Part shown: positions 1 to 64,000 of the stretch, piece by piece
Layout: every line of letters starts with the position of its first letter
How positions within the stretch are numbered: position 1 is the first letter of the stretch
Position numbers and translations under genes: made by a program
The notes under the pieces: generated by a model
Told to the model about the DNA's origin: nothing
Seen by the model: the letters and a program-made list of their open reading frames with translations, nothing else
Databases searched by the model: none
Source: Polyangiaceae bacterium
Lineage (GTDB): Bacteria > Myxococcota_A > Polyangia > Polyangiales > Polyangiaceae
Assembly: GCA_009781005.1 (NCBI GenBank)
Contig: WQYX01000008.1
Span: forward strand, 1-64,000
Length of the DNA stretch: 64,000 nt
Direction: 5' to 3'

Positions 1-121
1 CCGACGAGAGCTGCTTGTGCAGCTTGAGGAGGAGCAACGAAGCGATGCGACGCAAATCGACCAAAAGACGACGGGAGCAACCTACGAGGGGTTCCAAACC
101 TCGCGTCAACTTGAAAGCGGT
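1..121. repeat. R1-type repeat, copy f (left end cut by window edge)
   Basis: This stretch is about 90 percent identical to 62938-63061 at the other end of the window; the first 41 bases match exactly. It starts with a perfect hairpin (AGCTGC, loop TTGT, GCAGCT) and ends with CGCGTCAACTTGAAAGCGGT, the same terminal segment found in the other R1 copies at 6015-6051, 26044-26238, 34084-34206 and 47260-47451. The left half differs from those copies, so the element looks modular. It lies downstream of the lipoprotein gene that ends at 190. Small open frames inside it are shared only because the DNA is repeated. Confidence 0.8.
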
Positions 122-122
122 C

Positions 123-187
123 TCTCATCCGGAAACTGCTGCGCGACGTTTCCGGATGAGAACCAATGTACTCCATTCAGGAGTACA
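123..187. terminator. Two consecutive hairpins downstream of the repetitive lipoprotein gene
   Basis: A 14-bp perfect stem (123-136 with 148-161, arm CTCATCCGGAAAC plus one pair, 11-nt loop) is followed by an 8-bp perfect stem (167-174 with 180-187, arm TGTACTCC, loop ATTCA). The second stem begins two bases beyond the minus-strand stop codon at 190-192, so the pair probably marks the 3' end of that transcript. There is no strong T-run, so this is a candidate rather than a classical intrinsic terminator. Confidence 0.5.
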
Positions 188-189
188 AA

Positions 190-957
190 TTATTTCGAAT
201 AGAGTTGGGCGGCGGCAATGCCCGAGCCCTTGACCGCACGAACGATGAATTTCGCGTTCGCAGCAAGCGGGCTCAGTGGCCGGAGGCAATTGGCCTTGCC
301 GCCAATGGAGGCCTGAGAGCCCGTTTGCGAGCTCTTACCAATGCTCAGTGCGAACCCCGGAATCGGCGCGACGTACTGCATCTCGAGTTGGAGTGACGTG
401 ACGCCTGCGCCCTGCGCAACGAGCGTGTAACACTTGCCCGGTTGGAACGTGAACGTGCTCTCGAGCGTCTGGCCTTCCTGGAAGTTGCCGGCGACCACCG
501 GGCCATCCTTCGCCATGCCGGGTGCTTCGGTGTTCGCGAAAATGCCGAGCGGGCCGGTTGCAAGCGCCGCGAGATTCGGATCGAGCGCTTGCGCACTGCC
601 ACCCGTTGCGCCACTTGCCGGCTGAGAAGGGGCGGCCGGCTGCTGCGGGTAGGCGCCGGGCTGTTGCGGATACGCGCCGGGTTGCGGATACGCACCGGGC
701 TGCTGCGGGTAGGCGCCGGGTTGTTGCGGATACGCACCGGGCTGCTGCTGCCCATACGGCTGTTGCGGATACGCACCGGGTTGCTGCGGATACGCACCGG
801 GCTGCTGCGGATACGCGCCGGGTTGTTGCGGGTAGGCGCCGGGCTGCTGCGCGTAATAGCCGTTCGGTTGCTGCGGGGGCTGTTGCTGATCTTTGCAACC
901 CAAGCCGAGTGACGCGAAGGCAACGAGAAGCGAGATGGTGAGGCCGGATCGATTCAC
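190..957 (-). CDS. Lipoprotein with tandem PQQPGAY repeats
   Basis: A 255-residue predicted outer-membrane or periplasmic lipoprotein. The signal peptide ends in a lipobox (LGLGC, Cys about residue 21), giving an export and lipidation signal. Residues about 25-110 are a low-complexity tract of roughly eleven PQQPGAY units, encoded by a 21-bp tandem repeat that looks free to expand or contract. The C-terminal 140 residues form a globular part with a Cys-containing segment ([15 protein letters not shown]), which resembles the ligand-free sensor-like C-terminal domains often seen in myxobacterial lipoproteins, but I do not recognise the family. Two hairpins follow the stop codon. Function is unknown; the Pro/Gln/Tyr-rich linker may span the peptidoglycan or act as a surface stalk (inference). 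Confidence 0.85.
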
Positions 958-1026
958 GGCGAGACTCCTTTTTTCATGTGGAAAACGGGGCGGAGCATAA
1001 CCGAAATCGCCTCGTTTTCTCCATCT

Positions 1027-1731
1027 TCATGGCAATTGACTGTTGACGATCGAGATCGCATCCAAGTCGAATCCGCCCGTATTCGGCTTCGGCGGATTCG
1101 CGGGGCACTCGGTGGTGCCCACGTCGCGGATGCGGACGTACCGCGCCGTCGCGAGACCGACATCGGCGAGATCGAACGGATCTCCACCGGCCACATTTGG
1201 GTCGATCGGCGAGATGCCATTGCCGGGCGCGGAGAACACCGGGTGCCATCCCGCGCATTCGCCGTAGGGCGGGCTCGGCGTCGGCGTGCACGGGAACACC
1301 TTCCACGTGACGCCATCCTCGCTCACGCTCACTTCGCCGAGTTCGGCCGCCGGATAATCTGGATTTCCGTTTATCCAAAACGGGTTTTCGAACACGATGA
1401 AGTCGACACCGGGCCCGTCGACGATCGCATTCGGCGCAAACCCGAGCACGATTTCGCCGTCGTTACCGAGCGACACGACGTCGAGGCTTCCCGCAAGCGC
1501 ACCGGCGCCAACGGGAGGACCTTCGACGATGCCCGGCATCTTCGTCTGGCCAAAGCCGGCGCAATCGCCCGGCGTGAAGGACACGACGCTCGTGACGAAG
1601 CGATAAGCAGGAATGACGCCGCCGCCGTCCGCATCCTCGGGCGAGCTCGTGTCGCTCGACGAGGAACACGCGACGGCGAACACCGTCGCGGAGACGGCGA
1701 GGCCGCAAAAAAAGATAGATGTATTATTCAT
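1027..1731 (-). CDS. Surface lipoprotein with FENPF motif (cell-surface protein)
   Basis: A 234-residue predicted lipoprotein. The start MNNTSIFF is chosen because it follows directly from the upstream gene with an 8-bp overlap (ATGAATAA) and gives a compact signal peptide ending in the lipobox FAVAC. After a Ser/Asp-rich linker, residues about 35-230 contain GPGVDFIVFENPFW and a later RYVRIRDVG segment. Both are typical of the secreted cell-surface proteins found in myxobacteria and planctomycetes, whose beta-sandwich resembles carbohydrate-binding modules. No catalytic motif is visible. The gene appears translationally coupled to the cNMP-binding DUF1003 gene. Role is unknown; adhesion or glycan binding is plausible only as inference. 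Confidence 0.8.
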   Translation of the reverse strand: MNNTSIFFCGLAVSATVFAVACSSSSDTSSPEDADGGGVIPAYRFVTSVVSFTPGDCAGFGQTKMPGIVEGPPVGAGALAGSLDVVSLGNDGEIVLGFAPNAIVDGPGVDFIVFENPFWINGNPDYPAAELGEVSVSEDGVTWKVFPCTPTPSPPYGECAGWHPVFSAPGNGISPIDPNVAGGDPFDLADVGLATARYVRIRDVGTTECPANPPKPNTGGFDLDAISIVNSQLP

Positions 1732-2614
1732 GCGTGTAAGGGCCACCCGGTTTCTTCGCTGGGATCTCGGCGCGCACGCGTTCGCTGCGCATCACGCGCT
1801 CGAGAGCATCGAGACGCCTGGTCGTCTCGGCACGCAGAGAGCCAAGTTCGCGGAGGAGCGATTCGATGCCCACCTCGTTCTTCAAGTTCACGCGATAATC
1901 GGTCTCCGCGGTCGCGCGATCTTTTACCGATTGACGGTTCTGGCTCATGACGATGAGCGGCCCCTGCAACGCGACGAGAATGGCGAGAGCAAGGTTGTAG
2001 AACTCATACGGATACTCGTCGAACGGCCGCGGCAGCCATTTGTTGGCCGCTGCCCATCCAATGGAGAGGACGACCAAGAAAAGGATGAACGACCAGCTTC
2101 CGTTGAGCTCGGCGACCTTGTCGGCGAGGCGCTGACCCCACGTCAGGTTGTCTTCGATTTCTCTGACGACATCGCGCGCCGCACGTTGCGAGAGCAGCGC
2201 GTTGGTTTCGCGCAGGCGCTCGGCCATCTCGGCAAGAATCGCGATGGCCGCATTGCGCGACTTCGAGAGATGATCGCCGAACTCTTCGCGCGTGAGTTCG
2301 AGCAATACGGTGTCCACCGTGGCCTCCACGCTGGCCGAGCGCGGCTTGTCGTCGAAGAGCGACAGCTCACCGAAATACTCCCCCACGTGCGCGTCTTTGA
2401 GCACGACGCGCGGTTCATTCTCGCGCCCGGGCAGGAAGATTTGTACGACGCCAGAGAGCACAACGTACATGCTCGAGCCCTCGTCGCCCATGTCGAAGAC
2501 TCTCTCGCCGCTCTTGAAAGAACGCTTGGTGAGGCGGTTGGCAAGTGCCTCGAGATCATCGACAGCAAGAGTGTCGAACAATGGGATTTGCGCGAGTAGC
2601 TCGGAGTGCTCCAT
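1724..2614 (-). CDS. Cyclic-nucleotide-binding domain fused to DUF1003 membrane protein
   Basis: A 296-residue protein. Residues 1-130 form a cNMP-binding domain (GERVFDMGDEGSSMYVVLSG, followed by GEYFGELSLFDDKPRSASV, the phosphate-binding cassette region). Residues about 155-250 match DUF1003, with two membrane helices at about 175-191 and 206-224 and the conserved tail of the second helix (GPLIVMSQNRQ, D, DR). The C-terminal 40 residues look helical. The arrangement suggests a small inner-membrane protein gated or sensed by cAMP or c-di-GMP-like ligands; DUF1003 itself has no established function. It is transcribed away from the homocysteine methyltransferase gene across a 105-bp divergent spacer (2615-2719) and overlaps the downstream lipoprotein gene. 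Confidence 0.88.
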   Translation of the reverse strand: MEHSELLAQIPLFDTLAVDDLEALANRLTKRSFKSGERVFDMGDEGSSMYVVLSGVVQIFLPGRENEPRVVLKDAHVGEYFGELSLFDDKPRSASVEATVDTVLLELTREEFGDHLSKSRNAAIAILAEMAERLRETNALLSQRAARDVVREIEDNLTWGQRLADKVAELNGSWSFILFLVVLSIGWAAANKWLPRPFDEYPYEFYNLALAILVALQGPLIVMSQNRQSVKDRATAETDYRVNLKNEVGIESLLRELGSLRAETTRRLDALERVMRSERVRAEIPAKKPGGPYTHE

Positions 2615-2719
2615 GGGATAAAACCCGCCGGTTCCGTTGCGATGCTCGCGCGCCCGCGCGCAAGGAGCAAGGGTCGTCTACTTGCCCGGCCGTGGCTCGC
2701 CGCGGTAACTCCTTGCGCC

Positions 2720-4645
2720 ATGTCTTCGTTTCTCGAAGCGCTCGCGACGGGCCCCCTCGTCGTCGACGGCGCGATGGGCACGCAGCTCTACGAGCGCGGC
2801 GTGCTTTTCAGTTCGTGCTTCGAGGAGCTCTGTCTGTCGCGTCCCGAGCTCGTGAAAAAGACGCACGAGGATTACGTGCGCGCGGGTGCGCAAGTCCTCG
2901 AGACGAACACGTTCGGTGCGAACGCGATGCGCCTCGATAGACACGGCTTGTCCGGCAAAGTTCGTGAGATCAACGTCGCCGGCGTTCGACTTGCGCGCGA
3001 TGCCGCAGGTGGCAAGGCGTTCGTCGCCGGCGCCATCGGACCCTCGGGATACTTTCTCGGCGACGCGCTTGCCGAGGATCTCGCCAAAGTGCGCGCGGCG
3101 ATTGCCGAGCAGGCGGAAGCCTTGGTCGATGCGGGTGTCGATGCGCTCGTGATCGAGACGGTGCGGCAGACGAACGAGCTTCGCGTCGCGGTCGAGAGCG
3201 CCGTTGCCGTCTCGAAGGGGCAGATCCCCGTCGTCGCGTCGGCATCGGTCGACGAGCAAAGCCGCATGTCCGACGGAACGACGTCCGCGGAGATCGCGCG
3301 CTTGATGCGTGAGTGGGGTGCGAGCGTCGTCGGCGTCAATTGCTGTGCGGGTCCGATGAACGTGCTCGAAGCCGTCGAACCGATGCTCGAATTGAAGCTG
3401 CCGGTCTGGGCGGTACCGAACGCGGGGCTCCCCCGGCGCGTCGACGAACGGCTCGTCTACGTGTCCACCGCGGAGTACTTCGGCGTCTACGCACGGCGCA
3501 TGTTCAAGATGGGCGTGCGTCTCGTGGGCGGGTGCTGCGGAACGACGCCCGATCACATCAAACGCATTGCGGCCGCGGCGCGCATGGTGGGTTCATCGGA
3601 TCCCGCGCGAGGCAATGTCTCTTCGGGGCCGCCCGCGATCCAGCGCGCAAGCGACGCCTTTCAGACGTGGTCGGTGAACTCGCCACCTCCGTCCGGGGCG
3701 AACAAGGCTGCGCCCTTTGCCGAGCGCAGCAGCCTCGCGAGCAAGATCGCACGCGGCAAGTTCGTCGTGTCCGTCGAAGTAAACCCTCCAGTCGGTCTCG
3801 ATCTCGGCGGCGCCATCGCCGCCGCGAAGATGCTGCGAGACGGCGGTGTCGACGTCATCAACATCGCCGACGGTGCGCGCGCGCAAGCGCGCATGGGCAA
3901 CATCGCCATGGCGGCGCGCATCGAGCAGCATGCGGGAATGGAGACGATCCTTCACGTGTGCGGCCGCGATCGAAACCTGCTGGGGACGCTTGCGCATCTG
4001 CTCGCCGCGCACGAACTCGGGATCCGAAACCTCGTCGTGATCACGGGCGATCCGCCGAAGATGGGCGACTTCCCGGACGCATCCGCCGTCTACGATCTCG
4101 ACTCGATCGGCATCCTCAAGCTCGCCGCGCGCCTGAACCACGGCATCGATCCGGGAGGGAAATCGCTCGGCGGGGCAACGCGCTTCGTGCTTGCAACGGG
4201 CGCCGAGCCCGCGGCGCTCAACTACGAACGCGAGCTCACACGCCTTGCGCATAAGAAGGATGCCGGCGCGGAGCTCGTGATGACGCAGCCGGTGTACGAT
4301 CCTCGAGTGCTCGACAAGTTTCTTACGGACACGGCGCCGCTCGGACTGCCGGTGCTCGTCGGCATCCTTCCACTTGCGAGCCATCGCAACGCGGAGTTTT
4401 TGCACAACGAGGTGCCCGGCATGCAGGTGCCCGAGCCCGTGCGCGAACGCATGCGCAAAGCTGGTTCGGGTCCGCTCGCTCGCAAGGAGGGCGTCGCGAT
4501 CGCGCGCGAAATGCTCGTTGCCGTGCGCGGGCGCGTGGCCGGCGCGTACATCATGCCTCCGCTCGAGCGCTACGAGCTCGCGCTCGAAGTCGTCGACGGC
4601 TTGCTCGATCGCGACGACGTCCTTCGTCCGACTGCGAAAGCATGA
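2720..4645 (+). CDS. Bifunctional homocysteine S-methyltransferase / methylenetetrahydrofolate reductase
   Basis: A 641-residue fusion enzyme of methionine and one-carbon metabolism. Residues about 1-300 are a Hcy-methyltransferase barrel: DGAMGTQLYERG at the start, and the zinc-ligand cysteines in GVNCCAGP (about 208) and GGCCGTTPDH (about 271). Residues about 340-641 are a MetF-type flavin barrel, with SVEVNPP at the first strand, LHVCGRDRN and ITGDPPKMGD, and MTQPVYD near the folate site. The fusion would make 5-methyl-THF and methylate homocysteine in one polypeptide, as proposed for YitJ-type proteins. The start at 2720 (MSSFLEAL) is preferred over an in-frame ATG at 2606 because homology begins there and the longer form overlaps the divergent gene. 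The stop overlaps the next start (ATGA). Confidence 0.93.
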   Translation: MSSFLEALATGPLVVDGAMGTQLYERGVLFSSCFEELCLSRPELVKKTHEDYVRAGAQVLETNTFGANAMRLDRHGLSGKVREINVAGVRLARDAAGGKAFVAGAIGPSGYFLGDALAEDLAKVRAAIAEQAEALVDAGVDALVIETVRQTNELRVAVESAVAVSKGQIPVVASASVDEQSRMSDGTTSAEIARLMREWGASVVGVNCCAGPMNVLEAVEPMLELKLPVWAVPNAGLPRRVDERLVYVSTAEYFGVYARRMFKMGVRLVGGCCGTTPDHIKRIAAAARMVGSSDPARGNVSSGPPAIQRASDAFQTWSVNSPPPSGANKAAPFAERSSLASKIARGKFVVSVEVNPPVGLDLGGAIAAAKMLRDGGVDVINIADGARAQARMGNIAMAARIEQHAGMETILHVCGRDRNLLGTLAHLLAAHELGIRNLVVITGDPPKMGDFPDASAVYDLDSIGILKLAARLNHGIDPGGKSLGGATRFVLATGAEPAALNYERELTRLAHKKDAGAELVMTQPVYDPRVLDKFLTDTAPLGLPVLVGILPLASHRNAEFLHNEVPGMQVPEPVRERMRKAGSGPLARKEGVAIAREMLVAVRGRVAGAYIMPPLERYELALEVVDGLLDRDDVLRPTAKA

Positions 4646-6009
4646 GACGGATGAATTGCCCTGCGTGCTTCGTGCTGACCGCCGCGCTCGCGGCGATGCT
4701 CGTATCCTGCAAGCGAAGCGAGGTGGCTCCGGTGCCGCCCGACGATCTGACCGAGGAGAAGACTTCGCCGGTGGCGTCGGTCGCTCCGGAGCCCGTGCCG
4801 CGTTGCCGATCCGAAGGCGCGCGCTTGCCGCTGCTCGGCGAGGACGTCATCGTCGGTGAGGCGGCGATCGTGAATGGATCCTTGCTCGTCGGTGTCATTC
4901 GGCGCGATGGGGCCAAGCGCGTGGCGTCGATCGTGGTGACCGACGCCGGGCTCACGTCTCCGCGCTACGTCGATGTTGGCGTTGCGCTCGGCGACGATCC
5001 ACCGCCGGTGCCGTACGCCGCGGGCGGGCGCGCGTTCATCGTGTATTTTGCACGCAAATTCGGAGAGAGTACCCGCGAGCTTCGCGTTGCGCGGCTCGAT
5101 CTGCGACCCGGCACGCAATCAACGCACGCTCTCGAGACGATCGCGATCGTCCCGCAACAGGCCGACGAGTCGCTCGCGTTCGATGTCGCGTGGGGCCCGG
5201 CGATCGGAGGTGCAACACCTTCGGCGCTCGTCGCGTGGGACGAGGACGCGCCGCGTGCGCCCGGTCGTCTCTTCGCGTCGCGCGGCCTCATCAAGGTGCA
5301 GTTTGCGCCGTTCGCAAAAGCTGGCGCAAAGGCGAAGGTTGTCTCCCCCGAAGACTCGGACGCCGAGCTCCCTCGTCTCTTGCCACGAAGAGATGGCTAC
5401 TGGCTCGCGTGGCTCGCGAACAGGCCCGAGGTCGACGACGCGGGCGCGCCCTCTGCCGTGAGCGAGGGACCCGGTGAGAGCCGCGCATATCGTTGGGTGG
5501 AGATCGTTGCGCTCGACGCGAAGGGAGATCCCGCGTCGAACGTGCGCCGTGTTTCGTCCGAGAAGGGGCGCGCACTCGCATTCGATCTCGCCACGCCCGC
5601 GAGCGGAAAGAGCGAGATCGTCGTGCTCGTGCAAGATGAAGCAGCAAGCGCGGAAGGCGGCGGCGCTCGGATCACGCGTTACGTCCTCGACGGCGATCGC
5701 GTCGAGTCCGGAGACATCGTCGATAGTGGCGTGGGCGCGGCTCTCGCCGAGCTCGTGCCCGCAGTCGACGGAGTGACGCGCTGGCTCTCGTGGGTCGACA
5801 CCCGAGACCGCGCGCGCATCGTGCCGCTCGGACCCGCGCTCGCGCCAGCCGCGCCAGCGACGTTCGAGCCGTCGCTCGATGAGGCGCGTCCGTTGATTTT
5901 TGCGGCGCCCAACGCGACCATCGTCGTTGCCAACCAACGGATACAGAACAGCGACAGCGACGTGGCGCTTGCCCCGCGCACCGAGCTTGCGCGCATCCTC
6001 TGCCACTAG
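4642..6009 (+). CDS. Large lipoprotein of unknown function
   Basis: A 455-residue protein with a signal peptide and lipobox (MLVSC, Cys about 25), so exported and lipidated. The mature part is rich in short beta-strand-like segments (YRWVEIVALDAKGD, YWLAWLANRPEVDD, TRWLSWVDTRD) that recur every 60-90 residues, suggesting a beta-propeller or repeat fold. No enzyme motif is recognised. It is translationally coupled to the methyltransferase-reductase gene by a 4-bp ATGA overlap, although a metabolic link is not obvious. A truncated R1 repeat follows its stop codon. Confidence 0.82.
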   Translation: MRRMNCPACFVLTAALAAMLVSCKRSEVAPVPPDDLTEEKTSPVASVAPEPVPRCRSEGARLPLLGEDVIVGEAAIVNGSLLVGVIRRDGAKRVASIVVTDAGLTSPRYVDVGVALGDDPPPVPYAAGGRAFIVYFARKFGESTRELRVARLDLRPGTQSTHALETIAIVPQQADESLAFDVAWGPAIGGATPSALVAWDEDAPRAPGRLFASRGLIKVQFAPFAKAGAKAKVVSPEDSDAELPRLLPRRDGYWLAWLANRPEVDDAGAPSAVSEGPGESRAYRWVEIVALDAKGDPASNVRRVSSEKGRALAFDLATPASGKSEIVVLVQDEAASAEGGGARITRYVLDGDRVESGDIVDSGVGAALAELVPAVDGVTRWLSWVDTRDRARIVPLGPALAPAAPATFEPSLDEARPLIFAAPNATIVVANQRIQNSDSDVALAPRTELARILCH

Positions 6010-6014
6010 CCCGT

Positions 6015-6051
6015 CCCGCCTCGACCTCGCGTCAACTTTGAAAGCGGTCTA
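6015..6051 (+). repeat. R1 repeat fragment (one end only)
   Basis: The segment carries the R1 right end, CCTCGACCTCGCGTCAACTT followed by TGAAAGCGGTCTA, five bases after the lipoprotein stop codon. No matching left arm is present, so it is a remnant. One extra T in the CAACTTTG segment distinguishes it from other copies. Confidence 0.7.
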
Positions 6052-6150
6052 AATCCTGCCTCTTCCCCCGCGCCGCTCGTTCGACTAGCTTTTTCCTCGT
6101 GACGAGCAAAAGCCGGCGGTTTGCGAGCGAATCGGCGCGCGAACACGCTG

Positions 6151-6224
6151 GGGCCCATAGCTCAATCGGTCAGAGCCCCCGGCTCATAACCGGGCTGTTC
6201 CTGGTTCGAACCCAGGTGGGCCCA
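6151..6224 (+). tRNA. tRNA with CAU anticodon (elongator Met or Ile2)
   Basis: The cloverleaf folds by eye: acceptor GGGCCCA with TGGGCCC, D-stem GCTC/GAGC, anticodon stem CCCGG/CCGGG with loop CTCATAA (anticodon CAT at 6185-6187), T-stem CCTGG/CCAGG with loop TTCGAAC, discriminator A at 6224. The following bases are CA, so the CCA tail is not encoded. The anticodon stem lacks the three G:C pairs of initiator tRNA. The GGGCCCA acceptor and CCGG stem fit either elongator tRNA-Met or the lysidine-modified tRNA-Ile2; I cannot decide between them from this sequence alone. Confidence 0.95.
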
Positions 6225-6283
6225 CAGGGCGGGTTGCGCTCCCGCGGGCTTCGCACGGCGCTAACAGAAGAAGGAGAGAGCGG

Positions 6284-7021
6284 TTGAGCACTACGGAGCA
6301 GGTCCGCGAGCAAATACATGCATTGGAAAACCTTGCAGCGGTAGACGCCGAGGTCAGGGCACTCGAAGAGAAGCTTAGTGAAGAGCGAAGCGTGCTCAAC
6401 ACGCTGAAGGACAACCTGAAGAGGCTTGACGACAAGCTCCTGATCGATCGCGCGGCTCTGTCGGCTGGTGACAAGCAGCGTGCGGAGCTCCAACTCGACA
6501 TCCGCACCATGACGCACCAGATCGAGCATTCCCGCGAGAAGCTCAATCGCTCGCGCACGGAGCGCGAATCGAACGCGGCTCAACGCGAGCTCGAGGAGCT
6601 CCGCAAATTGATTCGTGATCGCGAGGACGAGAGCAAGCGCATCGAGACGGACACGGCCCCCGTCCGCTCCGCTGTCGAGGCGTCCGAGGCCGAGCGAACG
6701 CGCATCAGCGAAGAGCTCTCCGCCAAAGAAGGTGGCATCCAGGCCAAGCTCACCAAGCTGGAAGCCGACCGCGCCGAAAAGGGCGGAGGCCGCGAGGCTC
6801 TCGTCAAGCGGCTGCCACCCGCACTCTTCCGCAAGTACGAGATGATTCGAGAACGTCGCGGCAGTGGCGTTGCTCAAACCATCGATGGCACCTGCAACAA
6901 GTGCAACATGTCGCTGCCACCCCAGCTCTATCATCGACTCCGCCGAGAGCCGCTCATCGAGCAGTGCCCTTCGTGCCACCGGATGATCTACTTTGCGCCG
7001 CCGCCTCAAAAAACCGAATAG
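6284..7021 (+). CDS. Coiled-coil protein with C4-type zinc ribbon
   Basis: A 245-residue cytoplasmic protein. Residues about 1-180 are strongly charged and heptad-like, predicted to form a long coiled coil. The C-terminus (about 200-240) holds a C4 zinc ribbon, CNKCNM about 25 residues before CPSCHRMIYF, the arrangement of the zf-RING_7 family. Members are widespread and proposed to bind nucleic acid or act as chaperone-like scaffolds, but their function is not settled. The start is a TTG at 6284, supported by an AAGGAGA ribosome-binding site seven bases upstream. The tRNA gene lies just before it, and an R2 element separates it from the downstream kinase. Confidence 0.88.
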   Translation: MSTTEQVREQIHALENLAAVDAEVRALEEKLSEERSVLNTLKDNLKRLDDKLLIDRAALSAGDKQRAELQLDIRTMTHQIEHSREKLNRSRTERESNAAQRELEELRKLIRDREDESKRIETDTAPVRSAVEASEAERTRISEELSAKEGGIQAKLTKLEADRAEKGGGREALVKRLPPALFRKYEMIRERRGSGVAQTIDGTCNKCNMSLPPQLYHRLRREPLIEQCPSCHRMIYFAPPPQKTE

Positions 7022-7035
7022 ACAGAATGCATTCT

Positions 7036-7179
7036 GAATGCACTTCAGAACCATCGCGAGCGACACGAGGCCAAGGCGGGCCCGAGCAGCGGACCGGAAC
7101 AGCCTTGTGTGGCTTTGAGGACCGCAGCGCAGGGCCCAACGCCGGCATCGTGGCGCGCAGCAGGTTCTGAAATGCGTTC
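7036..7179. repeat. R2 repeat, copy a
   Basis: The outer arms are GAATGCACTTCAGAACC (7036-7052) and its near-perfect inverse at 7163-7179 (15 of 17 pairs, the other two being wobble-type). Inside lie the R2 end motifs CATCGCGAGCGAC and GCGCGCAGCAGG. The core (GAGCAGCGGACCGGAACAGC, then hairpin AGCC...GGCT, then TTGAGGACCGC) is shared with the R1 copy at 34084-34206. The copy fills the gap between the zinc-ribbon gene and the kinase gene, ending nine bases before the kinase start, so it sits in that mRNA leader. Confidence 0.8.
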
Positions 7180-7188
7180 GCGCGCGAC

Positions 7189-8433
7189 ATGAAGAGTTGC
7201 CCGGAGTGCATGCGCGTATGGCCGGACGACGCGGGTTTCTGCCCCGCCGATGGCATGCAGCTCAAGCCGGCGGATCTGGTGCCCGTCGCGCGCACGAACG
7301 ATCCGCTGCTCGGCACGCTCCTTTGCGGACGCTACGAGCTTCGTCGCATGGTTGCCGCAGGCGGGATGGGGCGCGTCTACGAGAGCATCGACCAGCAAAT
7401 CAACGCACGCGTTGCCGTGAAAGTGCTCCATGAGGAGGTGGCGCAGAATCCGCTTCAACTCGAGCGCTTCAAGCGTGAGTACGAAATCTCGAGTCAGCTA
7501 CCGCACGAGTTCATCGTCAAAGTTTTCGACTTCCAGCACGATCCCGCGCTCGGCGCGTGGCTGCTCGTGATGGAGTTTCTCGACGGGGAGGAACTCCGCG
7601 GCGTCCTCAAGCGCGATCACCAAGTGTCGCCCGAGCGGCTCGTGCGCATGATCTCGCAGATTGCGATGGGGCTCGAGGGCGCGCACGCGAAGAAGTTCGT
7701 TCACCGCGATCTCAAGCCAGACAACTTGTTCCTTTGCGGAACACGCGAAGGCGACGACGTAAAGATTCTCGATTTCGGCTCGGTCAAGAACAAGAACGAT
7801 ACGGCCAAGAAGCTCACGACGCTGGGCACGCAGATCGGTTCACCATTTTACATGGCGCCCGAACAGGCGCAGGGGCTCGACACCGTCGACGCGCGTGCCG
7901 ATGTTTTCGCACTCGCGGCCATCACGTACGAGTGCGTGACCGGGGAAGTGCCGTTCGCGGGCACGAGCGGCCCGTCGATCCTCTTCGCGCTCCTCTCGAC
8001 GAATCCTGATCCCCCGAGCTCGAAGAACGAGCAAGTCAAGTATCCAATCCCACGAGCACTCGATCCCTTGATGGACGTCGCGCTGGCGAAAGATCCGGAC
8101 CTTCGCACGAAGAGCGTCGGTGATTTCGCGTCCGCGCTCGGACATGCGTATGGCCTCACGGGCAATCCCATGACGTGGGCTCACCTCGCGCAAGGCGATC
8201 TCGCGCGACAAATCGCTGAAGCCAGCGCACGCGTTGCCGCCACGGACAGGTTCGTCGCGCCTCGTTCTTCCGCCGATCAGCAGCCAGCGCCCCTCACGGC
8301 GCCGAACGTACACCCGGCAAATCACGCCGGCGTTCCAGCAAGGCGCCCGGTGCGTCTCGTCCTCGCGGTGGCGGGTATTCTGCTGGCGCTCGTCGTTGGG
8401 ATCATCGCCGTGATTGTGCTCCGTCATCGCTAA
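7189..8433 (+). CDS. Ser/Thr protein kinase with N-terminal zinc ribbon and C-terminal membrane anchor
   Basis: A 414-residue Hanks-type kinase. Residues 1-24 are a small zinc ribbon (CPEC at 4-7, FCPADG at 17-22), typical of myxobacterial kinases. The kinase domain spans about 48-320: glycine loop AAGGMGRVYE (56-65), catalytic Lys78 in VAVKVL, HRDLKPDN (172-179), DFG (195-197) and APE (223-225), so all key residues are present and it should be active. One hydrophobic helix near the end (about 388-410) followed by RHR would place the kinase in the cytoplasm, anchored in the inner membrane by its C-terminus. No extracellular sensor domain follows. It is monocistronic as far as can be seen; the next gene is convergent and 19 bases away. 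Confidence 0.93.
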   Translation: MKSCPECMRVWPDDAGFCPADGMQLKPADLVPVARTNDPLLGTLLCGRYELRRMVAAGGMGRVYESIDQQINARVAVKVLHEEVAQNPLQLERFKREYEISSQLPHEFIVKVFDFQHDPALGAWLLVMEFLDGEELRGVLKRDHQVSPERLVRMISQIAMGLEGAHAKKFVHRDLKPDNLFLCGTREGDDVKILDFGSVKNKNDTAKKLTTLGTQIGSPFYMAPEQAQGLDTVDARADVFALAAITYECVTGEVPFAGTSGPSILFALLSTNPDPPSSKNEQVKYPIPRALDPLMDVALAKDPDLRTKSVGDFASALGHAYGLTGNPMTWAHLAQGDLARQIAEASARVAATDRFVAPRSSADQQPAPLTAPNVHPANHAGVPARRPVRLVLAVAGILLALVVGIIAVIVLRHR

Positions 8434-8452
8434 TCGCTCGCACCGGCGTCGC

Positions 8453-9553
8453 TTAAGGAGGGGGGGAGCAGGCGGCGTAGTTTATCGATGGCGCGCCCTG
8501 GACCGTGACCGGGCGGCATGGGCCGAGGCCGACGCCCGCGCAATCGAACGAGAGGAGGAAGTTTCGGCTGCAACTCTTGATGTAATTGCCATTGCACCAC
8601 TCGACACCAGTACAATCCTGAGAGCCCGTGCAGGCCTGAAGCGGATCGGACGGAGGCACGGTTCCGTCGTTCGCACAGGAGAGGCCGCCTAACTTCCCGC
8701 AGTCGATCTCGTATGGGTGGCCACCAACGCAGGCCGAAACCGTGCCGTTGTTGCACGTTGGGATAAATGACCCCGTGCAGCTTTCGCTGCTGACTGGGGC
8801 ACACGCACTACCGTTGTCGTTGCTCACGCACGTGCCCGCGCCATATCCGCTGCAATCGACGCCCATGTCGACAGGCTGCGCGCCGCTGACGCAGTGCTGT
8901 GCCCACGACGAGCCGGAACAATCATCGGTCGAGGCGGTGCAATTGAGACCGTACGAGCCTGTGCATTTTGCATCCGAGTCGGTAGCCGGCATACAGGTCC
9001 TGCCAGCCATGAGGCATAGATCGACCCCAGACGGACGCGTGTCACCGTTGCACGCAACAACCGCGGAGAGCCCGTGCCCGGTGTCGTCGACGATGCAACT
9101 CAGAAACGATCCGTCGCTCGCATCGTGACCCTGACATTTTGGGAGATCGCCGCTTGGAAAGAGGCACTTGTCGAACTCGGCACACGACTCCGCCGTTGCC
9201 GCCTTCAGGAGGCAACGCCACATCGCGTCCACGTTGCCCGCAGGACGAAAGTTCGGGTTTGCGTCGCAGTCGAACGCGAACTGCGCGCGCGTCACGCACT
9301 CACCGAAGGCACTCGTACCCGACGGCCCTTCGCAAGCACCAAACCATGCGCAAACGCGCGTCGCCGCGCTGCGCGCTTCTTCGGATGTCCAAGTACAGAA
9401 ATCGATCGCGTCCGGCGGAGAGGGGCAGGCGGCGTTGGTTGGGTCCGTGTCGCAGAGCGTCTCGAAGTTCGTCGAGTGAAAGAGATCGATGCAAGCTGCA
9501 ACGAGGGATGCGGAAACACCGAGCGTGAGGACGTAACCGAGGCTGGTCTTCAC
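8453..9553 (-). CDS. Cysteine-rich lipoprotein
   Basis: A 366-residue exported lipoprotein (lipobox LVAAC, Cys about 21) with more than 20 cysteines in the mature part. They occur in loosely repeated segments of about 45 residues (GVDLCLMAGRTCMPATDSDAKC, then GSYGLNCTASTDDC and similar), suggesting a disulfide-stabilised repeat protein of the kind common on myxobacterial surfaces. No enzyme motif is recognised. The start is GTG at 9553, immediately after the stop codon of the upstream PEGA gene (9554-9556), so the two are probably co-transcribed and translationally coupled. Function is unknown; surface display or predation-related roles are only guesses. Confidence 0.85.
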   Translation of the reverse strand: MKTSLGYVLTLGVSASLVAACIDLFHSTNFETLCDTDPTNAACPSPPDAIDFCTWTSEEARSAATRVCAWFGACEGPSGTSAFGECVTRAQFAFDCDANPNFRPAGNVDAMWRCLLKAATAESCAEFDKCLFPSGDLPKCQGHDASDGSFLSCIVDDTGHGLSAVVACNGDTRPSGVDLCLMAGRTCMPATDSDAKCTGSYGLNCTASTDDCSGSSWAQHCVSGAQPVDMGVDCSGYGAGTCVSNDNGSACAPVSSESCTGSFIPTCNNGTVSACVGGHPYEIDCGKLGGLSCANDGTVPPSDPLQACTGSQDCTGVEWCNGNYIKSCSRNFLLSFDCAGVGLGPCRPVTVQGAPSINYAACSPPP

Positions 9554-10606
9554 CTAAAATGCTCCTTGTACGCCGAGCGCCGTCGGCGATGCCACGAGAC
9601 GCGCGTGTGCAGCAGGCGGCGAGACTTGCCCCGTTGTCGTCGACGATTGGCTGCCAGACGACCAGAGCAAAACGGAGACAACACCGAGTCCGGCGGCACC
9701 GATGAAGCCGCCGAGAGCGACTGCATCGAGCGTCCGAATTTTCGAGCGTTGGCTGTCGCAGGGGGCGACCTGTGTGGAACACGTGGTGCGAAGGATGCCG
9801 ACGGGAGTAGTTCCTGGCGTAACTGCGTCGCAGGAGGCGACTTGCGTGGAACATGTGGTGCGGCTACTGCTTTGCGCGTTGCCCGCGAGGATGAAACTGA
9901 CGACGCCGCCGGCCGCGAGCACCACGGCGCCGGCGGTCGTCGCGATGGGCAACGTGTACGAACGATGCCGAGGCGGCTCCTGCGGCAGACGCGGGGAGGG
10001 CCGAGGAACGGGTGCGACACCGACGGGAGATAGCGCGATCTCGACGGTTGTTGATGATCCATCGGACGCCGTCACCGTACGCGCGAAGCTTTCGTAGCCC
10101 GGTGCGCGCGCCTCGATCGTGTGCTCGCCAGGCTCGACGCGAAACGGCTTGCCATCGAGTTCGTCGGCGACAACAGTTTTTTGATCGAGCATGACGTCGA
10201 CGCCCGACGGCGGTGACGTCACGCGGAGCACGAGCTTCGGCACGCGCGTGCGCAGCGGATCAATCCGCGCAGCGATGGCCGAGCGTACTTCAGGCTTGTT
10301 CGTCTCTTCGGCGAGTCTGTCCGCCGCCTCGTACTCTTCGAGGGCGGGCACCAGCTTGCCGATCATCTCGAGGCAGTAGGCCTTGTGGAAGCGCAGTCCC
10401 GCGGTCGCCGTCATCGCTTCGGCTTCCTTGAATTTGTCGAATGCGGAAGCAAACGAACCTCGCTTCTCGAGATCGAGACCCTCATCGAAAAGCCTTTTCG
10501 CAGCTTCCGTGGTCTCTTTGGGGGTGCGTACGTCCGCGGCGTGCGCGACGGAGGCGGGCCAAGCAGCGAGTACTACGCACACAACAACGGCGTGCCGAAA
10601 TCGCAT
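9554..10606 (-). CDS. Exported TPR / PEGA-domain protein
   Basis: A 350-residue protein. The start MRFRHAVVV is chosen because it gives a cleavable signal peptide ending AHA; an ATG 16 codons upstream only adds polar residues. Residues about 25-110 are TPR-like helices (AKRLFDEGLDLEKRGSFASA). Residues about 125-190 form a PEGA domain (SPPSGVDVMLDQ, then VEPGEHTIEARAPGYESF), which usually binds surface-layer or cell-envelope material. A membrane helix follows at about 215-235, and another at about 285-305. Between them lies an imperfect in-frame duplication carrying TTCSTQVAxCD twice (see the finding). It heads a probable two-gene unit with the Cys-rich lipoprotein. Envelope attachment is inferred. 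Confidence 0.85.
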   Translation of the reverse strand: MRFRHAVVVCVVLAAWPASVAHAADVRTPKETTEAAKRLFDEGLDLEKRGSFASAFDKFKEAEAMTATAGLRFHKAYCLEMIGKLVPALEEYEAADRLAEETNKPEVRSAIAARIDPLRTRVPKLVLRVTSPPSGVDVMLDQKTVVADELDGKPFRVEPGEHTIEARAPGYESFARTVTASDGSSTTVEIALSPVGVAPVPRPSPRLPQEPPRHRSYTLPIATTAGAVVLAAGGVVSFILAGNAQSSSRTTCSTQVASCDAVTPGTTPVGILRTTCSTQVAPCDSQRSKIRTLDAVALGGFIGAAGLGVVSVLLWSSGSQSSTTTGQVSPPAAHARLVASPTALGVQGAF

Positions 10607-10689
10607 TCTCTTCGAATCGCAAAGGACATTGCGCTCGTCAACCGTGATCGCCAATCTTTCTTGATTCGCAGCCTGCTAGCCTGCGCCGC

Positions 10690-11556
10690 GTGGAAACTCC
10701 GTCAACACGCGTAGCGACAGAACCCGAGCTCGCCCGGGCAGCATGTGACGCCGTTCGAAGACGCGGCGAGCGCGTGGGCTTCGTAGCAACCATGGGTGCT
10801 CTGCACGAGGGGCACCTTGCTCTTGTCCGACACGCCAGGAAAAACGCGGACTTCGTCATCGTCTCTGTCTTCGTGAATCCAACACAATTCGGTCCGAACG
10901 AAGACTTCGCCCGCTATCCGCGCGACCTCGAGAGCGATGTCGGTCGTCTCCGTGATGCCGATCTCGTCTTCGCGCCCGAGGTCTCCGCGATGTATCCGCC
11001 CGGCAACGAGACGTGCGTGAAGGTGGGCTCACTCGCCTCGCATCTCTGCGGGCCGCACCGTCCTGGTCATTTCGAGGGCGTTGCCACCGTTGTCACGAAG
11101 CTCTTTGGCATCGTGGGGCCATGCACGGCTGTCTTCGGCAACAAAGACTACCAGCAGCTCGCCATTGTTCGTCGCGTGGTGACCGATCTCTTCCTGCCGG
11201 TGACCATCCTCGGATATCCCATCGTGCGCGAGGCCGACGGTCTCGCACGGAGTTCACGCAACGCCTATCTCTCGTCGGACGAACGCACGCGCGCTCTCGG
11301 TCTGTCGCGAGGGTTGTTCTCTGCATCGCACGCGTTTGCCTCCGGCGAGCGAAGGGCGGGCGTCCTTCGCGGCCTCGTGCTCGGAGCCGTCACACCGGTT
11401 GCCACGTCGATCGACTACGTGACCGTGGCCAACGCTGATTCGCTGGTCCCCTTTGACGATGCAGCCGACATCCGCGAACGTGCCGTGATCGCAATCGCCT
11501 GCCGGATCGGGCAGACCCGCCTCATCGACAACGTCGTGCTCGGCGAGGACACATGA
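10690..11556 (+). CDS. panC: Pantoate-beta-alanine ligase
   Basis: A 288-residue enzyme of pantothenate and coenzyme A synthesis, joining pantoate and beta-alanine with ATP hydrolysis to AMP. Diagnostic motifs are all present: MGALHEGHL (ATP-binding HxGH), [41 protein letters not shown] and [16 protein letters not shown]. Length is normal for the family. The start is a GTG at 10690; no strong ribosome-binding site is seen upstream. Its stop overlaps the tmk start by ATGA, an unusual pairing of vitamin and nucleotide genes. The cognate panB and panD are not in the window. Confidence 0.96.
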
Positions 11557-12203
11557 CGAGGACAGCCGCAGGCCGCTTCGTGGTGCTCGAGGGGATCGAC
11601 GGTGCGGGCACGACGACGCAAACCCAGATGCTCGTCGAGCATCTGCGCAACGAGGGCGTCCGGGTCGCGCGCGCAACGCGCGAGCCGAGCGACGGTCCCA
11701 TTGGCTCGTTCATCCGCCAAGTGCTCACCGGCCGTGTCGTTGCTCCGGGCGGGCGCGCGCCTGCGTGGACGACGATGGCGTTGCTCTTCGCGGCCGACCG
11801 CATGGATCACGTCGAATCGGAGATCGAACCCGTGCTCTCGCAAGGTGGCGTCGTCGTCTCCGATCGCTATGACGCCTCGAGCCTCGCTTATCAGAGCATC
11901 TCGAGCGATCGCGCGGAAGACACGGCGCTCGACTGGATTCGCCAACTGAATCGCCATGCGCTCCGCCCCGCGCTCACGATCGTGCTGGACGTGCCCGCGG
12001 AAGTCGCGGCCGCACGCCGACACGCGCGCGGTGAACCCGCGCAGCTTTACGAAGAGAACGACGCGCAGCGCATGCTTGCTGCTTTCTACCGTGATCTCCC
12101 GCGCCACATGCCGACCGATTCGATCGTCGTGATCGACGGCTCTGGATCCATCGAAGACGTGCACGCACGCGTGCTGGGTGCTTACCGCACGCGTTTTCCC
12201 TGA
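11553..12203 (+). CDS. tmk: Thymidylate kinase (dTMP kinase)
   Basis: A 216-residue kinase converting dTMP to dTDP. Motifs are [11 protein letters not shown] (P-loop, 13-23), [13 protein letters not shown] (DR[YFE]-type substrate region), FAADRMDH, the Asp-Arg-Tyr motif in [14 protein letters not shown], and a LID arginine stretch ([11 protein letters not shown]). The P-loop Lys is replaced by Thr (GAGTTTQ), a variant that also occurs in other bacterial and archaeal dTMP kinases. The start overlaps the panC stop by ATGA. The 3' end overlaps by 22 bp the convergent lipoprotein gene. Confidence 0.95.
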
Positions 12204-12706
12204 GCCCCTGCCGTCACGACACCACCGTCATCAACGATGGGGATCTCGAGGACGGACACCTTGCCATCGCGCTCATAGTCGATTCGCAGGCTCGGTGCTC
12301 TGTCGAGAGAGCGGAGCGCCCGGTCAGCATCCTCCGGGTGTTCGATGGGCATGCCATTGACTCGCAGCAGGACGTCACCGGGCTTCAAGTCGACGACCCA
12401 CTCGGGGTTCAACGCGCGAACGCGAAAGCCGTAAAATTTCCCATCGCGCATGACGGGCCAATCCTCGACCGAGACGTTCTGAAGAAGGACGCCGAGGCCG
12501 CGGTCGATCGCTTCACGGACCTTCGATCGCTCGAGCCGAGTGATCTTCTCCGTGGTGCCGGGGATCGACGGCGTCGCCGTCTTTCCACTTGGCGCGCTCG
12601 GAGCCGACGCCGGCGTCTTGGTTTCGGCTTTGTCTGCGCCACCACACCCGGTCACGACGAGCGACGAAGCGATGACAACGAGAGCCGGAAGCGTGCGCCT
12701 GTGCAT
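12182..12706 (-). CDS. Lipoprotein with PDZ domain
   Basis: A 174-residue lipoprotein (lipobox VVTGC, Cys about 21), with a short Ala/Ser/Lys linker and a C-terminal half resembling a GspC-type PDZ domain: GFRVRALNPEWVVDLKPGDV, then NGMPIEHPEDADRALRSL and IDYERDGK. Such domains occur in type II secretion pilotins and in periplasmic proteases, but no protease domain is present, so it may be a substrate- or partner-binding lipoprotein. The 3' end overlaps tmk convergently. I cannot link it to a secretion cluster in this window. Confidence 0.8.
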   Translation of the reverse strand: MHRRTLPALVVIASSLVVTGCGGADKAETKTPASAPSAPSGKTATPSIPGTTEKITRLERSKVREAIDRGLGVLLQNVSVEDWPVMRDGKFYGFRVRALNPEWVVDLKPGDVLLRVNGMPIEHPEDADRALRSLDRAPSLRIDYERDGKVSVLEIPIVDDGGVVTAGAQGKRVR

Positions 12707-12761
12707 TGCGTCGCATCCTCCATAGCCGGAAGTGCACGGGCAAGTTTGCTGTCGAACGTGG

Positions 12762-14699
12762 CTAGATGAGACTTATGAGATCCAAGCGATCGACGGGGCT
12801 CGTTCGCGCTGCGCCTGCGCTTTTTGCGAAGAGCAGCGTCACGCCTCCCGCATCGTCGACCAGCACGTGATCGCGGTCGACGTGCCCGTGGATTTCGCCC
12901 ATCTGATGAAGCCGGACGAGCCCTTCCCAAAGAATCTCCGCGCGCCTGGCGCCGAGTCTGCCAACGAGCGGCGCGCCGCGCGGTGCGGCGAGCCATACAG
13001 TGTTGCTCTCGCGATCGACCCTCAGCACAGATTGCAGCGCGGGATGATCCGCACGGGCAAACGCCGATACCCGCGCGAGCACGGCAGCGTCGAGCGGCAG
13101 CGTCACCACACGTCGATCGAGCCATTGATCGATCGCGATGCCATCGTCGCCGAGCTGAAGGCGCGCGGCAGTAGGCGGTAGGCTCTTCGCGATCGCAGGC
13201 CTGGGGTGTGCGGCACGCTCCACGGTGTCGGGCCATGCGAGCGCCCCGAGGGCGTGCCGCGCAGCGAAGGCATCGGCAGGCCGCTCGGCCGGATCGACAG
13301 CGAGCATCGCGAGCACCGCGCGGTCATGGCGTACGGAGAGATCTGGGTGCATGGCGCTCGGGCTTATATGCAATGTGCATGCATTGAAGTCGACTTCGAC
13401 GCGCTCCCCGGTGAGCATCTCCCAGAGCATCACGCCCACGGCATACAGATCGCTCTGCACGGTCGCCGGTCGGCCCTCGCGCTGCTCGGGGCTCATGTAC
13501 CCGAGCGTGCCGATGACGCCCGCGGTCACGGTGGTCGACAGATCTCCGAGATGCGCGACGCCGAAGTCGCCGAGTCTCGCCGTACCTGCTTCGTCGAAGA
13601 GCACGTTCGCCGGCTTGACGTCGCGATGCAGGATGCCGAGGCGGTGCGCTTCTCCAAGGGCAGCGAGCACGCAGGAGGCGATCTCCACGGCGCGGGCGGG
13701 GGTGAGAGACTCGCGCGCGATCATCTGCTCGAGCGTTCCACGTCCCATCCACGCGAGAACGATGGCTGGACCTTCGGCCACGTAATCGAGAAGCGGGACG
13801 ATGTTCGGATGATCGAGCGTGCCCGTAACTCTCACCTCGCGTTCGAAGCGTACAAATGCATCGCGTCCGGCACCGCGCGCGTCGTACGCGGCAAAGATTT
13901 TCACCGCTACACGCTCCGTGCGAACCGCGTCGATACACTCGAGCAGACGTGCGCTCGGCGATGCCGCGACCTGCCGGACGACCTCGTAGCGGCCAAAGAG
14001 ACGCGGATGCAACTCAGTTGCATTTGGCACCTCGATCCCTGGCGCGCCACCGAGACTCGCGAGTTCGCGCTCGGCCTCGAGACGCGCTTCGGCAAGTCCC
14101 AAGCGATCGAGCGCAACCAAGAGCAGCGCGATTGCTTCGCGCCGTTCGGGCGATCCCTCCGGCACCTTCTGAAGCGAGCGCACCGCAGCCTCCACCTTGC
14201 CGAAACGAAGGAGCAGACCTCCGAGCGCAACGTAAGCTGCAAAAGAATCGGGGGCTTTACGAATCTGCGTTTCGAGCGCCCGCGCGGCGGCGGCAACTTC
14301 ACCCTCCGCCTCGAAGAGATCGGCGGCTTTGATCGCGAGCCCCGCCCGTTCGTAAGCACGCGCCGCGGCCGCACGCTTGCCAATGCCTTCGAAGAGCCTT
14401 GCCGCCCAACCGGGATGTCCTCGCTGTTCGAGCTGAATGGCGAGTCGCTCGGCCTCGTTCGCATTCTTCACGACGTGAGACAGCGCACGTTCGGCGGTCG
14501 CGTCATCGTTGCCATCGAGTGCAACCTGCAACGAACGCGCATGCTCTCCGGCGCGCTCGGCTTCCGCCGCGGCACGCTGGAAGTCGCACGCGCGTTCGAA
14601 CAAGAGACTCGCCGTGTGAGCGTCGCCTCGACGGCTGGCGAGCTCGGCGGCCGCGACCACGCGCTCTTCGCGAAGGAGGCGTAAGACCTCGTCATCCAT
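12762..14699 (-). CDS. Ser/Thr protein kinase with N-terminal TPR-like region
   Basis: A 645-residue protein. Residues 1-220 are Ala/Glu-rich helical pairs resembling TPRs. The kinase domain runs from about 237 to 500: Lys267 in VAVKIF, HRDVKPAN (358-365), DFG (378-380) and SPEQ in place of APE are present. The glycine loop is degenerate (VRQVAASPSARLL instead of GxGxxG), so ATP binding may be altered. The C-terminal 150 residues contain a second kinase-like stretch (GLVRLHQMGEIHGHVDRDHV) that lacks complete motifs. No membrane segment is visible, so it should be cytoplasmic. It follows the M15 peptidase gene with an 18-bp gap and is probably in that operon. Confidence 0.88.
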   Translation of the reverse strand: MDDEVLRLLREERVVAAAELASRRGDAHTASLLFERACDFQRAAAEAERAGEHARSLQVALDGNDDATAERALSHVVKNANEAERLAIQLEQRGHPGWAARLFEGIGKRAAAARAYERAGLAIKAADLFEAEGEVAAAARALETQIRKAPDSFAAYVALGGLLLRFGKVEAAVRSLQKVPEGSPERREAIALLLVALDRLGLAEARLEAERELASLGGAPGIEVPNATELHPRLFGRYEVVRQVAASPSARLLECIDAVRTERVAVKIFAAYDARGAGRDAFVRFEREVRVTGTLDHPNIVPLLDYVAEGPAIVLAWMGRGTLEQMIARESLTPARAVEIASCVLAALGEAHRLGILHRDVKPANVLFDEAGTARLGDFGVAHLGDLSTTVTAGVIGTLGYMSPEQREGRPATVQSDLYAVGVMLWEMLTGERVEVDFNACTLHISPSAMHPDLSVRHDRAVLAMLAVDPAERPADAFAARHALGALAWPDTVERAAHPRPAIAKSLPPTAARLQLGDDGIAIDQWLDRRVVTLPLDAAVLARVSAFARADHPALQSVLRVDRESNTVWLAAPRGAPLVGRLGARRAEILWEGLVRLHQMGEIHGHVDRDHVLVDDAGGVTLLFAKSAGAARTSPVDRLDLISLI

Positions 14700-14717
14700 T
14701 TGCTGTCATCTACGCTC

Positions 14718-15641
14718 TCAATCCGGCGTGTCCTCGCTCAGTCCGAAATCATCGTCGTCGTCTTGCTTGTCGTCGGCAGCATGGACGCCCACGGGCATGT
14801 GGAGCGCGGCGTCCACATCGCCGCCAACGGCAAATGGCGGAACAGGGTGATCGCCCCGCGCGACGGCTTCCGCATCGCTCTGATGCGCGAGATCGCTCAA
14901 GATGCCGCGTGTCCGGCCTTTCTTGCCGGGCCCGCTTGCATCAACCCAGAAAAAGGATCGCTCGCGCACGTCGAGGTGCACGAAGCCGCTCGTTGGGTAA
15001 ACGCCAACGCCTACGAACCCCTGCTCGCGCGCGAACTTCGCGACCTCTTCGTCCGTCGCTCCCGGCACGACGAAGTCCATGGCGCGACCCTTGCCGTGGT
15101 TCGACACTTTCCCGCCATGCGGCGTGCGATAACCAGAGATGATCCGGATCTCCTGCGCATGAAAATGCACCGCCACGCGATAGACGAGATCGAGCAGGCG
15201 CGGATCGATCGGATGCTCGTTGCCTGAATGCGGATCACGCAAAATGTGGGCGGCGCGATCGAGATCTTCGGCAGAGAAGTCTCCCCGATCGCTTTGCGCG
15301 CGGAGCTCGACACGATCGTGGATGTTGAGCCCCTGCAAAACGAGGACGGGCCTCCCCGATGCGTCGAGCGGCGCTGTCTTTCCCGACGCCGGTGTGTGCC
15401 AGATGCGCGCGGCGGCGATCGTTTGCGCCGCACGCGAGGGCTTCACCGCGCGCGATGCCGCTCTTGGCGCCGGCTTCGGCTTCGACGAAGGAGCAGGTGC
15501 CGGAGCAGCCGCGTGCGCGTGTGGCGACGATGGAGGCGGCAGCACCGGCAGCTTCGGCCCATCTCCGATCGCGACGGAGCTCACTGCCGTTGTTGCGAAG
15601 AGAGCGCACGCCCCCAGAAGCGGCCGGACCATGCAACCCAT
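14718..15641 (-). CDS. DUF882 / M15-type peptidoglycan endopeptidase (YcbK/MepK-like)
   Basis: A 307-residue exported protein with a signal-like N-terminus, a Pro/Ala-rich linker (30-70) and a C-terminal DUF882 domain (about 140-240). The zinc ligands are in place: His182 and Asp189 in SNHGKGRAMDF, and His222 in GFVHLDVR, after the typical IISGYRTP. The family cleaves peptide crosslinks in peptidoglycan in the periplasm. The start overlaps by one base the stop of the preceding gene; an alternative ATG three codons later exists. It belongs to a four-member same-strand block (15641-16504, this gene, then the TPR kinase, then the PDZ lipoprotein), with a gap to the last. Confidence 0.9.
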   Translation of the reverse strand: MGCMVRPLLGACALFATTAVSSVAIGDGPKLPVLPPPSSPHAHAAAPAPAPSSKPKPAPRAASRAVKPSRAAQTIAAARIWHTPASGKTAPLDASGRPVLVLQGLNIHDRVELRAQSDRGDFSAEDLDRAAHILRDPHSGNEHPIDPRLLDLVYRVAVHFHAQEIRIISGYRTPHGGKVSNHGKGRAMDFVVPGATDEEVAKFAREQGFVGVGVYPTSGFVHLDVRERSFFWVDASGPGKKGRTRGILSDLAHQSDAEAVARGDHPVPPFAVGGDVDAALHMPVGVHAADDKQDDDDDFGLSEDTPD

Positions 15642-16504
15642 CAGCGACGGAAGGGAAGGATGTGCGCCAGATCGAATCGAACTTCGCCCGGATCGATGCC
15701 TTTTACGCGGAAGCTCTCATGATGCAACCGATGAAGGGTGAGCTGCCCCTCATCCACGGCACCAAGCGCGCTCGCCGGGATGCTCATCGTCCCCGCGTCT
15801 TCTGCCGCGCACGACGCGACGAGGTCGCCGGAAGGAGAAAGCATCTCGACGTAAACGAGATCGTGCGCATCGGGATCGCCTGCGTCCCACGTGATCTCGA
15901 GACCGCCGCCGGGTGCGGAGACCACGTTCACGTCAGCGAGCTCACGTGGGGACGGCACGCTGATGACGAAGCCGTCTGCGAGATCCGCACCGCCACTTGC
16001 GTGCACTTCGACATTCGAGCCCGCAGCGAACGCTTCGTTCGAGCGCCCAGAGTAAAACACGCCCGAGACGAACCCCGCCGGATCCGGCATGGTCCGCGGA
16101 AAAAGCACGGTCGTGTGACCCTGCAGATCGGCGACGCTCACAGGCCCTACGTCGAGAAGTTCGACCGCGCGGGACTTCTGCGCGAGAGACGCTTCTGCAT
16201 TGGCGGAGCAGGTGCCGACGGCAGGCAGATCCTGCACGACACCCGCGATACGCAGCGCCTGATCGTCGACCGTTCCAAGACGAACGCGAACGAAGCGCGC
16301 AACGACGCTGTCTGCATGAACGGTGTCGCCAGGTCCCGTTGTCCGCTCGACGACGACGATGGCCGTGGCTGTTTGAGAAGTGACTTCGGCATCTGCGCCG
16401 TCTGCCGATGGCGCAACCGTGCAGCCCATCATCCCCATGCTCAGGCCCGCGCTCATGGCCGAGCCCACCGCGCACACGCCGAGCAGCGAAAGGATGGAAC
16501 GCAT
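15641..16504 (-). CDS. Putative lipoprotein, first gene of peptidase operon
   Basis: A 287-residue protein starting at MRSILSLLG, chosen because it gives a signal peptide; longer in-frame starts run into the divergent nucleosidase gene. The signal sequence ends SMGMMGC, an imperfect lipobox, so lipidation is likely but not certain. The mature part contains several beta-rich segments (VVVERTTGPGDTVHADSVV, ARFVRVRLGTV) and one Fn3-like segment (GGLEITWDAGDPDAHDLVYV). No enzyme motif is recognised. The stop overlaps the DUF882 peptidase start, implying co-translation. Confidence 0.8.
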   Translation of the reverse strand: MRSILSLLGVCAVGSAMSAGLSMGMMGCTVAPSADGADAEVTSQTATAIVVVERTTGPGDTVHADSVVARFVRVRLGTVDDQALRIAGVVQDLPAVGTCSANAEASLAQKSRAVELLDVGPVSVADLQGHTTVLFPRTMPDPAGFVSGVFYSGRSNEAFAAGSNVEVHASGGADLADGFVISVPSPRELADVNVVSAPGGGLEITWDAGDPDAHDLVYVEMLSPSGDLVASCAAEDAGTMSIPASALGAVDEGQLTLHRLHHESFRVKGIDPGEVRFDLAHILPFRR

Positions 16505-16556
16505 AAACACTTGTAGAGTAGTCGCCCACCCTTTTCCCGGCAACAGAAGTGCGCGC

Positions 16557-17201
16557 ATGAAACTCCTCGTTCTTTCAGCCTGGGAGCCCGAGCTCGCGGC
16601 CCTGCGTAGCCACGCGGCAGCCCGACCGGATCTCGATGGAGTCGCTTTCGAGTCTGTCGGTGTCGGTCTCGTCGAGGCTGCGATCGGCGCATCGCGAGGC
16701 ATCGCTCTCCTCGCTCCAACGCACGTCCTCTTTGTCGGCACATGCGGCACCCTTCTGCCGAACATCGGCATTGGTCAGGTCGTTGTCGGCGCGGATGCGC
16801 GGCTCATCGACGTCGCGTCGCTTTCTGGCGCGGCCGAGATCCCCGACCTCATGCCGTGCGAAGTGGCGTTCGATCGGATCCTCCATGACGCAGCGTGCGT
16901 CGCCGGGGCGCAATCCGTGCACATTGCAAATACCGCCAGCATCACGGTCGATGAGGCTCTCGCTGCCCTACTTGCGCAGCACGCCGACGTCGAGCATCTC
17001 GAAGCCTTTGCCTTTGCGCGTGCATGCGCGGTGCACGGCGTTGCGTCAGGCATCGTGCTTGGCGTGGCCAACGAAGTCGGTCCCCGTGGTCGCGCGCAGT
17101 GGAGCGAGCATCACGTGACGGCGTCTGCGCGAGCCGCAGAAGTGACCGCACGAGTGATTGATGCCCTCGCTGGACCGCTCGGTCTAGAACTTCCACCATA
17201 G
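16557..17201 (+). CDS. Nucleosidase, probable futalosine hydrolase
   Basis: A 214-residue protein of the nucleoside phosphorylase-like fold. Motifs include LVLSAWEPELAALR at the first strand, GTCGTLLPNIGIGQVVVG in the middle, and a C-terminal VEHLEAFAFARACAVHGV followed by GVANEVGPRGRAQWSEHH. The last resembles the NxVGPRDRxxW signature of futalosine hydrolase (MqnB), which releases hypoxanthine in menaquinone synthesis. A closely related alternative is 5'-methylthioadenosine/S-adenosylhomocysteine nucleosidase. Other futalosine genes are not in the window. It reads divergently from the lipoprotein gene with a 52-bp spacer, and overlaps the convergent gene by 18 bp. Confidence 0.7.
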   Translation: MKLLVLSAWEPELAALRSHAAARPDLDGVAFESVGVGLVEAAIGASRGIALLAPTHVLFVGTCGTLLPNIGIGQVVVGADARLIDVASLSGAAEIPDLMPCEVAFDRILHDAACVAGAQSVHIANTASITVDEALAALLAQHADVEHLEAFAFARACAVHGVASGIVLGVANEVGPRGRAQWSEHHVTASARAAEVTARVIDALAGPLGLELPP

Positions 17202-18020
17202 GGCGGTGGCAGGAGCCAACGTGAATCCTTGAACGGTCACGGTGTTGCCATTGTACGTGCCGCGTACAGCCTGGTACGCCGCCGACAATTCCAATGCAAC
17301 ATGCACGTGATTGAAGCCCGTGGCCACTCCGAGGACGGCACCACCCCAGAAACGATCTGCGGCGAGGTGAACGGGCTCTGCGCTCGCGGGAAGGCTCCCC
17401 GGTTCGCTCGTGAGCGTATCGATGGTGTCGTGCTCGTAGCCTCCGCGGCCGCCGAACCAAACCATGTAGAGGCTGTTGTCGCTTTTCCATCCGACGAGCA
17501 CGGGAAGATCGGCGCCGTAGCCGTGGAGCGAGCCGAGATCGACGTTGGGTAAATCGCTGCCCTGTTGCGTCCCGTAGAGCGCCGCGGATCCCCCAACGCC
17601 GATCGACAACGCCCACGGCCCGAAATCGAAGGCGCGACGCATGTCCACGCGCACGGCGCGCCCCGTATACGCAAGACCTCCCTCGAACGCCTGCCCAACG
17701 CCAACGCGCGCACCAACGAACGGCGCAAGACCCGGCGCAATCGCAGCAGCGACGAGCGCGCCTTTCGCGTAGTCCGGGCTCGCACCCGCCGCGGATGGAT
17801 TGGCTGCAGCGATGTTGCGCGCGTCACGCAGTCCGCTGGCAAGGCCACCTATCGCGACATTCGCGCTGACACCGCCAGCAGCGCGTACGTCACCACTGGG
17901 CAAGGTCTGCGCGGGATGAAGAAGCGGCGTGCCACCGCCGCACCCACTGACGAGCAACAAAAATGGAGCGAGCGCCCAGACCGAATGCAAGCTTGCGAAG
18001 CCCGCCGCGCCTCGCTTCAC
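17184..18020 (-). CDS. Outer-membrane lipoprotein, beta-rich
   Basis: A 278-residue protein. The start is taken as GTG at 18020 (VKRGAAGFAS), since this lies just after the ferredoxin gene and yields a signal peptide with lipobox LLVSGC. GTG at 18026 is an equivalent alternative. The mature part has alternating Gly/aromatic strands (YTGRAVRVDMRRAFDFGPWA, LSIGVGGSAALYG, YMVWFGGRGGY) and ends with WWKF, a C-terminal aromatic typical of outer-membrane beta barrels. Its function is unknown. It is probably co-transcribed with the upstream ferredoxin gene. Confidence 0.82.
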   Translation of the reverse strand: MKRGAAGFASLHSVWALAPFLLLVSGCGGGTPLLHPAQTLPSGDVRAAGGVSANVAIGGLASGLRDARNIAAANPSAAGASPDYAKGALVAAAIAPGLAPFVGARVGVGQAFEGGLAYTGRAVRVDMRRAFDFGPWALSIGVGGSAALYGTQQGSDLPNVDLGSLHGYGADLPVLVGWKSDNSLYMVWFGGRGGYEHDTIDTLTSEPGSLPASAEPVHLAADRFWGGAVLGVATGFNHVHVALELSAAYQAVRGTYNGNTVTVQGFTLAPATALWWKF

Positions 18021-18027
18021 GAACACT

Positions 18028-18333
18028 CTACTTGCGGAAGCGAGATGGATAATTGTTGGAAGCGATGTGCTTCTTGAGTTCGCTATCATCCGGGTGAAGC
18101 TGGATCGCGCGCTCGGCGAGTTTCTTTTCGTCCTCGGGGTGATTCGGATCCGGCAAGCAGCACTCGACGGGACACACCGCTTGGCACGCCTCATGGTCGT
18201 AGAAACCGACACACTCGGTGCACAGTTCCGGATCGATCACGTAAATCTCTTCGCCTTCGGTAATGGCTTCGTTCGGACACTCGGGCTCGCAAGCGCCACA
18301 ATTGATGCAGTCGGCGGTGATATAGGTCGCCAT
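18028..18333 (-). CDS. YfhL-type 2[4Fe-4S] ferredoxin
   Basis: A 101-residue ferredoxin. Two clusters are predicted: CINCGACEPECP at 10-21 and CTECVGFYDHEACQAVCP at about 38-55, with the eight-residue insertion between the second and third Cys of the second cluster that marks the YfhL/Alvin type. The acidic C-terminal extension (DDSELKKHI) is also typical. It probably transfers electrons at low potential; partner enzymes are not evident. The start MATYIT at 18333 is supported by an AGGAGG ribosome-binding site. The outer-membrane lipoprotein gene follows within 10 bp. Confidence 0.93.
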   Translation of the reverse strand: MATYITADCINCGACEPECPNEAITEGEEIYVIDPELCTECVGFYDHEACQAVCPVECCLPDPNHPEDEKKLAERAIQLHPDDSELKKHIASNNYPSRFRK

Positions 18334-18394
18334 GCGGCCTCCTTTACGGGGCACAGTCCTTGATGTCAAACGGCGCCTGGGACATAAGGGCCAA

Positions 18395-18985
18395 ATGAAC
18401 GGCACCGAGCACTGCACCTTTCTGAGAGCGTGTTCGACGTTCGTGCTCGTCGTTTGTGCAGCCTTCAGTGTCGCCTCGTGCACACCATCCATCGGCGACA
18501 AGTGCACGCTGTCAACGGACTGCTCGGCCAATGGCGATCGGCTGTGCGACACGTCCCAGCCGGACGGCTATTGCACTGTATTCAATTGCCAAGCGGACCA
18601 GTGCCCGGACAAGGCCGCATGTATCCTCTTCAACGCGGCAGTCCCGGGCTGCGGTTTCAATGATCGCAACGGCGCTTCGGGCGCGCGCACCGCTCGATCG
18701 TCGTGTTCGGCTCGTTGCCAGTCGGATTCCGACTGCAGATCTGGCTACCTATGCGCAGATGCGCGCAACCCGCCGTGGAACGCGCTCATCCTCGACGACG
18801 ATCAGAATCAGCTCACCTGCCTCGTCATCCCAGCCGACTTCAGCGACGCCGGCGCCGAAGCTGGTTCGAGTGCCGTGTGCGCAGTGGTTGGTCCCGACGT
18901 TCCGGCCATCGAAGCCGGTGCGCCAGAGATCAGTGACGGGGAGGCCCTGCCACCGTTGTTTCCTGATGCGGGAGACGCAGACTAG
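18395..18985 (+). CDS. Cysteine-rich lipoprotein
   Basis: A 196-residue exported lipoprotein (lipobox VASC, Cys about 29) with twelve or more Cys, including the segment CTLSTDCSANGDRLCD and CSARCQSDSDCRSGYLC, which resemble the four-disulfide EGF-like or Dickkopf-like repeats found in myxobacterial surface proteins. An Asp/Ala/Gly-rich C-terminal tail follows. The start MNGTEHC is preceded by an AAGGGCC stretch. Divergent from the ferredoxin gene with about 60 bp between the starts. Role unknown. Confidence 0.82.
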   Translation: MNGTEHCTFLRACSTFVLVVCAAFSVASCTPSIGDKCTLSTDCSANGDRLCDTSQPDGYCTVFNCQADQCPDKAACILFNAAVPGCGFNDRNGASGARTARSSCSARCQSDSDCRSGYLCADARNPPWNALILDDDQNQLTCLVIPADFSDAGAEAGSSAVCAVVGPDVPAIEAGAPEISDGEALPPLFPDAGDAD

Positions 18986-18997
18986 GATCCCGTCTGC

Positions 18998-19930
18998 GTG
19001 CTGCGCGTCTTTCGCATTGCCGCAGGTAAATTCGTCGACGCGCTGATCGTCGTCGTTGCGCTCGCGTCGCTCGTCTTCCTGGCGTTGCGCGTGTTGCCGG
19101 GCGATCCGGCGGCACTCGTTCTTGGCGATCAAGCCACCGAGTTCGAGCGCGCAGCGTTGCGTGCGAAGCTCCACCTCGACGAGTCGTTAGTTGCGCAATA
19201 CACGCGTTTTCTTCGCGGTCTCGTCACGTTCGATCTCGGCGAGTCGGTGCGCCGTCCGGGCACCTCGGCGGTCCTGCGTGTGTGGGATGCCGCCCTGCCA
19301 ACGGCCGAACTCGCGGGCCTCGCCGTGCTGATGGGCGCGACCGTGGGTGTTGCGGCAGCCATTGCGGGCGCCGGCCCATGGCTTGGCGCGCGGCACGGTT
19401 GGGTCGACAAGATGGCAACGGCCCTCGCCGCTACGCCGCTGCTCGCCTTTGCTCCGGTGCTCACGTACGCGCTCGCTGCGCGGCTGCGCATCGTTCCGCT
19501 CCCCGGGGATCCCGAAGCCGGCGCACTCGGACTCGTGTTCGCGAGCGGACTGCTTGCCTTGCCGCTTTCGGCTCACGTCGCGCGCGTGTCGCGTGCCGCC
19601 CTCGATGACGTCGCACGCGCCCAGTTCCTTGGCGTGGCGCGCGCGAAAGGCGGGAGCTTTGCGCGCGTGCTCTGGCTGCACGCTCTGCCCGCAGCCGCAG
19701 GGCCCATCGTGACCGTCGTCGGGGCGCAACTCGGCGCTCTGCTTGGAGGCGCCGTCGTGCTCGAGCGGCTCTTCGAGCGGCGAGGTCTCGGCACTCTCAT
19801 TCTCGAAGCCTATGCGTCACGCGATTTGCCCGTGCTCGAAGCTGCGGTGGTTTTCTCGGGCGCATTCTTCGCGTTCGTCCAACAGCTCGCGGCTGCCGCC
19901 CATGCCATGGTGGACCCGCGCGTGCGATGA
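18998..19930 (+). CDS. Oligopeptide-type ABC transporter permease (DppB/OppB-like)
   Basis: A 310-residue integral membrane protein with about six helices. The N-terminal helix and LPGDPAALVLGDQATEFERA match OppB/DppB permeases. The EAA-loop-like segment is VARAQFLGVARAKGGSFARVLWLHALPAA and the end has LFERRGLGTLILEAYASRDLP. The start is GTG at 18998, 12 bases after the upstream stop. It is coupled to a DppC-like permease by ATGA. No binding protein or ATPase lies nearby, so the other components must be encoded elsewhere or recruited. Confidence 0.9.
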   Translation: MLRVFRIAAGKFVDALIVVVALASLVFLALRVLPGDPAALVLGDQATEFERAALRAKLHLDESLVAQYTRFLRGLVTFDLGESVRRPGTSAVLRVWDAALPTAELAGLAVLMGATVGVAAAIAGAGPWLGARHGWVDKMATALAATPLLAFAPVLTYALAARLRIVPLPGDPEAGALGLVFASGLLALPLSAHVARVSRAALDDVARAQFLGVARAKGGSFARVLWLHALPAAAGPIVTVVGAQLGALLGGAVVLERLFERRGLGTLILEAYASRDLPVLEAAVVFSGAFFAFVQQLAAAAHAMVDPRVR

Positions 19931-20727
19931 CCAGAGCAAGCGAGAAGCGAAGACGCCGTTCCGTTGTTGCGCGGGTGTTGCCCCTCGCCCTCGTGATCTC
20001 CGTCACGACCGTCGTCGCGTTGGGTCCGCGCTCGCCAACGAGGCTCGTCCCCGCCTTGTCGTGGGCACCGCCGTCTCTTTCATTTCCACTTGGTTGCGGC
20101 GAAGCGGGAGGAGATCTCCTCGCGCTCGTCGCGCACGCAACTCTGCGGGGCATCGCGCTCGCGTCTTCCGTGGCGCTCATCGGCTTCTCGATCGGCTGTC
20201 CGCTCGGTGCTGCGGCAGGTCTTCTTCGCGGGCGAGTGGAGCAGATCATCGCGCGCGCGTGCGATCTCGTTCAAGCGTTCCCGTCGTTCTTGCTCGCTCT
20301 CGTGGTGCTCTCCGCGGTTCGCGTTCCAACGCGCGCGCATCTTGCCGTCGTCTTTGCGCTGACCGCATGGGCGCCCTTCACTCGCCTGGCGCTCGCACAG
20401 ACTCGCGTGCTCCGCGATGCTGCCTTCGTCGAAGCTGCGCGCGCACTCGGAGCAAGGTCGACGCGCATCGTCCTCCGTCATGTGATTCCGAATCTCCTCG
20501 GTGTCGTCGCAGTTCAACTCGGAGCAACGGCAGCAGCGATTGTCGTCAGCGAGGCGGCACTGTCCTTCGTTGGCTTCGGCACGCGCGACGGCGTCGCACT
20601 CGGCGCGGTACTCGACCAAGGCGTGTCTGCCATGCTGCGCGCTCCGCACGTACTCCTCGTTGGCGCCGCGAGCGTCTTCGTCACGAGCGTGTCGCTGATG
20701 GTCGCCGGCCGCGCATTTGACAAGTAG
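19927..20727 (+). CDS. Oligopeptide-type ABC transporter permease (DppC/OppC-like)
   Basis: A 266-residue membrane protein, partner of the preceding permease. It has an N-terminal helix, then ALASSVALIGFSIGCPLGAAAGL, DLVQAFPSFLLALVVL and the EAA-type loop (FVEAARALGARSTRIVLRHVIPN), followed by AALSFVGFGT. All are hallmarks of DppC/OppC. The N-terminal cytoplasmic extension is shorter than in many homologues. The start codon overlaps the previous stop (ATGA). No cognate ATPase or substrate-binding protein is present nearby. Confidence 0.9.
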   Translation: MTRASEKRRRRSVVARVLPLALVISVTTVVALGPRSPTRLVPALSWAPPSLSFPLGCGEAGGDLLALVAHATLRGIALASSVALIGFSIGCPLGAAAGLLRGRVEQIIARACDLVQAFPSFLLALVVLSAVRVPTRAHLAVVFALTAWAPFTRLALAQTRVLRDAAFVEAARALGARSTRIVLRHVIPNLLGVVAVQLGATAAAIVVSEAALSFVGFGTRDGVALGAVLDQGVSAMLRAPHVLLVGAASVFVTSVSLMVAGRAFDK

Positions 20728-20744
20728 TTGCGACTGCGCAGCGA

Positions 20745-22184
20745 CTACTCGCGTATCACCAACAGGCGAAGGTCCGTCATATCCTCGATGGCCCAGCGGA
20801 TCCCTTCGCGTCCGAACCCTGAGCCCTTCACGCCGCCGTACGGCATGTTGTCGACGCGAAAGCTTGGTACGTCTCCGATGATGACACCGCCAACTTCGAG
20901 CTCGTCCCACGCCTGCATGGCGTGAGAAAGATCGTTCGTGAAGACGCCGGCCTGCAGACCGTAGGAACTGTCGTTCACGCGTGCGAGAGCTTCGCTGAAA
21001 TCGTCGAAGGACTCGATGAGTGCGACAGGGCCGAAGACTTCCTCGGCGCAGATTGGTTCATCGTGCGGGACGCGTTCGAGCACGGTGGCCTCGAGAATTG
21101 CGCCACGACGTTGGCCACCTGTCAGCACGTGCGCTCCGCGCGCGACGGCGCGTGAAATCCAGCCTTCAAGACGCGCGGCCGCAGGCTCGTCGATCATGGG
21201 TCCGAGGAACGTGTCTTCGTCGCGCGGATCCCCGGCCTTGAGTTTGTGTACGCGCGCAACCAATTTGTTGCGCAGCTCGGAGAGGAGCGAGGCGTGCACG
21301 AAGATGCGCTGAACCGAGATGCAGCTCTGACCCGACTGATAGAACGCACCGAAGACGAGTCGCTCGACGACGAAATCGATCCGGGCTCGCTGATCTGCAT
21401 CCACGATGCACGCGGCGTTGCCACCGAGCTCGAGGACCACTTTCTTCGCGCCCGCACGAGCCTTGAGATCCCAGCCGACTTTGCCCGAACCGGTGAACGA
21501 CAAGAGCTTGAAGCGCGGGTCCTCGATGAACGGAGCAACGTCTTCGATGGCGCACGGCAAGACGCTGAAAGCACCCTGTGGCAAAGACGTCTCGGCAAGG
21601 ATCTCTCCGATGACGAGCGCTCCGACGGGCGTGCGTTCCGATGGTTTGAGCACGAACGGACATCCCGCGGCGATCGCCGGCGCGACCTTGTGCGCGACGA
21701 GGTTCAGCGGGAAGTTGAACGGCGTGATGAACGACGCGGGGCCGATCGGCACGCGCTTGGTGAACCCGCGATAGCCCTTCGTGCGCTCTCCAATCTCGAG
21801 GTTCATCACCTCACCCGGAATGCGCACGGCCTCCTCCGCAGCAACCTTGAATGTGTCGATGAGGCGCGTGACTTCACCGCGTGCATCGCGAATGGGTTTG
21901 CCGGCTTCGATGCATAATGCAAGGGCAAGCTCGTCTCTTCGCTCGCCGCAACGGCGCACACAGTGCTCGAGGATTTTCTGGCGCTCGTACGGAGGCAGCG
22001 CACGCATCGGTGCGGTCGCGCGTACGGCTGCAGCGATGGCGCGCTCGATGGTGCCCTTGTCTGCGAGCGCCGTGCGCGTAGCTGGCTCGCCTGCGTACTT
22101 GTCGTGCACGGCGAGAGCTTCGTTCGGCTGCTCGGCTTTGTTGGCGACGAAAATGGGATAACGAGGAGCAAGCTTGGCATTCAC
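20745..22184 (-). CDS. NAD(P)-dependent aldehyde dehydrogenase
   Basis: A 479-residue soluble enzyme of the ALDH superfamily, oxidising an aldehyde to an acid. Catalytic residues are visible: Asn157 in TPFNFPLN, Glu252 in LELGGNA, nucleophile Cys288 in GQSCIS, and the Gly motif FTGSGKVG. The C-terminal end has FGREGIRWAIEDMTD, typical of GAPN/lactaldehyde-type members, so NADP-dependent glyceraldehyde-3-phosphate or semialdehyde oxidation is possible, but the substrate cannot be set from sequence. It is separated from the divergent LEA-like gene by only 24 bp. Confidence 0.92.
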   Translation of the reverse strand: MNAKLAPRYPIFVANKAEQPNEALAVHDKYAGEPATRTALADKGTIERAIAAAVRATAPMRALPPYERQKILEHCVRRCGERRDELALALCIEAGKPIRDARGEVTRLIDTFKVAAEEAVRIPGEVMNLEIGERTKGYRGFTKRVPIGPASFITPFNFPLNLVAHKVAPAIAAGCPFVLKPSERTPVGALVIGEILAETSLPQGAFSVLPCAIEDVAPFIEDPRFKLLSFTGSGKVGWDLKARAGAKKVVLELGGNAACIVDADQRARIDFVVERLVFGAFYQSGQSCISVQRIFVHASLLSELRNKLVARVHKLKAGDPRDEDTFLGPMIDEPAAARLEGWISRAVARGAHVLTGGQRRGAILEATVLERVPHDEPICAEEVFGPVALIESFDDFSEALARVNDSSYGLQAGVFTNDLSHAMQAWDELEVGGVIIGDVPSFRVDNMPYGGVKGSGFGREGIRWAIEDMTDLRLLVIRE

Positions 22185-22208
22185 GATTTGTCGATCGACT
22201 ATAGCCGC

Positions 22209-22706
22209 ATGCGTGTACCCGCCATTGCCCTTGCCGCTTGCGTTCTCGTCGCAGCGATCTCACTTGCCGGTTGCGCGAAACCGGAACCGCCCGAGCTCAC
22301 GGTCAAACAGGTGAAGGTGTCGCGGATCGATCTCGGCGGAATCGAGATCACCGTCGACGTCGAAACCTTCAATCCAAATTCCATCGAGCTTTCGGCTCGA
22401 CGAGTCACCGGGCAAGTGCTCGTCGATGGTCGCTACGACCTCGGTACGGTGACCGTCGAAAAACCCGTGGTGTTGCCGGCCCACGGCAAGACGAACATCG
22501 AGACACCGCTCTCGTTGAGCTGGCAGAGCGTGACCACGCTCGCGTCGATCGCCGTAAGCAACCGGCCTGTACCTTACACGGTGAAGGGCACAGTCAACGT
22601 GGGCGGAGATCGGCTCAACATCGACATGCCGTTCACCACCCAAGGCACGTTCACCGCGCAGGAGCTCGCGCAAGCCGCGGCTCGATCGCTGCCCATTGTG
22701 CGGTAA
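22209..22706 (+). CDS. LEA14/WHy-like lipoprotein
   Basis: A 165-residue lipoprotein (lipobox LAGC, Cys about 21). The mature part is a LEA type 2/WHy domain: LTVKQVKVSRIDLGGIEITV, then DVETFNPNSIELSA with the conserved NPN, and later YDLGTVTVEKPVVLPAHGKT, with strong alternating hydrophobicity. In bacteria these lipoproteins are associated with stress or envelope roles, but no enzymatic function is known. It is followed nine bases later by the alpha/beta hydrolase gene and the two are probably co-transcribed. Confidence 0.88.
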   Translation: MRVPAIALAACVLVAAISLAGCAKPEPPELTVKQVKVSRIDLGGIEITVDVETFNPNSIELSARRVTGQVLVDGRYDLGTVTVEKPVVLPAHGKTNIETPLSLSWQSVTTLASIAVSNRPVPYTVKGTVNVGGDRLNIDMPFTTQGTFTAQELAQAAARSLPIVR

Positions 22707-22715
22707 GAAGAGAGG

Positions 22716-23567
22716 ATGACTCGCGCTCGGCAGGACCTCAAGTACTACGGCGCGATCGCGCTGGGCACGGCGGCAGTCGTCGTAGGGATCCTCGTGCGCG
22801 GCCAACGCCGTTCCGTCGCGGCCGAGCCTCCTCTGCCTCCTCCTGACGCGGGGCAAGACATCGTTGCGTGGTGCGCGGACGGTCTCGAGCCCATCGCAGG
22901 GGGCGGTTGTTTCGCCGAGCCGAGCGAACCCAAAGAGGATCCCGTACCCCTCATCGTCTACCTTCACGGGCGCTTCCCGCAATCGGTCGCGGCCGACGAA
23001 CTCGATCGCCAGGCGCGTGTCGCACGCATGGGTACGGAACACGGTTACGCCGTTCTCGCGCTCCGCGGAACGCGTGGACAATGCACGGATCCAAAATTGG
23101 CCGACTACATCTGCTGGCCAAGCAACGAGCGCAATGCGGGTGATGGTCCCGCCTTTGTCGCACGCTGGCAGTCTGCATTTTCGGCTGTGGAAGAGCGCAT
23201 CGGCAAGGGCCGCCGCCTGCTCTTGGGGTTTTCGAACGGTGGCTACTTCGCAACGCTCATCGCAACGCGCGCTCTTTCACCTTTCGACGCCGTCGTCATC
23301 GCGCACGCAGGGCCCGTGGCACCAACGCGCGCGATCGGCGAAAAGATCCCCCTCTTGCTCATCACCGCCGACGATGATCCGTCGAACGACGAGATGATGC
23401 GCCTGTCAGGCGAGCTTGCACGCGAAACATGGCCCGCCGAGATCGTCACGCGCGAAAGTGGCTATGGTCACGCCTTGCCAAACTGGGACATTGATATGGC
23501 GCTCACGTTCTTCACGCGCGTTCGCACAGAAGACATCCCCCTTGATCCGCCACTGTCAACGCGGTGA
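22716..23567 (+). CDS. Membrane-anchored alpha/beta hydrolase
   Basis: A 283-residue protein with an N-terminal signal anchor (about 12-30) and a periplasmic alpha/beta hydrolase domain. The nucleophile elbow is GFSNGG, an Asp follows in ITADDDPS, and the His is likely in GYGHALPN. The fold and the GFSNGGY motif resemble dienelactone-hydrolase or esterase-like proteins. It carries two Cys in CADGLEPIAGGGCF near the N-terminus and a third at GQCTDPK, which may form disulfides. Probably in an operon with the LEA-like lipoprotein. Substrate unknown. Confidence 0.85.
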   Translation: MTRARQDLKYYGAIALGTAAVVVGILVRGQRRSVAAEPPLPPPDAGQDIVAWCADGLEPIAGGGCFAEPSEPKEDPVPLIVYLHGRFPQSVAADELDRQARVARMGTEHGYAVLALRGTRGQCTDPKLADYICWPSNERNAGDGPAFVARWQSAFSAVEERIGKGRRLLLGFSNGGYFATLIATRALSPFDAVVIAHAGPVAPTRAIGEKIPLLLITADDDPSNDEMMRLSGELARETWPAEIVTRESGYGHALPNWDIDMALTFFTRVRTEDIPLDPPLSTR

Positions 23568-23675
23568 CCGAAGCCGCGAGAGCGACGTCAACGCCACAAG
23601 CCCGCCGCCGAAGGACGAAGATCGCAATCCACGAATCAGCGACCCACGCCGGCGGGCAATAGCAATCTCTCTTTT

Positions 23676-24596
23676 TCAGAGGGGACCGAGCCAGCCGCCG
23701 AGCGACACCTGCCCGCCGATGGAGAATGCTCTGTGGTGTACGGAGCTGTCAGTGCCATCAGCATTCAAAGCGTTGTTGTTTAGCTGCATCGCGATCGCAG
23801 GGCCGAAACCAATGAAGAAGTGCGTTGCTGGATGAAACATAATCGGGATGGAGACATCGAGTTCGGACGTATTGATCGAATCACCCGACTTGCCGCCCGA
23901 CGTGATCTTCAACGTTTGAAATGAGTAACCGACTTTCGGCCAAAGCGAGAAGAGCGGCGTGCCAAGGGGGATATTGTACCCAACACGCGGACCAACCTGA
24001 AATGCCGTTGCATGCGAACCTATCGTGTCGCCAGTGACTGGATCTGTCGAGTTTGGAAATTTCACATAGGCGAACCCGATAAAGCCACCCACTGAGAGGT
24101 TGTCGATCACGAAGTAGTCGGCCGAGGGCTGGATCGTGAACTGAAACGTCGAACCGCCACTGTTGCTGAGGGAGGTGTTATGGATGTCAAGGAACGCGCC
24201 GTTGTAGATATGCGATCCCGTGAGGGTGCCCGGAGCCGCATCCGAACCGCCCCAGCCCCAGAAGTGGCTGTACTCAAACACGAGCTCGCCCGCCTGGCCG
24301 AAGGTCGGTGCGGCCTTTGCTGGTTCGGCCGGCGCAGACGCGGGGGGAGGTGCAGTCGTCGTGGGGGATTCAGTTGTCGCCGGTGCAGTCGTCGTGGGGG
24401 ATTCAGTTGTCGCCGGTGCAGTCGTCGTGGGTGGTGAAGTTACAGTTGTTGTTGTCGTCACCGATGCTGACGACGTGGCTGGGGGAGGTGGCGTCGGTTG
24501 TTGGTCGGGCGAGGCTTGCTGCGCCGACGCAACGGATGCCATCGATAGGGAGGCCAAAACCGCAGCGTATGCTGTGACGAGAGAAGCAGACTTCAT
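23676..24596 (-). CDS. Outer-membrane beta-barrel protein with Thr/Pro-rich linker
   Basis: A 306-residue exported protein. The start MKSASLVTAY gives a signal peptide ending VASAQQ. Residues about 25-95 are Pro/Thr-rich with TTTAPATTESP repeated, encoded by a 36-bp tandem duplication. The C-terminal 190 residues have alternating aromatic/Gly strands and the segment FHPATHFFIGFGPAI, then a final GGWLGPL, suggesting a small porin-like barrel. No function is recognised. A short minus-strand region at 24795-24930 shares the FHPxxHFFxGF segment and looks like a decayed second copy. Confidence 0.82.
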   Translation of the reverse strand: MKSASLVTAYAAVLASLSMASVASAQQASPDQQPTPPPPATSSASVTTTTTVTSPPTTTAPATTESPTTTAPATTESPTTTAPPPASAPAEPAKAAPTFGQAGELVFEYSHFWGWGGSDAAPGTLTGSHIYNGAFLDIHNTSLSNSGGSTFQFTIQPSADYFVIDNLSVGGFIGFAYVKFPNSTDPVTGDTIGSHATAFQVGPRVGYNIPLGTPLFSLWPKVGYSFQTLKITSGGKSGDSINTSELDVSIPIMFHPATHFFIGFGPAIAMQLNNNALNADGTDSSVHHRAFSIGGQVSLGGWLGPL

Positions 24597-24987
24597 TACG
24601 AGCTCCTTCTGCGAATGTCCCCGCCACAGATGGGCGACCTGATGACGCCGAGCATCCACGACGGCGCGTCCCGAATCATTCCAAATTTGATCGGGCTCTC
24701 ACGGCCAAGAATCGAAGTCGATCGAACTCTCACAGTCAAGAATCCATCACGCACGACATCACGTTATTTCCCCGCGTTCGCAGCGTAGAGCTACCGCAGC
24801 GGTTCGATCCGACCTCCGAATCGTCAGAGCTGCGAGGATCGCCGTCGATCGGGTATTGCCGGTCATATCGGCGTTGAGCTCAGGGTCAAAGCCAGTGAAA
24901 AAGTGCGGATCCGGGTGCACCATGCTGTGTACGGCGCCGCAACCGAGGGAGAGGGCCTCGGTTGCGTTTCTGGTCGTCAAGAAACCA
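24597..24987. other. Spacer with direct repeat and decayed gene
   Basis: This 391-bp gap holds a 25-bp direct repeat with 21 of 25 matches (24689-24713 and 24720-24744, GATCGRRCTCTCACRGYCAA core), spaced 31 bp, upstream of the beta-barrel gene, which could be a regulatory duplication. It also holds the decayed barrel-gene fragment listed separately. No promoter hexamers are convincing. Confidence 0.5.
24795..24930 (-). pseudogene. Decayed copy of an outer-membrane protein C-terminus
   Basis: An open minus-strand frame here reads MVHPDPHFFTGFDPELNADM and ends with a strand-like segment before running into unrelated residues. It matches the HPxxHFFxGF segment of the intact barrel protein at 23676-24596 (FHPATHFFIGFGPAI), at the same distance from the C-terminal strands. 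There is no start or signal peptide and the upstream part is missing, so it is read as a remnant of a duplicated or older homologous gene. It is too short to prove by eye. Confidence 0.55.
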
Positions 24988-26007
24988 TCATGGCGTGGGT
25001 GACGGGTGCGGTGCCTCTCCTGTGCCGTTAGGCATGCCATGCGGCATGAGCCCGGGACGCATGGGCATACCTGGACGGTCCATCATGGGACCCATGCGAT
25101 TCATGTTGCCTGCCATCTTGTCACGCTGCACCGGCGTGAGGACACCAAGGACTTGAGAGAGAAATTGCGCTTGATGCTCCGCTGGAGTGCGCGCTTTTTT
25201 CCCGGCCTGGGCAAATGTTTCGAGCTTCGTTGCATCGAACGAGTCTTTCTCGAATGCAGTAAGAACCTCGTCGTTCGCCTTTTTCATCTCCGCCATCATC
25301 TCGGCTGGATTGTTTTTGGCCGTTGAGTCTTTCGCGATGATGGCTTCGACCTTCTTCTGTTGCGCCGCATCGAGATCGAGATCGCGCGTCATCTGATCGA
25401 GACGCTGCTTGTTCATCGCAGCCGTTCTCTTTGCCACGTCCTCTGCACCGGCATCCGCACGTTTCTCCATCGGCTCCAGTTTGGCACGCACAGCAACGAC
25501 GGCGGCCTTGCGTTGCTCTGCATCGAGCGTCGAGTGGAGCGCATTGAGTGCAGTGGCTTCCTTCTCCTTTTGCGTGTGAGCGCCAGTCTCGATGGCGGTC
25601 AAATCGGGCGCGAGTTTCGTCATGTCGATCTTGCCAGCCTTGACACCATCGGACAGTTCCTTCTGGAAATTCTTCCACTCGGTGCGCGCCGCGGGCGGCT
25701 CACGCAGTGGCTCTTCGAGCTTGTCCATCGCTGTCTTCTGATCATCTTTGAGTGTGAGGGTGCGAGCTGCGTCGAGGAGCATGCCCGCCTGTCCATGCAT
25801 GCCCAGCCCTCTCCTGGGCGGCGTTACACTTGCGTCAGCGGCACTTGCGTCGGTCAGCGCCTGTGGAGCCGTCGTCAAGGGTGCACTCGCTTCCGCGACG
25901 TGCGATGCAGCATCCACAGCGCCCGTCTCCGTCTTGTTTCCACAGGCGAGAAGTGCCGCTGCACACGCAGGCAGCGCGAAAAGAACCGCAATCTTTCTCA
26001 TCATCAT
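24988..26007 (-). CDS. LTXXQ/Spy-like lipoprotein
   Basis: A 339-residue lipoprotein (lipobox LLAC, Cys about 22). The mature region is highly helical and charged, with repeated D/E-K-Q segments: LTLKDDQKTAMDKLEE, LDLDAAQQKKVEAIIAKD and SQVLGVLTPVQRDKMAG, the last close to the LTxxQ motif of Spy/CpxP chaperones. A periplasmic antiaggregation or stress-sensing role is inferred, not shown. The C-terminus is Met/Pro-rich (RMGPMMDRPGMPMRPGLMP), possibly binding metal. The start is MMMRK at 26007 or the third Met at 26001; earlier in-frame codons lie inside an R1 repeat and are ignored. Confidence 0.85.
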   Translation of the reverse strand: MMMRKIAVLFALPACAAALLACGNKTETGAVDAASHVAEASAPLTTAPQALTDASAADASVTPPRRGLGMHGQAGMLLDAARTLTLKDDQKTAMDKLEEPLREPPAARTEWKNFQKELSDGVKAGKIDMTKLAPDLTAIETGAHTQKEKEATALNALHSTLDAEQRKAAVVAVRAKLEPMEKRADAGAEDVAKRTAAMNKQRLDQMTRDLDLDAAQQKKVEAIIAKDSTAKNNPAEMMAEMKKANDEVLTAFEKDSFDATKLETFAQAGKKARTPAEHQAQFLSQVLGVLTPVQRDKMAGNMNRMGPMMDRPGMPMRPGLMPHGMPNGTGEAPHPSPTP

Positions 26008-26043
26008 GGCCTCCAAGCTCGGACCGGACACGGCACGAGCGCT

Positions 26044-26238
26044 ATCCCGCTTTCGATTTGACGTGATCTCATCGTTGGGGCCTGCGGTGCGGTCCTCAAA
26101 GCCACACAAGGCTATTCACTTCGCCTTCGGCTTCGTCGCTCTCACTGTACTCCGTCCAGCAAAGCTGGACTTCGTACAGTTCGAGTCCGGTCGCATCACA
26201 TGCCCCGCCTCGACCTCACGTCAACTTGAAAGCGGGAT
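26044..26238 (+). repeat. R1 repeat, copy a (complete)
   Basis: This 195-bp element is closed by a perfect 11-bp inverted repeat, ATCCCGCTTTC (26044-26054) and GAAAGCGGGAT (26228-26238). Inside come the R1 ends (GATTTGACG and CGTCAACTT), a core (ATCGTTGGGGCCTGCGGTGC), a hairpin AGCC...GGCT, and a second hairpin GTCCAGC/GCTGGAC nested in TGTAC/GTACA. It is over 90 percent identical to 47260-47451 across the interior but not in the outer arms, where that copy has a different, again self-complementary, sequence. It lies between two divergent genes. Confidence 0.9.
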
Positions 26239-26386
26239 GGTGAAGTAGCACCACTTTCGCGCCGTGACCAAATCGCGACTCGTCGGCGCATGCACGCGTG
26301 ACGCCTCTGTGATCGCGGCGTTTGCATGGAACTTCGTTCGCGCAACACCCGCAGGCGGCTTAACCATTTCCCCGATAGGGGAACCC

Positions 26387-27106
26387 ATGCATAGCGCAAC
26401 GATCTTCAAGACGATTGCAATGGCCACCATCGTCGCGACGGCGGCAGTGGCAATGGCGCTGCCTCGCTCCGCGTTCTCGGCGGATCGGATGGATGCGCCG
26501 GCGACCGATCCCGTGGCCACCATCGGCAATGTCTACACGTGGATGGACGGCACGAACTTCATCGCAGCGATAACGGTCTCTCCGTTCGCTGACAAGTCCG
26601 CGCAGTTTTCGAGCTCAGTACAATACGTCTTTCACATGACGAGCAGCCCCGGCTTCGCCGAGCAGTCGGCTCCACTCGATCTCATCTGCACCTTCGACGC
26701 GAGTCAGATCATCTCGTGCTGGCTCGGGACCGACGAGTACGTCACGGGGGACGCAAGCAAAGAAGCCGGCATTACCTCGGAGGATGGCAAACTGAAGGTC
26801 TTTGCCGGACTTCGCGCCGACCCATTCTTCTTCAACTTGGGAGGATTCAACGACGGCGTGGCGGCCATCACCGAAGCCTTGCCAGTCATCGGCGATCAAG
26901 GTTGCACGTTCCTCGACCCCGGATCCATCGTCGCGCTGCAGGGGCTCTTCAAAGAAGTCCCGTCGAACGCGAACCCTGAGCGAACGAACCCCGACGACTA
27001 CGTCGACGCACTGACGCTCGCGATCGTCATTTCGATCGACAAGTCACTCGTAACCAAGGGCGGAAATCTCGTCTCCGTCTGGGGCGCCACCCATCAGGCC
27101 CAGTGA
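26387..27106 (+). CDS. DUF4331-family secreted protein (N-terminal type)
   Basis: A 239-residue exported protein. The start MHSATIFK at 26387 gives a signal peptide ending AFSA. After it come RMDAPATDPVATIGNVYTWM and FIAAITVSPFADK, the start of DUF4331 (DHxDAPxxxxxxxxDIxDxYxW). Later DPFFFNLGGFNDGV fits the middle of the domain. The typical C-terminal half (GGRxLxDDVxD) is missing here but appears in the next gene, so the two together make one family unit. Members are secreted with unknown function. No Cys lipobox is visible. Confidence 0.88.
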   Translation: MHSATIFKTIAMATIVATAAVAMALPRSAFSADRMDAPATDPVATIGNVYTWMDGTNFIAAITVSPFADKSAQFSSSVQYVFHMTSSPGFAEQSAPLDLICTFDASQIISCWLGTDEYVTGDASKEAGITSEDGKLKVFAGLRADPFFFNLGGFNDGVAAITEALPVIGDQGCTFLDPGSIVALQGLFKEVPSNANPERTNPDDYVDALTLAIVISIDKSLVTKGGNLVSVWGATHQAQ

Positions 27107-27122
27107 GAAAGTGAGCCGAATC

Positions 27123-27803
27123 ATGCATCGTCCCATCATCCTTGGCGCCCTCGGCACACTCCTGATCACCCTCGCGTGCAGCAGCAACAACGACTCGGAC
27201 AACTCTCTGTCGCCCCTTCCGGATGGCGGCGAAATCGACGGAGCTGGACTCGATAGCGCACCGCCGGGCCCGCCAGCGCCCCCTGCGCTCGGCGCCGTAC
27301 AGATCACCCGGATGGGTCGCCCCATCACGAACATGATGCTCAATCACACGTTCGACTCAGACGCGGCGGCGAAGCAAGCGGCCGTCGATGAGTACAACGC
27401 GAACAGCAAGATCGGCACGTGGAACAAGTACGTCTCCGAGTTCGAGACGAACCTCGCTTTCTGGGACATGCTCGATGGAGACTGCGGAAATCAGGCGCTC
27501 GTCGACTGGTCCGACCCCCAGGTGCCGGGCTACAAACCGCTCGCCACAACGCTCGCCGACGATCGGCTCTGGGTCGACACATCGAAGTCCACGTGCACGA
27601 CGTACTTCGGCGTTGAAGCCAACGCGACGGGGCTTTTGGCAAACACCGACTGCGGTGGACGCAAGTTGAACGACGAAGTGATCAAGATCACGTACACGAT
27701 GCTCGCGACCGGCAAGATGGACACCACCATCACCGACGGCACGACACCCGTGGCCGCGAAGACGAACGGGACGACGTTCCCTTATCTCGCGCCGGCCCCC
27801 TGA
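27123..27803 (+). CDS. DUF4331-like lipoprotein (C-terminal type)
   Basis: A 226-residue lipoprotein (lipobox ITLAC). An ATG at 27123 is chosen; a GTG at 27111 in frame is possible. The mature part has GAVQITRMGRPITNMMLNHT and ends with CGGRKLNDEVIKITYTML, the conserved RMGxPxxN and GGRxLNDDV features of the DUF4331 C-terminal half. It lies 16 bases after the preceding gene, which carries the N-terminal half. The pair looks like a split or complementing family unit. An R2 element begins 27 bases downstream of the stop. Confidence 0.85.
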   Translation: MHRPIILGALGTLLITLACSSNNDSDNSLSPLPDGGEIDGAGLDSAPPGPPAPPALGAVQITRMGRPITNMMLNHTFDSDAAAKQAAVDEYNANSKIGTWNKYVSEFETNLAFWDMLDGDCGNQALVDWSDPQVPGYKPLATTLADDRLWVDTSKSTCTTYFGVEANATGLLANTDCGGRKLNDEVIKITYTMLATGKMDTTITDGTTPVAAKTNGTTFPYLAPAP

Positions 27804-27830
27804 TCTGTTGGCGAAGAGGTGTCAGCTCGC

Positions 27831-27955
27831 TGAACGCGTTTGATAACCGTTGCGAGCGACGCAAAGCTAGGAAGGCCGACCGAGGAATACTCGGAGTATT
27901 TTGAAGGAGGCCGACCGACGATTTGCGGCGCGCAGCAGGTTAGCAAACGCGTTCA
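27831..27955. repeat. R2 repeat, copy b (complete)
   Basis: The outer arms TGAACGCGTTTGATAACC (27831-27848) and its inverse (27938-27955) match at 17 of 18 positions. The R2 end motifs are GTTGCGAGCGACG and GGCGCGCAGCAGG. The interior carries a perfect hairpin AATACT-CGG-AGTATT flanked by two copies of GGCCGACCG. The first three bases of the right-hand arm, read on the minus strand, are the TGA stop of the next gene (27953-27955). Confidence 0.85.
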
Positions 27956-28933
27956 TTCGTACATCACGTATTCAGGTTCCGGTGTGAGCGCGAGGACCTC
28001 GCGTGGTGACATGAGCGGTCTGCCGCCCGCCGTGTCTTCGTCGAAGAACAGCTTCATGCCGATGTGCACGTCCTTGGGCAAGCTCTTGGCGAGAAAATTG
28101 TATGTTACAACTTTCGCTCCCTTCGGTCCGAGACCGTCGACGCTCTTGATGATCACGACGCCGGGCGACGGCGCGACGACGGCCTCGTCCTTGAGGACGT
28201 AGGAATTGACTTGGTGAAAGACGAGCACCTTCTCGGGCAGATCCTCTTTCGTCACGATCTCGGAGAGGTAATCGGCAACTTCGTTGATCGCGGCGCCCGT
28301 CGTCTGTCCGTAGTAGACGCCGGGTTTCTGCTTCGCCTTCATCGCCCACTCGGGATCGAGTGCGACGCCAACATCGGGCTCACGCAGGTATTTCTCGAAG
28401 TGCTTCACCTCGGTCAGAAAATCCGAGCGACCAGGCTGCACGTTGAGGAGCAGGAGAGCTTTGGAGGCGCGCGCGGCGGCGAGGTAGCTGTCGACAACGG
28501 AGTTAGGAACGCGATAACGATACTTGCCGTCTGGGCCGGGCGCGCCTTGCACGACGACCGCGATGAGCTCGAAGATCGGCATCACTTTGCGATCGGCAGC
28601 GTACTTCTTCGTGTAGCTGACGATCTCTTTTGCGCGCGCGGTGAGGTTGCCGGTAAGTCTGCCGAGAGCTGGCGCTCCGGGTGTCCCGCAGAAACCAACG
28701 AGCCTATAGGTGGGAAAAATCTCGCGTCCACCAAGAGGCAACTCGATCTTCGGTGGCGGCTCCGTCAAAGGTGCAGGCTCCGCCGGCGCGAGGACTTGCA
28801 CCTTCGACTCCGTCGAGATCGTCTTGATCTCGGGTCCTGCGCCCTTGCTTAGAGATGGATGAGACACGCATCCGCTCGCAAGGATGACTCCGAGCGCGAG
28901 TGCTGCGCGCACGAGCGGATCCAACCAACGCAT
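27953..28933 (-). CDS. Lipoprotein of glycoside-hydrolase-like barrel type
   Basis: A 326-residue lipoprotein (lipobox ILASGC). After a Pro-rich linker, residues about 75-326 resemble a TIM-barrel: YRLVGFCGTPGAPALGRL, then IFELIAVVVQGAPGPDG, ALLLLNVQPGRSDF, VGVALDPEWAM with an Asp-Pro-Glu, KVLVFHQVNSYVLKD and PGVVIIKSVDGLGPKG. This resembles DUF4015/GH-like secreted proteins with a D-P-E motif. The catalytic pair is not established. The gene is 7 bp after the histidine kinase gene and is probably co-transcribed. Its stop codon lies inside the R2b arm. Confidence 0.8.
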   Translation of the reverse strand: MRWLDPLVRAALALGVILASGCVSHPSLSKGAGPEIKTISTESKVQVLAPAEPAPLTEPPPKIELPLGGREIFPTYRLVGFCGTPGAPALGRLTGNLTARAKEIVSYTKKYAADRKVMPIFELIAVVVQGAPGPDGKYRYRVPNSVVDSYLAAARASKALLLLNVQPGRSDFLTEVKHFEKYLREPDVGVALDPEWAMKAKQKPGVYYGQTTGAAINEVADYLSEIVTKEDLPEKVLVFHQVNSYVLKDEAVVAPSPGVVIIKSVDGLGPKGAKVVTYNFLAKSLPKDVHIGMKLFFDEDTAGGRPLMSPREVLALTPEPEYVMYE

Positions 28934-28940
28934 GCTCCCA

Positions 28941-30710
28941 TTATGGTGGCGACCCTGTTTCAACACCCTGTTTTTTCGCGCGCTCGCGTGCTTCGCGCGC
29001 CGCTGCGGCCACCGCGAGAATTCGTGTGCCGGGCAGATGCAGCACGAAACATGCGCCGCCGAGACGCTGACTCTTCGTTGCTTCAATTTCGCCACCGTGT
29101 TCGACCACGATCTTTTTCACGATCGCCAAGCCGAGCCCGGTGCCGTCCGCTTTGGTCGTGAAGTACGGATCGAAGATCCGTCCGCGCGTGGACTCCGAGA
29201 TCCCAGGGCCGTCGTCGTCGACCTCGATGCGCGCGCCATCGTTCTCGTTCGTCGCACGGACAAGGACGTGTCCGAGGGTCTGTCCCGCAACATGCGTCGC
29301 CGTTGCAGTTGGCGCGCGCGCGCGCGCGTCACGGATCGCCTGCACGGCGTTGCGCACGAGATTGACGATGACGCGCCTGAGCATCTGACGATCGATCGCA
29401 ACGACGATAGGCTCGGGCGGGACCTCCCAACGGATCTCCACGTTCGCCGACGACGCGAGGGGCTCGGCATCCGCAGACCCCTCGCCGAGCGATGGATCTT
29501 CGAGATGACCGAGCTGGTTTTCGCAGTCGTGCAAGAAATCCGAAAGATTCGCCAGTGCGAGTTCCGCGGTCGGGAGGCGCGCAAAACTCGAAAAATTCCC
29601 GACGAGCCTGCGCAGCGTGCCGACTTCCTCTTCGACGATCTCGAGTGTCGTGTCGAGAAGATGCCTGTAGTCTACATCCTCTCCGCCGTACTTCTCGTGG
29701 CACTCCTGCACCGCGAGTTGGATCGGCGTCAGCGGGTTTTTGATCTCGTGCGCGAGCTTCTGCGCCATGTCCTGCCAGGCGCCGATGCGCTGAAGAAACT
29801 CGATGCGCGCGCGCGACTGCGCCATCTCCGCGAGCATCCTGTTGAACGTGCGTGCAAGGTCCGTAAGTTCATCGGATCCCGTGACCGGCACGCGCACGGA
29901 CAGATCACCCTGCGCCACGACGTTGATGGCCGCGCCGAGCCGGTTGATACGCCGCGTAACGCCGCGCGCGAGCGTAATACCGAGGAGAACGCCGAGGATC
30001 GACGTGACACCGAGCAGCGCCGCAAACGCGTTCAAATAGCCTTCGTAGAGTTGCGAGCGCGACGCCTCGAGCTGGTGATAGCGCGCAACGACGGATCCGC
30101 CCGACTCGAGCTCGTCGAGCCGCTTTCGTGGCACTGCGAAGGTCGCGAGAAGCACGGGCCCGCCGGCCTCGTTCGTGAGCGGGCGCGTCACGTCGAGGCT
30201 TCGTTCGGTCGCTACGTCGGCGGGCCGGCCTCGATCGCGGTGCGCGATCGTCTTTGCGGCGAGATCCTCTGCGTATTCGGGATCGTCCTTTGCCAGGGGT
30301 GGCGCGCGCAGCACGGCGATCGACACGAGCCCCGGGTAGCGTGGAAAAATCGTATCGAGCTCGAATCCCAACGTCGCAAAGTTCCCCTTTTTCGCCGCCT
30401 CGCGAAGCACCGGATCCGAAGCGATGGCCACGGTTTGATGCCGGAGATCGTCCTTCATTGACTTGACGAGATCCTTGTAGACGTCCACGCCTCGATCGAG
30501 CTGCTCGCCGATCTCGGGGTTGAACCAGATCGATGACGCCTGACGGAACATCGAGGTTGCGAGGTAGAGGGCCGCGGCTAGTGGCACCATCGTCGACAGG
30601 AAGATGACGATCGCGAGACGCTGCTCTGTCTTGCCGCGGAAGAACAAGCCGAGCGTCCAGCCAACGATGGTTCTGGAGACCGATCGAACGACGTGTCTGC
30701 GCTTGCGCAC
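28941..30710 (-). CDS. NtrY-like membrane sensor histidine kinase
   Basis: A 589-residue protein. GTG at 30710 is taken as the start because the region above it overlaps the divergent gene. A helix (IVIFLSTMVPLAAALYLA) and a second helix (AFAALLGVTSILGVLLGITLA) flank a periplasmic sensor of about 180 residues. HAMP follows (RRINRLGAAINVVAQGDLSV), then HisKA with the phospho-acceptor in AHEIKNPLTPIQ, and HATPase with NAVQAI, DDDGPGISE and GTGLGLAIVKKIV. The order and the AHEIKNPLTPIQLA signature match NtrY. The cognate response regulator is not adjacent. The lipoprotein gene follows after 7 bp. Confidence 0.93.
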   Translation of the reverse strand: MRKRRHVVRSVSRTIVGWTLGLFFRGKTEQRLAIVIFLSTMVPLAAALYLATSMFRQASSIWFNPEIGEQLDRGVDVYKDLVKSMKDDLRHQTVAIASDPVLREAAKKGNFATLGFELDTIFPRYPGLVSIAVLRAPPLAKDDPEYAEDLAAKTIAHRDRGRPADVATERSLDVTRPLTNEAGGPVLLATFAVPRKRLDELESGGSVVARYHQLEASRSQLYEGYLNAFAALLGVTSILGVLLGITLARGVTRRINRLGAAINVVAQGDLSVRVPVTGSDELTDLARTFNRMLAEMAQSRARIEFLQRIGAWQDMAQKLAHEIKNPLTPIQLAVQECHEKYGGEDVDYRHLLDTTLEIVEEEVGTLRRLVGNFSSFARLPTAELALANLSDFLHDCENQLGHLEDPSLGEGSADAEPLASSANVEIRWEVPPEPIVVAIDRQMLRRVIVNLVRNAVQAIRDARARAPTATATHVAGQTLGHVLVRATNENDGARIEVDDDGPGISESTRGRIFDPYFTTKADGTGLGLAIVKKIVVEHGGEIEATKSQRLGGACFVLHLPGTRILAVAAAAREARERAKKQGVETGSPP

Positions 30711-30730
30711 GCTACGGGCCCCAATCGGCG

Positions 30731-31846
30731 GTGACGGAGGAAGCTTCGGGTGCAGACATGGCTCTCGATCCGCCAAGCCTCGACCGCAAACTGCGTTTCC
30801 GAGGGGCCAGAAGTAGACCATTTGAACGACGCTTCGTGCAAATCGATTACGGTAGGAGGGTGCTCACGTCCGACGTGCATTTCGAAGGGTGGACGACGGA
30901 GACGTGGACGCGCTTCGTGGAACTCTGGAAGCCGCGCGCCACGCCTGTTCGCGAGCTCACGCGGCCGCGCGGCGGCATCATCGCCATTCACGACCGCGGG
31001 CGTCTGCGGAAGCTCTTTCACACAAAGACCGGGCGCCTCGGTCCGCACGGCGCGTGGCCCGTCCCGCTGTCGGAGCTCGCCATGACCCACCATGCGAGCT
31101 GGGCCCTGTCAGCCGAGATGGGCGCGCTCGAGGAGTTGATGGAGCGCTTCGGCGCACGACTCGAGCGGTCGCACGATCTCACCGCGCAATCGCTTCTCCT
31201 CATCACCATCGTGCACGAGATGCTGCAAGAAGGACTCGTCGAGCGCTGGCCAATGCGCCTTCAAGGCGTACCGCCGCCAACCGCGCCCATGGTTCGCCAT
31301 GCACTCGACGCGATCTGTCCGGACGGCTTCGCGATCGTGCTCGGACTCTTTCACAACGGGGAACTCTGGACCGCTGGCACTCTGCGCCGGCAGGGCACGG
31401 GTTTCGATGTATTCGCAGGCCCCGAGGAACTTCGTCCGCGCATGGGCGTTCTGTCGGGGGATTGGCGTCGCGACTACCGCCATCTCGGTCGCGCAGTCGA
31501 AGAGCACTACGCGCCCGTTGCGCTCGGGTGCTTCGCGGAGGTCAATCGCTTTCGCGAGCTTTCGATCGATCCACGTGCGGGCGCGTGGAGCCGCGCCGCC
31601 GTCGTGCGTGACGTGGTCATCTCGCCCATGCCGATGGCCGTACGCCTCGCCCTTGGTGCTGACGGCGCGCGCTTCGCGATCGAGGGCATTCGCGCAATCG
31701 TTGGGCAGAGCGAATCGTTTCGACGGCTCGAACCATGGGCGGAGAACATGCGAAAGCGTCTCGGAGATGCCGCGGGGCATCGTGGCGTCTCCCACGCCCT
31801 GGGCTTCGATCCGGTCGCCGCCCTCCGCACCCTCCTACGGCGCTGA
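30731..31846 (+). CDS. Conserved hypothetical protein
   Basis: A 371-residue cytoplasmic protein; an ATG at 30758 would give 362 residues. No signal peptide or membrane segment is visible. Recognisable secondary elements include RFVQIDYGRRVLTSDVHFEG at the N-terminus and SPMPMAVRLALGADGARFAI toward the C-terminus. No family is recognised. It is transcribed divergently from the NtrY-like kinase across about 20 bp, which suggests shared regulation. The TGA stop (31844-31846) is followed at once by an R1 end (CCGCTTTCGATTTG), so the stop codon borders a repeat arm. Confidence 0.82.
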   Translation: MTEEASGADMALDPPSLDRKLRFRGARSRPFERRFVQIDYGRRVLTSDVHFEGWTTETWTRFVELWKPRATPVRELTRPRGGIIAIHDRGRLRKLFHTKTGRLGPHGAWPVPLSELAMTHHASWALSAEMGALEELMERFGARLERSHDLTAQSLLLITIVHEMLQEGLVERWPMRLQGVPPPTAPMVRHALDAICPDGFAIVLGLFHNGELWTAGTLRRQGTGFDVFAGPEELRPRMGVLSGDWRRDYRHLGRAVEEHYAPVALGCFAEVNRFRELSIDPRAGAWSRAAVVRDVVISPMPMAVRLALGADGARFAIEGIRAIVGQSESFRRLEPWAENMRKRLGDAAGHRGVSHALGFDPVAALRTLLRR

Positions 31847-31936
31847 CCGCTTTCGATTTGCCACGATCGGGCAGGCACTGGGGCCTGCACCTACAACCGA
31901 TCACGCACTCGTAGGGGCGCCCCCGTGGCCGCCCTG
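31846..31936. repeat. R1 fragment joined to an R3 hairpin repeat
   Basis: ACCGCTTTCGATTTG (31846-31860) and GGGGCCTGC are R1 left-end and core material, without a right arm. Next comes GTAGGGGCGC with GTGGCCGCCCT (31911-31936), which matches the R3 hairpin at 60081-60107 except for one arm mismatch and a loop change. The R3 part is translated as GGHGGAPT at the C-terminus of the DUF559 gene. Confidence 0.75.
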
Positions 31937-32311
31937 CACGGACGCACAACGTTCTGCGGCTTCGCGGATGCGCTGAACGACGGTCACGAGGTCGTAAAGG
32001 ACATCTTCTTCGTTCACGTGAAGGACGCGCCAGCCAAGTTCTGCAAGCGTTGCATCGCGGACCGAATCTGGATGCTCGCGATCGTCGTGCGACGCCCCAT
32101 CGACCTCGATGACGAGCCGAAGCTTGGTACACGCAAAGTCAACGATGCAATTGACAATGACGAGTTGACGGCGAAAGGCAAAGCCGATCTTTTTTCCCGA
32201 GAGTTCTCGCCAAAGGCAATACTCCGAGTGCGTGGGGGAAAAACGCATCCTGCGTGCGCTCGCTTCGAGGAAACGGGCGCGCGCAGGGGAGACGAGATGC
32301 CGGCCGTACAT
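31901..32311 (-). CDS. DUF559 (Vsr-like) endonuclease-domain protein
   Basis: A 136-residue protein of the DUF559 family, related to very-short-patch repair and restriction-type nucleases. The core has ARRMRFSPTHSEYCLWREL, then FRRQLVIVNCIVDFA with the catalytic Asp, the LRLVIEVDGASHD motif (Glu/Asp and His), and a final LGWRVLHVNEEDVLYD. Family nuclease activity is inferred. The C-terminal GGHGGAPTSA is encoded by an R3 repeat, so the tail may be added by the repeat. The gene is bracketed by R1/R3 material on one side and the complete R2c element on the other, and stands alone between unrelated genes. Confidence 0.88.
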   Translation of the reverse strand: MYGRHLVSPARARFLEASARRMRFSPTHSEYCLWRELSGKKIGFAFRRQLVIVNCIVDFACTKLRLVIEVDGASHDDREHPDSVRDATLAELGWRVLHVNEEDVLYDLVTVVQRIREAAERCASVQGGHGGAPTSA

Positions 32312-32313
32312 GA

Positions 32314-32458
32314 TAAGAGCAGTTTACCAGCCTGCTGCGCAAATCGATTCGTCGGTTGGGCGCTGCGGTGCCTGCGCACGTACGAAGAGTACGCTTACGC
32401 GGGCTCCTCGCGCTCCGCCCTAGCCTCGATTCGCTCGCAACGGCTGGGAAACATGCTC

Positions 32459-32461
<3 letters not shown>
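32314..32461. repeat. R2 repeat, copy c (complete)
   Basis: Outer arms are TAAGAGCAGTTTACCAGCC (32314-32332) and its inverse at 32442-32461 with one mismatch and one indel. The R2 motifs appear in reverse order (GCCTGCTGCGC at the left, CGCTCGCAACGGC at the right). The core has GGGCGCTGCGGTGC and a hairpin GTAC-GAAGA-GTAC. The right arm contains the TAA stop codon (32459-32461) of the carboxyltransferase gene. It is homologous to R2d at 51541-51723. Confidence 0.85.
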
Positions 32462-34033
<1,572 letters not shown>

Positions 34034-34083
34034 GGGGAATGCCTTATAGAGGCTCTCGGCCCCGGGCAAAAGTGCCGCGATCA

Positions 34084-34206
34084 AACCGCTTTCAAGTTGA
34101 CGCGAGGTCGAGGCGGGGCCGAGGAGCGGACCGGAACAGCCTTGAAGGCTTTGAGGACCGCACCGCAGGCCCCCAACGATGAGATCGCGGCAAATCGAAA
34201 GCGGTT
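34084..34206. repeat. R1 repeat, copy c (compact form)
   Basis: A 123-bp element closed by AACCGCTTTC (34084-34093) and GAAAGCGGTT (34197-34206), a perfect 10-bp inverted pair. Inside are the R1 ends (AAGTTGACGCGAGG and GCGGCAAATCG), a core with hairpin AGCC...GGCT and GAGGACCGCACCGCAGGC. It is R1a/b read in reverse with about 70 bp of core missing. The first two bases of the KamA stop codon TAA (34205-34207) fall in the arm. Confidence 0.88.
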
Positions 34207-35290
34207 AGTCCGGCGGATCAATGTACGAGACGTGTTCGCCGCGAAAGGTGCGAAGCACCGTCTCGCCCGAGCTCTCGGACACGACCCACGCCGGCGACAG
34301 AGGCACCTTTCCCCTGCCCCCCGGCGTATCGCAAATGAGCTTTGGCAATGCAATGCCAGAAATCCGGCCCTGGAGCTTCTCCATGATAGAGATGCCCTTC
34401 GCGAGCGAAGTTCGAAGGTGACCTGTGCCTCGCACTGGATCGGCCTGCAAAAGGTAATAGGGGCGGACCCGCGCCCGGATGAGCCCACGGAAGAGCGCCT
34501 CGAGCACGTCGGCGTCGTCGTTGACGCCGCGCAGCAAGACCGACTGGTTCATCACCGGAAAGCCGGCGTCCACGAGCCGCTCGCATGCGGCGATGGACTC
34601 GGGGGTGAGCTCCTTCGGGTGATTGAAATGCGTCATCACCCAGATAGGGTGATATTTGCATAATGCACGCGTTAGCTCGCGTGTGATGCGCATCGGCAAC
34701 GTGACGGGAACGCGCGTCGCGAGTCGGATCGTCTCGATCGACGGGATGGCGCGGATCGCTGCCACGAGCCGCTCGAGCCGGGGCGTTGCCATTGCAAGAG
34801 GATCGCCTCCGCTCACGATGACCTCGCGGATCTCCGGGCGGCGAGAGATCCACGAGAGCGCAAGTTCGAGATTCGCCAAGGAGATCGGCCCGCCGCCATC
34901 GCCCACCATTCGAGAGCGCGTGCAGAACCGGCAGTAGACCGCGCAACGGTCGGTCGCGAGGAGAAGCACGCGATCCGGATAGCGACGGACGAGATGCGGA
35001 GCGACTTCGTGTGCGATCTCTCCAAGAGGATCGACGAGATCGCCTGGCACCTCCACGGACTCGTCGAACCGTGGCACGCACTGCATGCGCACCGGGCAAT
35101 GCGGATCGCGCGGATCGCAGAGAGACAGGTAATAGGGAGTGATCGCGAGCGGGAGTCCTTCACGCTCCGCACGACGCGCGCCATCGAGTTCCTCTTGCGT
35201 GAGGGAGAGAACGCGCGCGAGATCGTCGACGGAGCGGACCGACGCGCGCATCTGTCCCTGCCAAGATGCAACTTTTTGGTTGCTCGCCAT
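34205..35290 (-). CDS. KamA-family radical SAM enzyme (lysine 2,3-aminomutase-like)
   Basis: A 361-residue enzyme of the KamA family, using SAM, an Fe-S cluster and PLP to shift an amino group. The radical-SAM motif is CAVYCRFC (Cys116, 120, 123), and the GGDPL segment is SGGDPLAMA. The PLP lysine is probably Lys328 in PGGRGKVPL. It has the length of EF-P lysine aminomutases (EpmB type) rather than the longer clostridial KamA, so lysine beta-lysine formation or EF-P modification is possible; efp is not adjacent. Two bases separate it from the upstream PPIase gene, so the pair is probably an operon. Confidence 0.92.
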   Translation of the reverse strand: MASNQKVASWQGQMRASVRSVDDLARVLSLTQEELDGARRAEREGLPLAITPYYLSLCDPRDPHCPVRMQCVPRFDESVEVPGDLVDPLGEIAHEVAPHLVRRYPDRVLLLATDRCAVYCRFCTRSRMVGDGGGPISLANLELALSWISRRPEIREVIVSGGDPLAMATPRLERLVAAIRAIPSIETIRLATRVPVTLPMRITRELTRALCKYHPIWVMTHFNHPKELTPESIAACERLVDAGFPVMNQSVLLRGVNDDADVLEALFRGLIRARVRPYYLLQADPVRGTGHLRTSLAKGISIMEKLQGRISGIALPKLICDTPGGRGKVPLSPAWVVSESSGETVLRTFRGEHVSYIDPPD

Positions 35291-35292
35291 GC

Positions 35293-36288
35293 CTACTGCG
35301 CGTCCACGTCGACTTTCACCGTGGCGAGCGCCGCTTCGTCGACTTCGACCTTCACGCTCTTGCGAAGCTCGGCGAGGAGATCGTCTTCCTTTGCCCGGAG
35401 TTTTTCTTGTGCAAGCTTCACGCGAAGGGTCCGCTCGGCTTCGTCGTAGGAACGCTCGTGCGGGGGGAGCAGTTGTGTGAGGCGCACGACGTAAAACTTA
35501 TCGCCGGAAGCGACGACTTTGTCGGCAACGTCACCCACCGCGGCAATCCCGAATGCAGCAACTCGGACTTCTTCCGGCACGCGCGCATTTTCGCCGCGTG
35601 CGTCACCCGGCGGAGAGAGGATTCCAAAGTCACCGGCAAGATCCACCGGCACGCTGGCGCGCGCCTGCGGATCAATCGATTTCGTGCGCACGATCTCGCC
35701 CCACTCGGCCGCGGTTTTTGCCTTCTTTGCGACCGCGAGCGCCTCTCGGCCTTCGGCCTCGCTCTTGAGCACGACGAGCGAGATCCGGCGGCGTTCCGGA
35801 TCCTTGTAGTCTGCACGATGCGCTTCGAAATACGCGCGCACCTCGCTCTCCGGCACGTCCGCGGGGAGAAGAGCATCCTTGCGCGCCTCGGCAAGCATGG
35901 CGTCGCGTAGGATGGCTCGGAGTTCTTGCTGCGCGAGAGGATCCTTGTCGTATCCCTTGGCCACGGCTTCCTTCGCGAGAAGGTCCACCGTTATCATCTC
36001 GTCGAGCAGTTCCTTGCGCCGCTCGGGCGACTGGTAACGAAGCCTGTCGAACGCATCCATATGCTCGAGCGCGGCGGCGAAGTCGCCGAGCGTGATGGTG
36101 TCATCGCCAACTTTGGCGACGGGTTTTTGCGCCTGCTCGGGCGTGAGTGCGGTCTGTTGAGGATGGCCGGCGTCGACCGGAGCGCCTTTGCCACGGTCAT
36201 TGCATCCTACAAACATCGCGGCCTCGCCGAAGACGAGGGCAAGAGCGAGGGCCGTGCAAACCGAACAACCGCCGAAACCGCCCTTCAC
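35293..36288 (-). CDS. SurA/PpiC-like peptidyl-prolyl isomerase lipoprotein
   Basis: A 331-residue lipoprotein (lipobox MFVGC). GTG at 36288 is chosen because it starts the signal peptide; an ATG at 36333 would leave only about 20 bases to the divergent pyrH. Residues about 60-160 form an N-terminal SurA-type chaperone region ([20 protein letters not shown]), and the C-terminal half carries PpiC-type features ([40 protein letters not shown]-like [11 protein letters not shown] and [20 protein letters not shown]). It may fold outer-membrane or exported proteins. Co-transcribed with the KamA-family gene. Confidence 0.87.
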
Positions 36289-36354
36289 CGCCACGAAACT
36301 AGCGCGAGCTGCGTTCCCTTGCACGAACAACACGCGGCGGCTAATGACGGCCGC

Positions 36355-37149
36355 ATGCGAGACGTGCGTTCGCCCGAACCCGAGCCGATTTCTGGGCCTC
36401 GCCTCGACACCATCGCCCCGCCACCGCGCGATCCTGCGCTTCGCTACCGGCGGATCATCCTGAAGCTGAGTGGAGAGGCTCTCTGCGGATCGGTCGGCGG
36501 CTTCGGCATCCAGCCCGAGATCCTACGCGCAACGGCCGCCGAACTCGCGGGCGTGTATTCCGCGGGCGTGCAGGTCGGCATCGTCGTCGGCGGCGGCAAC
36601 ATCTTCCGCGGCCTCAAAGGCGCAAGCGCCGGCATGGATCGCGCGCAGAGCGACTACATGGGCATGCTCGCAACGGTCATCAACTCGCTCGCGCTTCAAG
36701 ACGCGCTCGAGAAGGAAGGCGTGCCCTCACGCGTGCAGACTGCACTCGAGATTCGCCAGGTCGCCGAGCCATACATCCGTCGCCGCGCGATTCGTCACTT
36801 CGAGAAGGGGCGCTTCGTGATCTTTGCTGCGGGCACCGGCAATCCCTACTTCTCGACCGACACGGCCGCTGCCCTCCGTGCCATGGAGGTCCACGCCGAA
36901 GCGCTCTTCAAGGCGACGAAGGTCGAGGGGATCTACGACAAGGATCCCGTCGCTCATCCCGACGCAACGATGTACACGTGCATGACGTTCGATCGCTTCA
37001 TCAACGATCGGATCGGCGTGATGGATGCGACGGCAGCCACGCTCTGCCGCGACAACAACATGCCCATTCGTGTCTTCAAGCTGACGACGCCAGGCAACAT
37101 CAAGCGCGTCGTCCTCGGGGAGCCCATCGGCACCACGGTCGAACGCTAG
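36355..37149 (+). CDS. pyrH: UMP kinase
   Basis: A 264-residue bacterial UMP kinase that phosphorylates UMP to UDP, acting as a hexamer. The start [11 protein letters not shown] gives an extended N-terminus (about 30 residues). The core has [13 protein letters not shown] (glycine-rich ATP site), [51 protein letters not shown] and a C-terminal [15 protein letters not shown]. All match the family. It is divergent from the PPIase operon. The usual neighbours rpsB, tsf and frr are absent, so the gene is relocated relative to many bacteria. Confidence 0.95.
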
Positions 37150-37177
37150 CGGAGCTGCGCGACGCGCAGGCGTTGTC

Positions 37178-37876
37178 ATGCAGAGGGTGCTCGAACCGGA
37201 GATCATGGACTCGGCCGAAGAGGCCCGAGACTACGACGCGATGGATCACGTCGAGGTCAACGCGCGCTTCTGCGACGACCTCGTTACCTTCGCAAAAGAA
37301 CGAGCACGGGCTCCGCGTGTTCGCGTGCTCGACGTGGGGACGGGAACCGCGCGCATTCCGATCGAGCTTCGCGGACGCGTTCGAGGCGCGAAAATCCTTG
37401 GGATCGATCTCGGAGACCACATGCTGGCGCTCGGGCGCGAGAACATCGAGTTTGCCGAATTCGAAGATTGCATCGAGCTCGCGCGCATCGACGCGAAGAC
37501 GCTTCCTTTCGACGAGGGAGCGTTCGATTGGACCATCTCGAATTCGATCATCCATCACATCGCCGCACCGGCGAAGGTGTTCGCCGAGATGTGGCGCGTG
37601 ACGGCAAGGGGCGGGGTCTTGTTCGTTCGCGATCTCGCGCGACCGGATTCAACGAGTGAGATCGATCGCCTCGTTGCTTGCTACGGCGGCACCGCGCCCG
37701 AAGACGCCGCGCTCGTCGCGGCGTTCGAGCATCAACGCAACCTCCTTCGTGATTCGCTCGGCGCAGCGCTCACGGTCTTCGAAGTTCGCGTGCTCGTTGC
37801 CCCGCTCGGGATCTCCGAGCGCGGCGTGACGATGACGAGCGACAGGCACTGGACTCTTGCCGCCGAGAAGCCGTGA
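37178..37876 (+). CDS. Class I SAM-dependent methyltransferase
   Basis: A 232-residue protein with a Rossmann-like fold. Motif I is VLDVGTGTARIP; the acidic post-I residue is in GIDLGDHM; motif II/III-like regions are ARIDAKTLPFDEGAFDWTIS and EMWRVTARGGVLFVRDLARPDS. The overall shape matches Methyltransf_11 or 25 family enzymes. The substrate is unknown. The GTGA overlap with the next gene, and no gap larger than 30 bases upstream to pyrH, suggest co-transcription with the SpoA gene. Confidence 0.9.
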   Translation: MQRVLEPEIMDSAEEARDYDAMDHVEVNARFCDDLVTFAKERARAPRVRVLDVGTGTARIPIELRGRVRGAKILGIDLGDHMLALGRENIEFAEFEDCIELARIDAKTLPFDEGAFDWTISNSIIHHIAAPAKVFAEMWRVTARGGVLFVRDLARPDSTSEIDRLVACYGGTAPEDAALVAAFEHQRNLLRDSLGAALTVFEVRVLVAPLGISERGVTMTSDRHWTLAAEKP

Positions 37877-39057
37877 AGGCTCCGCCCGTCGCACCAGAAC
37901 CATTCCCTTGGCAATCGCTTGCAGCGTTGACGCGCGCGGAGGTGGACGCGCAAGCGCGTCTTCGTCGGCTCGGCCGCGCGTTCGTGGACGCAGATGCCCT
38001 CGCGGCGTCACTCGCGGATCTGGTTGGGCAGCGCGTCGAGCTGAGGTTCTTGCGCTTTCGTCCCGCCGATCCGGAACGCACGAGCAACGACGCCGTTGGT
38101 GTGATCTTCGCGCGGCCGGAGGCTCGTCCCGCGCAAGGATTCTTCGTCGAACTCGATGGCGCGCTCGCGGCGAGCATCCTTGCGAAGATGATCTCGCAGC
38201 GGGCTCCGCGCGTAACCGATTTTTCGCGACCTCCATCGCCTTCGGTGGCCGGCGCCATCGCGGCTATTTTGCTCGCGGCGCTCCGGCGAGTCCGTGCACG
38301 ATACGAGAGCGAGGTGCTTCGTGTCGTGGCGGCTGGATCAGCCATGACGCTCGCACGCGAACTCGCGGCGGCCGGTCCCGCACGGACGAAGGCATCCTTC
38401 GCCGTGCGCGTTGGCGAGGATGCCTTCGAAGCGAGTCTCACCGTGCCGAGCACGATGGATCCCTTCTTCGAACCCGCGGAGCGCGATGACTGCGTGCTCG
38501 CGCGCCTCGGCAACGCTCCCTTGGCCGTGCCGCTCGTCGTGGCAACGACCCTCGCTTCGCGATCGGATCTCAACGCACTCGCGACGGGCGACGTCTTCAT
38601 TCCCGGATCGTTCCCGCTCGCGACGGACCGCAACGGCGCCCTAGAAGGGCCCGTTGCCATCGTCGTTGGCACCTCGGAAATAGGCATTGGTGCCGATCTC
38701 GCCGATGGCGGGCGGCTCATGGTACGAGAGTTTGCCGAGAGTCATTCGTGGGATCCCCCGCCTGCGCGGTGTAAGCCCCGCATCGAGGACGTCATGTCGC
38801 AAGATTCGAGTTCGACCGAGATTGACGGTGTGCTGGATGACGTGCCCCTCGTGGTCCGCGTCGAGCTCGGAGTCGTCGAGATGACTGCGCGTCAATGGGC
38901 AAGTCTTCGCGCCGGAGACGTCGTGTCCCTCGGACGAAAAATTGGGACGCCGGTGGTGCTGAGAGTCGGAGGCGTCGAGATCGCTCAAGGCGAACTCGTG
39001 CAGGTCGACGGAGACTGTGCCGTGCGCATCCGTAAGACTGTGAGCGTGCCACGATGA
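37873..39057 (+). CDS. SpoA-domain protein (FliN/SctQ-like)
   Basis: A 394-residue protein starting GTG, overlapping the methyltransferase stop (GTGA). The C-terminal about 75 residues (LDDVPLVVRVELGVVEMTARQ, then SLRAGDVVSLGRKIGTPVVLRV) match the SpoA domain found in FliN/FliM and in the type III secretion C-ring protein SctQ, followed by GGVEIAQGELVQVDGDCAVRIRK, a strong match. The N-terminal 300 residues resemble the middle of SctQ or FliM, with a second weak SpoA-like stretch. No other flagellar or type III gene is visible in this window, so it is an isolated member. Its lipoprotein neighbour follows by ATGA overlap. Confidence 0.87.
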   Translation: MKAPPVAPEPFPWQSLAALTRAEVDAQARLRRLGRAFVDADALAASLADLVGQRVELRFLRFRPADPERTSNDAVGVIFARPEARPAQGFFVELDGALAASILAKMISQRAPRVTDFSRPPSPSVAGAIAAILLAALRRVRARYESEVLRVVAAGSAMTLARELAAAGPARTKASFAVRVGEDAFEASLTVPSTMDPFFEPAERDDCVLARLGNAPLAVPLVVATTLASRSDLNALATGDVFIPGSFPLATDRNGALEGPVAIVVGTSEIGIGADLADGGRLMVREFAESHSWDPPPARCKPRIEDVMSQDSSSTEIDGVLDDVPLVVRVELGVVEMTARQWASLRAGDVVSLGRKIGTPVVLRVGGVEIAQGELVQVDGDCAVRIRKTVSVPR

Positions 39058-39602
39058 AGCTGTCTGCGTACGCAGCCGCCACGCTGCTCGGTTTCGGAGT
39101 GCTCCTTGGATGTTCGAAGCCTCCAGCACCTTCGGAGGGCGACGCCGCCGTCGCTTCCCCGGGCACGACGTCGCCCGCGGCAGACGCCGCAAAAGACTCC
39201 GCGGCCCCCGCAAAAACGGAGCCCGTAAAATTCAATGCAAAATACACGATTGTGCCAGGTACCATGTACGTGCCGAGCGGCAAAGACTGGCCGTCCGTCA
39301 AGTTAAAGGACGACGTGTCGAAGATGGTCGGCGACGGAACGCTGTCGTTCACGGTCCACGCCGACGGACGAATCTCGGGCGCGAGCGAGGACGGACCGCT
39401 CGGCAAGACCATCCTCGACGGCACGATGCGCGACAACACGCTGACGGCCACCATCCGCCGTGCCGACCTGCACGACGAGGGGCTCACCGGAACGCTCGTC
39501 GCCGAGCGCACGGGCGACAAGGTGGAAGGCACGATGAAGCTTTCCGAGTGGAACGCCGCCATCGTGCGCGAGGGAACAATCTCGGGACGAGCGGAGCAAT
39601 AG
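39054..39602 (+). CDS. Lipoprotein
   Basis: A 182-residue lipoprotein (lipobox LLGC, Cys about 20). A Ser/Ala/Asp linker precedes a globular part with YTIVPGTMYVPSGKDW, DGTLSFTVHADGRISGAS and DNTLTATIRRADL, which look like beta hairpins of an unknown immunoglobulin- or lipocalin-like fold. The start overlaps the SpoA stop (ATGA), and the stop abuts the next gene's start, so it belongs to the same transcript. Its function is not recognised. Confidence 0.82.
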   Translation: MKLSAYAAATLLGFGVLLGCSKPPAPSEGDAAVASPGTTSPAADAAKDSAAPAKTEPVKFNAKYTIVPGTMYVPSGKDWPSVKLKDDVSKMVGDGTLSFTVHADGRISGASEDGPLGKTILDGTMRDNTLTATIRRADLHDEGLTGTLVAERTGDKVEGTMKLSEWNAAIVREGTISGRAEQ

Positions 39603-40676
39603 GTGTTCGGCACGAATCGCTATCCGCGGTGGGCGCGGCTCCACTATGGCCGCGTCGCGTTCGATCTCGCGTCGAGCGGGATCCCGTCTGCGGATCTGCG
39701 CGAGCTCGGAGTCTCGCCCCCGAGCCTCGATGACGCCTCCGCGTACGAGGCACTTCGGGGGTCGATTGCACACTACAACGATGTGCCGGCAGCCGAGGTC
39801 GCGCCCGCATTAGGCACGACACAAGCCTTGTTTCTCGCCTACGCCGCGCTGCTTTCACCCGGCGACGAAGTGCTCGTCGAACACCCCGGTTACGAGCCCC
39901 TTTACCGAGCGGCCGACGGACTCGGCGCCGTTGTCCGCACTTTCGATCGCCCCGAGGCGGAGGGCTTTGTCGTCGATCCCGATCGCGTGGCTGCCATGGT
40001 GACGCCGCGCACGCGCGCCATCGTCGTCACCAATCTCCACAACCCGAGCGGCGTGCGCACCGCGGACGCTACGCTCGTCGAGCTCGCACGCATCGCCGAC
40101 GCGCGCGGCGCGTGGCTGATCGTCAACGAAGTCTACGGCGCATTCGACGCGCTCGCCGACGACGGCGTCTTTCGATCGACGGCCCGCAACCTCGCGCCCA
40201 ACATCATCGCCGTCGGGAGTCTCACGAAGGCTTACGGACTCGGCCCCCATCGCATCGGTTGGGCGCTCGCGCCGGAGGCGGCTGTCGATCTCATCGACAA
40301 TGCCATGATCTCCACGTGCGGCCACTTGCCGGTTTCGCATGCAAATCTCGGCGTCTTTGCACTGGGAGCAATCCCGCGTTTGTCGCAGCGCGCCCGCGTT
40401 CTTTATGCTGGGAAACGTGCCCTCGCCGAAGCATGGATCCGGTCATTCCCTCGCGCACGATGGAGTGAGCCTCGCGAAGGACTCTTCGGCTTCGTCTCGC
40501 TACAAGAGAAGGAGGAACTTTTGCCGAAGATCGAAGCCCTGCGAGAAGAAAGCGGCGTTCTCGTTGGCGCCGGGACCTTCTTTGGCGTGCCGAACGGATT
40601 CCGCCTTTCGTGGGCAACGTTGCCCGCGAGCAAGTTCGAAGAGGGGCTGTCGCTCCTTGAACCGCTCGTCCGCTAA
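39603..40676 (+). CDS. Class I/II PLP-dependent aminotransferase
   Basis: A 357-residue aminotransferase starting with a GTG directly after the preceding stop. The PLP lysine is Lys209 in GSLTKAYGLGPHR; the NPSG motif is at 147-150 (LHNPSG). The residue that normally contacts the pyridine nitrogen (Asp in DEVY) is Asn175 (WLIVNEVYGAF), which is unusual. The sequence is shorter than AspC-type enzymes and its substrate is unknown. It closes the methyltransferase-SpoA-lipoprotein block. Confidence 0.88.
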   Translation: MFGTNRYPRWARLHYGRVAFDLASSGIPSADLRELGVSPPSLDDASAYEALRGSIAHYNDVPAAEVAPALGTTQALFLAYAALLSPGDEVLVEHPGYEPLYRAADGLGAVVRTFDRPEAEGFVVDPDRVAAMVTPRTRAIVVTNLHNPSGVRTADATLVELARIADARGAWLIVNEVYGAFDALADDGVFRSTARNLAPNIIAVGSLTKAYGLGPHRIGWALAPEAAVDLIDNAMISTCGHLPVSHANLGVFALGAIPRLSQRARVLYAGKRALAEAWIRSFPRARWSEPREGLFGFVSLQEKEELLPKIEALREESGVLVGAGTFFGVPNGFRLSWATLPASKFEEGLSLLEPLVR

Positions 40677-40740
40677 CCCGCTCTAAACCGGCTAGACTCC
40701 CGGCGCCAACGCTCCCAAAGCTCCTTCACCCCATTTCCCC

Positions 40741-43662
40741 ATGTCGAACCTCTCTCGAATCTTCGCAGCAGCGGATCTTCCGTCGTTCGGATTACTCCTT
40801 TTGCTCGCGGTGATGGTCGCTGCAAGTTACACGTTTGCTGTTGCGCTCTCGGCAGGCTCCACCGGACGGATGAGATCGCTGCAAGCGGCACGTTTCGGAG
40901 CTTATGGCACCGTCGCTCTCATTGGCGTCGCCGTCTTGTGCCTCGCGTACGCCTTCGTGAGTCATGATTTCAGGCTTCGTTATGTCGCACACTATTCCGA
41001 CCGAAGCATGTCGGCGGCGTATTTGCTTTCCGCACTCTGGGGCGGACAAGATGGGTCGATTCTCTTTTGGCTCTTCTTGCTGAGTCTCTATATCGGCGTA
41101 TGCCTTTGGCAGCTCGGTCACAAGTATCTCGAGCTTCAGCCTTATGTGATCGCAACGCTCATGGGGATTGTGATGTTCTTTTGCGTGGCGATGGCATTCG
41201 CTGCAAATCCGTTTGCAACGGGTGTTTCCAGTGCCCGCGCCGACGGGGACGGTCTCAATCCGCTCCTGCAAAACTTCTATATGATCATACACCCACCGGC
41301 TCTCTATACGGGCTTCGTGGGCTGTTCGATCCCATTTGCATTCTGCATTGCTGCACTCTGCACGGGGCGCCTCGACGCGGAATGGATTCTGGCGTCGCGT
41401 AAGTTTTCGCTCTTTGCACTGATGTTCCTTGCGATCGGCAACACGCTCGGCATGATTTGGGCGTACGAGGAGCTGGGGTGGGGCGGCTACTGGGCGTGGG
41501 ATCCGGTCGAAAACGCCGCGATTATGCCGCTCTTTACGCTGGCCGCGTTCGTACACTCGGTCATGATTCAGGAGCGTCGCGGGATGCTGAAGGTCTGGAA
41601 CGTCTTTTTGATGTGTCTGACCTTCTTCATGACCATCTTCGGCACGTTCCTCACGCGCTCGGGCGTCATCGCATCCGTGCACGCATTTGCGCAATCATCC
41701 ATTGGCGACTACTTCCTCTACTTCCTCGCGCTCGTTGCGGCGTTCTGCTTCACGCTCGTTCTTTATCGCTGGCCGGAGCTGCGCGATCTCAAGGCAACCA
41801 AGCGCCTTCGCGCGGCTGCCATCACCACGGGGTGGGTAACGGTTGGGTCGCTCGTTGCGGCGTGGATCATCGCCTCAAGGGTGGCGCCGGCCTCCATGGA
41901 TCCAACGGCCATGAAGGACGTGATCGGCGCCGAAGGCATCGCCGCGCAAGAGACGAAACGCACCCTTATTCTCGTTCTAACATTCAGCTTGCTCGCTGGC
42001 GCGGCGGTGTACGCGGCCATTGAACTCGTCTTCCGCCGGATGACGACGGGGCTGTCACTCAAAACCACGCGCCCGCGTTTCGAGTCGCTGCTCTCTCGCG
42101 AGTTCACGTTCCTCTTGAACAACTATGGCCTTCTCATGGTCATGTTCTTCGTTCTCGTGGGGACCACGTTCCCCATGGTGAGCGAGGCATTCTGGAAGGA
42201 AAAGGTCACGGTTGGACCTCCTCACTTCAATGCGTGGTTGCAGCCACTCGGCCTCGCGGTCTTCTTTCTCATGGGAGTAGGGACACTCTTCGGTTGGAAG
42301 AAGACAAGCACGGAAGCTCTGAAAAAGAGCTTTCGCATTCCCATTGCAGCCGGGATTCTCGCAGTTTTCGTGCATACAATCTTTGGCAAGAAGCTAGGCA
42401 TGCCCGCGGTTGCATGGAGTCCGGCACTCTACGGCGGCATCATGGGCAAAGCTTTGCAGGCATTCAACGCCTATACGCCGGTTCTTGGCTTCTCGCTTTC
42501 CATCTTCAATATTGCGGTGATTGTCCAAGAGTTCGTGATCCTGTATCGATCACGCTTTCGCTCCGGAGTCGAAAAGACGCCGCGCGCGCTCTGGTATGCG
42601 GGAGGGCTGCCGGGCTTCGCGGTCTCACTCGTCACCTTGCCGGCTGCGAGCCGCCGTCGTTACGGCGGGTATCTCGTTCACCTCGGTATCATATTCATGT
42701 TCCTCGGCTTCACAGGGAAATCTTGGAACATCGACAAGGAGACGTCGCTCGCACCGGGACAGACTTACCAAGTTGACCACTTCACGTTGCAGTACGTCGG
42801 TCCACGCATGGAAGTCGACAACACCAAACGCATGGTCTTCGCAGACGTGCGGGTGTTCGAGGATGGGAAGGAGCATGGCAGGCTCCACCCAGCGAAGTTC
42901 ATCTACAAGAAGGCGCCAGAGTCGCCGACGACGGAAGTGTCCATCCTTCACTCCATCCGCGACGATCTCTACCTCGTCGTCGGCAGCATCAACCCGGAGA
43001 CGAACATGGCTTCGCTACAGATCCATGTGAACCCGCTCGTTGGATGGATCTGGCTCGGAGGGATCCTCCTCGTTCTCGGGAGCGTCGTCTGCATGTGGCC
43101 AGAGTTGGAGCCCGAGCAATCGCGCGTCTGGCATGTGGTCCGCGGAGCTGGGTCGGTTGCAGCAAGCATCACGCTCGGCGTCGTGCTGGCGCTCTTGCCA
43201 GTTCCGGCGTTCGGTCAAACCACACCCCTGCAGCACACAGGCACCGTAACCATCGATGATTTTACCGAGAAGCAGGTCTTCGGTCAGCTTCGCTGCATGT
43301 GCGGAGATTGTCCGCGGGAGCTCTTGGCAACGTGCGCGTGCTCGTGGGCCGACAGAGCTCGCGCACGCCTTCGCACGCGGCTCGCACACGGAACTCCCCC
43401 CGAAAAAATCATTGAAGATTATGTGGCCGAATTCGGGACGGCGTCGCTTGCCATTCCGCCGAATACGGGCGTCATGCGCTCTATCTATGCCGTTCCCATG
43501 ATCGCCATCGTAGGCGCTGGAGTTGGGCTCGCCATCGCGCTGAAGAAGTGGAGACACAATGCACGGGATGCGGCACCTTCTGGAGCCGAGCCTTCGAGCG
43601 GAGCCACGCGAGACGCCTACGATGACCGTATCGACGCAGAGCTCAGGGATCTCGATGGCTGA
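40741..43662 (+). CDS. Fused CcmF-CcmH cytochrome c biogenesis protein
   Basis: A 973-residue protein. Residues 1-800 form CcmF with about 15 membrane helices; the heme-handling WWD-type motif is WGGYWAWDPVENA, and HPPALYTGF precedes it. After a last helix (TLGVVLALLPVPAFG, about 815-830), residues about 845-905 form a CcmH-like domain (LRCMCGDCPRELLATC, with Cys852, 854, 857, 865 and 867), followed by another helix and an acidic tail. This joins heme ligation and apocytochrome thiol functions in one polypeptide. GC at third positions looks lower than in genes before it. The next two genes overlap in tandem. Confidence 0.92.
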   Translation: MSNLSRIFAAADLPSFGLLLLLAVMVAASYTFAVALSAGSTGRMRSLQAARFGAYGTVALIGVAVLCLAYAFVSHDFRLRYVAHYSDRSMSAAYLLSALWGGQDGSILFWLFLLSLYIGVCLWQLGHKYLELQPYVIATLMGIVMFFCVAMAFAANPFATGVSSARADGDGLNPLLQNFYMIIHPPALYTGFVGCSIPFAFCIAALCTGRLDAEWILASRKFSLFALMFLAIGNTLGMIWAYEELGWGGYWAWDPVENAAIMPLFTLAAFVHSVMIQERRGMLKVWNVFLMCLTFFMTIFGTFLTRSGVIASVHAFAQSSIGDYFLYFLALVAAFCFTLVLYRWPELRDLKATKRLRAAAITTGWVTVGSLVAAWIIASRVAPASMDPTAMKDVIGAEGIAAQETKRTLILVLTFSLLAGAAVYAAIELVFRRMTTGLSLKTTRPRFESLLSREFTFLLNNYGLLMVMFFVLVGTTFPMVSEAFWKEKVTVGPPHFNAWLQPLGLAVFFLMGVGTLFGWKKTSTEALKKSFRIPIAAGILAVFVHTIFGKKLGMPAVAWSPALYGGIMGKALQAFNAYTPVLGFSLSIFNIAVIVQEFVILYRSRFRSGVEKTPRALWYAGGLPGFAVSLVTLPAASRRRYGGYLVHLGIIFMFLGFTGKSWNIDKETSLAPGQTYQVDHFTLQYVGPRMEVDNTKRMVFADVRVFEDGKEHGRLHPAKFIYKKAPESPTTEVSILHSIRDDLYLVVGSINPETNMASLQIHVNPLVGWIWLGGILLVLGSVVCMWPELEPEQSRVWHVVRGAGSVAASITLGVVLALLPVPAFGQTTPLQHTGTVTIDDFTEKQVFGQLRCMCGDCPRELLATCACSWADRARARLRTRLAHGTPPEKIIEDYVAEFGTASLAIPPNTGVMRSIYAVPMIAIVGAGVGLAIALKKWRHNARDAAPSGAEPSSGATRDAYDDRIDAELRDLDG

Positions 43663-44287
43663 CGAAACCAAGCTCGCTCGCCTTGTCGGGAGGGGACTTC
43701 CGATGGTGGGAGTAGTTGCTGCCGTGATCTTGGGTATGACCAAAGGGTTGCCAGCTGCCATCCTTGCGCTCGCCGCCGGTGTCCTCCTTGGCGCCATCAT
43801 GCTTTTCTGGGAAAGCTTGCGCGTACTCGTTGGAGAGGCTCCTTTGCCTGACAATCTCGAGTCGTTCAACGGATCTGCGCAAGGGATCGACATCCTCACG
43901 AGCCGGAAGAAAATGCTTGTTGTCTCTCTCAAAGATCTCGAGAGAGAGCGCGCTCTTGGAAAGCTCGAAGTGGAAGACTACACGCAGCTCTCTCTCTCGT
44001 ACCGAGAAGAGTTGAAGGTCATCCTCCGCAGGATTGACCAAGATCTCGAACCGTATCGAGAAAAAGCGGAGGAAGCCATACGCGCCCATCTCGAGAGAAG
44101 GGGGCTCCTCGGGAAAGAGAGAGCAGCCTCTTCGTCTCGGCAGGAGACGGAGGAGGTCGTGCTCCAAGAGGAGCGCGTCCTGTGTAAGGAGTGCGGTACC
44201 TCGAACGAGATGGACGCGCACTTCTGCAAGGGATGCGGGGCCGAGCTGGCATCGTCGTCTTCGAAGGAGACCGAGCCATCATGTTGA
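43655..44287 (+). CDS. Membrane protein with C-terminal double zinc ribbon
   Basis: A 210-residue protein. MADETK at 43655 overlaps the CcmF-CcmH stop by eight bases; an ATG at 43622 is an alternative. Two membrane helices (about 12-50) are followed by a helical charged region (SLKDLERERALGKLEVEDY, the LExxRxxGxLxxxDY-type linker seen in CcmI/CcmH-like helper proteins) and a C-terminal zinc ribbon CKECGTSNEMDAHFCKGCG. It is probably part of the cytochrome c maturation operon, with the zinc ribbon facing the cytoplasm. Its stop overlaps the next gene by seven bases. Confidence 0.85.
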   Translation: MADETKLARLVGRGLPMVGVVAAVILGMTKGLPAAILALAAGVLLGAIMLFWESLRVLVGEAPLPDNLESFNGSAQGIDILTSRKKMLVVSLKDLERERALGKLEVEDYTQLSLSYREELKVILRRIDQDLEPYREKAEEAIRAHLERRGLLGKERAASSSRQETEEVVLQEERVLCKECGTSNEMDAHFCKGCGAELASSSSKETEPSC

Positions 44288-45606
44288 AACGAAGATGGAT
44301 GGGTGCGGCAGCCCTGATGCTCTCAGGAGCAATCATGAATGGCTCTGCACGTGCGGAAGAACCCCGTGCACCCGTGGCTCCAGGAGAGAGAGAGGAGCAG
44401 CCTATGCTCGGGCCCGTGGACGCGAGCGCGCCGTTGCCTCCGGGACATCCGGAAACTCCTCGCGATCCCCCATCCCAGGAAGAAAACACGGATCATGAAG
44501 AGGAGCCGCTTGGAATCAAGATTCCTCAGGACAGCGCCGTTGAAGATTCCAAAATTGCGCCGGGCCGGGTGGAGGTTCAAGTCGTAGACCCAAAGGGAGA
44601 GCCCCTCCCCAAAAAGGATGTAACGCTCGGGATAAATTCCAATTCTGTCGCAAAAGGAGAGAAGCGAACGCGTGTCACGGCGCTCACCAACGACAGAGGG
44701 GTGGCAACGTTCGATGACCTTGACGTTGGCCAGGGGGTTTCCTTCCGTGCAACGGTTATCAACGACGGAGCCGCGTTTTCGGCTCCCCCGTTTCAGATGC
44801 CGAAAGAGAGCGGAGTCCGCGTTCTTTTGCATGTTTACCCGTTATTTTCGGACATCGAGCAGGGACTCGTTGTTACGCAGGCTATCGTTTACGCTGAAAT
44901 CAAAGACGATCGCCTCCAAGTCGAACAAATCTTCAATATCTACAATTTCGGACGCACGGCTTGGGTTCCGAAGGATCTCGTGATTCCTCTGCCACAAGGC
45001 TACACAGCCTTTTCTGCACAGCAGAGCACCACGAACATTGGGGTTGAGGAGGTTCCCAAGAAAGGAGCAAAGCTCCGAGGAACCTTCTCGCCTGGAGAGC
45101 ACAGTCTCGAATTTCGATGGCAAGAGCCGTACAGCGGGGAATCCGAGATGAAGTTCGAAGCTGCAATGACTCCTCACCTCGCAGCGTGCCGCATCCTTGC
45201 TCCAGCGTTCCACAAAATGGAAATGGAGGTTTTCGGTTTTCCTCCTTCCGAAACCGTGATGGACCGCGCAGGTCAACGATTGCTCGTGACCGAAAGGCAA
45301 TTTCGAAGAGAGGAGCCTCCCTTTACGAGAGCTCGCATCGAGCTCAAAGGCATCCCGACAGAAGGCCCGGGGAAAATCATCGCCACGCTGCTCGCCGCAT
45401 GCGGAGTTGGACTCGGCCTTGCGTTCTCAGCACGGCGTCGTTCTCCTCATCCTCTGATTCAAGAGAGAGCCTACATTCTCGACGAACTAGAGGCGCTCGA
45501 GAGGGGGCATCTTGCCGGCGACATCGGGCCAAAGACGTACGAGCGCGCTCGCCGGGAGTTGATGGACGACCTGGCGAGAATGTTTGAGAAAAGCCAACAC
45601 AAATGA
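44281..45606 (+). CDS. Exported protein with Ig-like repeat, cytochrome c operon member
   Basis: A 441-residue exported protein. MLKRRWMGA gives a signal peptide. Residues about 95-180 contain a carboxypeptidase-regulatory-like (Ig) domain (RVEVQVVDPKGEPLPKKDV, TNDRGVATFDDLDVG). Residues about 190-345 form a second beta-rich domain (VPKDLVIPLPQGYTAFSA, GEHSLEFRWQEPYSGES). A single helix (about 365-385) anchors it, followed by a short cytoplasmic domain with LDELEALERGHLAGDIGPKTYERARREL, again the CcmH-type linker seen in the previous gene. Overlap with the previous stop implies co-translation. Confidence 0.85.
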   Translation: MLKRRWMGAAALMLSGAIMNGSARAEEPRAPVAPGEREEQPMLGPVDASAPLPPGHPETPRDPPSQEENTDHEEEPLGIKIPQDSAVEDSKIAPGRVEVQVVDPKGEPLPKKDVTLGINSNSVAKGEKRTRVTALTNDRGVATFDDLDVGQGVSFRATVINDGAAFSAPPFQMPKESGVRVLLHVYPLFSDIEQGLVVTQAIVYAEIKDDRLQVEQIFNIYNFGRTAWVPKDLVIPLPQGYTAFSAQQSTTNIGVEEVPKKGAKLRGTFSPGEHSLEFRWQEPYSGESEMKFEAAMTPHLAACRILAPAFHKMEMEVFGFPPSETVMDRAGQRLLVTERQFRREEPPFTRARIELKGIPTEGPGKIIATLLAACGVGLGLAFSARRRSPHPLIQERAYILDELEALERGHLAGDIGPKTYERARRELMDDLARMFEKSQHK

Positions 45607-46097
45607 GAGAGGGCTGGGCTTTTCTGCCGTGCAAAAGAGAAAGCCGCCGCTGCAAGAGCAGCAACGCTGCGCGGAGGGGGATCTAAAGCCACGGGGATGT
45701 CAAGCCAGAAAGCACTCTCCGTGACGATTCTTTTTAATCTGCGATTGTGGAATTCCTGCTGGGATCCACAGGGGAAATCTCTCTGAATACCGAGGGGGAT
45801 TCGGCGAAACGCGGAAGATTCCACGAACGAGTCCGAGGATGTCCATCCATGTATCCCCGGAACGTGATGCGCTCACGCGGCGAAAATCTGGCCAAAATTT
45901 GACTTATCCCCATAATTCACAGGCTCTAGTGTAACGACCGATTTTTAAATAATTTTATCTGAACCCCAGAGGAGAGAGCGGCGAGGAGTCCGCGGAACTG
46001 TGGGGCTTTGGGGACACCGCCAAGCCCGAGACTCGTGCCCGTCTCCGCGCGGAGACTCTTGACCCCGGATGAGATCCCGGGCACTTCGAGAACTCCC
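45607..46097. other. AT-rich intergenic region before dnaN (candidate origin/promoter region)
   Basis: This 491-bp gap is much richer in A+T than the rest. It contains TTATCCCCA at 45904-45912 (8 of 9 with the DnaA box TTATCCACA), GGATCCACA at 45762-45770 (7 of 9), an all-A/T run except one C at 45941-45960, and TTTTTAATC near 45731. A TTGACT at 45899-45904 could be a -35 element, though no good -10 sits at the right spacing. The role as origin or as dnaN promoter is undecided; the region is a candidate only. Confidence 0.4.
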
Positions 46098-47255
46098 ATG
46101 GAGCTCACGGTCGCCAAGAAGGATTTGCTGAAGATCGTCGCACGAATGCAAGGCGTTGCGGAGCGCAAGAGCACGATGCCCGTGCTTGCAAATGTGTTTC
46201 TTGCCGCGGAGGGACCAAACGTACTGCGACTCGCTGCGACCGACCTCTACTTGTCTCTTCTTGGGAGAGTGAACGCGGATGTGACAAAAGAAGGCAGCGT
46301 TGCTGTCTCTGCTAAGGATTTGTTCGAGCGAATCAAGATGATGCCAGAGGGGCCCGTCGTGATCTCGACGCAAGACAACGCGACGACCACTCTCAAATCG
46401 AGCGGTAGCGCGCGCCGTTACACGCTTCGTGGCATGCCCGGAGACGACTTCCCTCCTCTTCCTCAACCGGCAGAGGGATCTCCGAGTCTCGCTCTCGACG
46501 TGGACGTCTTGTCGGAGCTGATACAGAAGACACATTTCTCGGTATCGACAGACGAAACTCGCGCTCATCTAAATTCGGCGCTCTTCGAATGGGAGGGCGA
46601 CATTGTCCGGATGGTCACGACGGATGGGCATCGGTTGTCGAAGGCGGACGTGAAAGTCCCCGATCGTCAGGCGTCAGCAACCATGCTGATCCCCCTTAAG
46701 GCTATTCAAGAGTTACGTCGCATTTGCGACGAAGTGCTTTCTTACTCCTCTGCGACGAACGAGAAAAAGAGACCTGAACTCCTTATTACGCAGAGCGGTT
46801 CGAGTGCGTTCTTTCATGGTGCAGGCATGACCTTCAGCGTGAAGCTCGTGGATGCTCAATTCCCTCCGTATTCGCAGGTTATTCCTCGAGCGAGCGAGAA
46901 AGTGGCACGCGCACCTCGCGCCGCTTTTGCCGAAGCTCTCAAGGCCGTATCGGTGGCTGCGAGTGAGCGTACCGGCGGCGTCAAACTTTCTTTCTCGAAA
47001 GGATCCATGCGAATTACGAGTGAATCCCCTGAGAGCGGAGACGGCTTCGACGAGATTTCGGTCGAGTACGAGGGGGCAAACATGAGTATTGGCTTCAACG
47101 CGAAGTACATCCTCGACGTGCTTGCTTCGATTACAGATGAAGAAATTCTGCTTGGATTGTCTGGAGAGCTAGATCCTGCGGTGATTCGTCCTTCGAGCTC
47201 CGTTCCCTCTTCAGATCGGCAGTATCTTGCGGTCGTCATGCCCATGCGCATTTGA
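46098..47255 (+). CDS. dnaN: DNA polymerase III beta subunit (sliding clamp)
   Basis: A 385-residue protein that clamps DNA polymerase to the template as a ring dimer. The start MELTVAKKDLLKIVARMQGV matches the usual N-terminus; longer in-frame reading is in poor context. The three clamp domains are visible: the first ends near the ASAKDLFERIKMM-type segment, the second has DGHRLSKADVKV, and the third ends with LAVVMPMRI, the typical C-terminal P-M-R. Length is slightly above the average. An R1 element begins five bases after the stop and separates it from recF. Confidence 0.97.
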   Translation: MELTVAKKDLLKIVARMQGVAERKSTMPVLANVFLAAEGPNVLRLAATDLYLSLLGRVNADVTKEGSVAVSAKDLFERIKMMPEGPVVISTQDNATTTLKSSGSARRYTLRGMPGDDFPPLPQPAEGSPSLALDVDVLSELIQKTHFSVSTDETRAHLNSALFEWEGDIVRMVTTDGHRLSKADVKVPDRQASATMLIPLKAIQELRRICDEVLSYSSATNEKKRPELLITQSGSSAFFHGAGMTFSVKLVDAQFPPYSQVIPRASEKVARAPRAAFAEALKAVSVAASERTGGVKLSFSKGSMRITSESPESGDGFDEISVEYEGANMSIGFNAKYILDVLASITDEEILLGLSGELDPAVIRPSSSVPSSDRQYLAVVMPMRI

Positions 47256-47259
47256 GCTC

Positions 47260-47451
47260 TACATCTTTCGATTTGACGCGATCTCATCGTTGGGGCCTGC
47301 GGTGCGGTCCTCAAAGCCAGAACAGGCTATTCACTTCGCCTTTGGCTCCGTCGCTCTCACTGTACTCCGTCCAGCACGCTGGACTCCGTACAGTTCGAGT
47401 CCGGTCGCATCCCATGCCCCGCCTCGACCTCGCGTCAACTTGAAAGATGTA
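47260..47451 (+). repeat. R1 repeat, copy b, between dnaN and recF
   Basis: A 192-bp element closed by a perfect 10-bp inverted pair TACATCTTTC (47260-47269) and GAAAGATGTA (47442-47451). Its interior is over 90 percent identical to R1a at 26044-26238, including the AGCC...GGCT and GTCCAGC...GCTGGAC hairpins. The outer arm is unlike R1a (ATCCCGCTTTC), yet still self-complementary. The right arm contains the recF ATG (47447-47449) and runs into TATAAT (47450-47455). Confidence 0.9.
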
Positions 47452-48559
47452 TAATTGGAGCGTGCACTCTCTCGTTATCAAGTCACTGCATGTTCGAGCG
47501 TTTCGAAATCTCGCTCGACTTGATGTGGAATGGGGTGAGCGATTTAATATCATCGCTGGAGACAATGGTCACGGCAAGACCAATCTCCTCGAAGCTCTCT
47601 ACGTCGTATCGACATCGAAAAGTTTTCGTACCTCGAAGGTCGATGAGCTCGTTGGGCACCATGCGGCTCTTGCGAGCGTGCGCGCAACCGTGTGCGAAGA
47701 CGGAGAAGCGCGCGTGCAATCCGTCGGGCTAAAACCTGGCTCGAGATCGGTCAAAATCGACGGCAAGCGGCCTCCAACTCTTGCAGCTTTTGCCGTTCGC
47801 TCGCCTGTCGTCGTATTTCATCCCGGAGAACTCTCTCTCTCCATGGGATCGAGCCAAGGTCGAAGACGCCTCCTCGATCGCACGTCTCTTTATGCCACGG
47901 CTCAATCCATGGCCGATCTCGACGCGTATGCGCGTGCGATTCGAGCTCGCCAACGTATCTTGGAGGATCGAGGAGCCCATGCCCCGGAACTTTTCGATTG
48001 GGAGACTCTCGCGGTACGCCATGCCCTTGCTGTGATGGAGCATCGCGCATGCGCGGCCAAGCTCCTTTCTGCTCACGCGGTGTCCGCGTTTTCTCGGATT
48101 GCGGCGCCGGATCTCTCCTTCGAAATTGGATATGCGCCGTCTGCTCCTCGCGAATCCACGGAATATGCTGCGGAACTCTCAAAATTTCGGAATAGAGATC
48201 TCGCACGGGGCAGTGCGTCGATTGGCCCTCATCGTGACGAGCTGTCGCTTTCTCTCAACGGACGGCCTGCGCGCGGTTTCGCGTCGCAAGGTCAGCACCG
48301 AGCGATCACATTGTCGCTCAAGTCGGCCGAGATCGAAGCGATCGGCTACGCACGAGGGGTGCGACCGATCTTGCTTCTCGACGACGTTTCGAGCGAGCTC
48401 GATCGCGATCGCACGGCGGCACTGTTTTCGTTTCTGAGGGAACTTCGCGGCCAGGTATTCCTCACGACAAATCGCCCGGAGCTCATCGTCACGGGGGACG
48501 ATCTCTCGGAGCGACGAGAATTCCTCATTGCGCAAGGGGCGCTCGTTCGAACGCTGTGA
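47447..48559 (+). CDS. recF: DNA repair and replication protein RecF
   Basis: A 370-residue SMC-like ATPase loading RecA at gaps. Walker A is GDNGHGKT at 38-45, the signature region is ASQGQHRAITLSLKSAE and Walker B is ILLLDDVSSELD. Length is typical. The first Met lies inside the R1b arm; a GTG at 47462 (VHSLVIKSLHVRAF) matches other RecF N-termini better and lies seven bases after TATAAT, so a leaderless start there is possible. The true start is unresolved. Confidence 0.94.
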   Translation: MYNWSVHSLVIKSLHVRAFRNLARLDVEWGERFNIIAGDNGHGKTNLLEALYVVSTSKSFRTSKVDELVGHHAALASVRATVCEDGEARVQSVGLKPGSRSVKIDGKRPPTLAAFAVRSPVVVFHPGELSLSMGSSQGRRRLLDRTSLYATAQSMADLDAYARAIRARQRILEDRGAHAPELFDWETLAVRHALAVMEHRACAAKLLSAHAVSAFSRIAAPDLSFEIGYAPSAPRESTEYAAELSKFRNRDLARGSASIGPHRDELSLSLNGRPARGFASQGQHRAITLSLKSAEIEAIGYARGVRPILLLDDVSSELDRDRTAALFSFLRELRGQVFLTTNRPELIVTGDDLSERREFLIAQGALVRTL

Positions 48560-51355
<2,796 letters not shown>

Positions 51356-51357
<2 letters not shown>

Positions 51358-51542
51358 CACTACTGCCGGAACTTCGTTCCGGGCTATGCGTTTCCGCTTC
51401 GCGGAAACGAGTAGTGTTCACTTGTCTCAAGGGGGGCTCGGCGCCCCCTCTTGCCCGCTTTCGCGGGCAATTCACCCCTCCGAAAAGCCGCTCCCGCGGC
51501 TTTGCTAGCACTCCTGCCGGAATACTTCCGGCAGGAGTGCTA
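51356..51542. other. Array of six perfect hairpins after gyrB
   Basis: From left to right: an outer 9-bp stem AACACTACT/AGTAGTGTT (51356-51364 with 51410-51418) enclosing CCGGAAC-TTC-GTTCCGG (51366-51382) and CGTTTCCGC-TTC-GCGGAAACG (51389-51409), a three-way junction; GGGGGC/GCCCCC (51432-51448); TTGCCCGC/GCGGGCAA (51451-51470); AAAGCCGC/GCGGCTTT (51484-51503); and a 17-bp perfect stem TAGCACTCCTGCCGGAA with a TAC loop (51506-51542). All arms are exact. Loops are mostly three or four bases. Confidence 0.88.
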
Positions 51543-51723
51543 AGAGCGAGTTCGCCAGCCTGCTGCGCGAATCGATACGCTTCGATGGCGCCTTCGGCGC
51601 TGTCGGCCCGCCTACGGCGGGACCTCAGGTGGGCGCTGCGGTGCCTGCGCACGTACGATAAGTACGCTTGCGCGGGCTCCTCGCGCTCCGCCCTAGCCTC
51701 GATTCGCTCGCGACGGTTTGCCT
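51541..51723. repeat. R2 repeat, copy d (one outer arm decayed)
   Basis: The left part TAAGAGCGAGTTCGCCAGCC parallels R2c (TAAGAGCAGTTTACCAGCC). The R2 end motifs, the GGGCGCTGCGGTGC core, a GTAC-GATAA-GTAC hairpin and GGGCTCCTCGCGCTCCGCCC then follow as in R2c. The right end reads GCGACGGTTTGCC and does not match the left arm. Between the left end and the core is an extra insert with two hairpins (GCGCC-TTC-GGCGC and CCCGCC-TAC-GGCGGG). Confidence 0.8.
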
Positions 51724-51923
51724 GCAGATGCGCCGCGATTACGTCTGCGTGGCTGCGTGCTGCCTTTGTTTCGAGCGCGCTGTTGCATAGTACATGCCCA
51801 TGGTTAACCTGCGCGTGCATTGCGGTGCCGGCCGTCCGGGGTTGTTCGGGCAGCGCCTCGTGCACCACGATGCATCACACATGACTTGCTCGCGATTGTT
51901 TCGTGAGAAGGGAGAGCTTCGCC

Positions 51924-54533
51924 ATGCGACCCGACCGAATGACAACCAAGAGCCAGGAGGCGATGCGCGACGCCGTCGCACTCGCGAGCCGGCGAGGTAA
52001 CCCCGAGCTCGTTCCCGAGCATCTCGTGCTGGCCATGCTCGCTCAAGACGAAGGCATTGCGCTTCCCCTCTTTCAGAAGGCCGGTGGCGATCCGGCATCG
52101 CTCGAGAATCATGAGCGCGAACACGTCGACAAGCTTCCGCGTGTGACGGGAGGCGCCGAGCCAGGGCTGTCGCGGCGCATGCTCGAAGCCGTGCGCAGGG
52201 CGGAGGACGAAGCGAAGTCTTTGAAAGACGACTTCGTTTCGGTCGAGCACTTCCTCCTTGCGCTTGCCAGGCATGATCGTGAAGTGGCTGCGGCCTTCGA
52301 ACTCGCGGGCGGCGTCACCCACGACAGACTCCTCAAAGCGCTTGCCAGCGTACGCGGCGCTCAGCGCGTGACGGATCGTGATCCGGAAGGGAAATTCCAG
52401 GCGCTCGACAAGTATACGCGCGATCTCACCGAAGCTGCGCGGAAGGGGAAGCTCGATCCCGTTGTTGGTCGCGACGAAGAGATCCGCCGCGTGATGCAGG
52501 TGCTCTCTCGACGAACGAAGAACAACCCTGTGCTCATTGGCGAGCCGGGGGTCGGCAAAACGGCCATCGTCGAAGGAATTGCCAGACGCATCGTTGGCGG
52601 CGACGTGCCTGAGTCGCTCAAGAACAAGCGGCTCGTGTCGCTCGATATGGGTGCGCTCGTTGCGGGCGCCAAATACCGTGGCGAATTCGAGGATCGATTG
52701 AAGGCGGTCCTGAAGGAAATCGAGGCCGCGGCAGGTTCGATCATCCTCTTTATCGATGAGATCCACACCATCGTCGGCGCTGGTGCCGCTGAAGGATCGA
52801 TGGATGCCGCGAACTTGCTCAAACCTGCGCTCGCTCGCGGGGAGCTTCGGTGCATCGGTGCGACCACCCTCGACGAATACAAAAAGCGCATTGAGAAAGA
52901 TCCCGCCCTCGAACGACGCTTTCAACCCGTGTTCGTCTCTCAGCCCACGGTCCTGGATGCGATTGCGATCTTGCGCGGGCTCAAAGAGCGCTACGAGGTC
53001 CACCACGGCATTCGCATTCAAGATGCGGCGCTCGTTGCAGCGGCAACGCTGTCGGATCGTTACGTGTCTGATCGGTTTTTGCCTGACAAGGCGATCGACC
53101 TCGTCGACGAAGCGGCTGCAAAAATCAAAATGGAAGTCGACAGCATGCCGGGCGAAATCGACGCCGTGCAGCGCAAGCTCACGCAGCTTCAGATTGAGCA
53201 GGAGGCGCTAAAGAAAGAGCGCGATGCCGCGAGCAAAGCGCGCCTGTCCGACATCAAGAGCGAGATTGCCGATCTGGAAGAGAAGATTGGCGGGATGAAG
53301 GCGCAATGGCTTCGTGAAAAGGAGATTATCGAGGACATTCGCAAAACGGCACCGAAGCTCGAGGAACTTCGCGCGGAAGCCGATCGTGCGCAGCGCAAAG
53401 GGGATCTCGGCAAGGCTGCCGAGATCCGCTATGGCACGATCCCTGGCCTTGAAAAGCAAATCGAAGAAAAGCGTCGCGCGCTTGCGAAGGTGCAGGAGAA
53501 AACTTCCTATCTAAAAGAGGAAGTCACCGATCAAGATATCGCGGCGATTGTTGCGAAGTGGACCGGCGTGCCCGTAAGCAAAATGCTTGAAGGCGAGATG
53601 CAGAAGCTCCTGAAAATGGAAGAAGAACTTCGCGCTCGCGTCATTGGGCAGGAAGAGGCGCTCACCGCGGTTGCGAATGCCGTGCGCCGATCGCGTGCAG
53701 GACTCGGCGACGAGAAGCGTCCGATCGGAAGTTTCCTTTTCCTCGGGCCTACGGGCGTTGGCAAGACGGAGCTCGCGCGCACTCTTGCGGAGTTTTTGTT
53801 CGACGACGAGCGCGCGATGATTCGCCTCGACATGAGCGAGTTTCATGACAAATACACGGTGAGTCGCCTCATCGGCGCTCCTCCGGGATACGTTGGCTAC
53901 GAGGAAGGTGGGCAGCTCACCGAGCCTGTCCGGCGGCGCCCGTATTCGGTCATCTTGTTTGACGAGGTAGAGAAGGCGCACCCCGACGTCTACAACGTCT
54001 TGCTCCAGGTCCTTGATGATGGTCGGCTGACCGACGGTCAGGGGAGAACCGTCGATTTCAAGAATACGGTTCTCATCATGACGAGCAACATCGGCTCGCA
54101 ACATATTGCGGCCATCGACGAAAAGAATCTGCCAGAAGCAGACAAGAGAGCTCTCATCGATCGCGCGGTGCTCGAGGACGTCCGAAAAGCGTTCCGTCCG
54201 GAGTTTCTGAATCGCCTCGACGAGATCGTTGTCTTTCACCGCCTCGATCGAACGGAGATGCACAAGATTATCGACATCCAACTTCGTCGATTCGCCGATC
54301 GCCTCGGGAAGCGTGAGATCCTGGTGGATCTGTCCCCTGCGGCGAAAGACTACCTCTCCGAAGTGGGTTGGGATCCTCAATACGGAGCGAGGCCACTCAA
54401 GCGCGCCATTCAGCGCTATCTCGAAGACCCTCTTGCAAAGGAAGTCATTGCCGGAACGTACCCGCCCGGCACGTATCTCAAGGTGGATCGTGGAACCACT
54501 GGGCTCACGTTCTCCCCTCAAAAATCGAATTGA
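51924..54533 (+). CDS. clpB: ClpB disaggregase
   Basis: An 869-residue AAA+ hexameric chaperone that dissolves aggregates with DnaK. The start MRPDRMT at 51924 has a GAAGGGAGAG ribosome-binding site. The N-domain spans 1-150. Walker A1 is GEPGVGKTA (about 205), Walker B1 is ILFIDEIHT, and the middle coiled coil spans about 400-520, the feature that separates ClpB from ClpA/C. Walker A2 is [10 protein letters not shown] (about 608), and the sensor region has [13 protein letters not shown]. All are intact. The stretch 51724-51923 upstream shows no promoter by eye. A kinase gene begins 14 bases after the stop. Confidence 0.97.
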
Positions 54534-54547
54534 CGAAGTGGGTTCCG

Positions 54548-55045
54548 ATGTCCGTCCTTATTTCATTTGCCGGGCTGCCTTGCGTCGGAAAGAGCACTAT
54601 CGCGCGGGCGCTCTCTGTCCGTACCGGGGCAGTCTATCTTCGGATTGACGAAATCGAGGCCGCCATCTGGGCCCTCGACCCCGACCGGGACATCGGGCCG
54701 GAAAGCTACTACATCGCGGCGGCTCTCGCCGTGTCCAATCTCGGGTTGGGGCACACGACCATTATCGACTGCGTAAACCCTTGGGACAAGACGAGACAGA
54801 TATTTGGCGATGCAGCCAAACGGGCTGATGCGCGATTGCTCGGAGTCGAGATTCATTGTTCCGACCCCGTTCAGCATCAATCGCGGGTCGAAAGACGTGA
54901 GATGGACGTGCCCAGTCGAACGAAACCGGATTGGCAAAAGATCGTCTCCCGTGACTACTCCCCTTGGACGAACGCGGACCTAACGATTGATACGGCGCGT
55001 GTAGACGTGACGAAGGCCGTAGCCGAAATCGTGGCTCAGCTCTAG
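54548..55045 (+). CDS. P-loop kinase (AAA_33/zeta-toxin-like)
   Basis: A 165-residue small kinase of the AAA_33 group. Walker A is GLPCVGKS (9-16), then YLRIDEIEAAIWAL, TTIIDCVNPWDKTRQIF and a typical ADARLLGVEIHCSDPVQHQSR with a Ser/Asp-Arg LID region. Related proteins phosphorylate small metabolites, nucleotides or UDP-sugars (zeta toxins). No toxin-antitoxin partner is seen. The start at 54548 is preferred to a longer frame overlapping clpB. It follows clpB by 14 bp, so may be co-transcribed. Confidence 0.87.
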   Translation: MSVLISFAGLPCVGKSTIARALSVRTGAVYLRIDEIEAAIWALDPDRDIGPESYYIAAALAVSNLGLGHTTIIDCVNPWDKTRQIFGDAAKRADARLLGVEIHCSDPVQHQSRVERREMDVPSRTKPDWQKIVSRDYSPWTNADLTIDTARVDVTKAVAEIVAQL

Positions 55046-55066
55046 CCGCATGCGCAGGCAGCGGGA

Positions 55067-57238
55067 TCACTTCCCGTCCCTCATGCATGACGAAGGGGGC
55101 GCTTTGTATGCTCGGATATCCTTGATTCGCTGTTCGAAGTCGCGTCGATCGGCGGCGTTCATCTCGACACCGCCGAACCGCGCCTCGATGTAGCGGTGCG
55201 TCAGGGCGAGTACGTTGCCAGCGAGTGGGTGTGCTTGCTCGGCGAGCCGCTCCGCGTAGCGCAGAGGTGGCAGCGAAGGCGGACGCGACAGTCCGTGCAT
55301 GGTTAGCGCAAGCTCCAGATGCCTGTAGAGTGCACTGATCGCCTCGAGCTTCGGATGGCCCCCTTTGCGGACGTTGGTGGCCGATCTGTTTTTCTTCGGC
55401 CCCGTTGTTCGCTTCCACACGTAGCTGCCAATCGCGAAAGCGAGCAGCATTGCGACAACGACGGGGCCGCGTGTCAACCCTTCCGCGGCGCCACGGTCGG
55501 CGTGCGTGGCCGCGCGAAGTTCATGATACCGGCGACTGAGATTCTCGAAGAGATGAATTTGTGTTTTGAGGTCGTAACCGACGATGTAGCGGTTCCATCT
55601 CTGGGATAAGGCGTCGATCCAATCGCGGAGATAAACATAAGCGCCCGTCTCTTCGAGAGGCTGCGGCGAGTTCGGTGTCGGGTCGAAGGTTGCCCATCCG
55701 TGAATGGGATCATCCAAGTACGCCTCTACCCATGAGTGAGCGTCACCTTGGCGGACAGCATAATAGCGGCCGAAGCGGTTGTACGTTCCTCCAATGAAGC
55801 CCGTGACGTTGCGCGACGGAATGCCAATTTCGCGCAACATGATGGCCATGGCCGTCGAGAAGAACTCGCAGTGCCCGCGCTTCGATTCGAACAGAAAATG
55901 ATCGATGGGTTCGGGGTGCCCGCCGGAGGGAGAAGCCGTATCGTAGCGATAATCGCGTTTGAGGTGATCCTCGATAGCCTTGGCTTTGAGATAAGGCGTT
56001 GATTGGCTATCCGCCCATTCGTGTGCGAGATCGGCGATGCGGGTCGGCATGGTTTCGGGGATCTCGAGATAGCGGGTGCGCTCCTCCTGCGAGAGGGTCT
56101 CGACGATGGGCTCGCGATCTCCTGCCACGTACGCGTCGTAGCGAATGCCATGGGAGTCTGTCCCGGAGTAGCGCACCTCGCCCTCGGCTCCGCGGACGAG
56201 CCGCAGGCGTTCGCCGAGCACGGTTTTTTGCTGTATGCGCAATTCGACGGCGATTGCACGCGGAGGTAAAAATACGACGGGAGGGTCGATTGTCTCCAAG
56301 TCAATCGACACTTTGCGATCCCAACCGTCGGGACGTCGGAAGAGCGAGAGCGTCTCGCCGGACTCGGCGTCGATGGGGCGCTCTCGTAGAGCGCGCGACC
56401 ATGCGTGACCGTTGTAATTGTCAAAGGCGGTGCCACGGAAGCGAAGAGTATTTTTTGTAGGGCGGGGCTCCGGCAGATCGGGGATGTCGAAGCGCAGCGC
56501 GACGGTCGGATCGTTACGCAAGACTCCTACTTCGCCAAGATCGACGCGGTCGCTGAAGCCAACCATGCGGCCGGGCCGAGCGTGATTCAAAAGCAGGAGA
56601 GAGAGTCCGACCCTCGGGAACGTCACGAACAGGGCTGCCGTGAAGAAGAAAATGGGAAGGGACAGAAGGCTCGTCATAAAAAGGAAGCCTCGTCCAACAA
56701 CGCGGCGACTCCGCAGGATTCGCGGAACGTCCACGGGCAGACCCGTGCGATCCCGCGCGCCTTGGCGGTAGTTCCCTTCGACTTCTCGACGGAGATGACT
56801 GAGTACGAGCGCGCCCGGGATCATGAGGAGAAAACCGAGGAAGCAGAGCCCATAGGTGAGTCCGCCGCCGAGCACGGTTCCCGTAACGAAGTGCAAGAGG
56901 GCAAGTACGATGATTTGTTGGTCGTGCACGGCGCCGCGGCGGGTCGCGACGCGAAAAATTTGTAGAATGGCGGCGAACTCGACGGCGATGTCGAGCGCGG
57001 GGCGTCCGGCGAAGAGCTGACTGATCTGCACCACGAAGAGGCAGGCTGGGCCGCCCGTCGCCAGATAACGGAGTGCTCGGCGATTCTCCCAGCTCTCAGG
57101 GACCGCGAGTGCGAGTGCGAGTCCTCCAAGGAGGAACACGGTCATCCACGGCGTCATTGAAGCCGCACTGACAACGGCAATGACGCCAAAGGCGGCGAGC
57201 GCATCCGTCATGACTCGGTGTGCAGTTCCGAATCTCAT
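55067..57238 (-). CDS. Transglutaminase-like membrane protein (DUF3488 + transglutaminase core)
   Basis: A 723-residue protein with about seven membrane helices in the first 230 residues (MTDALAAFGVIAVVSAASMT, LTYGLCFLGFLLMIPGALVL), a periplasmic DUF3488-like beta-rich region, then a transglutaminase/protease core: Cys in KRGHCEFFSTAMAIMLREIG, His in GDAHSWVEAYL and Asp in WATFDPTP. A last helix and a cytoplasmic tail follow. The start overlaps the DUF58 stop by ATGA, and the gene is last of the MoxR-DUF58-transglutaminase set. The family is linked to cell-envelope and protein maturation with no fixed reaction. Confidence 0.92.
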   Translation of the reverse strand: MRFGTAHRVMTDALAAFGVIAVVSAASMTPWMTVFLLGGLALALAVPESWENRRALRYLATGGPACLFVVQISQLFAGRPALDIAVEFAAILQIFRVATRRGAVHDQQIIVLALLHFVTGTVLGGGLTYGLCFLGFLLMIPGALVLSHLRREVEGNYRQGARDRTGLPVDVPRILRSRRVVGRGFLFMTSLLSLPIFFFTAALFVTFPRVGLSLLLLNHARPGRMVGFSDRVDLGEVGVLRNDPTVALRFDIPDLPEPRPTKNTLRFRGTAFDNYNGHAWSRALRERPIDAESGETLSLFRRPDGWDRKVSIDLETIDPPVVFLPPRAIAVELRIQQKTVLGERLRLVRGAEGEVRYSGTDSHGIRYDAYVAGDREPIVETLSQEERTRYLEIPETMPTRIADLAHEWADSQSTPYLKAKAIEDHLKRDYRYDTASPSGGHPEPIDHFLFESKRGHCEFFSTAMAIMLREIGIPSRNVTGFIGGTYNRFGRYYAVRQGDAHSWVEAYLDDPIHGWATFDPTPNSPQPLEETGAYVYLRDWIDALSQRWNRYIVGYDLKTQIHLFENLSRRYHELRAATHADRGAAEGLTRGPVVVAMLLAFAIGSYVWKRTTGPKKNRSATNVRKGGHPKLEAISALYRHLELALTMHGLSRPPSLPPLRYAERLAEQAHPLAGNVLALTHRYIEARFGGVEMNAADRRDFEQRIKDIRAYKAPPSSCMRDGK

Positions 57239-58308
57239 TCGGTGGTTCGCGCCCAGGTTGTGCACTCGACGAAGGGAGGGCGGGCTGTCTCGCGCGGGGC
57301 ATGGACGGCAGAGGCTGGAACGGACTCGACGAACGCGAGAAAGCGAAGGAGAGGATCGGCGCCCGTGACACGGTTTGCGCGCACGGCGTCTCCGGTCGTC
57401 GTCAGGATCGCGACACGGTCGCCTCGCTTGACGTGTGCAACGGCGCGCGATGCGCAATCACGGATTTTGCGCTCGAAGAGGGTATCCCATTCGCCATCTG
57501 CATCTGCGTTGTTGGGACAGACGGTATCGAGGGGAAGGACGATATCGGGATGTGCCTCGCGCGCGCGCTCGCGCATGACGAGTTGGCCGACCGATGCACT
57601 CTTTCGCCAGTGCACGTCGCGCGGGTCCTCTCCCTGACGCAGAAGTTTGAGTCCGAGATAGTCGTCGCCGTGACCGCGACCAACCGCGGTGTCGCCGCCG
57701 ACGTGGCGACCGGCGGTGAGCGGGGCGAGCTCGATGGGGTCGACAGCCGGATAGATGACGAGTTCGCTCTCGGCTGGGACCTCTCGCGACTTTTCGAACA
57801 ATCCAAAAGGGAAGCGCGTTGCGACGCGAAATCCAGTGTGCAGATCTCGTCCTCGCCTCGCGGGGATTCGTCGGTACGCGGCGACCTGCGCGTATCCCGG
57901 ACTGATCTTCAGGAAGAAACATCGCTTGTCCGCAGGCTGGTCCAATCGAAGATCTTCGACTTCGATCGCGTAGGAAGGCACGCGAAGCTTGTGATTGATG
58001 ACTTCGATCTCGACGATGTGCGGGCGCCCGACGTACGCACGAAGTGGCAGTTTTCTCGCGACCGTGATGTCGCGAAGACTCAGCTCGCTCATGAGTCCGC
58101 TCACGATGATGAGGGCGAGGAGCATTCCGAGCAGCAGATAGAGGAGATTGTTGCCCGTGTTGATGGCGGCAAAGCCCACGCCGAGCGTAACGCCGACGAA
58201 GAACTTCCCTTCGCGCGTGACCTTGAGTTGGCGAGGAAGACGAATCTTCGACCAGAGCGGACGAAGCCTGCTGGCGCGCGCGACCGTTCTGCCAAGCGGA
58301 GTCGTCAT
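57235..58308 (-). CDS. DUF58 protein
   Basis: A 357-residue protein with two membrane helices (about 38-70, FVGVTLGVGFAAINTGNN and LLYLLLGMLLALIIVSG) and a DUF58 domain. The characteristic motif is GDDYLGLKLLRQGEDPRDV followed by HWRKSASVGQLVMRE. DUF58 proteins are usually partners of MoxR ATPases and may act in metal insertion or folding. The start MTTPLGRT lies 12 bases after the MoxR stop. It couples to the transglutaminase gene by ATGA. Confidence 0.92.
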   Translation of the reverse strand: MTTPLGRTVARASRLRPLWSKIRLPRQLKVTREGKFFVGVTLGVGFAAINTGNNLLYLLLGMLLALIIVSGLMSELSLRDITVARKLPLRAYVGRPHIVEIEVINHKLRVPSYAIEVEDLRLDQPADKRCFFLKISPGYAQVAAYRRIPARRGRDLHTGFRVATRFPFGLFEKSREVPAESELVIYPAVDPIELAPLTAGRHVGGDTAVGRGHGDDYLGLKLLRQGEDPRDVHWRKSASVGQLVMRERAREAHPDIVLPLDTVCPNNADADGEWDTLFERKIRDCASRAVAHVKRGDRVAILTTTGDAVRANRVTGADPLLRFLAFVESVPASAVHAPRETARPPFVECTTWARTTE

Positions 58309-58320
58309 GAATTCTCCGGG

Positions 58321-59283
58321 CTAGAGCGGGACGGGGATCCGCGCGACGATGTTGCGCACGGCGTCTTCGGCTTCGTCGCGCGAGGGGGCAAAACCTCCGT
58401 CGTGCGCGGCGACGCGGATACGGTGAGCGAGCACGGGGACGGCGAGATCATGAATGTCGTCCGCGATGCAGTAGCCTCGTCCTCGAAGAAGAGCACGGGC
58501 GCGCGCGGCTTTGCTCAGTGCCATCGCGCCGCGTGTGGACGCGCCGAGCGAGAGCGCAGACGAAGTACGAGTCGCATGAATGATCAGGTGCAAGTAACTG
58601 AGGAGAGAGTTGTCGATTGCGACGCGGTCCACCTGGCGCTGAAGGGCGACGAGGTGGGACGGGTCGAGAACGACGGGGACGTTGCGGGCCGTATCGGAAT
58701 TGCCTTCGAGCAGGAGGCGCATCTCGACGTGCGGTGGCGGATAACCAATGCGAACACGCAAGATGAAGCGATCGAGTTGTGACTCTGGGAGCGGGAAGGT
58801 GCCCGCAAAGTCTTGCGGATTCTGCGTCGCAATCACGAAGAACGGATCGGGCAGGGGAATGGTCTGTCCGTCGATCGAGACTTGGGCTTCGTTCATGGCT
58901 TCGAGCAACGCCGACTGCGTGCGCGGGCTCGCCCGATTGATCTCGTCGGCAAGAAGGACGTTCGCGAAGATTGGCCCGTGCCGAAGCACGAACTCCGCGT
59001 TGCGTTGGTCGTAGACGGAGACCCCGACAACGTCACTCGGAAGCAGATCGCTTGTAAATTGCACGCGTCTCAGCTCCCCGCCCACGGCGTGTGCAAGTGC
59101 GCGTGCGAGCGTGGTCTTTCCGACACCGGGGACGTCCTCGATGAGCAAGTGACCACGAGCGAGCAATGCAGCGAGTGCGAGCTCGACGGCTTCATGCTTC
59201 CCCTCAAGGGCCCCCTCCACGGCCTGCCGCATTTTTTTTATCAGTGGGAGCTCCTCCCCGAAGAGCGCAGCGACGGCAGTCAT
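58321..59283 (-). CDS. MoxR-family AAA+ ATPase
   Basis: A 320-residue AAA+ ATPase, chaperone-like. Walker A is EDVPGVGKTTLARAL (around Lys56), Walker B is VLLADEINRA, sensor 1 is FVIATQNP, and the ring motif PLPESQLDRFI is intact. The start MTAVAALF at 59283 is preferred; an upstream in-frame stretch overlaps the divergent ABC gene. It heads a three-gene operon (MoxR, DUF58, transglutaminase) known from many bacteria. A 142-bp divergent spacer (59284-59425) with an A/T-rich stretch precedes it. Confidence 0.94.
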   Translation of the reverse strand: MTAVAALFGEELPLIKKMRQAVEGALEGKHEAVELALAALLARGHLLIEDVPGVGKTTLARALAHAVGGELRRVQFTSDLLPSDVVGVSVYDQRNAEFVLRHGPIFANVLLADEINRASPRTQSALLEAMNEAQVSIDGQTIPLPDPFFVIATQNPQDFAGTFPLPESQLDRFILRVRIGYPPPHVEMRLLLEGNSDTARNVPVVLDPSHLVALQRQVDRVAIDNSLLSYLHLIIHATRTSSALSLGASTRGAMALSKAARARALLRGRGYCIADDIHDLAVPVLAHRIRVAAHDGGFAPSRDEAEDAVRNIVARIPVPL

Positions 59284-59425
59284 GGTGCGGAGAATAGCAC
59301 GGAGTTCGAATGCCAGAGGTTTAGGGCGCGGGTAAGAAAATTGCCATCGAATAAGTGCAATGTGCAAGCATGCACGCAGGCGCTCGGATCTTGCCGATCG
59401 TGCCGGACCGCGGCAGTGTGCGCAC

Positions 59426-60070
59426 GTGCCCGCGACGGAAACTTCTTGTTGTGTCGAGCTGCGAAGCGTGACCAAGACGTACGGTCCTGTTCGTGCGCTC
59501 GTTGGGGTGGACGCTCGCTTCGAGGCCGGGCGCGTGTCCATGGTGCTCGGACCCAATGGGTCGGGCAAATCGACTCTGCTCGCGATCGTTGGGACGCTCG
59601 CGCGTCCGAGTTCGGGGCGCGTGTCGCACGGGGCATTGGGTCGAACGCGCGAGGAGGTGCGTGCGGCGCTTGGCTGGGTTGGGCACGAATCGCTCTGCTA
59701 TGCGGACCTGTCCGGGCGCGAGAATATCGAGCTCGCCGCGAGACTTCACGGTCTTGCGGTCGACGCGGCGTTTGCGGCAGCGCGCCAGCGCTTCGAGCTT
59801 GGATCGTTCGCGGAGCGGCCGTTTCGAACGTATTCGCGTGGACAACGCCAACGGGTCGCGCTCGCTAGAGCGCTCGTCCATCGTCCCTCGCTCATCTTGC
59901 TCGACGAGCCAACGACGGGTCTCGATGCGTCGGGCGTCGGGCGTTTGCGTGAGGTCGTACGAGAGGAGGCTGCGCGCGGGGTCGTCGTCGTCGTCGTCAC
60001 CCACGACGACGGTTTCGCGCGAGCCGCGGGGGACGTGCGCGTCGTGCTCGAGCGCGGACGCATCGTGTAG
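59426..60070 (+). CDS. ABC transporter ATP-binding protein (CcmA-like)
   Basis: A 214-residue ATPase. Walker A is LGPNGSGKSTLLAIVG, the signature is FRTYSRGQRQRVALARALV, Walker B is LILLDEPTTGLD and the switch His is in VVVTHDDGF. Length and the G-x-x-G region resemble CcmA heme-exporter ATPases, but the window contains no ccmB or ccmC, so the transporter identity is open. GTG at 59426 is chosen (VPATETSC); an ATG at 59360 would add 22 basic residues. Convergent with bioD across the R3 hairpin. Confidence 0.88.
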   Translation: MPATETSCCVELRSVTKTYGPVRALVGVDARFEAGRVSMVLGPNGSGKSTLLAIVGTLARPSSGRVSHGALGRTREEVRAALGWVGHESLCYADLSGRENIELAARLHGLAVDAAFAAARQRFELGSFAERPFRTYSRGQRQRVALARALVHRPSLILLDEPTTGLDASGVGRLREVVREEAARGVVVVVVTHDDGFARAAGDVRVVLERGRIV

Positions 60071-60080
60071 GACCGCATTC

Positions 60081-60107
60081 GTAGGGGCGGCCCCCTGTGG
60101 CCGCCCT
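60081..60107. terminator. R3 hairpin repeat between convergent genes
   Basis: GGGCGGCC (60085-60092), loop CCCTGT and GGCCGCCC (60099-60106) form a perfect 8-bp GC stem preceded by GTAG. The stem end touches the bioD stop codon (TAG, 60106-60108) and lies 14 bases after the ABC gene stop, so it may terminate both. A near copy lies at 31911-31936. Confidence 0.7.
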
Positions 60108-60840
60108 ATTCGATGCGTTGCTCTGCGAGTGAGGGGAAGAGCATGCCGAGAGCGCGCGTGAATACCGGGTTTCTTTCGAGCTCGGAGGCTCGGGCGCGCG
60201 GCAAAGCCGCGAGGACCGGGACGCTCGTGACGAGCGGGACCTCCGCGGTGTTGTCGCCCGTCGAGCTGTCCGCGTTGGCGGGCGCGGACAGCAGGATGCC
60301 GGAGATGGAGAGTCCGTCCGTCTGCGCCGCGCGAACGGTCGCACCGAGGTCGTGCAACACGCCAAGGCGATCTTGTGCCACGAGAACGACGGCGTCGGGC
60401 GCGAGGTCGCGCGCGAGGTCGGCGTTCGTTCGCGTGGGGTTTTCGGTGAGCGGGGAGAAGAGTCCTCCAGGGAGCTCCACGAGAACTCCGTCCGCTTCAG
60501 TGCGGATGCGCGCGACCCATTCGAGGATGACGGCGAAATCGATGACGCGGCCCTCGATGCGCGCCGCGAGGTGAGGAGAGACAGGGCGAGCGAACAGAAA
60601 CGGGGGCGGGAATTGTTTCACGTGAAACGTTGATGCGCTGGCAAGGGTTTCGCCGTCCGCGCCGAAGAGTGTTCCCTCGGCAACGCCCGTCTCGATCGGT
60701 TTGACGCCCGCGACTTTGGCATCTGCTCTCCCCATGGCCTCGAGTCGTCGGACCCACGCGCGGATCAGCGCGGCGGAGAGGTGCGTCTTTCCAATTTCGG
60801 TACCGGTTCCGCTGACAACGACAAGCGGCGCGAGATTCAT
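60106..60840 (-). CDS. bioD: Dethiobiotin synthetase
   Basis: A 244-residue enzyme closing the ureido ring of dethiobiotin with ATP and CO2. The P-loop is SGTGTEIGKT (10-19), and GVKPIETGV carries the conserved Lys and Glu/Thr. ELPGGLFSPLT is the substrate segment, and SAPANADSS sits near the nucleotide. A parS-like palindrome (60614-60629) is embedded in codons for STFHVKQ. The start ATG at 60840 overlaps the bioF stop by ATGA. Convergent with the ABC gene through the R3 hairpin. Confidence 0.95.
   Translation of the reverse strand: MNLAPLVVVSGTGTEIGKTHLSAALIRAWVRRLEAMGRADAKVAGVKPIETGVAEGTLFGADGETLASASTFHVKQFPPPFLFARPVSPHLAARIEGRVIDFAVILEWVARIRTEADGVLVELPGGLFSPLTENPTRTNADLARDLAPDAVVLVAQDRLGVLHDLGATVRAAQTDGLSISGILLSAPANADSSTGDNTAEVPLVTSVPVLAALPRARASELERNPVFTRALGMLFPSLAEQRIE
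60614..60629. other. parS-like ParB-binding site (15 of 16) in bioD
   Basis: TGTTTCACGTGAAACG matches the 16-bp parS consensus TGTTTCACGTGAAACA at 15 positions and keeps the 14-bp palindromic core GTTTCACGTGAAAC. It lies inside the bioD coding region, where it encodes FHVK. ParB binding is inferred from the near-perfect match. Confidence 0.85.
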
Positions 60841-62012
60841 TCGGGCAAGCTCCCTGTCTGGTGAAGAGCGGAGCGAAGAACATCGATCGCGCGATCGATG
60901 TCTTGCTCGGTGTGGCGCGCAGTGACGGTGAGGCGCAACCTCGCCGTTCCTTCGGGAACGGTTGGCGGGCGAATGGCCTGGACATGGATGCCATTCGCTT
61001 TGGCGATGTTGGCGAGGTGTACAGCCTCCTCTGGTGTGCCGATGACGACCGGGACGACGTGGCCGAAGCCGAGGAGTTGCGGCGCGCGCACGGAGGGAGG
61101 ACCGCCGCTCGGGCCTTCGGCAGCACCGGCGGCAAGCAGTCCTCTCCGCAGGCGGACCGCGAGATCTTGTACGCGAGCACCGATGTCGGGGGTGCGCTGG
61201 AGAGTTTCGAGCGAGCGGAGGGCAGCGGCGGCGGCACAAGGAGCGAGACCCGTCGAGAAGACGAAGCTGCGCGCACGGTTCCAGAGCCACTTGCGAAGGA
61301 CCGCCCGGCCTGCCACGAACGCGCCCTGGGAGCCAAGGGACTTGCCAAGGGTTCCGACGAGGACGTCGGGGGCGATGCCCGCCTCTGCGCAAAGTCCGCG
61401 GCCGCCGGGGCCGAGAACGCCGATGGCGTGGGCGTCGTCGACGATGAGCGCTGCACCTCGCGCGTCGCAGATCCCGCGGAGGGCGGCGAGATCGGGGCCG
61501 TCGGCATCCATGCTGTAGTAGCTCTCGACGATGACCCAGGCGCGCTCCTCCGTGCGCGAAGCGAGTGCACCGTCGATCGCCTGAAGATTGCGGTGCGGGG
61601 TGATGACGACACGCGCCTTGGAGAGGCGGATGCCATCAATGAGCGATGCGTGGTTGAGCGCGTCGCTCACCACGACGTCTGCGGGGCCCGCGAGCGCGGA
61701 AACTGTGCCCACGTTCGCGCAGTAGCCGCTCGTGAAAACGAGGACATCTTCGACGTGGAGCCATTCGGCGAGCGCGCGCTCGAGCCGGCGATGCTCGTCC
61801 CGTTCGCCGGAGATGAGTCGCGAGGAGCCGGAGCCGCTCGGGGACGGAGGCGCTTTCGCGGCCGCGAGACCGAGGTAGTCGTTCGAACAGAACGACAAGG
61901 CGTCCGGAGAGATCGCATCGGCCGGTTGCCGGAAAAGTCCGCGGCGCTCGAGTTCTGCGATCGCACCGGGGAGATGGTCGAGAGGGTCCTCCGAGTGTTT
62001 CACGTGAAACAT
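60837..62012 (-). CDS. bioF: 8-amino-7-oxononanoate synthase
   Basis: A 391-residue PLP enzyme joining alanine and pimeloyl-thioester in biotin synthesis. Diagnostic segments are FCSNDYLGLA, SGSGSSRLISG, FTSGYCANVG, DALNHASLIDGIRLS, ESYYSMDAD, VDDAHAIGVLGPGGRG and the Schiff-base Lys in GTLGKSLGSQGAF. The ATG at 62012 is the first base of MFHVKH, which contains a perfect parS. A longer reading extends upstream but overlaps the next lipoprotein gene. The bioF-bioD pair overlaps by ATGA. bioA and bioB are outside the window. Confidence 0.96.
   Translation of the reverse strand: MFHVKHSEDPLDHLPGAIAELERRGLFRQPADAISPDALSFCSNDYLGLAAAKAPPSPSGSGSSRLISGERDEHRRLERALAEWLHVEDVLVFTSGYCANVGTVSALAGPADVVVSDALNHASLIDGIRLSKARVVITPHRNLQAIDGALASRTEERAWVIVESYYSMDADGPDLAALRGICDARGAALIVDDAHAIGVLGPGGRGLCAEAGIAPDVLVGTLGKSLGSQGAFVAGRAVLRKWLWNRARSFVFSTGLAPCAAAAALRSLETLQRTPDIGARVQDLAVRLRRGLLAAGAAEGPSGGPPSVRAPQLLGFGHVVPVVIGTPEEAVHLANIAKANGIHVQAIRPPTVPEGTARLRLTVTARHTEQDIDRAIDVLRSALHQTGSLPE
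61996..62011. other. Perfect parS site overlapping the bioF start
   Basis: TGTTTCACGTGAAACA matches the 16-bp ParB recognition consensus completely. It spans codons 1-6 of bioF (MFHVKH), with the start ATG partly in the palindrome. A second copy lies 1.38 kb away in bioD. Such sites usually cluster near the replication origin. Confidence 0.93.
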
Positions 62013-62016
62013 GCTC

Positions 62017-62799
62017 TCAGGGATTGCAGACTTTTGCCGCCAGACAATTCTGGCACGGAATGGATTCATCCTGGCCAACGACGCATGGCAGCGTGGTGGT
62101 GCCGCTCGAGCCCGTGGCAGGCGGATTCCGGCAGTTCGGCTGGGTGCCGGCGTCTGGATCGTCGGCAGCAGAGAAATCGACGAGGCAGCCGTAGCAAACA
62201 TCGATCGGGAGGGTGAATTCTCCGCTCTCGAGATTGACGCCTCCGAGGGATGTGCCGAACACCTTGACGTGAGCGATCACCCTGGTGGCCATATTGTTCG
62301 GCCGTGTCTGCGAAAGCGAAGCGGCGGCCATGGCGGCTGTTGGCTTATCGAGAAGGGTGACATTGACCGTGCCGTAGCCGGGGGTGTTGTTGTTCTGCGG
62401 ATCGGCAAAACCAACCCCAGAGGCCGTGAAGGAATTGATCTCGGTTCCGTCCGGCCTTGTCACGGTCACAACCGCTCCGTTGATGTGGACACGATTGCTC
62501 TCCGCACGATTCGACAGCGGGTCCCCACGCGCAACGAGTTGGTTGCCAACGAGGAGGATTGCTCCGAAATTGTCTCGGAGCCCAATGTCGAGCGTACCCT
62601 CGAAGAGCTCGGCCTGCGTGGGATCGTTCGTGTAAATGCAGGTTCCGTTCTGTCGATTCGTCGACGGAGCGAGAGCCCCGTGAATGAAGATGGATTGGTC
62701 GTTCGTCGTGCATGCCGGGACAATCGCACCAACGACAATCGCGCCAACGACGAGGCCGGCGCCGACGAGACGAACGATGGGACCCCAGATGCGCTTCAT
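62017..62799 (-). CDS. Lipoprotein with hydrophobic N-terminus
   Basis: A 260-residue lipoprotein. MKRIWGPIVRL gives a signal peptide with lipobox VPAC. The mature part has many beta segments (SIFIHGALAPSTNRQNGTC, VHINGAVVTVTRPDGTEINSF, GYGTVNVTLLDKP) and two C-terminal Cys groups (CYGCLVDFSAADDPDAG, CQNCLAAKVC). No family is recognised. It lies four bases upstream of bioF on the same strand and may share its promoter, though a functional link is not evident. Confidence 0.85.
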   Translation of the reverse strand: MKRIWGPIVRLVGAGLVVGAIVVGAIVPACTTNDQSIFIHGALAPSTNRQNGTCIYTNDPTQAELFEGTLDIGLRDNFGAILLVGNQLVARGDPLSNRAESNRVHINGAVVTVTRPDGTEINSFTASGVGFADPQNNNTPGYGTVNVTLLDKPTAAMAAASLSQTRPNNMATRVIAHVKVFGTSLGGVNLESGEFTLPIDVCYGCLVDFSAADDPDAGTQPNCRNPPATGSSGTTTLPCVVGQDESIPCQNCLAAKVCNP

Positions 62800-62937
62800 G
62801 GGTCGATACCTTCCACGGCGCAGAGCGTATCCGGGTGGAACGCCAACCGCCAAATTCTCGCCAGACCGCCCCGCCGCGAACCCCGAGCAGGTTGCGGACC
62901 GAGTATTTTGGCCGAGTTCCAAGCAGCACGAGGCGCT

Positions 62938-63061
62938 CCGACGAGAGCTGCTTGTGCAGCTTGAGGAGGAGCAACGAAGGGATGCGATGGGAATCGGTCA
63001 AAAGACGACGGGAGCAACCTTCGAGGGGTTCGAAACCTCACGTCAACTTGAAAGCGGTCTA
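62938..63061. repeat. R1-type repeat, copy g, at the aroB 3' end
   Basis: This segment is about 90 percent identical to 1-121. It starts with the AGCTGC-TTGT-GCAGCT hairpin and ends with ACGTCAACTTGAAAGCGGTC. The aroB stop TAG occupies 63059-63061 at its right edge. No matching left arm is seen, so the copy is a variant with the R1 right end only. Confidence 0.8.
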
Positions 63062-64000
63062 GGTTACGGCGAGGGCGGCGGCGCGCAGAACATCGAGGCT
63101 GATGGTCTCAACGGCGCCCTGCCCGGCACCGGTGACGACGGGCAGCTTCATCGATGTCGCCGCCCGCTTCTTGTCTGCGAGAACGTAGGGCCATGAAGCC
63201 GCGATGTCTTCGGGCGATGTGTGCGTGGCAAGTCCCAGGCGACGGAAGAGGGTCTCTGCTCGCGCCGCCAGACCGCGCGGTGTGAGCCCAAGTCGCTCTG
63301 TCGCCTTCATTTCGATCACCGTCCCCACGGCGACCGCTTCGCCGTGCAGGTGTGCCGCATACCCCCCGTGGGCCTCGAGTGCGTGACCGACCGTGTGCCC
63401 CAGGTTGAGCAGCGCTCGACGTCCGCTTTCACGCTCGTCGTCCCGCACGACGCGGATTTTCGCCTGGACCGCGTCTCGAACGATGGTTCTCAGCGCGTCG
63501 CGTTCCCCTCGCGCGAGTCCCTCGGCGTGAGCTTCGATGGCATCGAGGAGCGACGCGTCCGTGACGAGCGCGATCTTCACGACTTCCGCGAGTCCGGCCG
63601 CCCGCTCTCGCACGGGCAGCGTCGAGAGGTGCGCGAGATCGAGCAAAACGCGACTCGGCTGGAAGAAGGCGCCGATGAGATTCTTCCCGGCGGCGTGGTC
63701 GAAGCCGGTCTTGCCTCCCACGGACGAGTCGACCATGGAGAGCACGGTGGTTGCAACTTGCACGCATCGGACGCCGCGCAGCAGCGTCGACGCCGCAAAG
63801 CCCGCGAGATCCCCGACGACCCCGCCACCGAACGCGAGCACGACGGCATCACGGTCGACGCCGAACGCGAGGGCTTCGTTCCAGATGCGCGCGATCGTCG
63901 CAAGTGTCTTCGACGTTTCGCCGGGCGCAATCTCGATCGTCAGAGTGCGGAGATCGCCGATGTTTGCGAGGGCGCTCTCGAGCCAATGCCCGCGAAAGCG
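63059..64000 (-). CDS. aroB: 3-dehydroquinate synthase (5' end beyond window)
   Basis: The C-terminal 313 residues of the shikimate-pathway enzyme making dehydroquinate from DAHP; the start lies beyond 64000. The frame is open to the edge and reads SKTLATIARIWNEALAFGV upstream of RDAVVLAFGGGVVGDLAGF. Motifs: TTVLSMVDSSVGGKTGFDHA, GAFFQPSRVLLDL, ERAAGLAEVVKIALV (zinc Glu), LNLGHTVGHALEA (zinc His), HLHGEAVAVG (zinc His) and YVLADKKRAATSMKLPVV. All catalytic features are present. The stop touches repeat copy g. Confidence 0.96.
   Translation of the reverse strand, partial: RFRGHWLESALANIGDLRTLTIEIAPGETSKTLATIARIWNEALAFGVDRDAVVLAFGGGVVGDLAGFAASTLLRGVRCVQVATTVLSMVDSSVGGKTGFDHAAGKNLIGAFFQPSRVLLDLAHLSTLPVRERAAGLAEVVKIALVTDASLLDAIEAHAEGLARGERDALRTIVRDAVQAKIRVVRDDERESGRRALLNLGHTVGHALEAHGGYAAHLHGEAVAVGTVIEMKATERLGLTPRGLAARAETLFRRLGLATHTSPEDIAASWPYVLADKKRAATSMKLPVVTGAGQGAVETISLDVLRAAALAVT

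Follow-up and report, generated by a model that had tools for sequence, protein, structure and literature searches.

Background

The parS clusters of the ParABS systems of Bacillus subtilis, Caulobacter and Streptomyces share with the locus described here the same 16-bp consensus, a small number of clustered copies and a single chromosomal ParB. They differ from it in their setting: here, bioF-bioD and their surroundings harbor parS throughout a class, with parAB at a great distance rather than close by. Myxococcus xanthus, from the same phylum, likewise has a ParA-ParB operon. Its centromere comprises 22-24 parS sites, situated about 4 kb upstream of parA with ori some 30-35 kb away (PMC3899335, PMC3778016), and is on the origin side, as that of the window's lineage may be. 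However, the M. xanthus sites, with the consensus TGTTCCACGTGGAACG, are densely arrayed beside parA, whereas the lineage of the window has one to few sites, which are associated with bio genes and have no parAB nearby. In Pseudomonas aeruginosa, nine of the ten parS sites are predicted to lie within genes (PMC4368675), paralleling the presence of centromere sites inside coding sequence seen here; in the present case, though, the hosts are biotin genes throughout, with the same loops being reused over many genera. Both intragenic parS and repression by ParB in the vicinity of parS (on plasmids and in P. aeruginosa) are already known. Our literature search, which did not extend to the main older parS survey (Livny 2007), recovered no link between parS and biotin genes and no class-wide parS-bio address.

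A centromere that appears fixed at one metabolic operon across a class, with its sites turning over and its partition genes gone, constitutes a natural experiment. It bears on a question posed as open in a review (PMC7333895), namely what fixes the permitted positions of parS and why parS sites cluster. It also illustrates how a centromere can become inscribed in proteins by way of variable loops and offers a concrete, cultivable group for parS prediction and testing.

A probable parS pair in the biotin genes

The window, i.e., the whole 64-kb stretch of DNA that was analyzed, contains the following relevant features:

46008..51357, plus strand: dnaN-recF-gyrB, genes associated with the origin and 9-14 kb distant from the probable parS pair
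55067..59568, minus strand: genes for a transglutaminase-like protein (TgpA), an unnamed product and a MoxR ATPase, flanking bioD and syntenic across the family
60106..60840, minus strand: bioD, dethiobiotin synthase, overlapping the end of bioF
60614..60629, unstranded: probable parS site 2, TGTTTCACGTGAAACG (15/16), in frame in a variable BioD loop (T-FHVK-Q); slot C
60837..62012, minus strand: bioF, 8-amino-7-oxononanoate synthase, start codon assigned by homology only
61996..62011, unstranded: probable parS site 1, TGTTTCACGTGAAACA, overlapping the probable bioF start codon; slot A, with a homologous slot in relatives
62017..62922, minus strand: ORF directly upstream of bioF, with a lipoprotein-like N-terminus; kept upstream of bioF in the family

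The sequence-only reading had reported an exact ParB site and a second match of 15 out of 16 in these biotin genes, both encoding FHVK. A motif scan of the 64-kb window recovers both palindromes at the positions given there: site 1 matches with 0 mismatches, and site 2 differs from TGTTTCACGTGAAACA by 1 mismatch. Of the three bases in the bioF ATG (62012-62010), two fall within site 1, which reads (M)-F-H-V-K-H (ATG-TTT-CAC-GTG-AAA-CAC), whereas site 2, located in bioD, reads T-F-H-V-K-Q. This bioF start is the probable one, a longer ORF being also listed across the same stretch. The BioD protein scores above its curated cut-off; the best NCBIfam match of BioF is TIGR00858 (E 5e-105), which falls under the equivalog cut-off of that model, and its gene is in an operon with bioD. 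The ORF upstream of bioF gave no match in a Pfam search.

Short as it is, such a palindrome could arise by chance in GC-rich coding sequence, but the counts speak strongly against this. The window has 2 matches at up to 3 mismatches versus 0.15 expected by chance. When the search was extended to the whole draft genome (4.77 Mb, 199 contigs), a check that had been proposed along with the original claim, sites 1 and 2 were the sole matches with at most one mismatch, and just one further match with 2 mismatches was found (C36:10607). At the base composition of the window, 4.77 Mb is expected to hold 0.00025 exact and 0.014 one-mismatch sites, yet here two are spaced merely 1.4 kb apart. Moreover, dozens of relatives use the same slots (see below). 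We accordingly consider the probability of a chance origin to be negligible.

The probable cognate ParB

The genome codes for one ParB scoring above the TIGR00180 cut-off, on contig C23 (G000 C23:11192-11710), with a ParA-family gene adjacent to it. This protein carries the CTP-binding motif GERRWRA, a version of the GERRxRA signature, and thereby combines this motif, a ParA partner and specificity residues of the parS type. The latter emerge from its alignment with solved Noc and ParB structures, in which it displays R173 and G201 (GKDR...N; GKDRTTVANSLRLLK, EGHARALL); the residues specifying parS are R173/G201, as against Q173/R201 in Noc (PMC7383237). The related Noc system was likewise considered and rejected on both the DNA and the protein side: the palindromes keep the parS bases, while the Noc-binding site (NBS) differs at bases 1 and 6, and the only ParB-family protein above cut-off has R173/G201 and scores under the cut-off of the Noc model. 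The exact consensus, the genome-wide uniqueness of the pair and the residues of the single ParB together make parS the best reading, in support of the ParB-type identity originally claimed. Hence, to judge from sequence, both palindromes are very probably parS sites that form the chromosome's own centromere.

A conserved address across the order and class

The 14-bp core GTTTCACGTGAAAC is present in 104 of the 152 genomes of the order Polyangiales. For most genera, site-flanking DNA from at least one genome was retrieved, in which purpose-built profiles were used to find bioF and bioD. A parS-like site was found within 1.5 kb of bioF in 67 of the 80 informative genomes of the order: in 65 the distance is at most 500 bp, two more fall within 1.5 kb and three others within 6 kb, while 10 have none near (six additional Polyangiales genomes, uninformative due to contig ends, stand outside the 80). 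Outside Polyangiales but within the class, bioF has a site no more than 3 kb away in 14 genomes and none nearby in 10, with six others being uninformative. In the other classes of the phylum, bioF or bioD occurs within 1.5 kb at 0 of 18 loci. General synteny (bio, moxR, tgpA, clp, gyrB) accounts for much of this conservation at the family level, and therefore linkage within the family is by itself not special.

As an independent check, 38 genomes of the order chosen for the absence of the exact core were searched with GTTNCACGTGNAAC. Such a variant palindrome is present in 22 of them and, in 17 of these 22 (G049 included), it lies in bioF or just upstream. In four of the 17, one copy is GTTCCACGTGGAAC and maps to PPTVPRGTS, a conserved C-terminal motif of BioF. 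At four loci from two families (L349, L350, L352 and L361; f6 and f5), it was observed that the motif PPTVPRGT itself can encode this parS variant; bioF may hence be predisposed to acquire parS sites. Separately, a family member with no bioF nearby (G015, locus L047) has three identical copies of TGTTTCCCGTGAAACA at 9752, 9828 and 9901, which read TGTTTCACGGGAAACA on the other strand and may reflect a shifted ParB specificity.

The retention of the sites with bioF across the class, along with their positions at the bioF start and inside the operon, could alternatively mean that a biotin regulator uses the palindromes as operators to control the bio genes, with the likeness of the palindromes to parS being coincidental. 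Operators of the biotin operon are expected to follow the bio genes and to be absent without them. However, several genomes possess parS with bioF located elsewhere, and the bioF copies checked in these genomes carry no site. In three genomes with such a displaced bioF (G028, G024 and G078), parS is near a gene for a DnaJ-like protein, identified by its N-terminus. In G028, the sites adjoin dnaJ, and a parS variant downstream of the DnaJ-like gene (L063:8175) overlaps the start codon of an unrelated, non-bio gene (MLHVKH...). Further, many sites lie deep in coding sequence or downstream, the same palindrome is found near parB in other classes of the phylum, and the genome encodes a parS-type ParB alongside an exact parS consensus. 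Membership in a biotin regulon was accordingly rejected, and we regard the operator reading as very improbable.

Slots, turnover and selection on the DNA

In the window's family, the sites occupy three recurrent slots: A, at the bioF start in the FHVK frame; B, in the BioF loop right after NDYLG in the VSRET frame; and C, in a BioD loop in the FHVK frame (the loops being delineated by alignment gaps and variability). Further sites in the family are found between, upstream or downstream of these bioF/bioD slots, and in the other families of the order they are mostly 30-300 bp upstream of bioF. Even within the window's genus, one encounters A with C, A alone with one base changed, A with an upstream site, or a downstream site only. 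Judging from these patterns, single 16-mers are replaceable, appearing and decaying across several slots, while the locus persists.

The codons point to the level at which these sites are maintained. Where a genome contains a further exact site elsewhere, the FHVK of BioF or BioD is spelled TTTCACGTGAAA (34 of 34 cases) and VSRET is spelled GTTTCACGTGAAAC (8 of 8), counts that share ancestry and do not represent independent events. From the codon usage of these genes, the expectation per case would be 0.013 for the former spelling and 0.00001 for the latter. The peptide itself is not conserved, with FHVT, FSVA, VQPE and others filling the same loop where the site has decayed. That the parS codons are always used for FHVK and VSRET, while the peptide is freely lost, implies that selection acts on the DNA. 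The alternative that FHVK is kept for reasons of the protein was rejected given this pattern of codons and losses.

ParB and bioF expression

The sequence-only reading had further suggested that ParB loading could occlude bioF expression, an idea that gains no support here. The parS sites might, in addition, serve gene regulation, with ParB loading at the bioF start tuning bioF-bioD expression and thereby coupling biotin supply to the state of the centromere. Site 1 does overlap the start codon, and ParB can silence or repress genes adjoining parS: this is described for plasmid ParB (review PMC7333895) and for the parS3/parS4 promoters of P. aeruginosa (PMC5521831). On the other hand, the position of the sites relative to the bioF promoter or start is not conserved, and sites persist without bioF. 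Moreover, the spreading of ParB in B. subtilis extends over 10-20 kb (PMC7333895), and any influence of this kind would thus not be confined to bioF. Just 4 bases separate the stop codon of the upstream ORF from the bioF ATG, and hence the bioF promoter may be further upstream; bioF may be co-transcribed with this ORF. The occurrence of sites inside bioD, inside bioF, between them, downstream of them and where bioF has left indicates that regulation of bioF is not what keeps the sites. Thus, while some effect of ParB on bioF expression is possible, the parS sites are probably not a bioF control, and we hold such tuning to be unlikely. A further scenario, wherein ParB clamps loaded at the bioF start would govern the expression of bioF-bioD over the cell cycle, a coupling that would have preserved the address while parAB moved to the opposite side, appears distinctly unlikely.

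Position relative to the origin and parAB

The original claim had also placed the sites in the origin-proximal region. The presence of dnaN-recF-gyrB 9-14 kb away agrees with this; dnaA, however, is absent from the window and is found on another contig (C14) of the draft genome, leaving the proximity only partly upheld in this genome itself. The distance between dnaA and the homologous parS locus, measured in six complete relatives, amounts to 0.11-1.44 Mb, or 1-10% of the chromosome. GC skew in one 14.78 Mb relative (20 samples of 20 kb) was too weak for placing the origin.

Among the genomes of the order, six that are nearly complete or in a single contig have parB at 36-48% of the chromosome from dnaA, i.e., in the half opposite dnaA. 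In a seventh genome (13.2 Mb), from another order, the positions are 12.48 Mb for parS and 5.31 Mb for parB. A long distance separates parB from parS in all seven (G142, G083, G127, G115, G035, G154 and G227), which departs from the customary placement of parAB close to the origin. Another 12 genomes of the class, all drafts, have parB and parS on different contigs, and in the window's genome too, parB is on a different contig (C23) from the parS pair.

A proposed old address and departure of parAB

Genes for mnmE and gidB are typical neighbors of parAB. In two families from other orders of the class, the gene order is mnmE-bioD-bioA-bioF-parS-gidB; three genomes from other classes have parB about 1 kb away from parS. 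The gene for the DnaJ-like protein (confirmed with Pfam in two loci) is the other long-lived neighbor of parS: the arrangement dnaJ-parS-bioF is found in several families, and dnaJ-parS without bioF in f19. We infer that the simplest history is one in which an old parABS-gidB neighborhood lay beside the bio operon, parAB left and parS stayed; these outgroups are the basis for the direction assigned to the parAB move.

Under this proposal, the ParB encoded elsewhere would nucleate on both palindromes, and ParA would segregate the ParB-loaded region. The centromere would have held one old chromosomal address, the gidB/mnmE-side or dnaJ-side neighborhood adjoining the bio operon, while the surrounding genes were exchanged; the sites would be in bioF and bioD because the centromere kept this address as its neighboring genes changed. 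Selection would retain a ParB-binding 16-mer somewhere in ~2 kb, with single copies being gained and lost and settling where coding tolerates them, namely the N-terminal tip of BioF, the loop after its NDYLG motif and the BioD loop. With parAB having moved away in this class, parS alone would mark the old address. Taken as a whole, this explanation of the palindromes as a chromosomal centromere fixed at an old bio-side address from which parAB departed is, on the comparative sequence evidence, highly likely.

Finally, we observed a dispersed repeat with near-inverted ends, GACCGCTTTCGATTTGACGCGATCT ... GTCAACTTGAAAGCGGTC, at 105-122, 26220-26237, 34084-34101 and 63042-63059 in the window. The same repeat recurs in L033 at about 1121-1240 and 3270-3380. 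Copies of it flank parAB, and one adjoins aroB; it is possibly a small non-autonomous mobile element.
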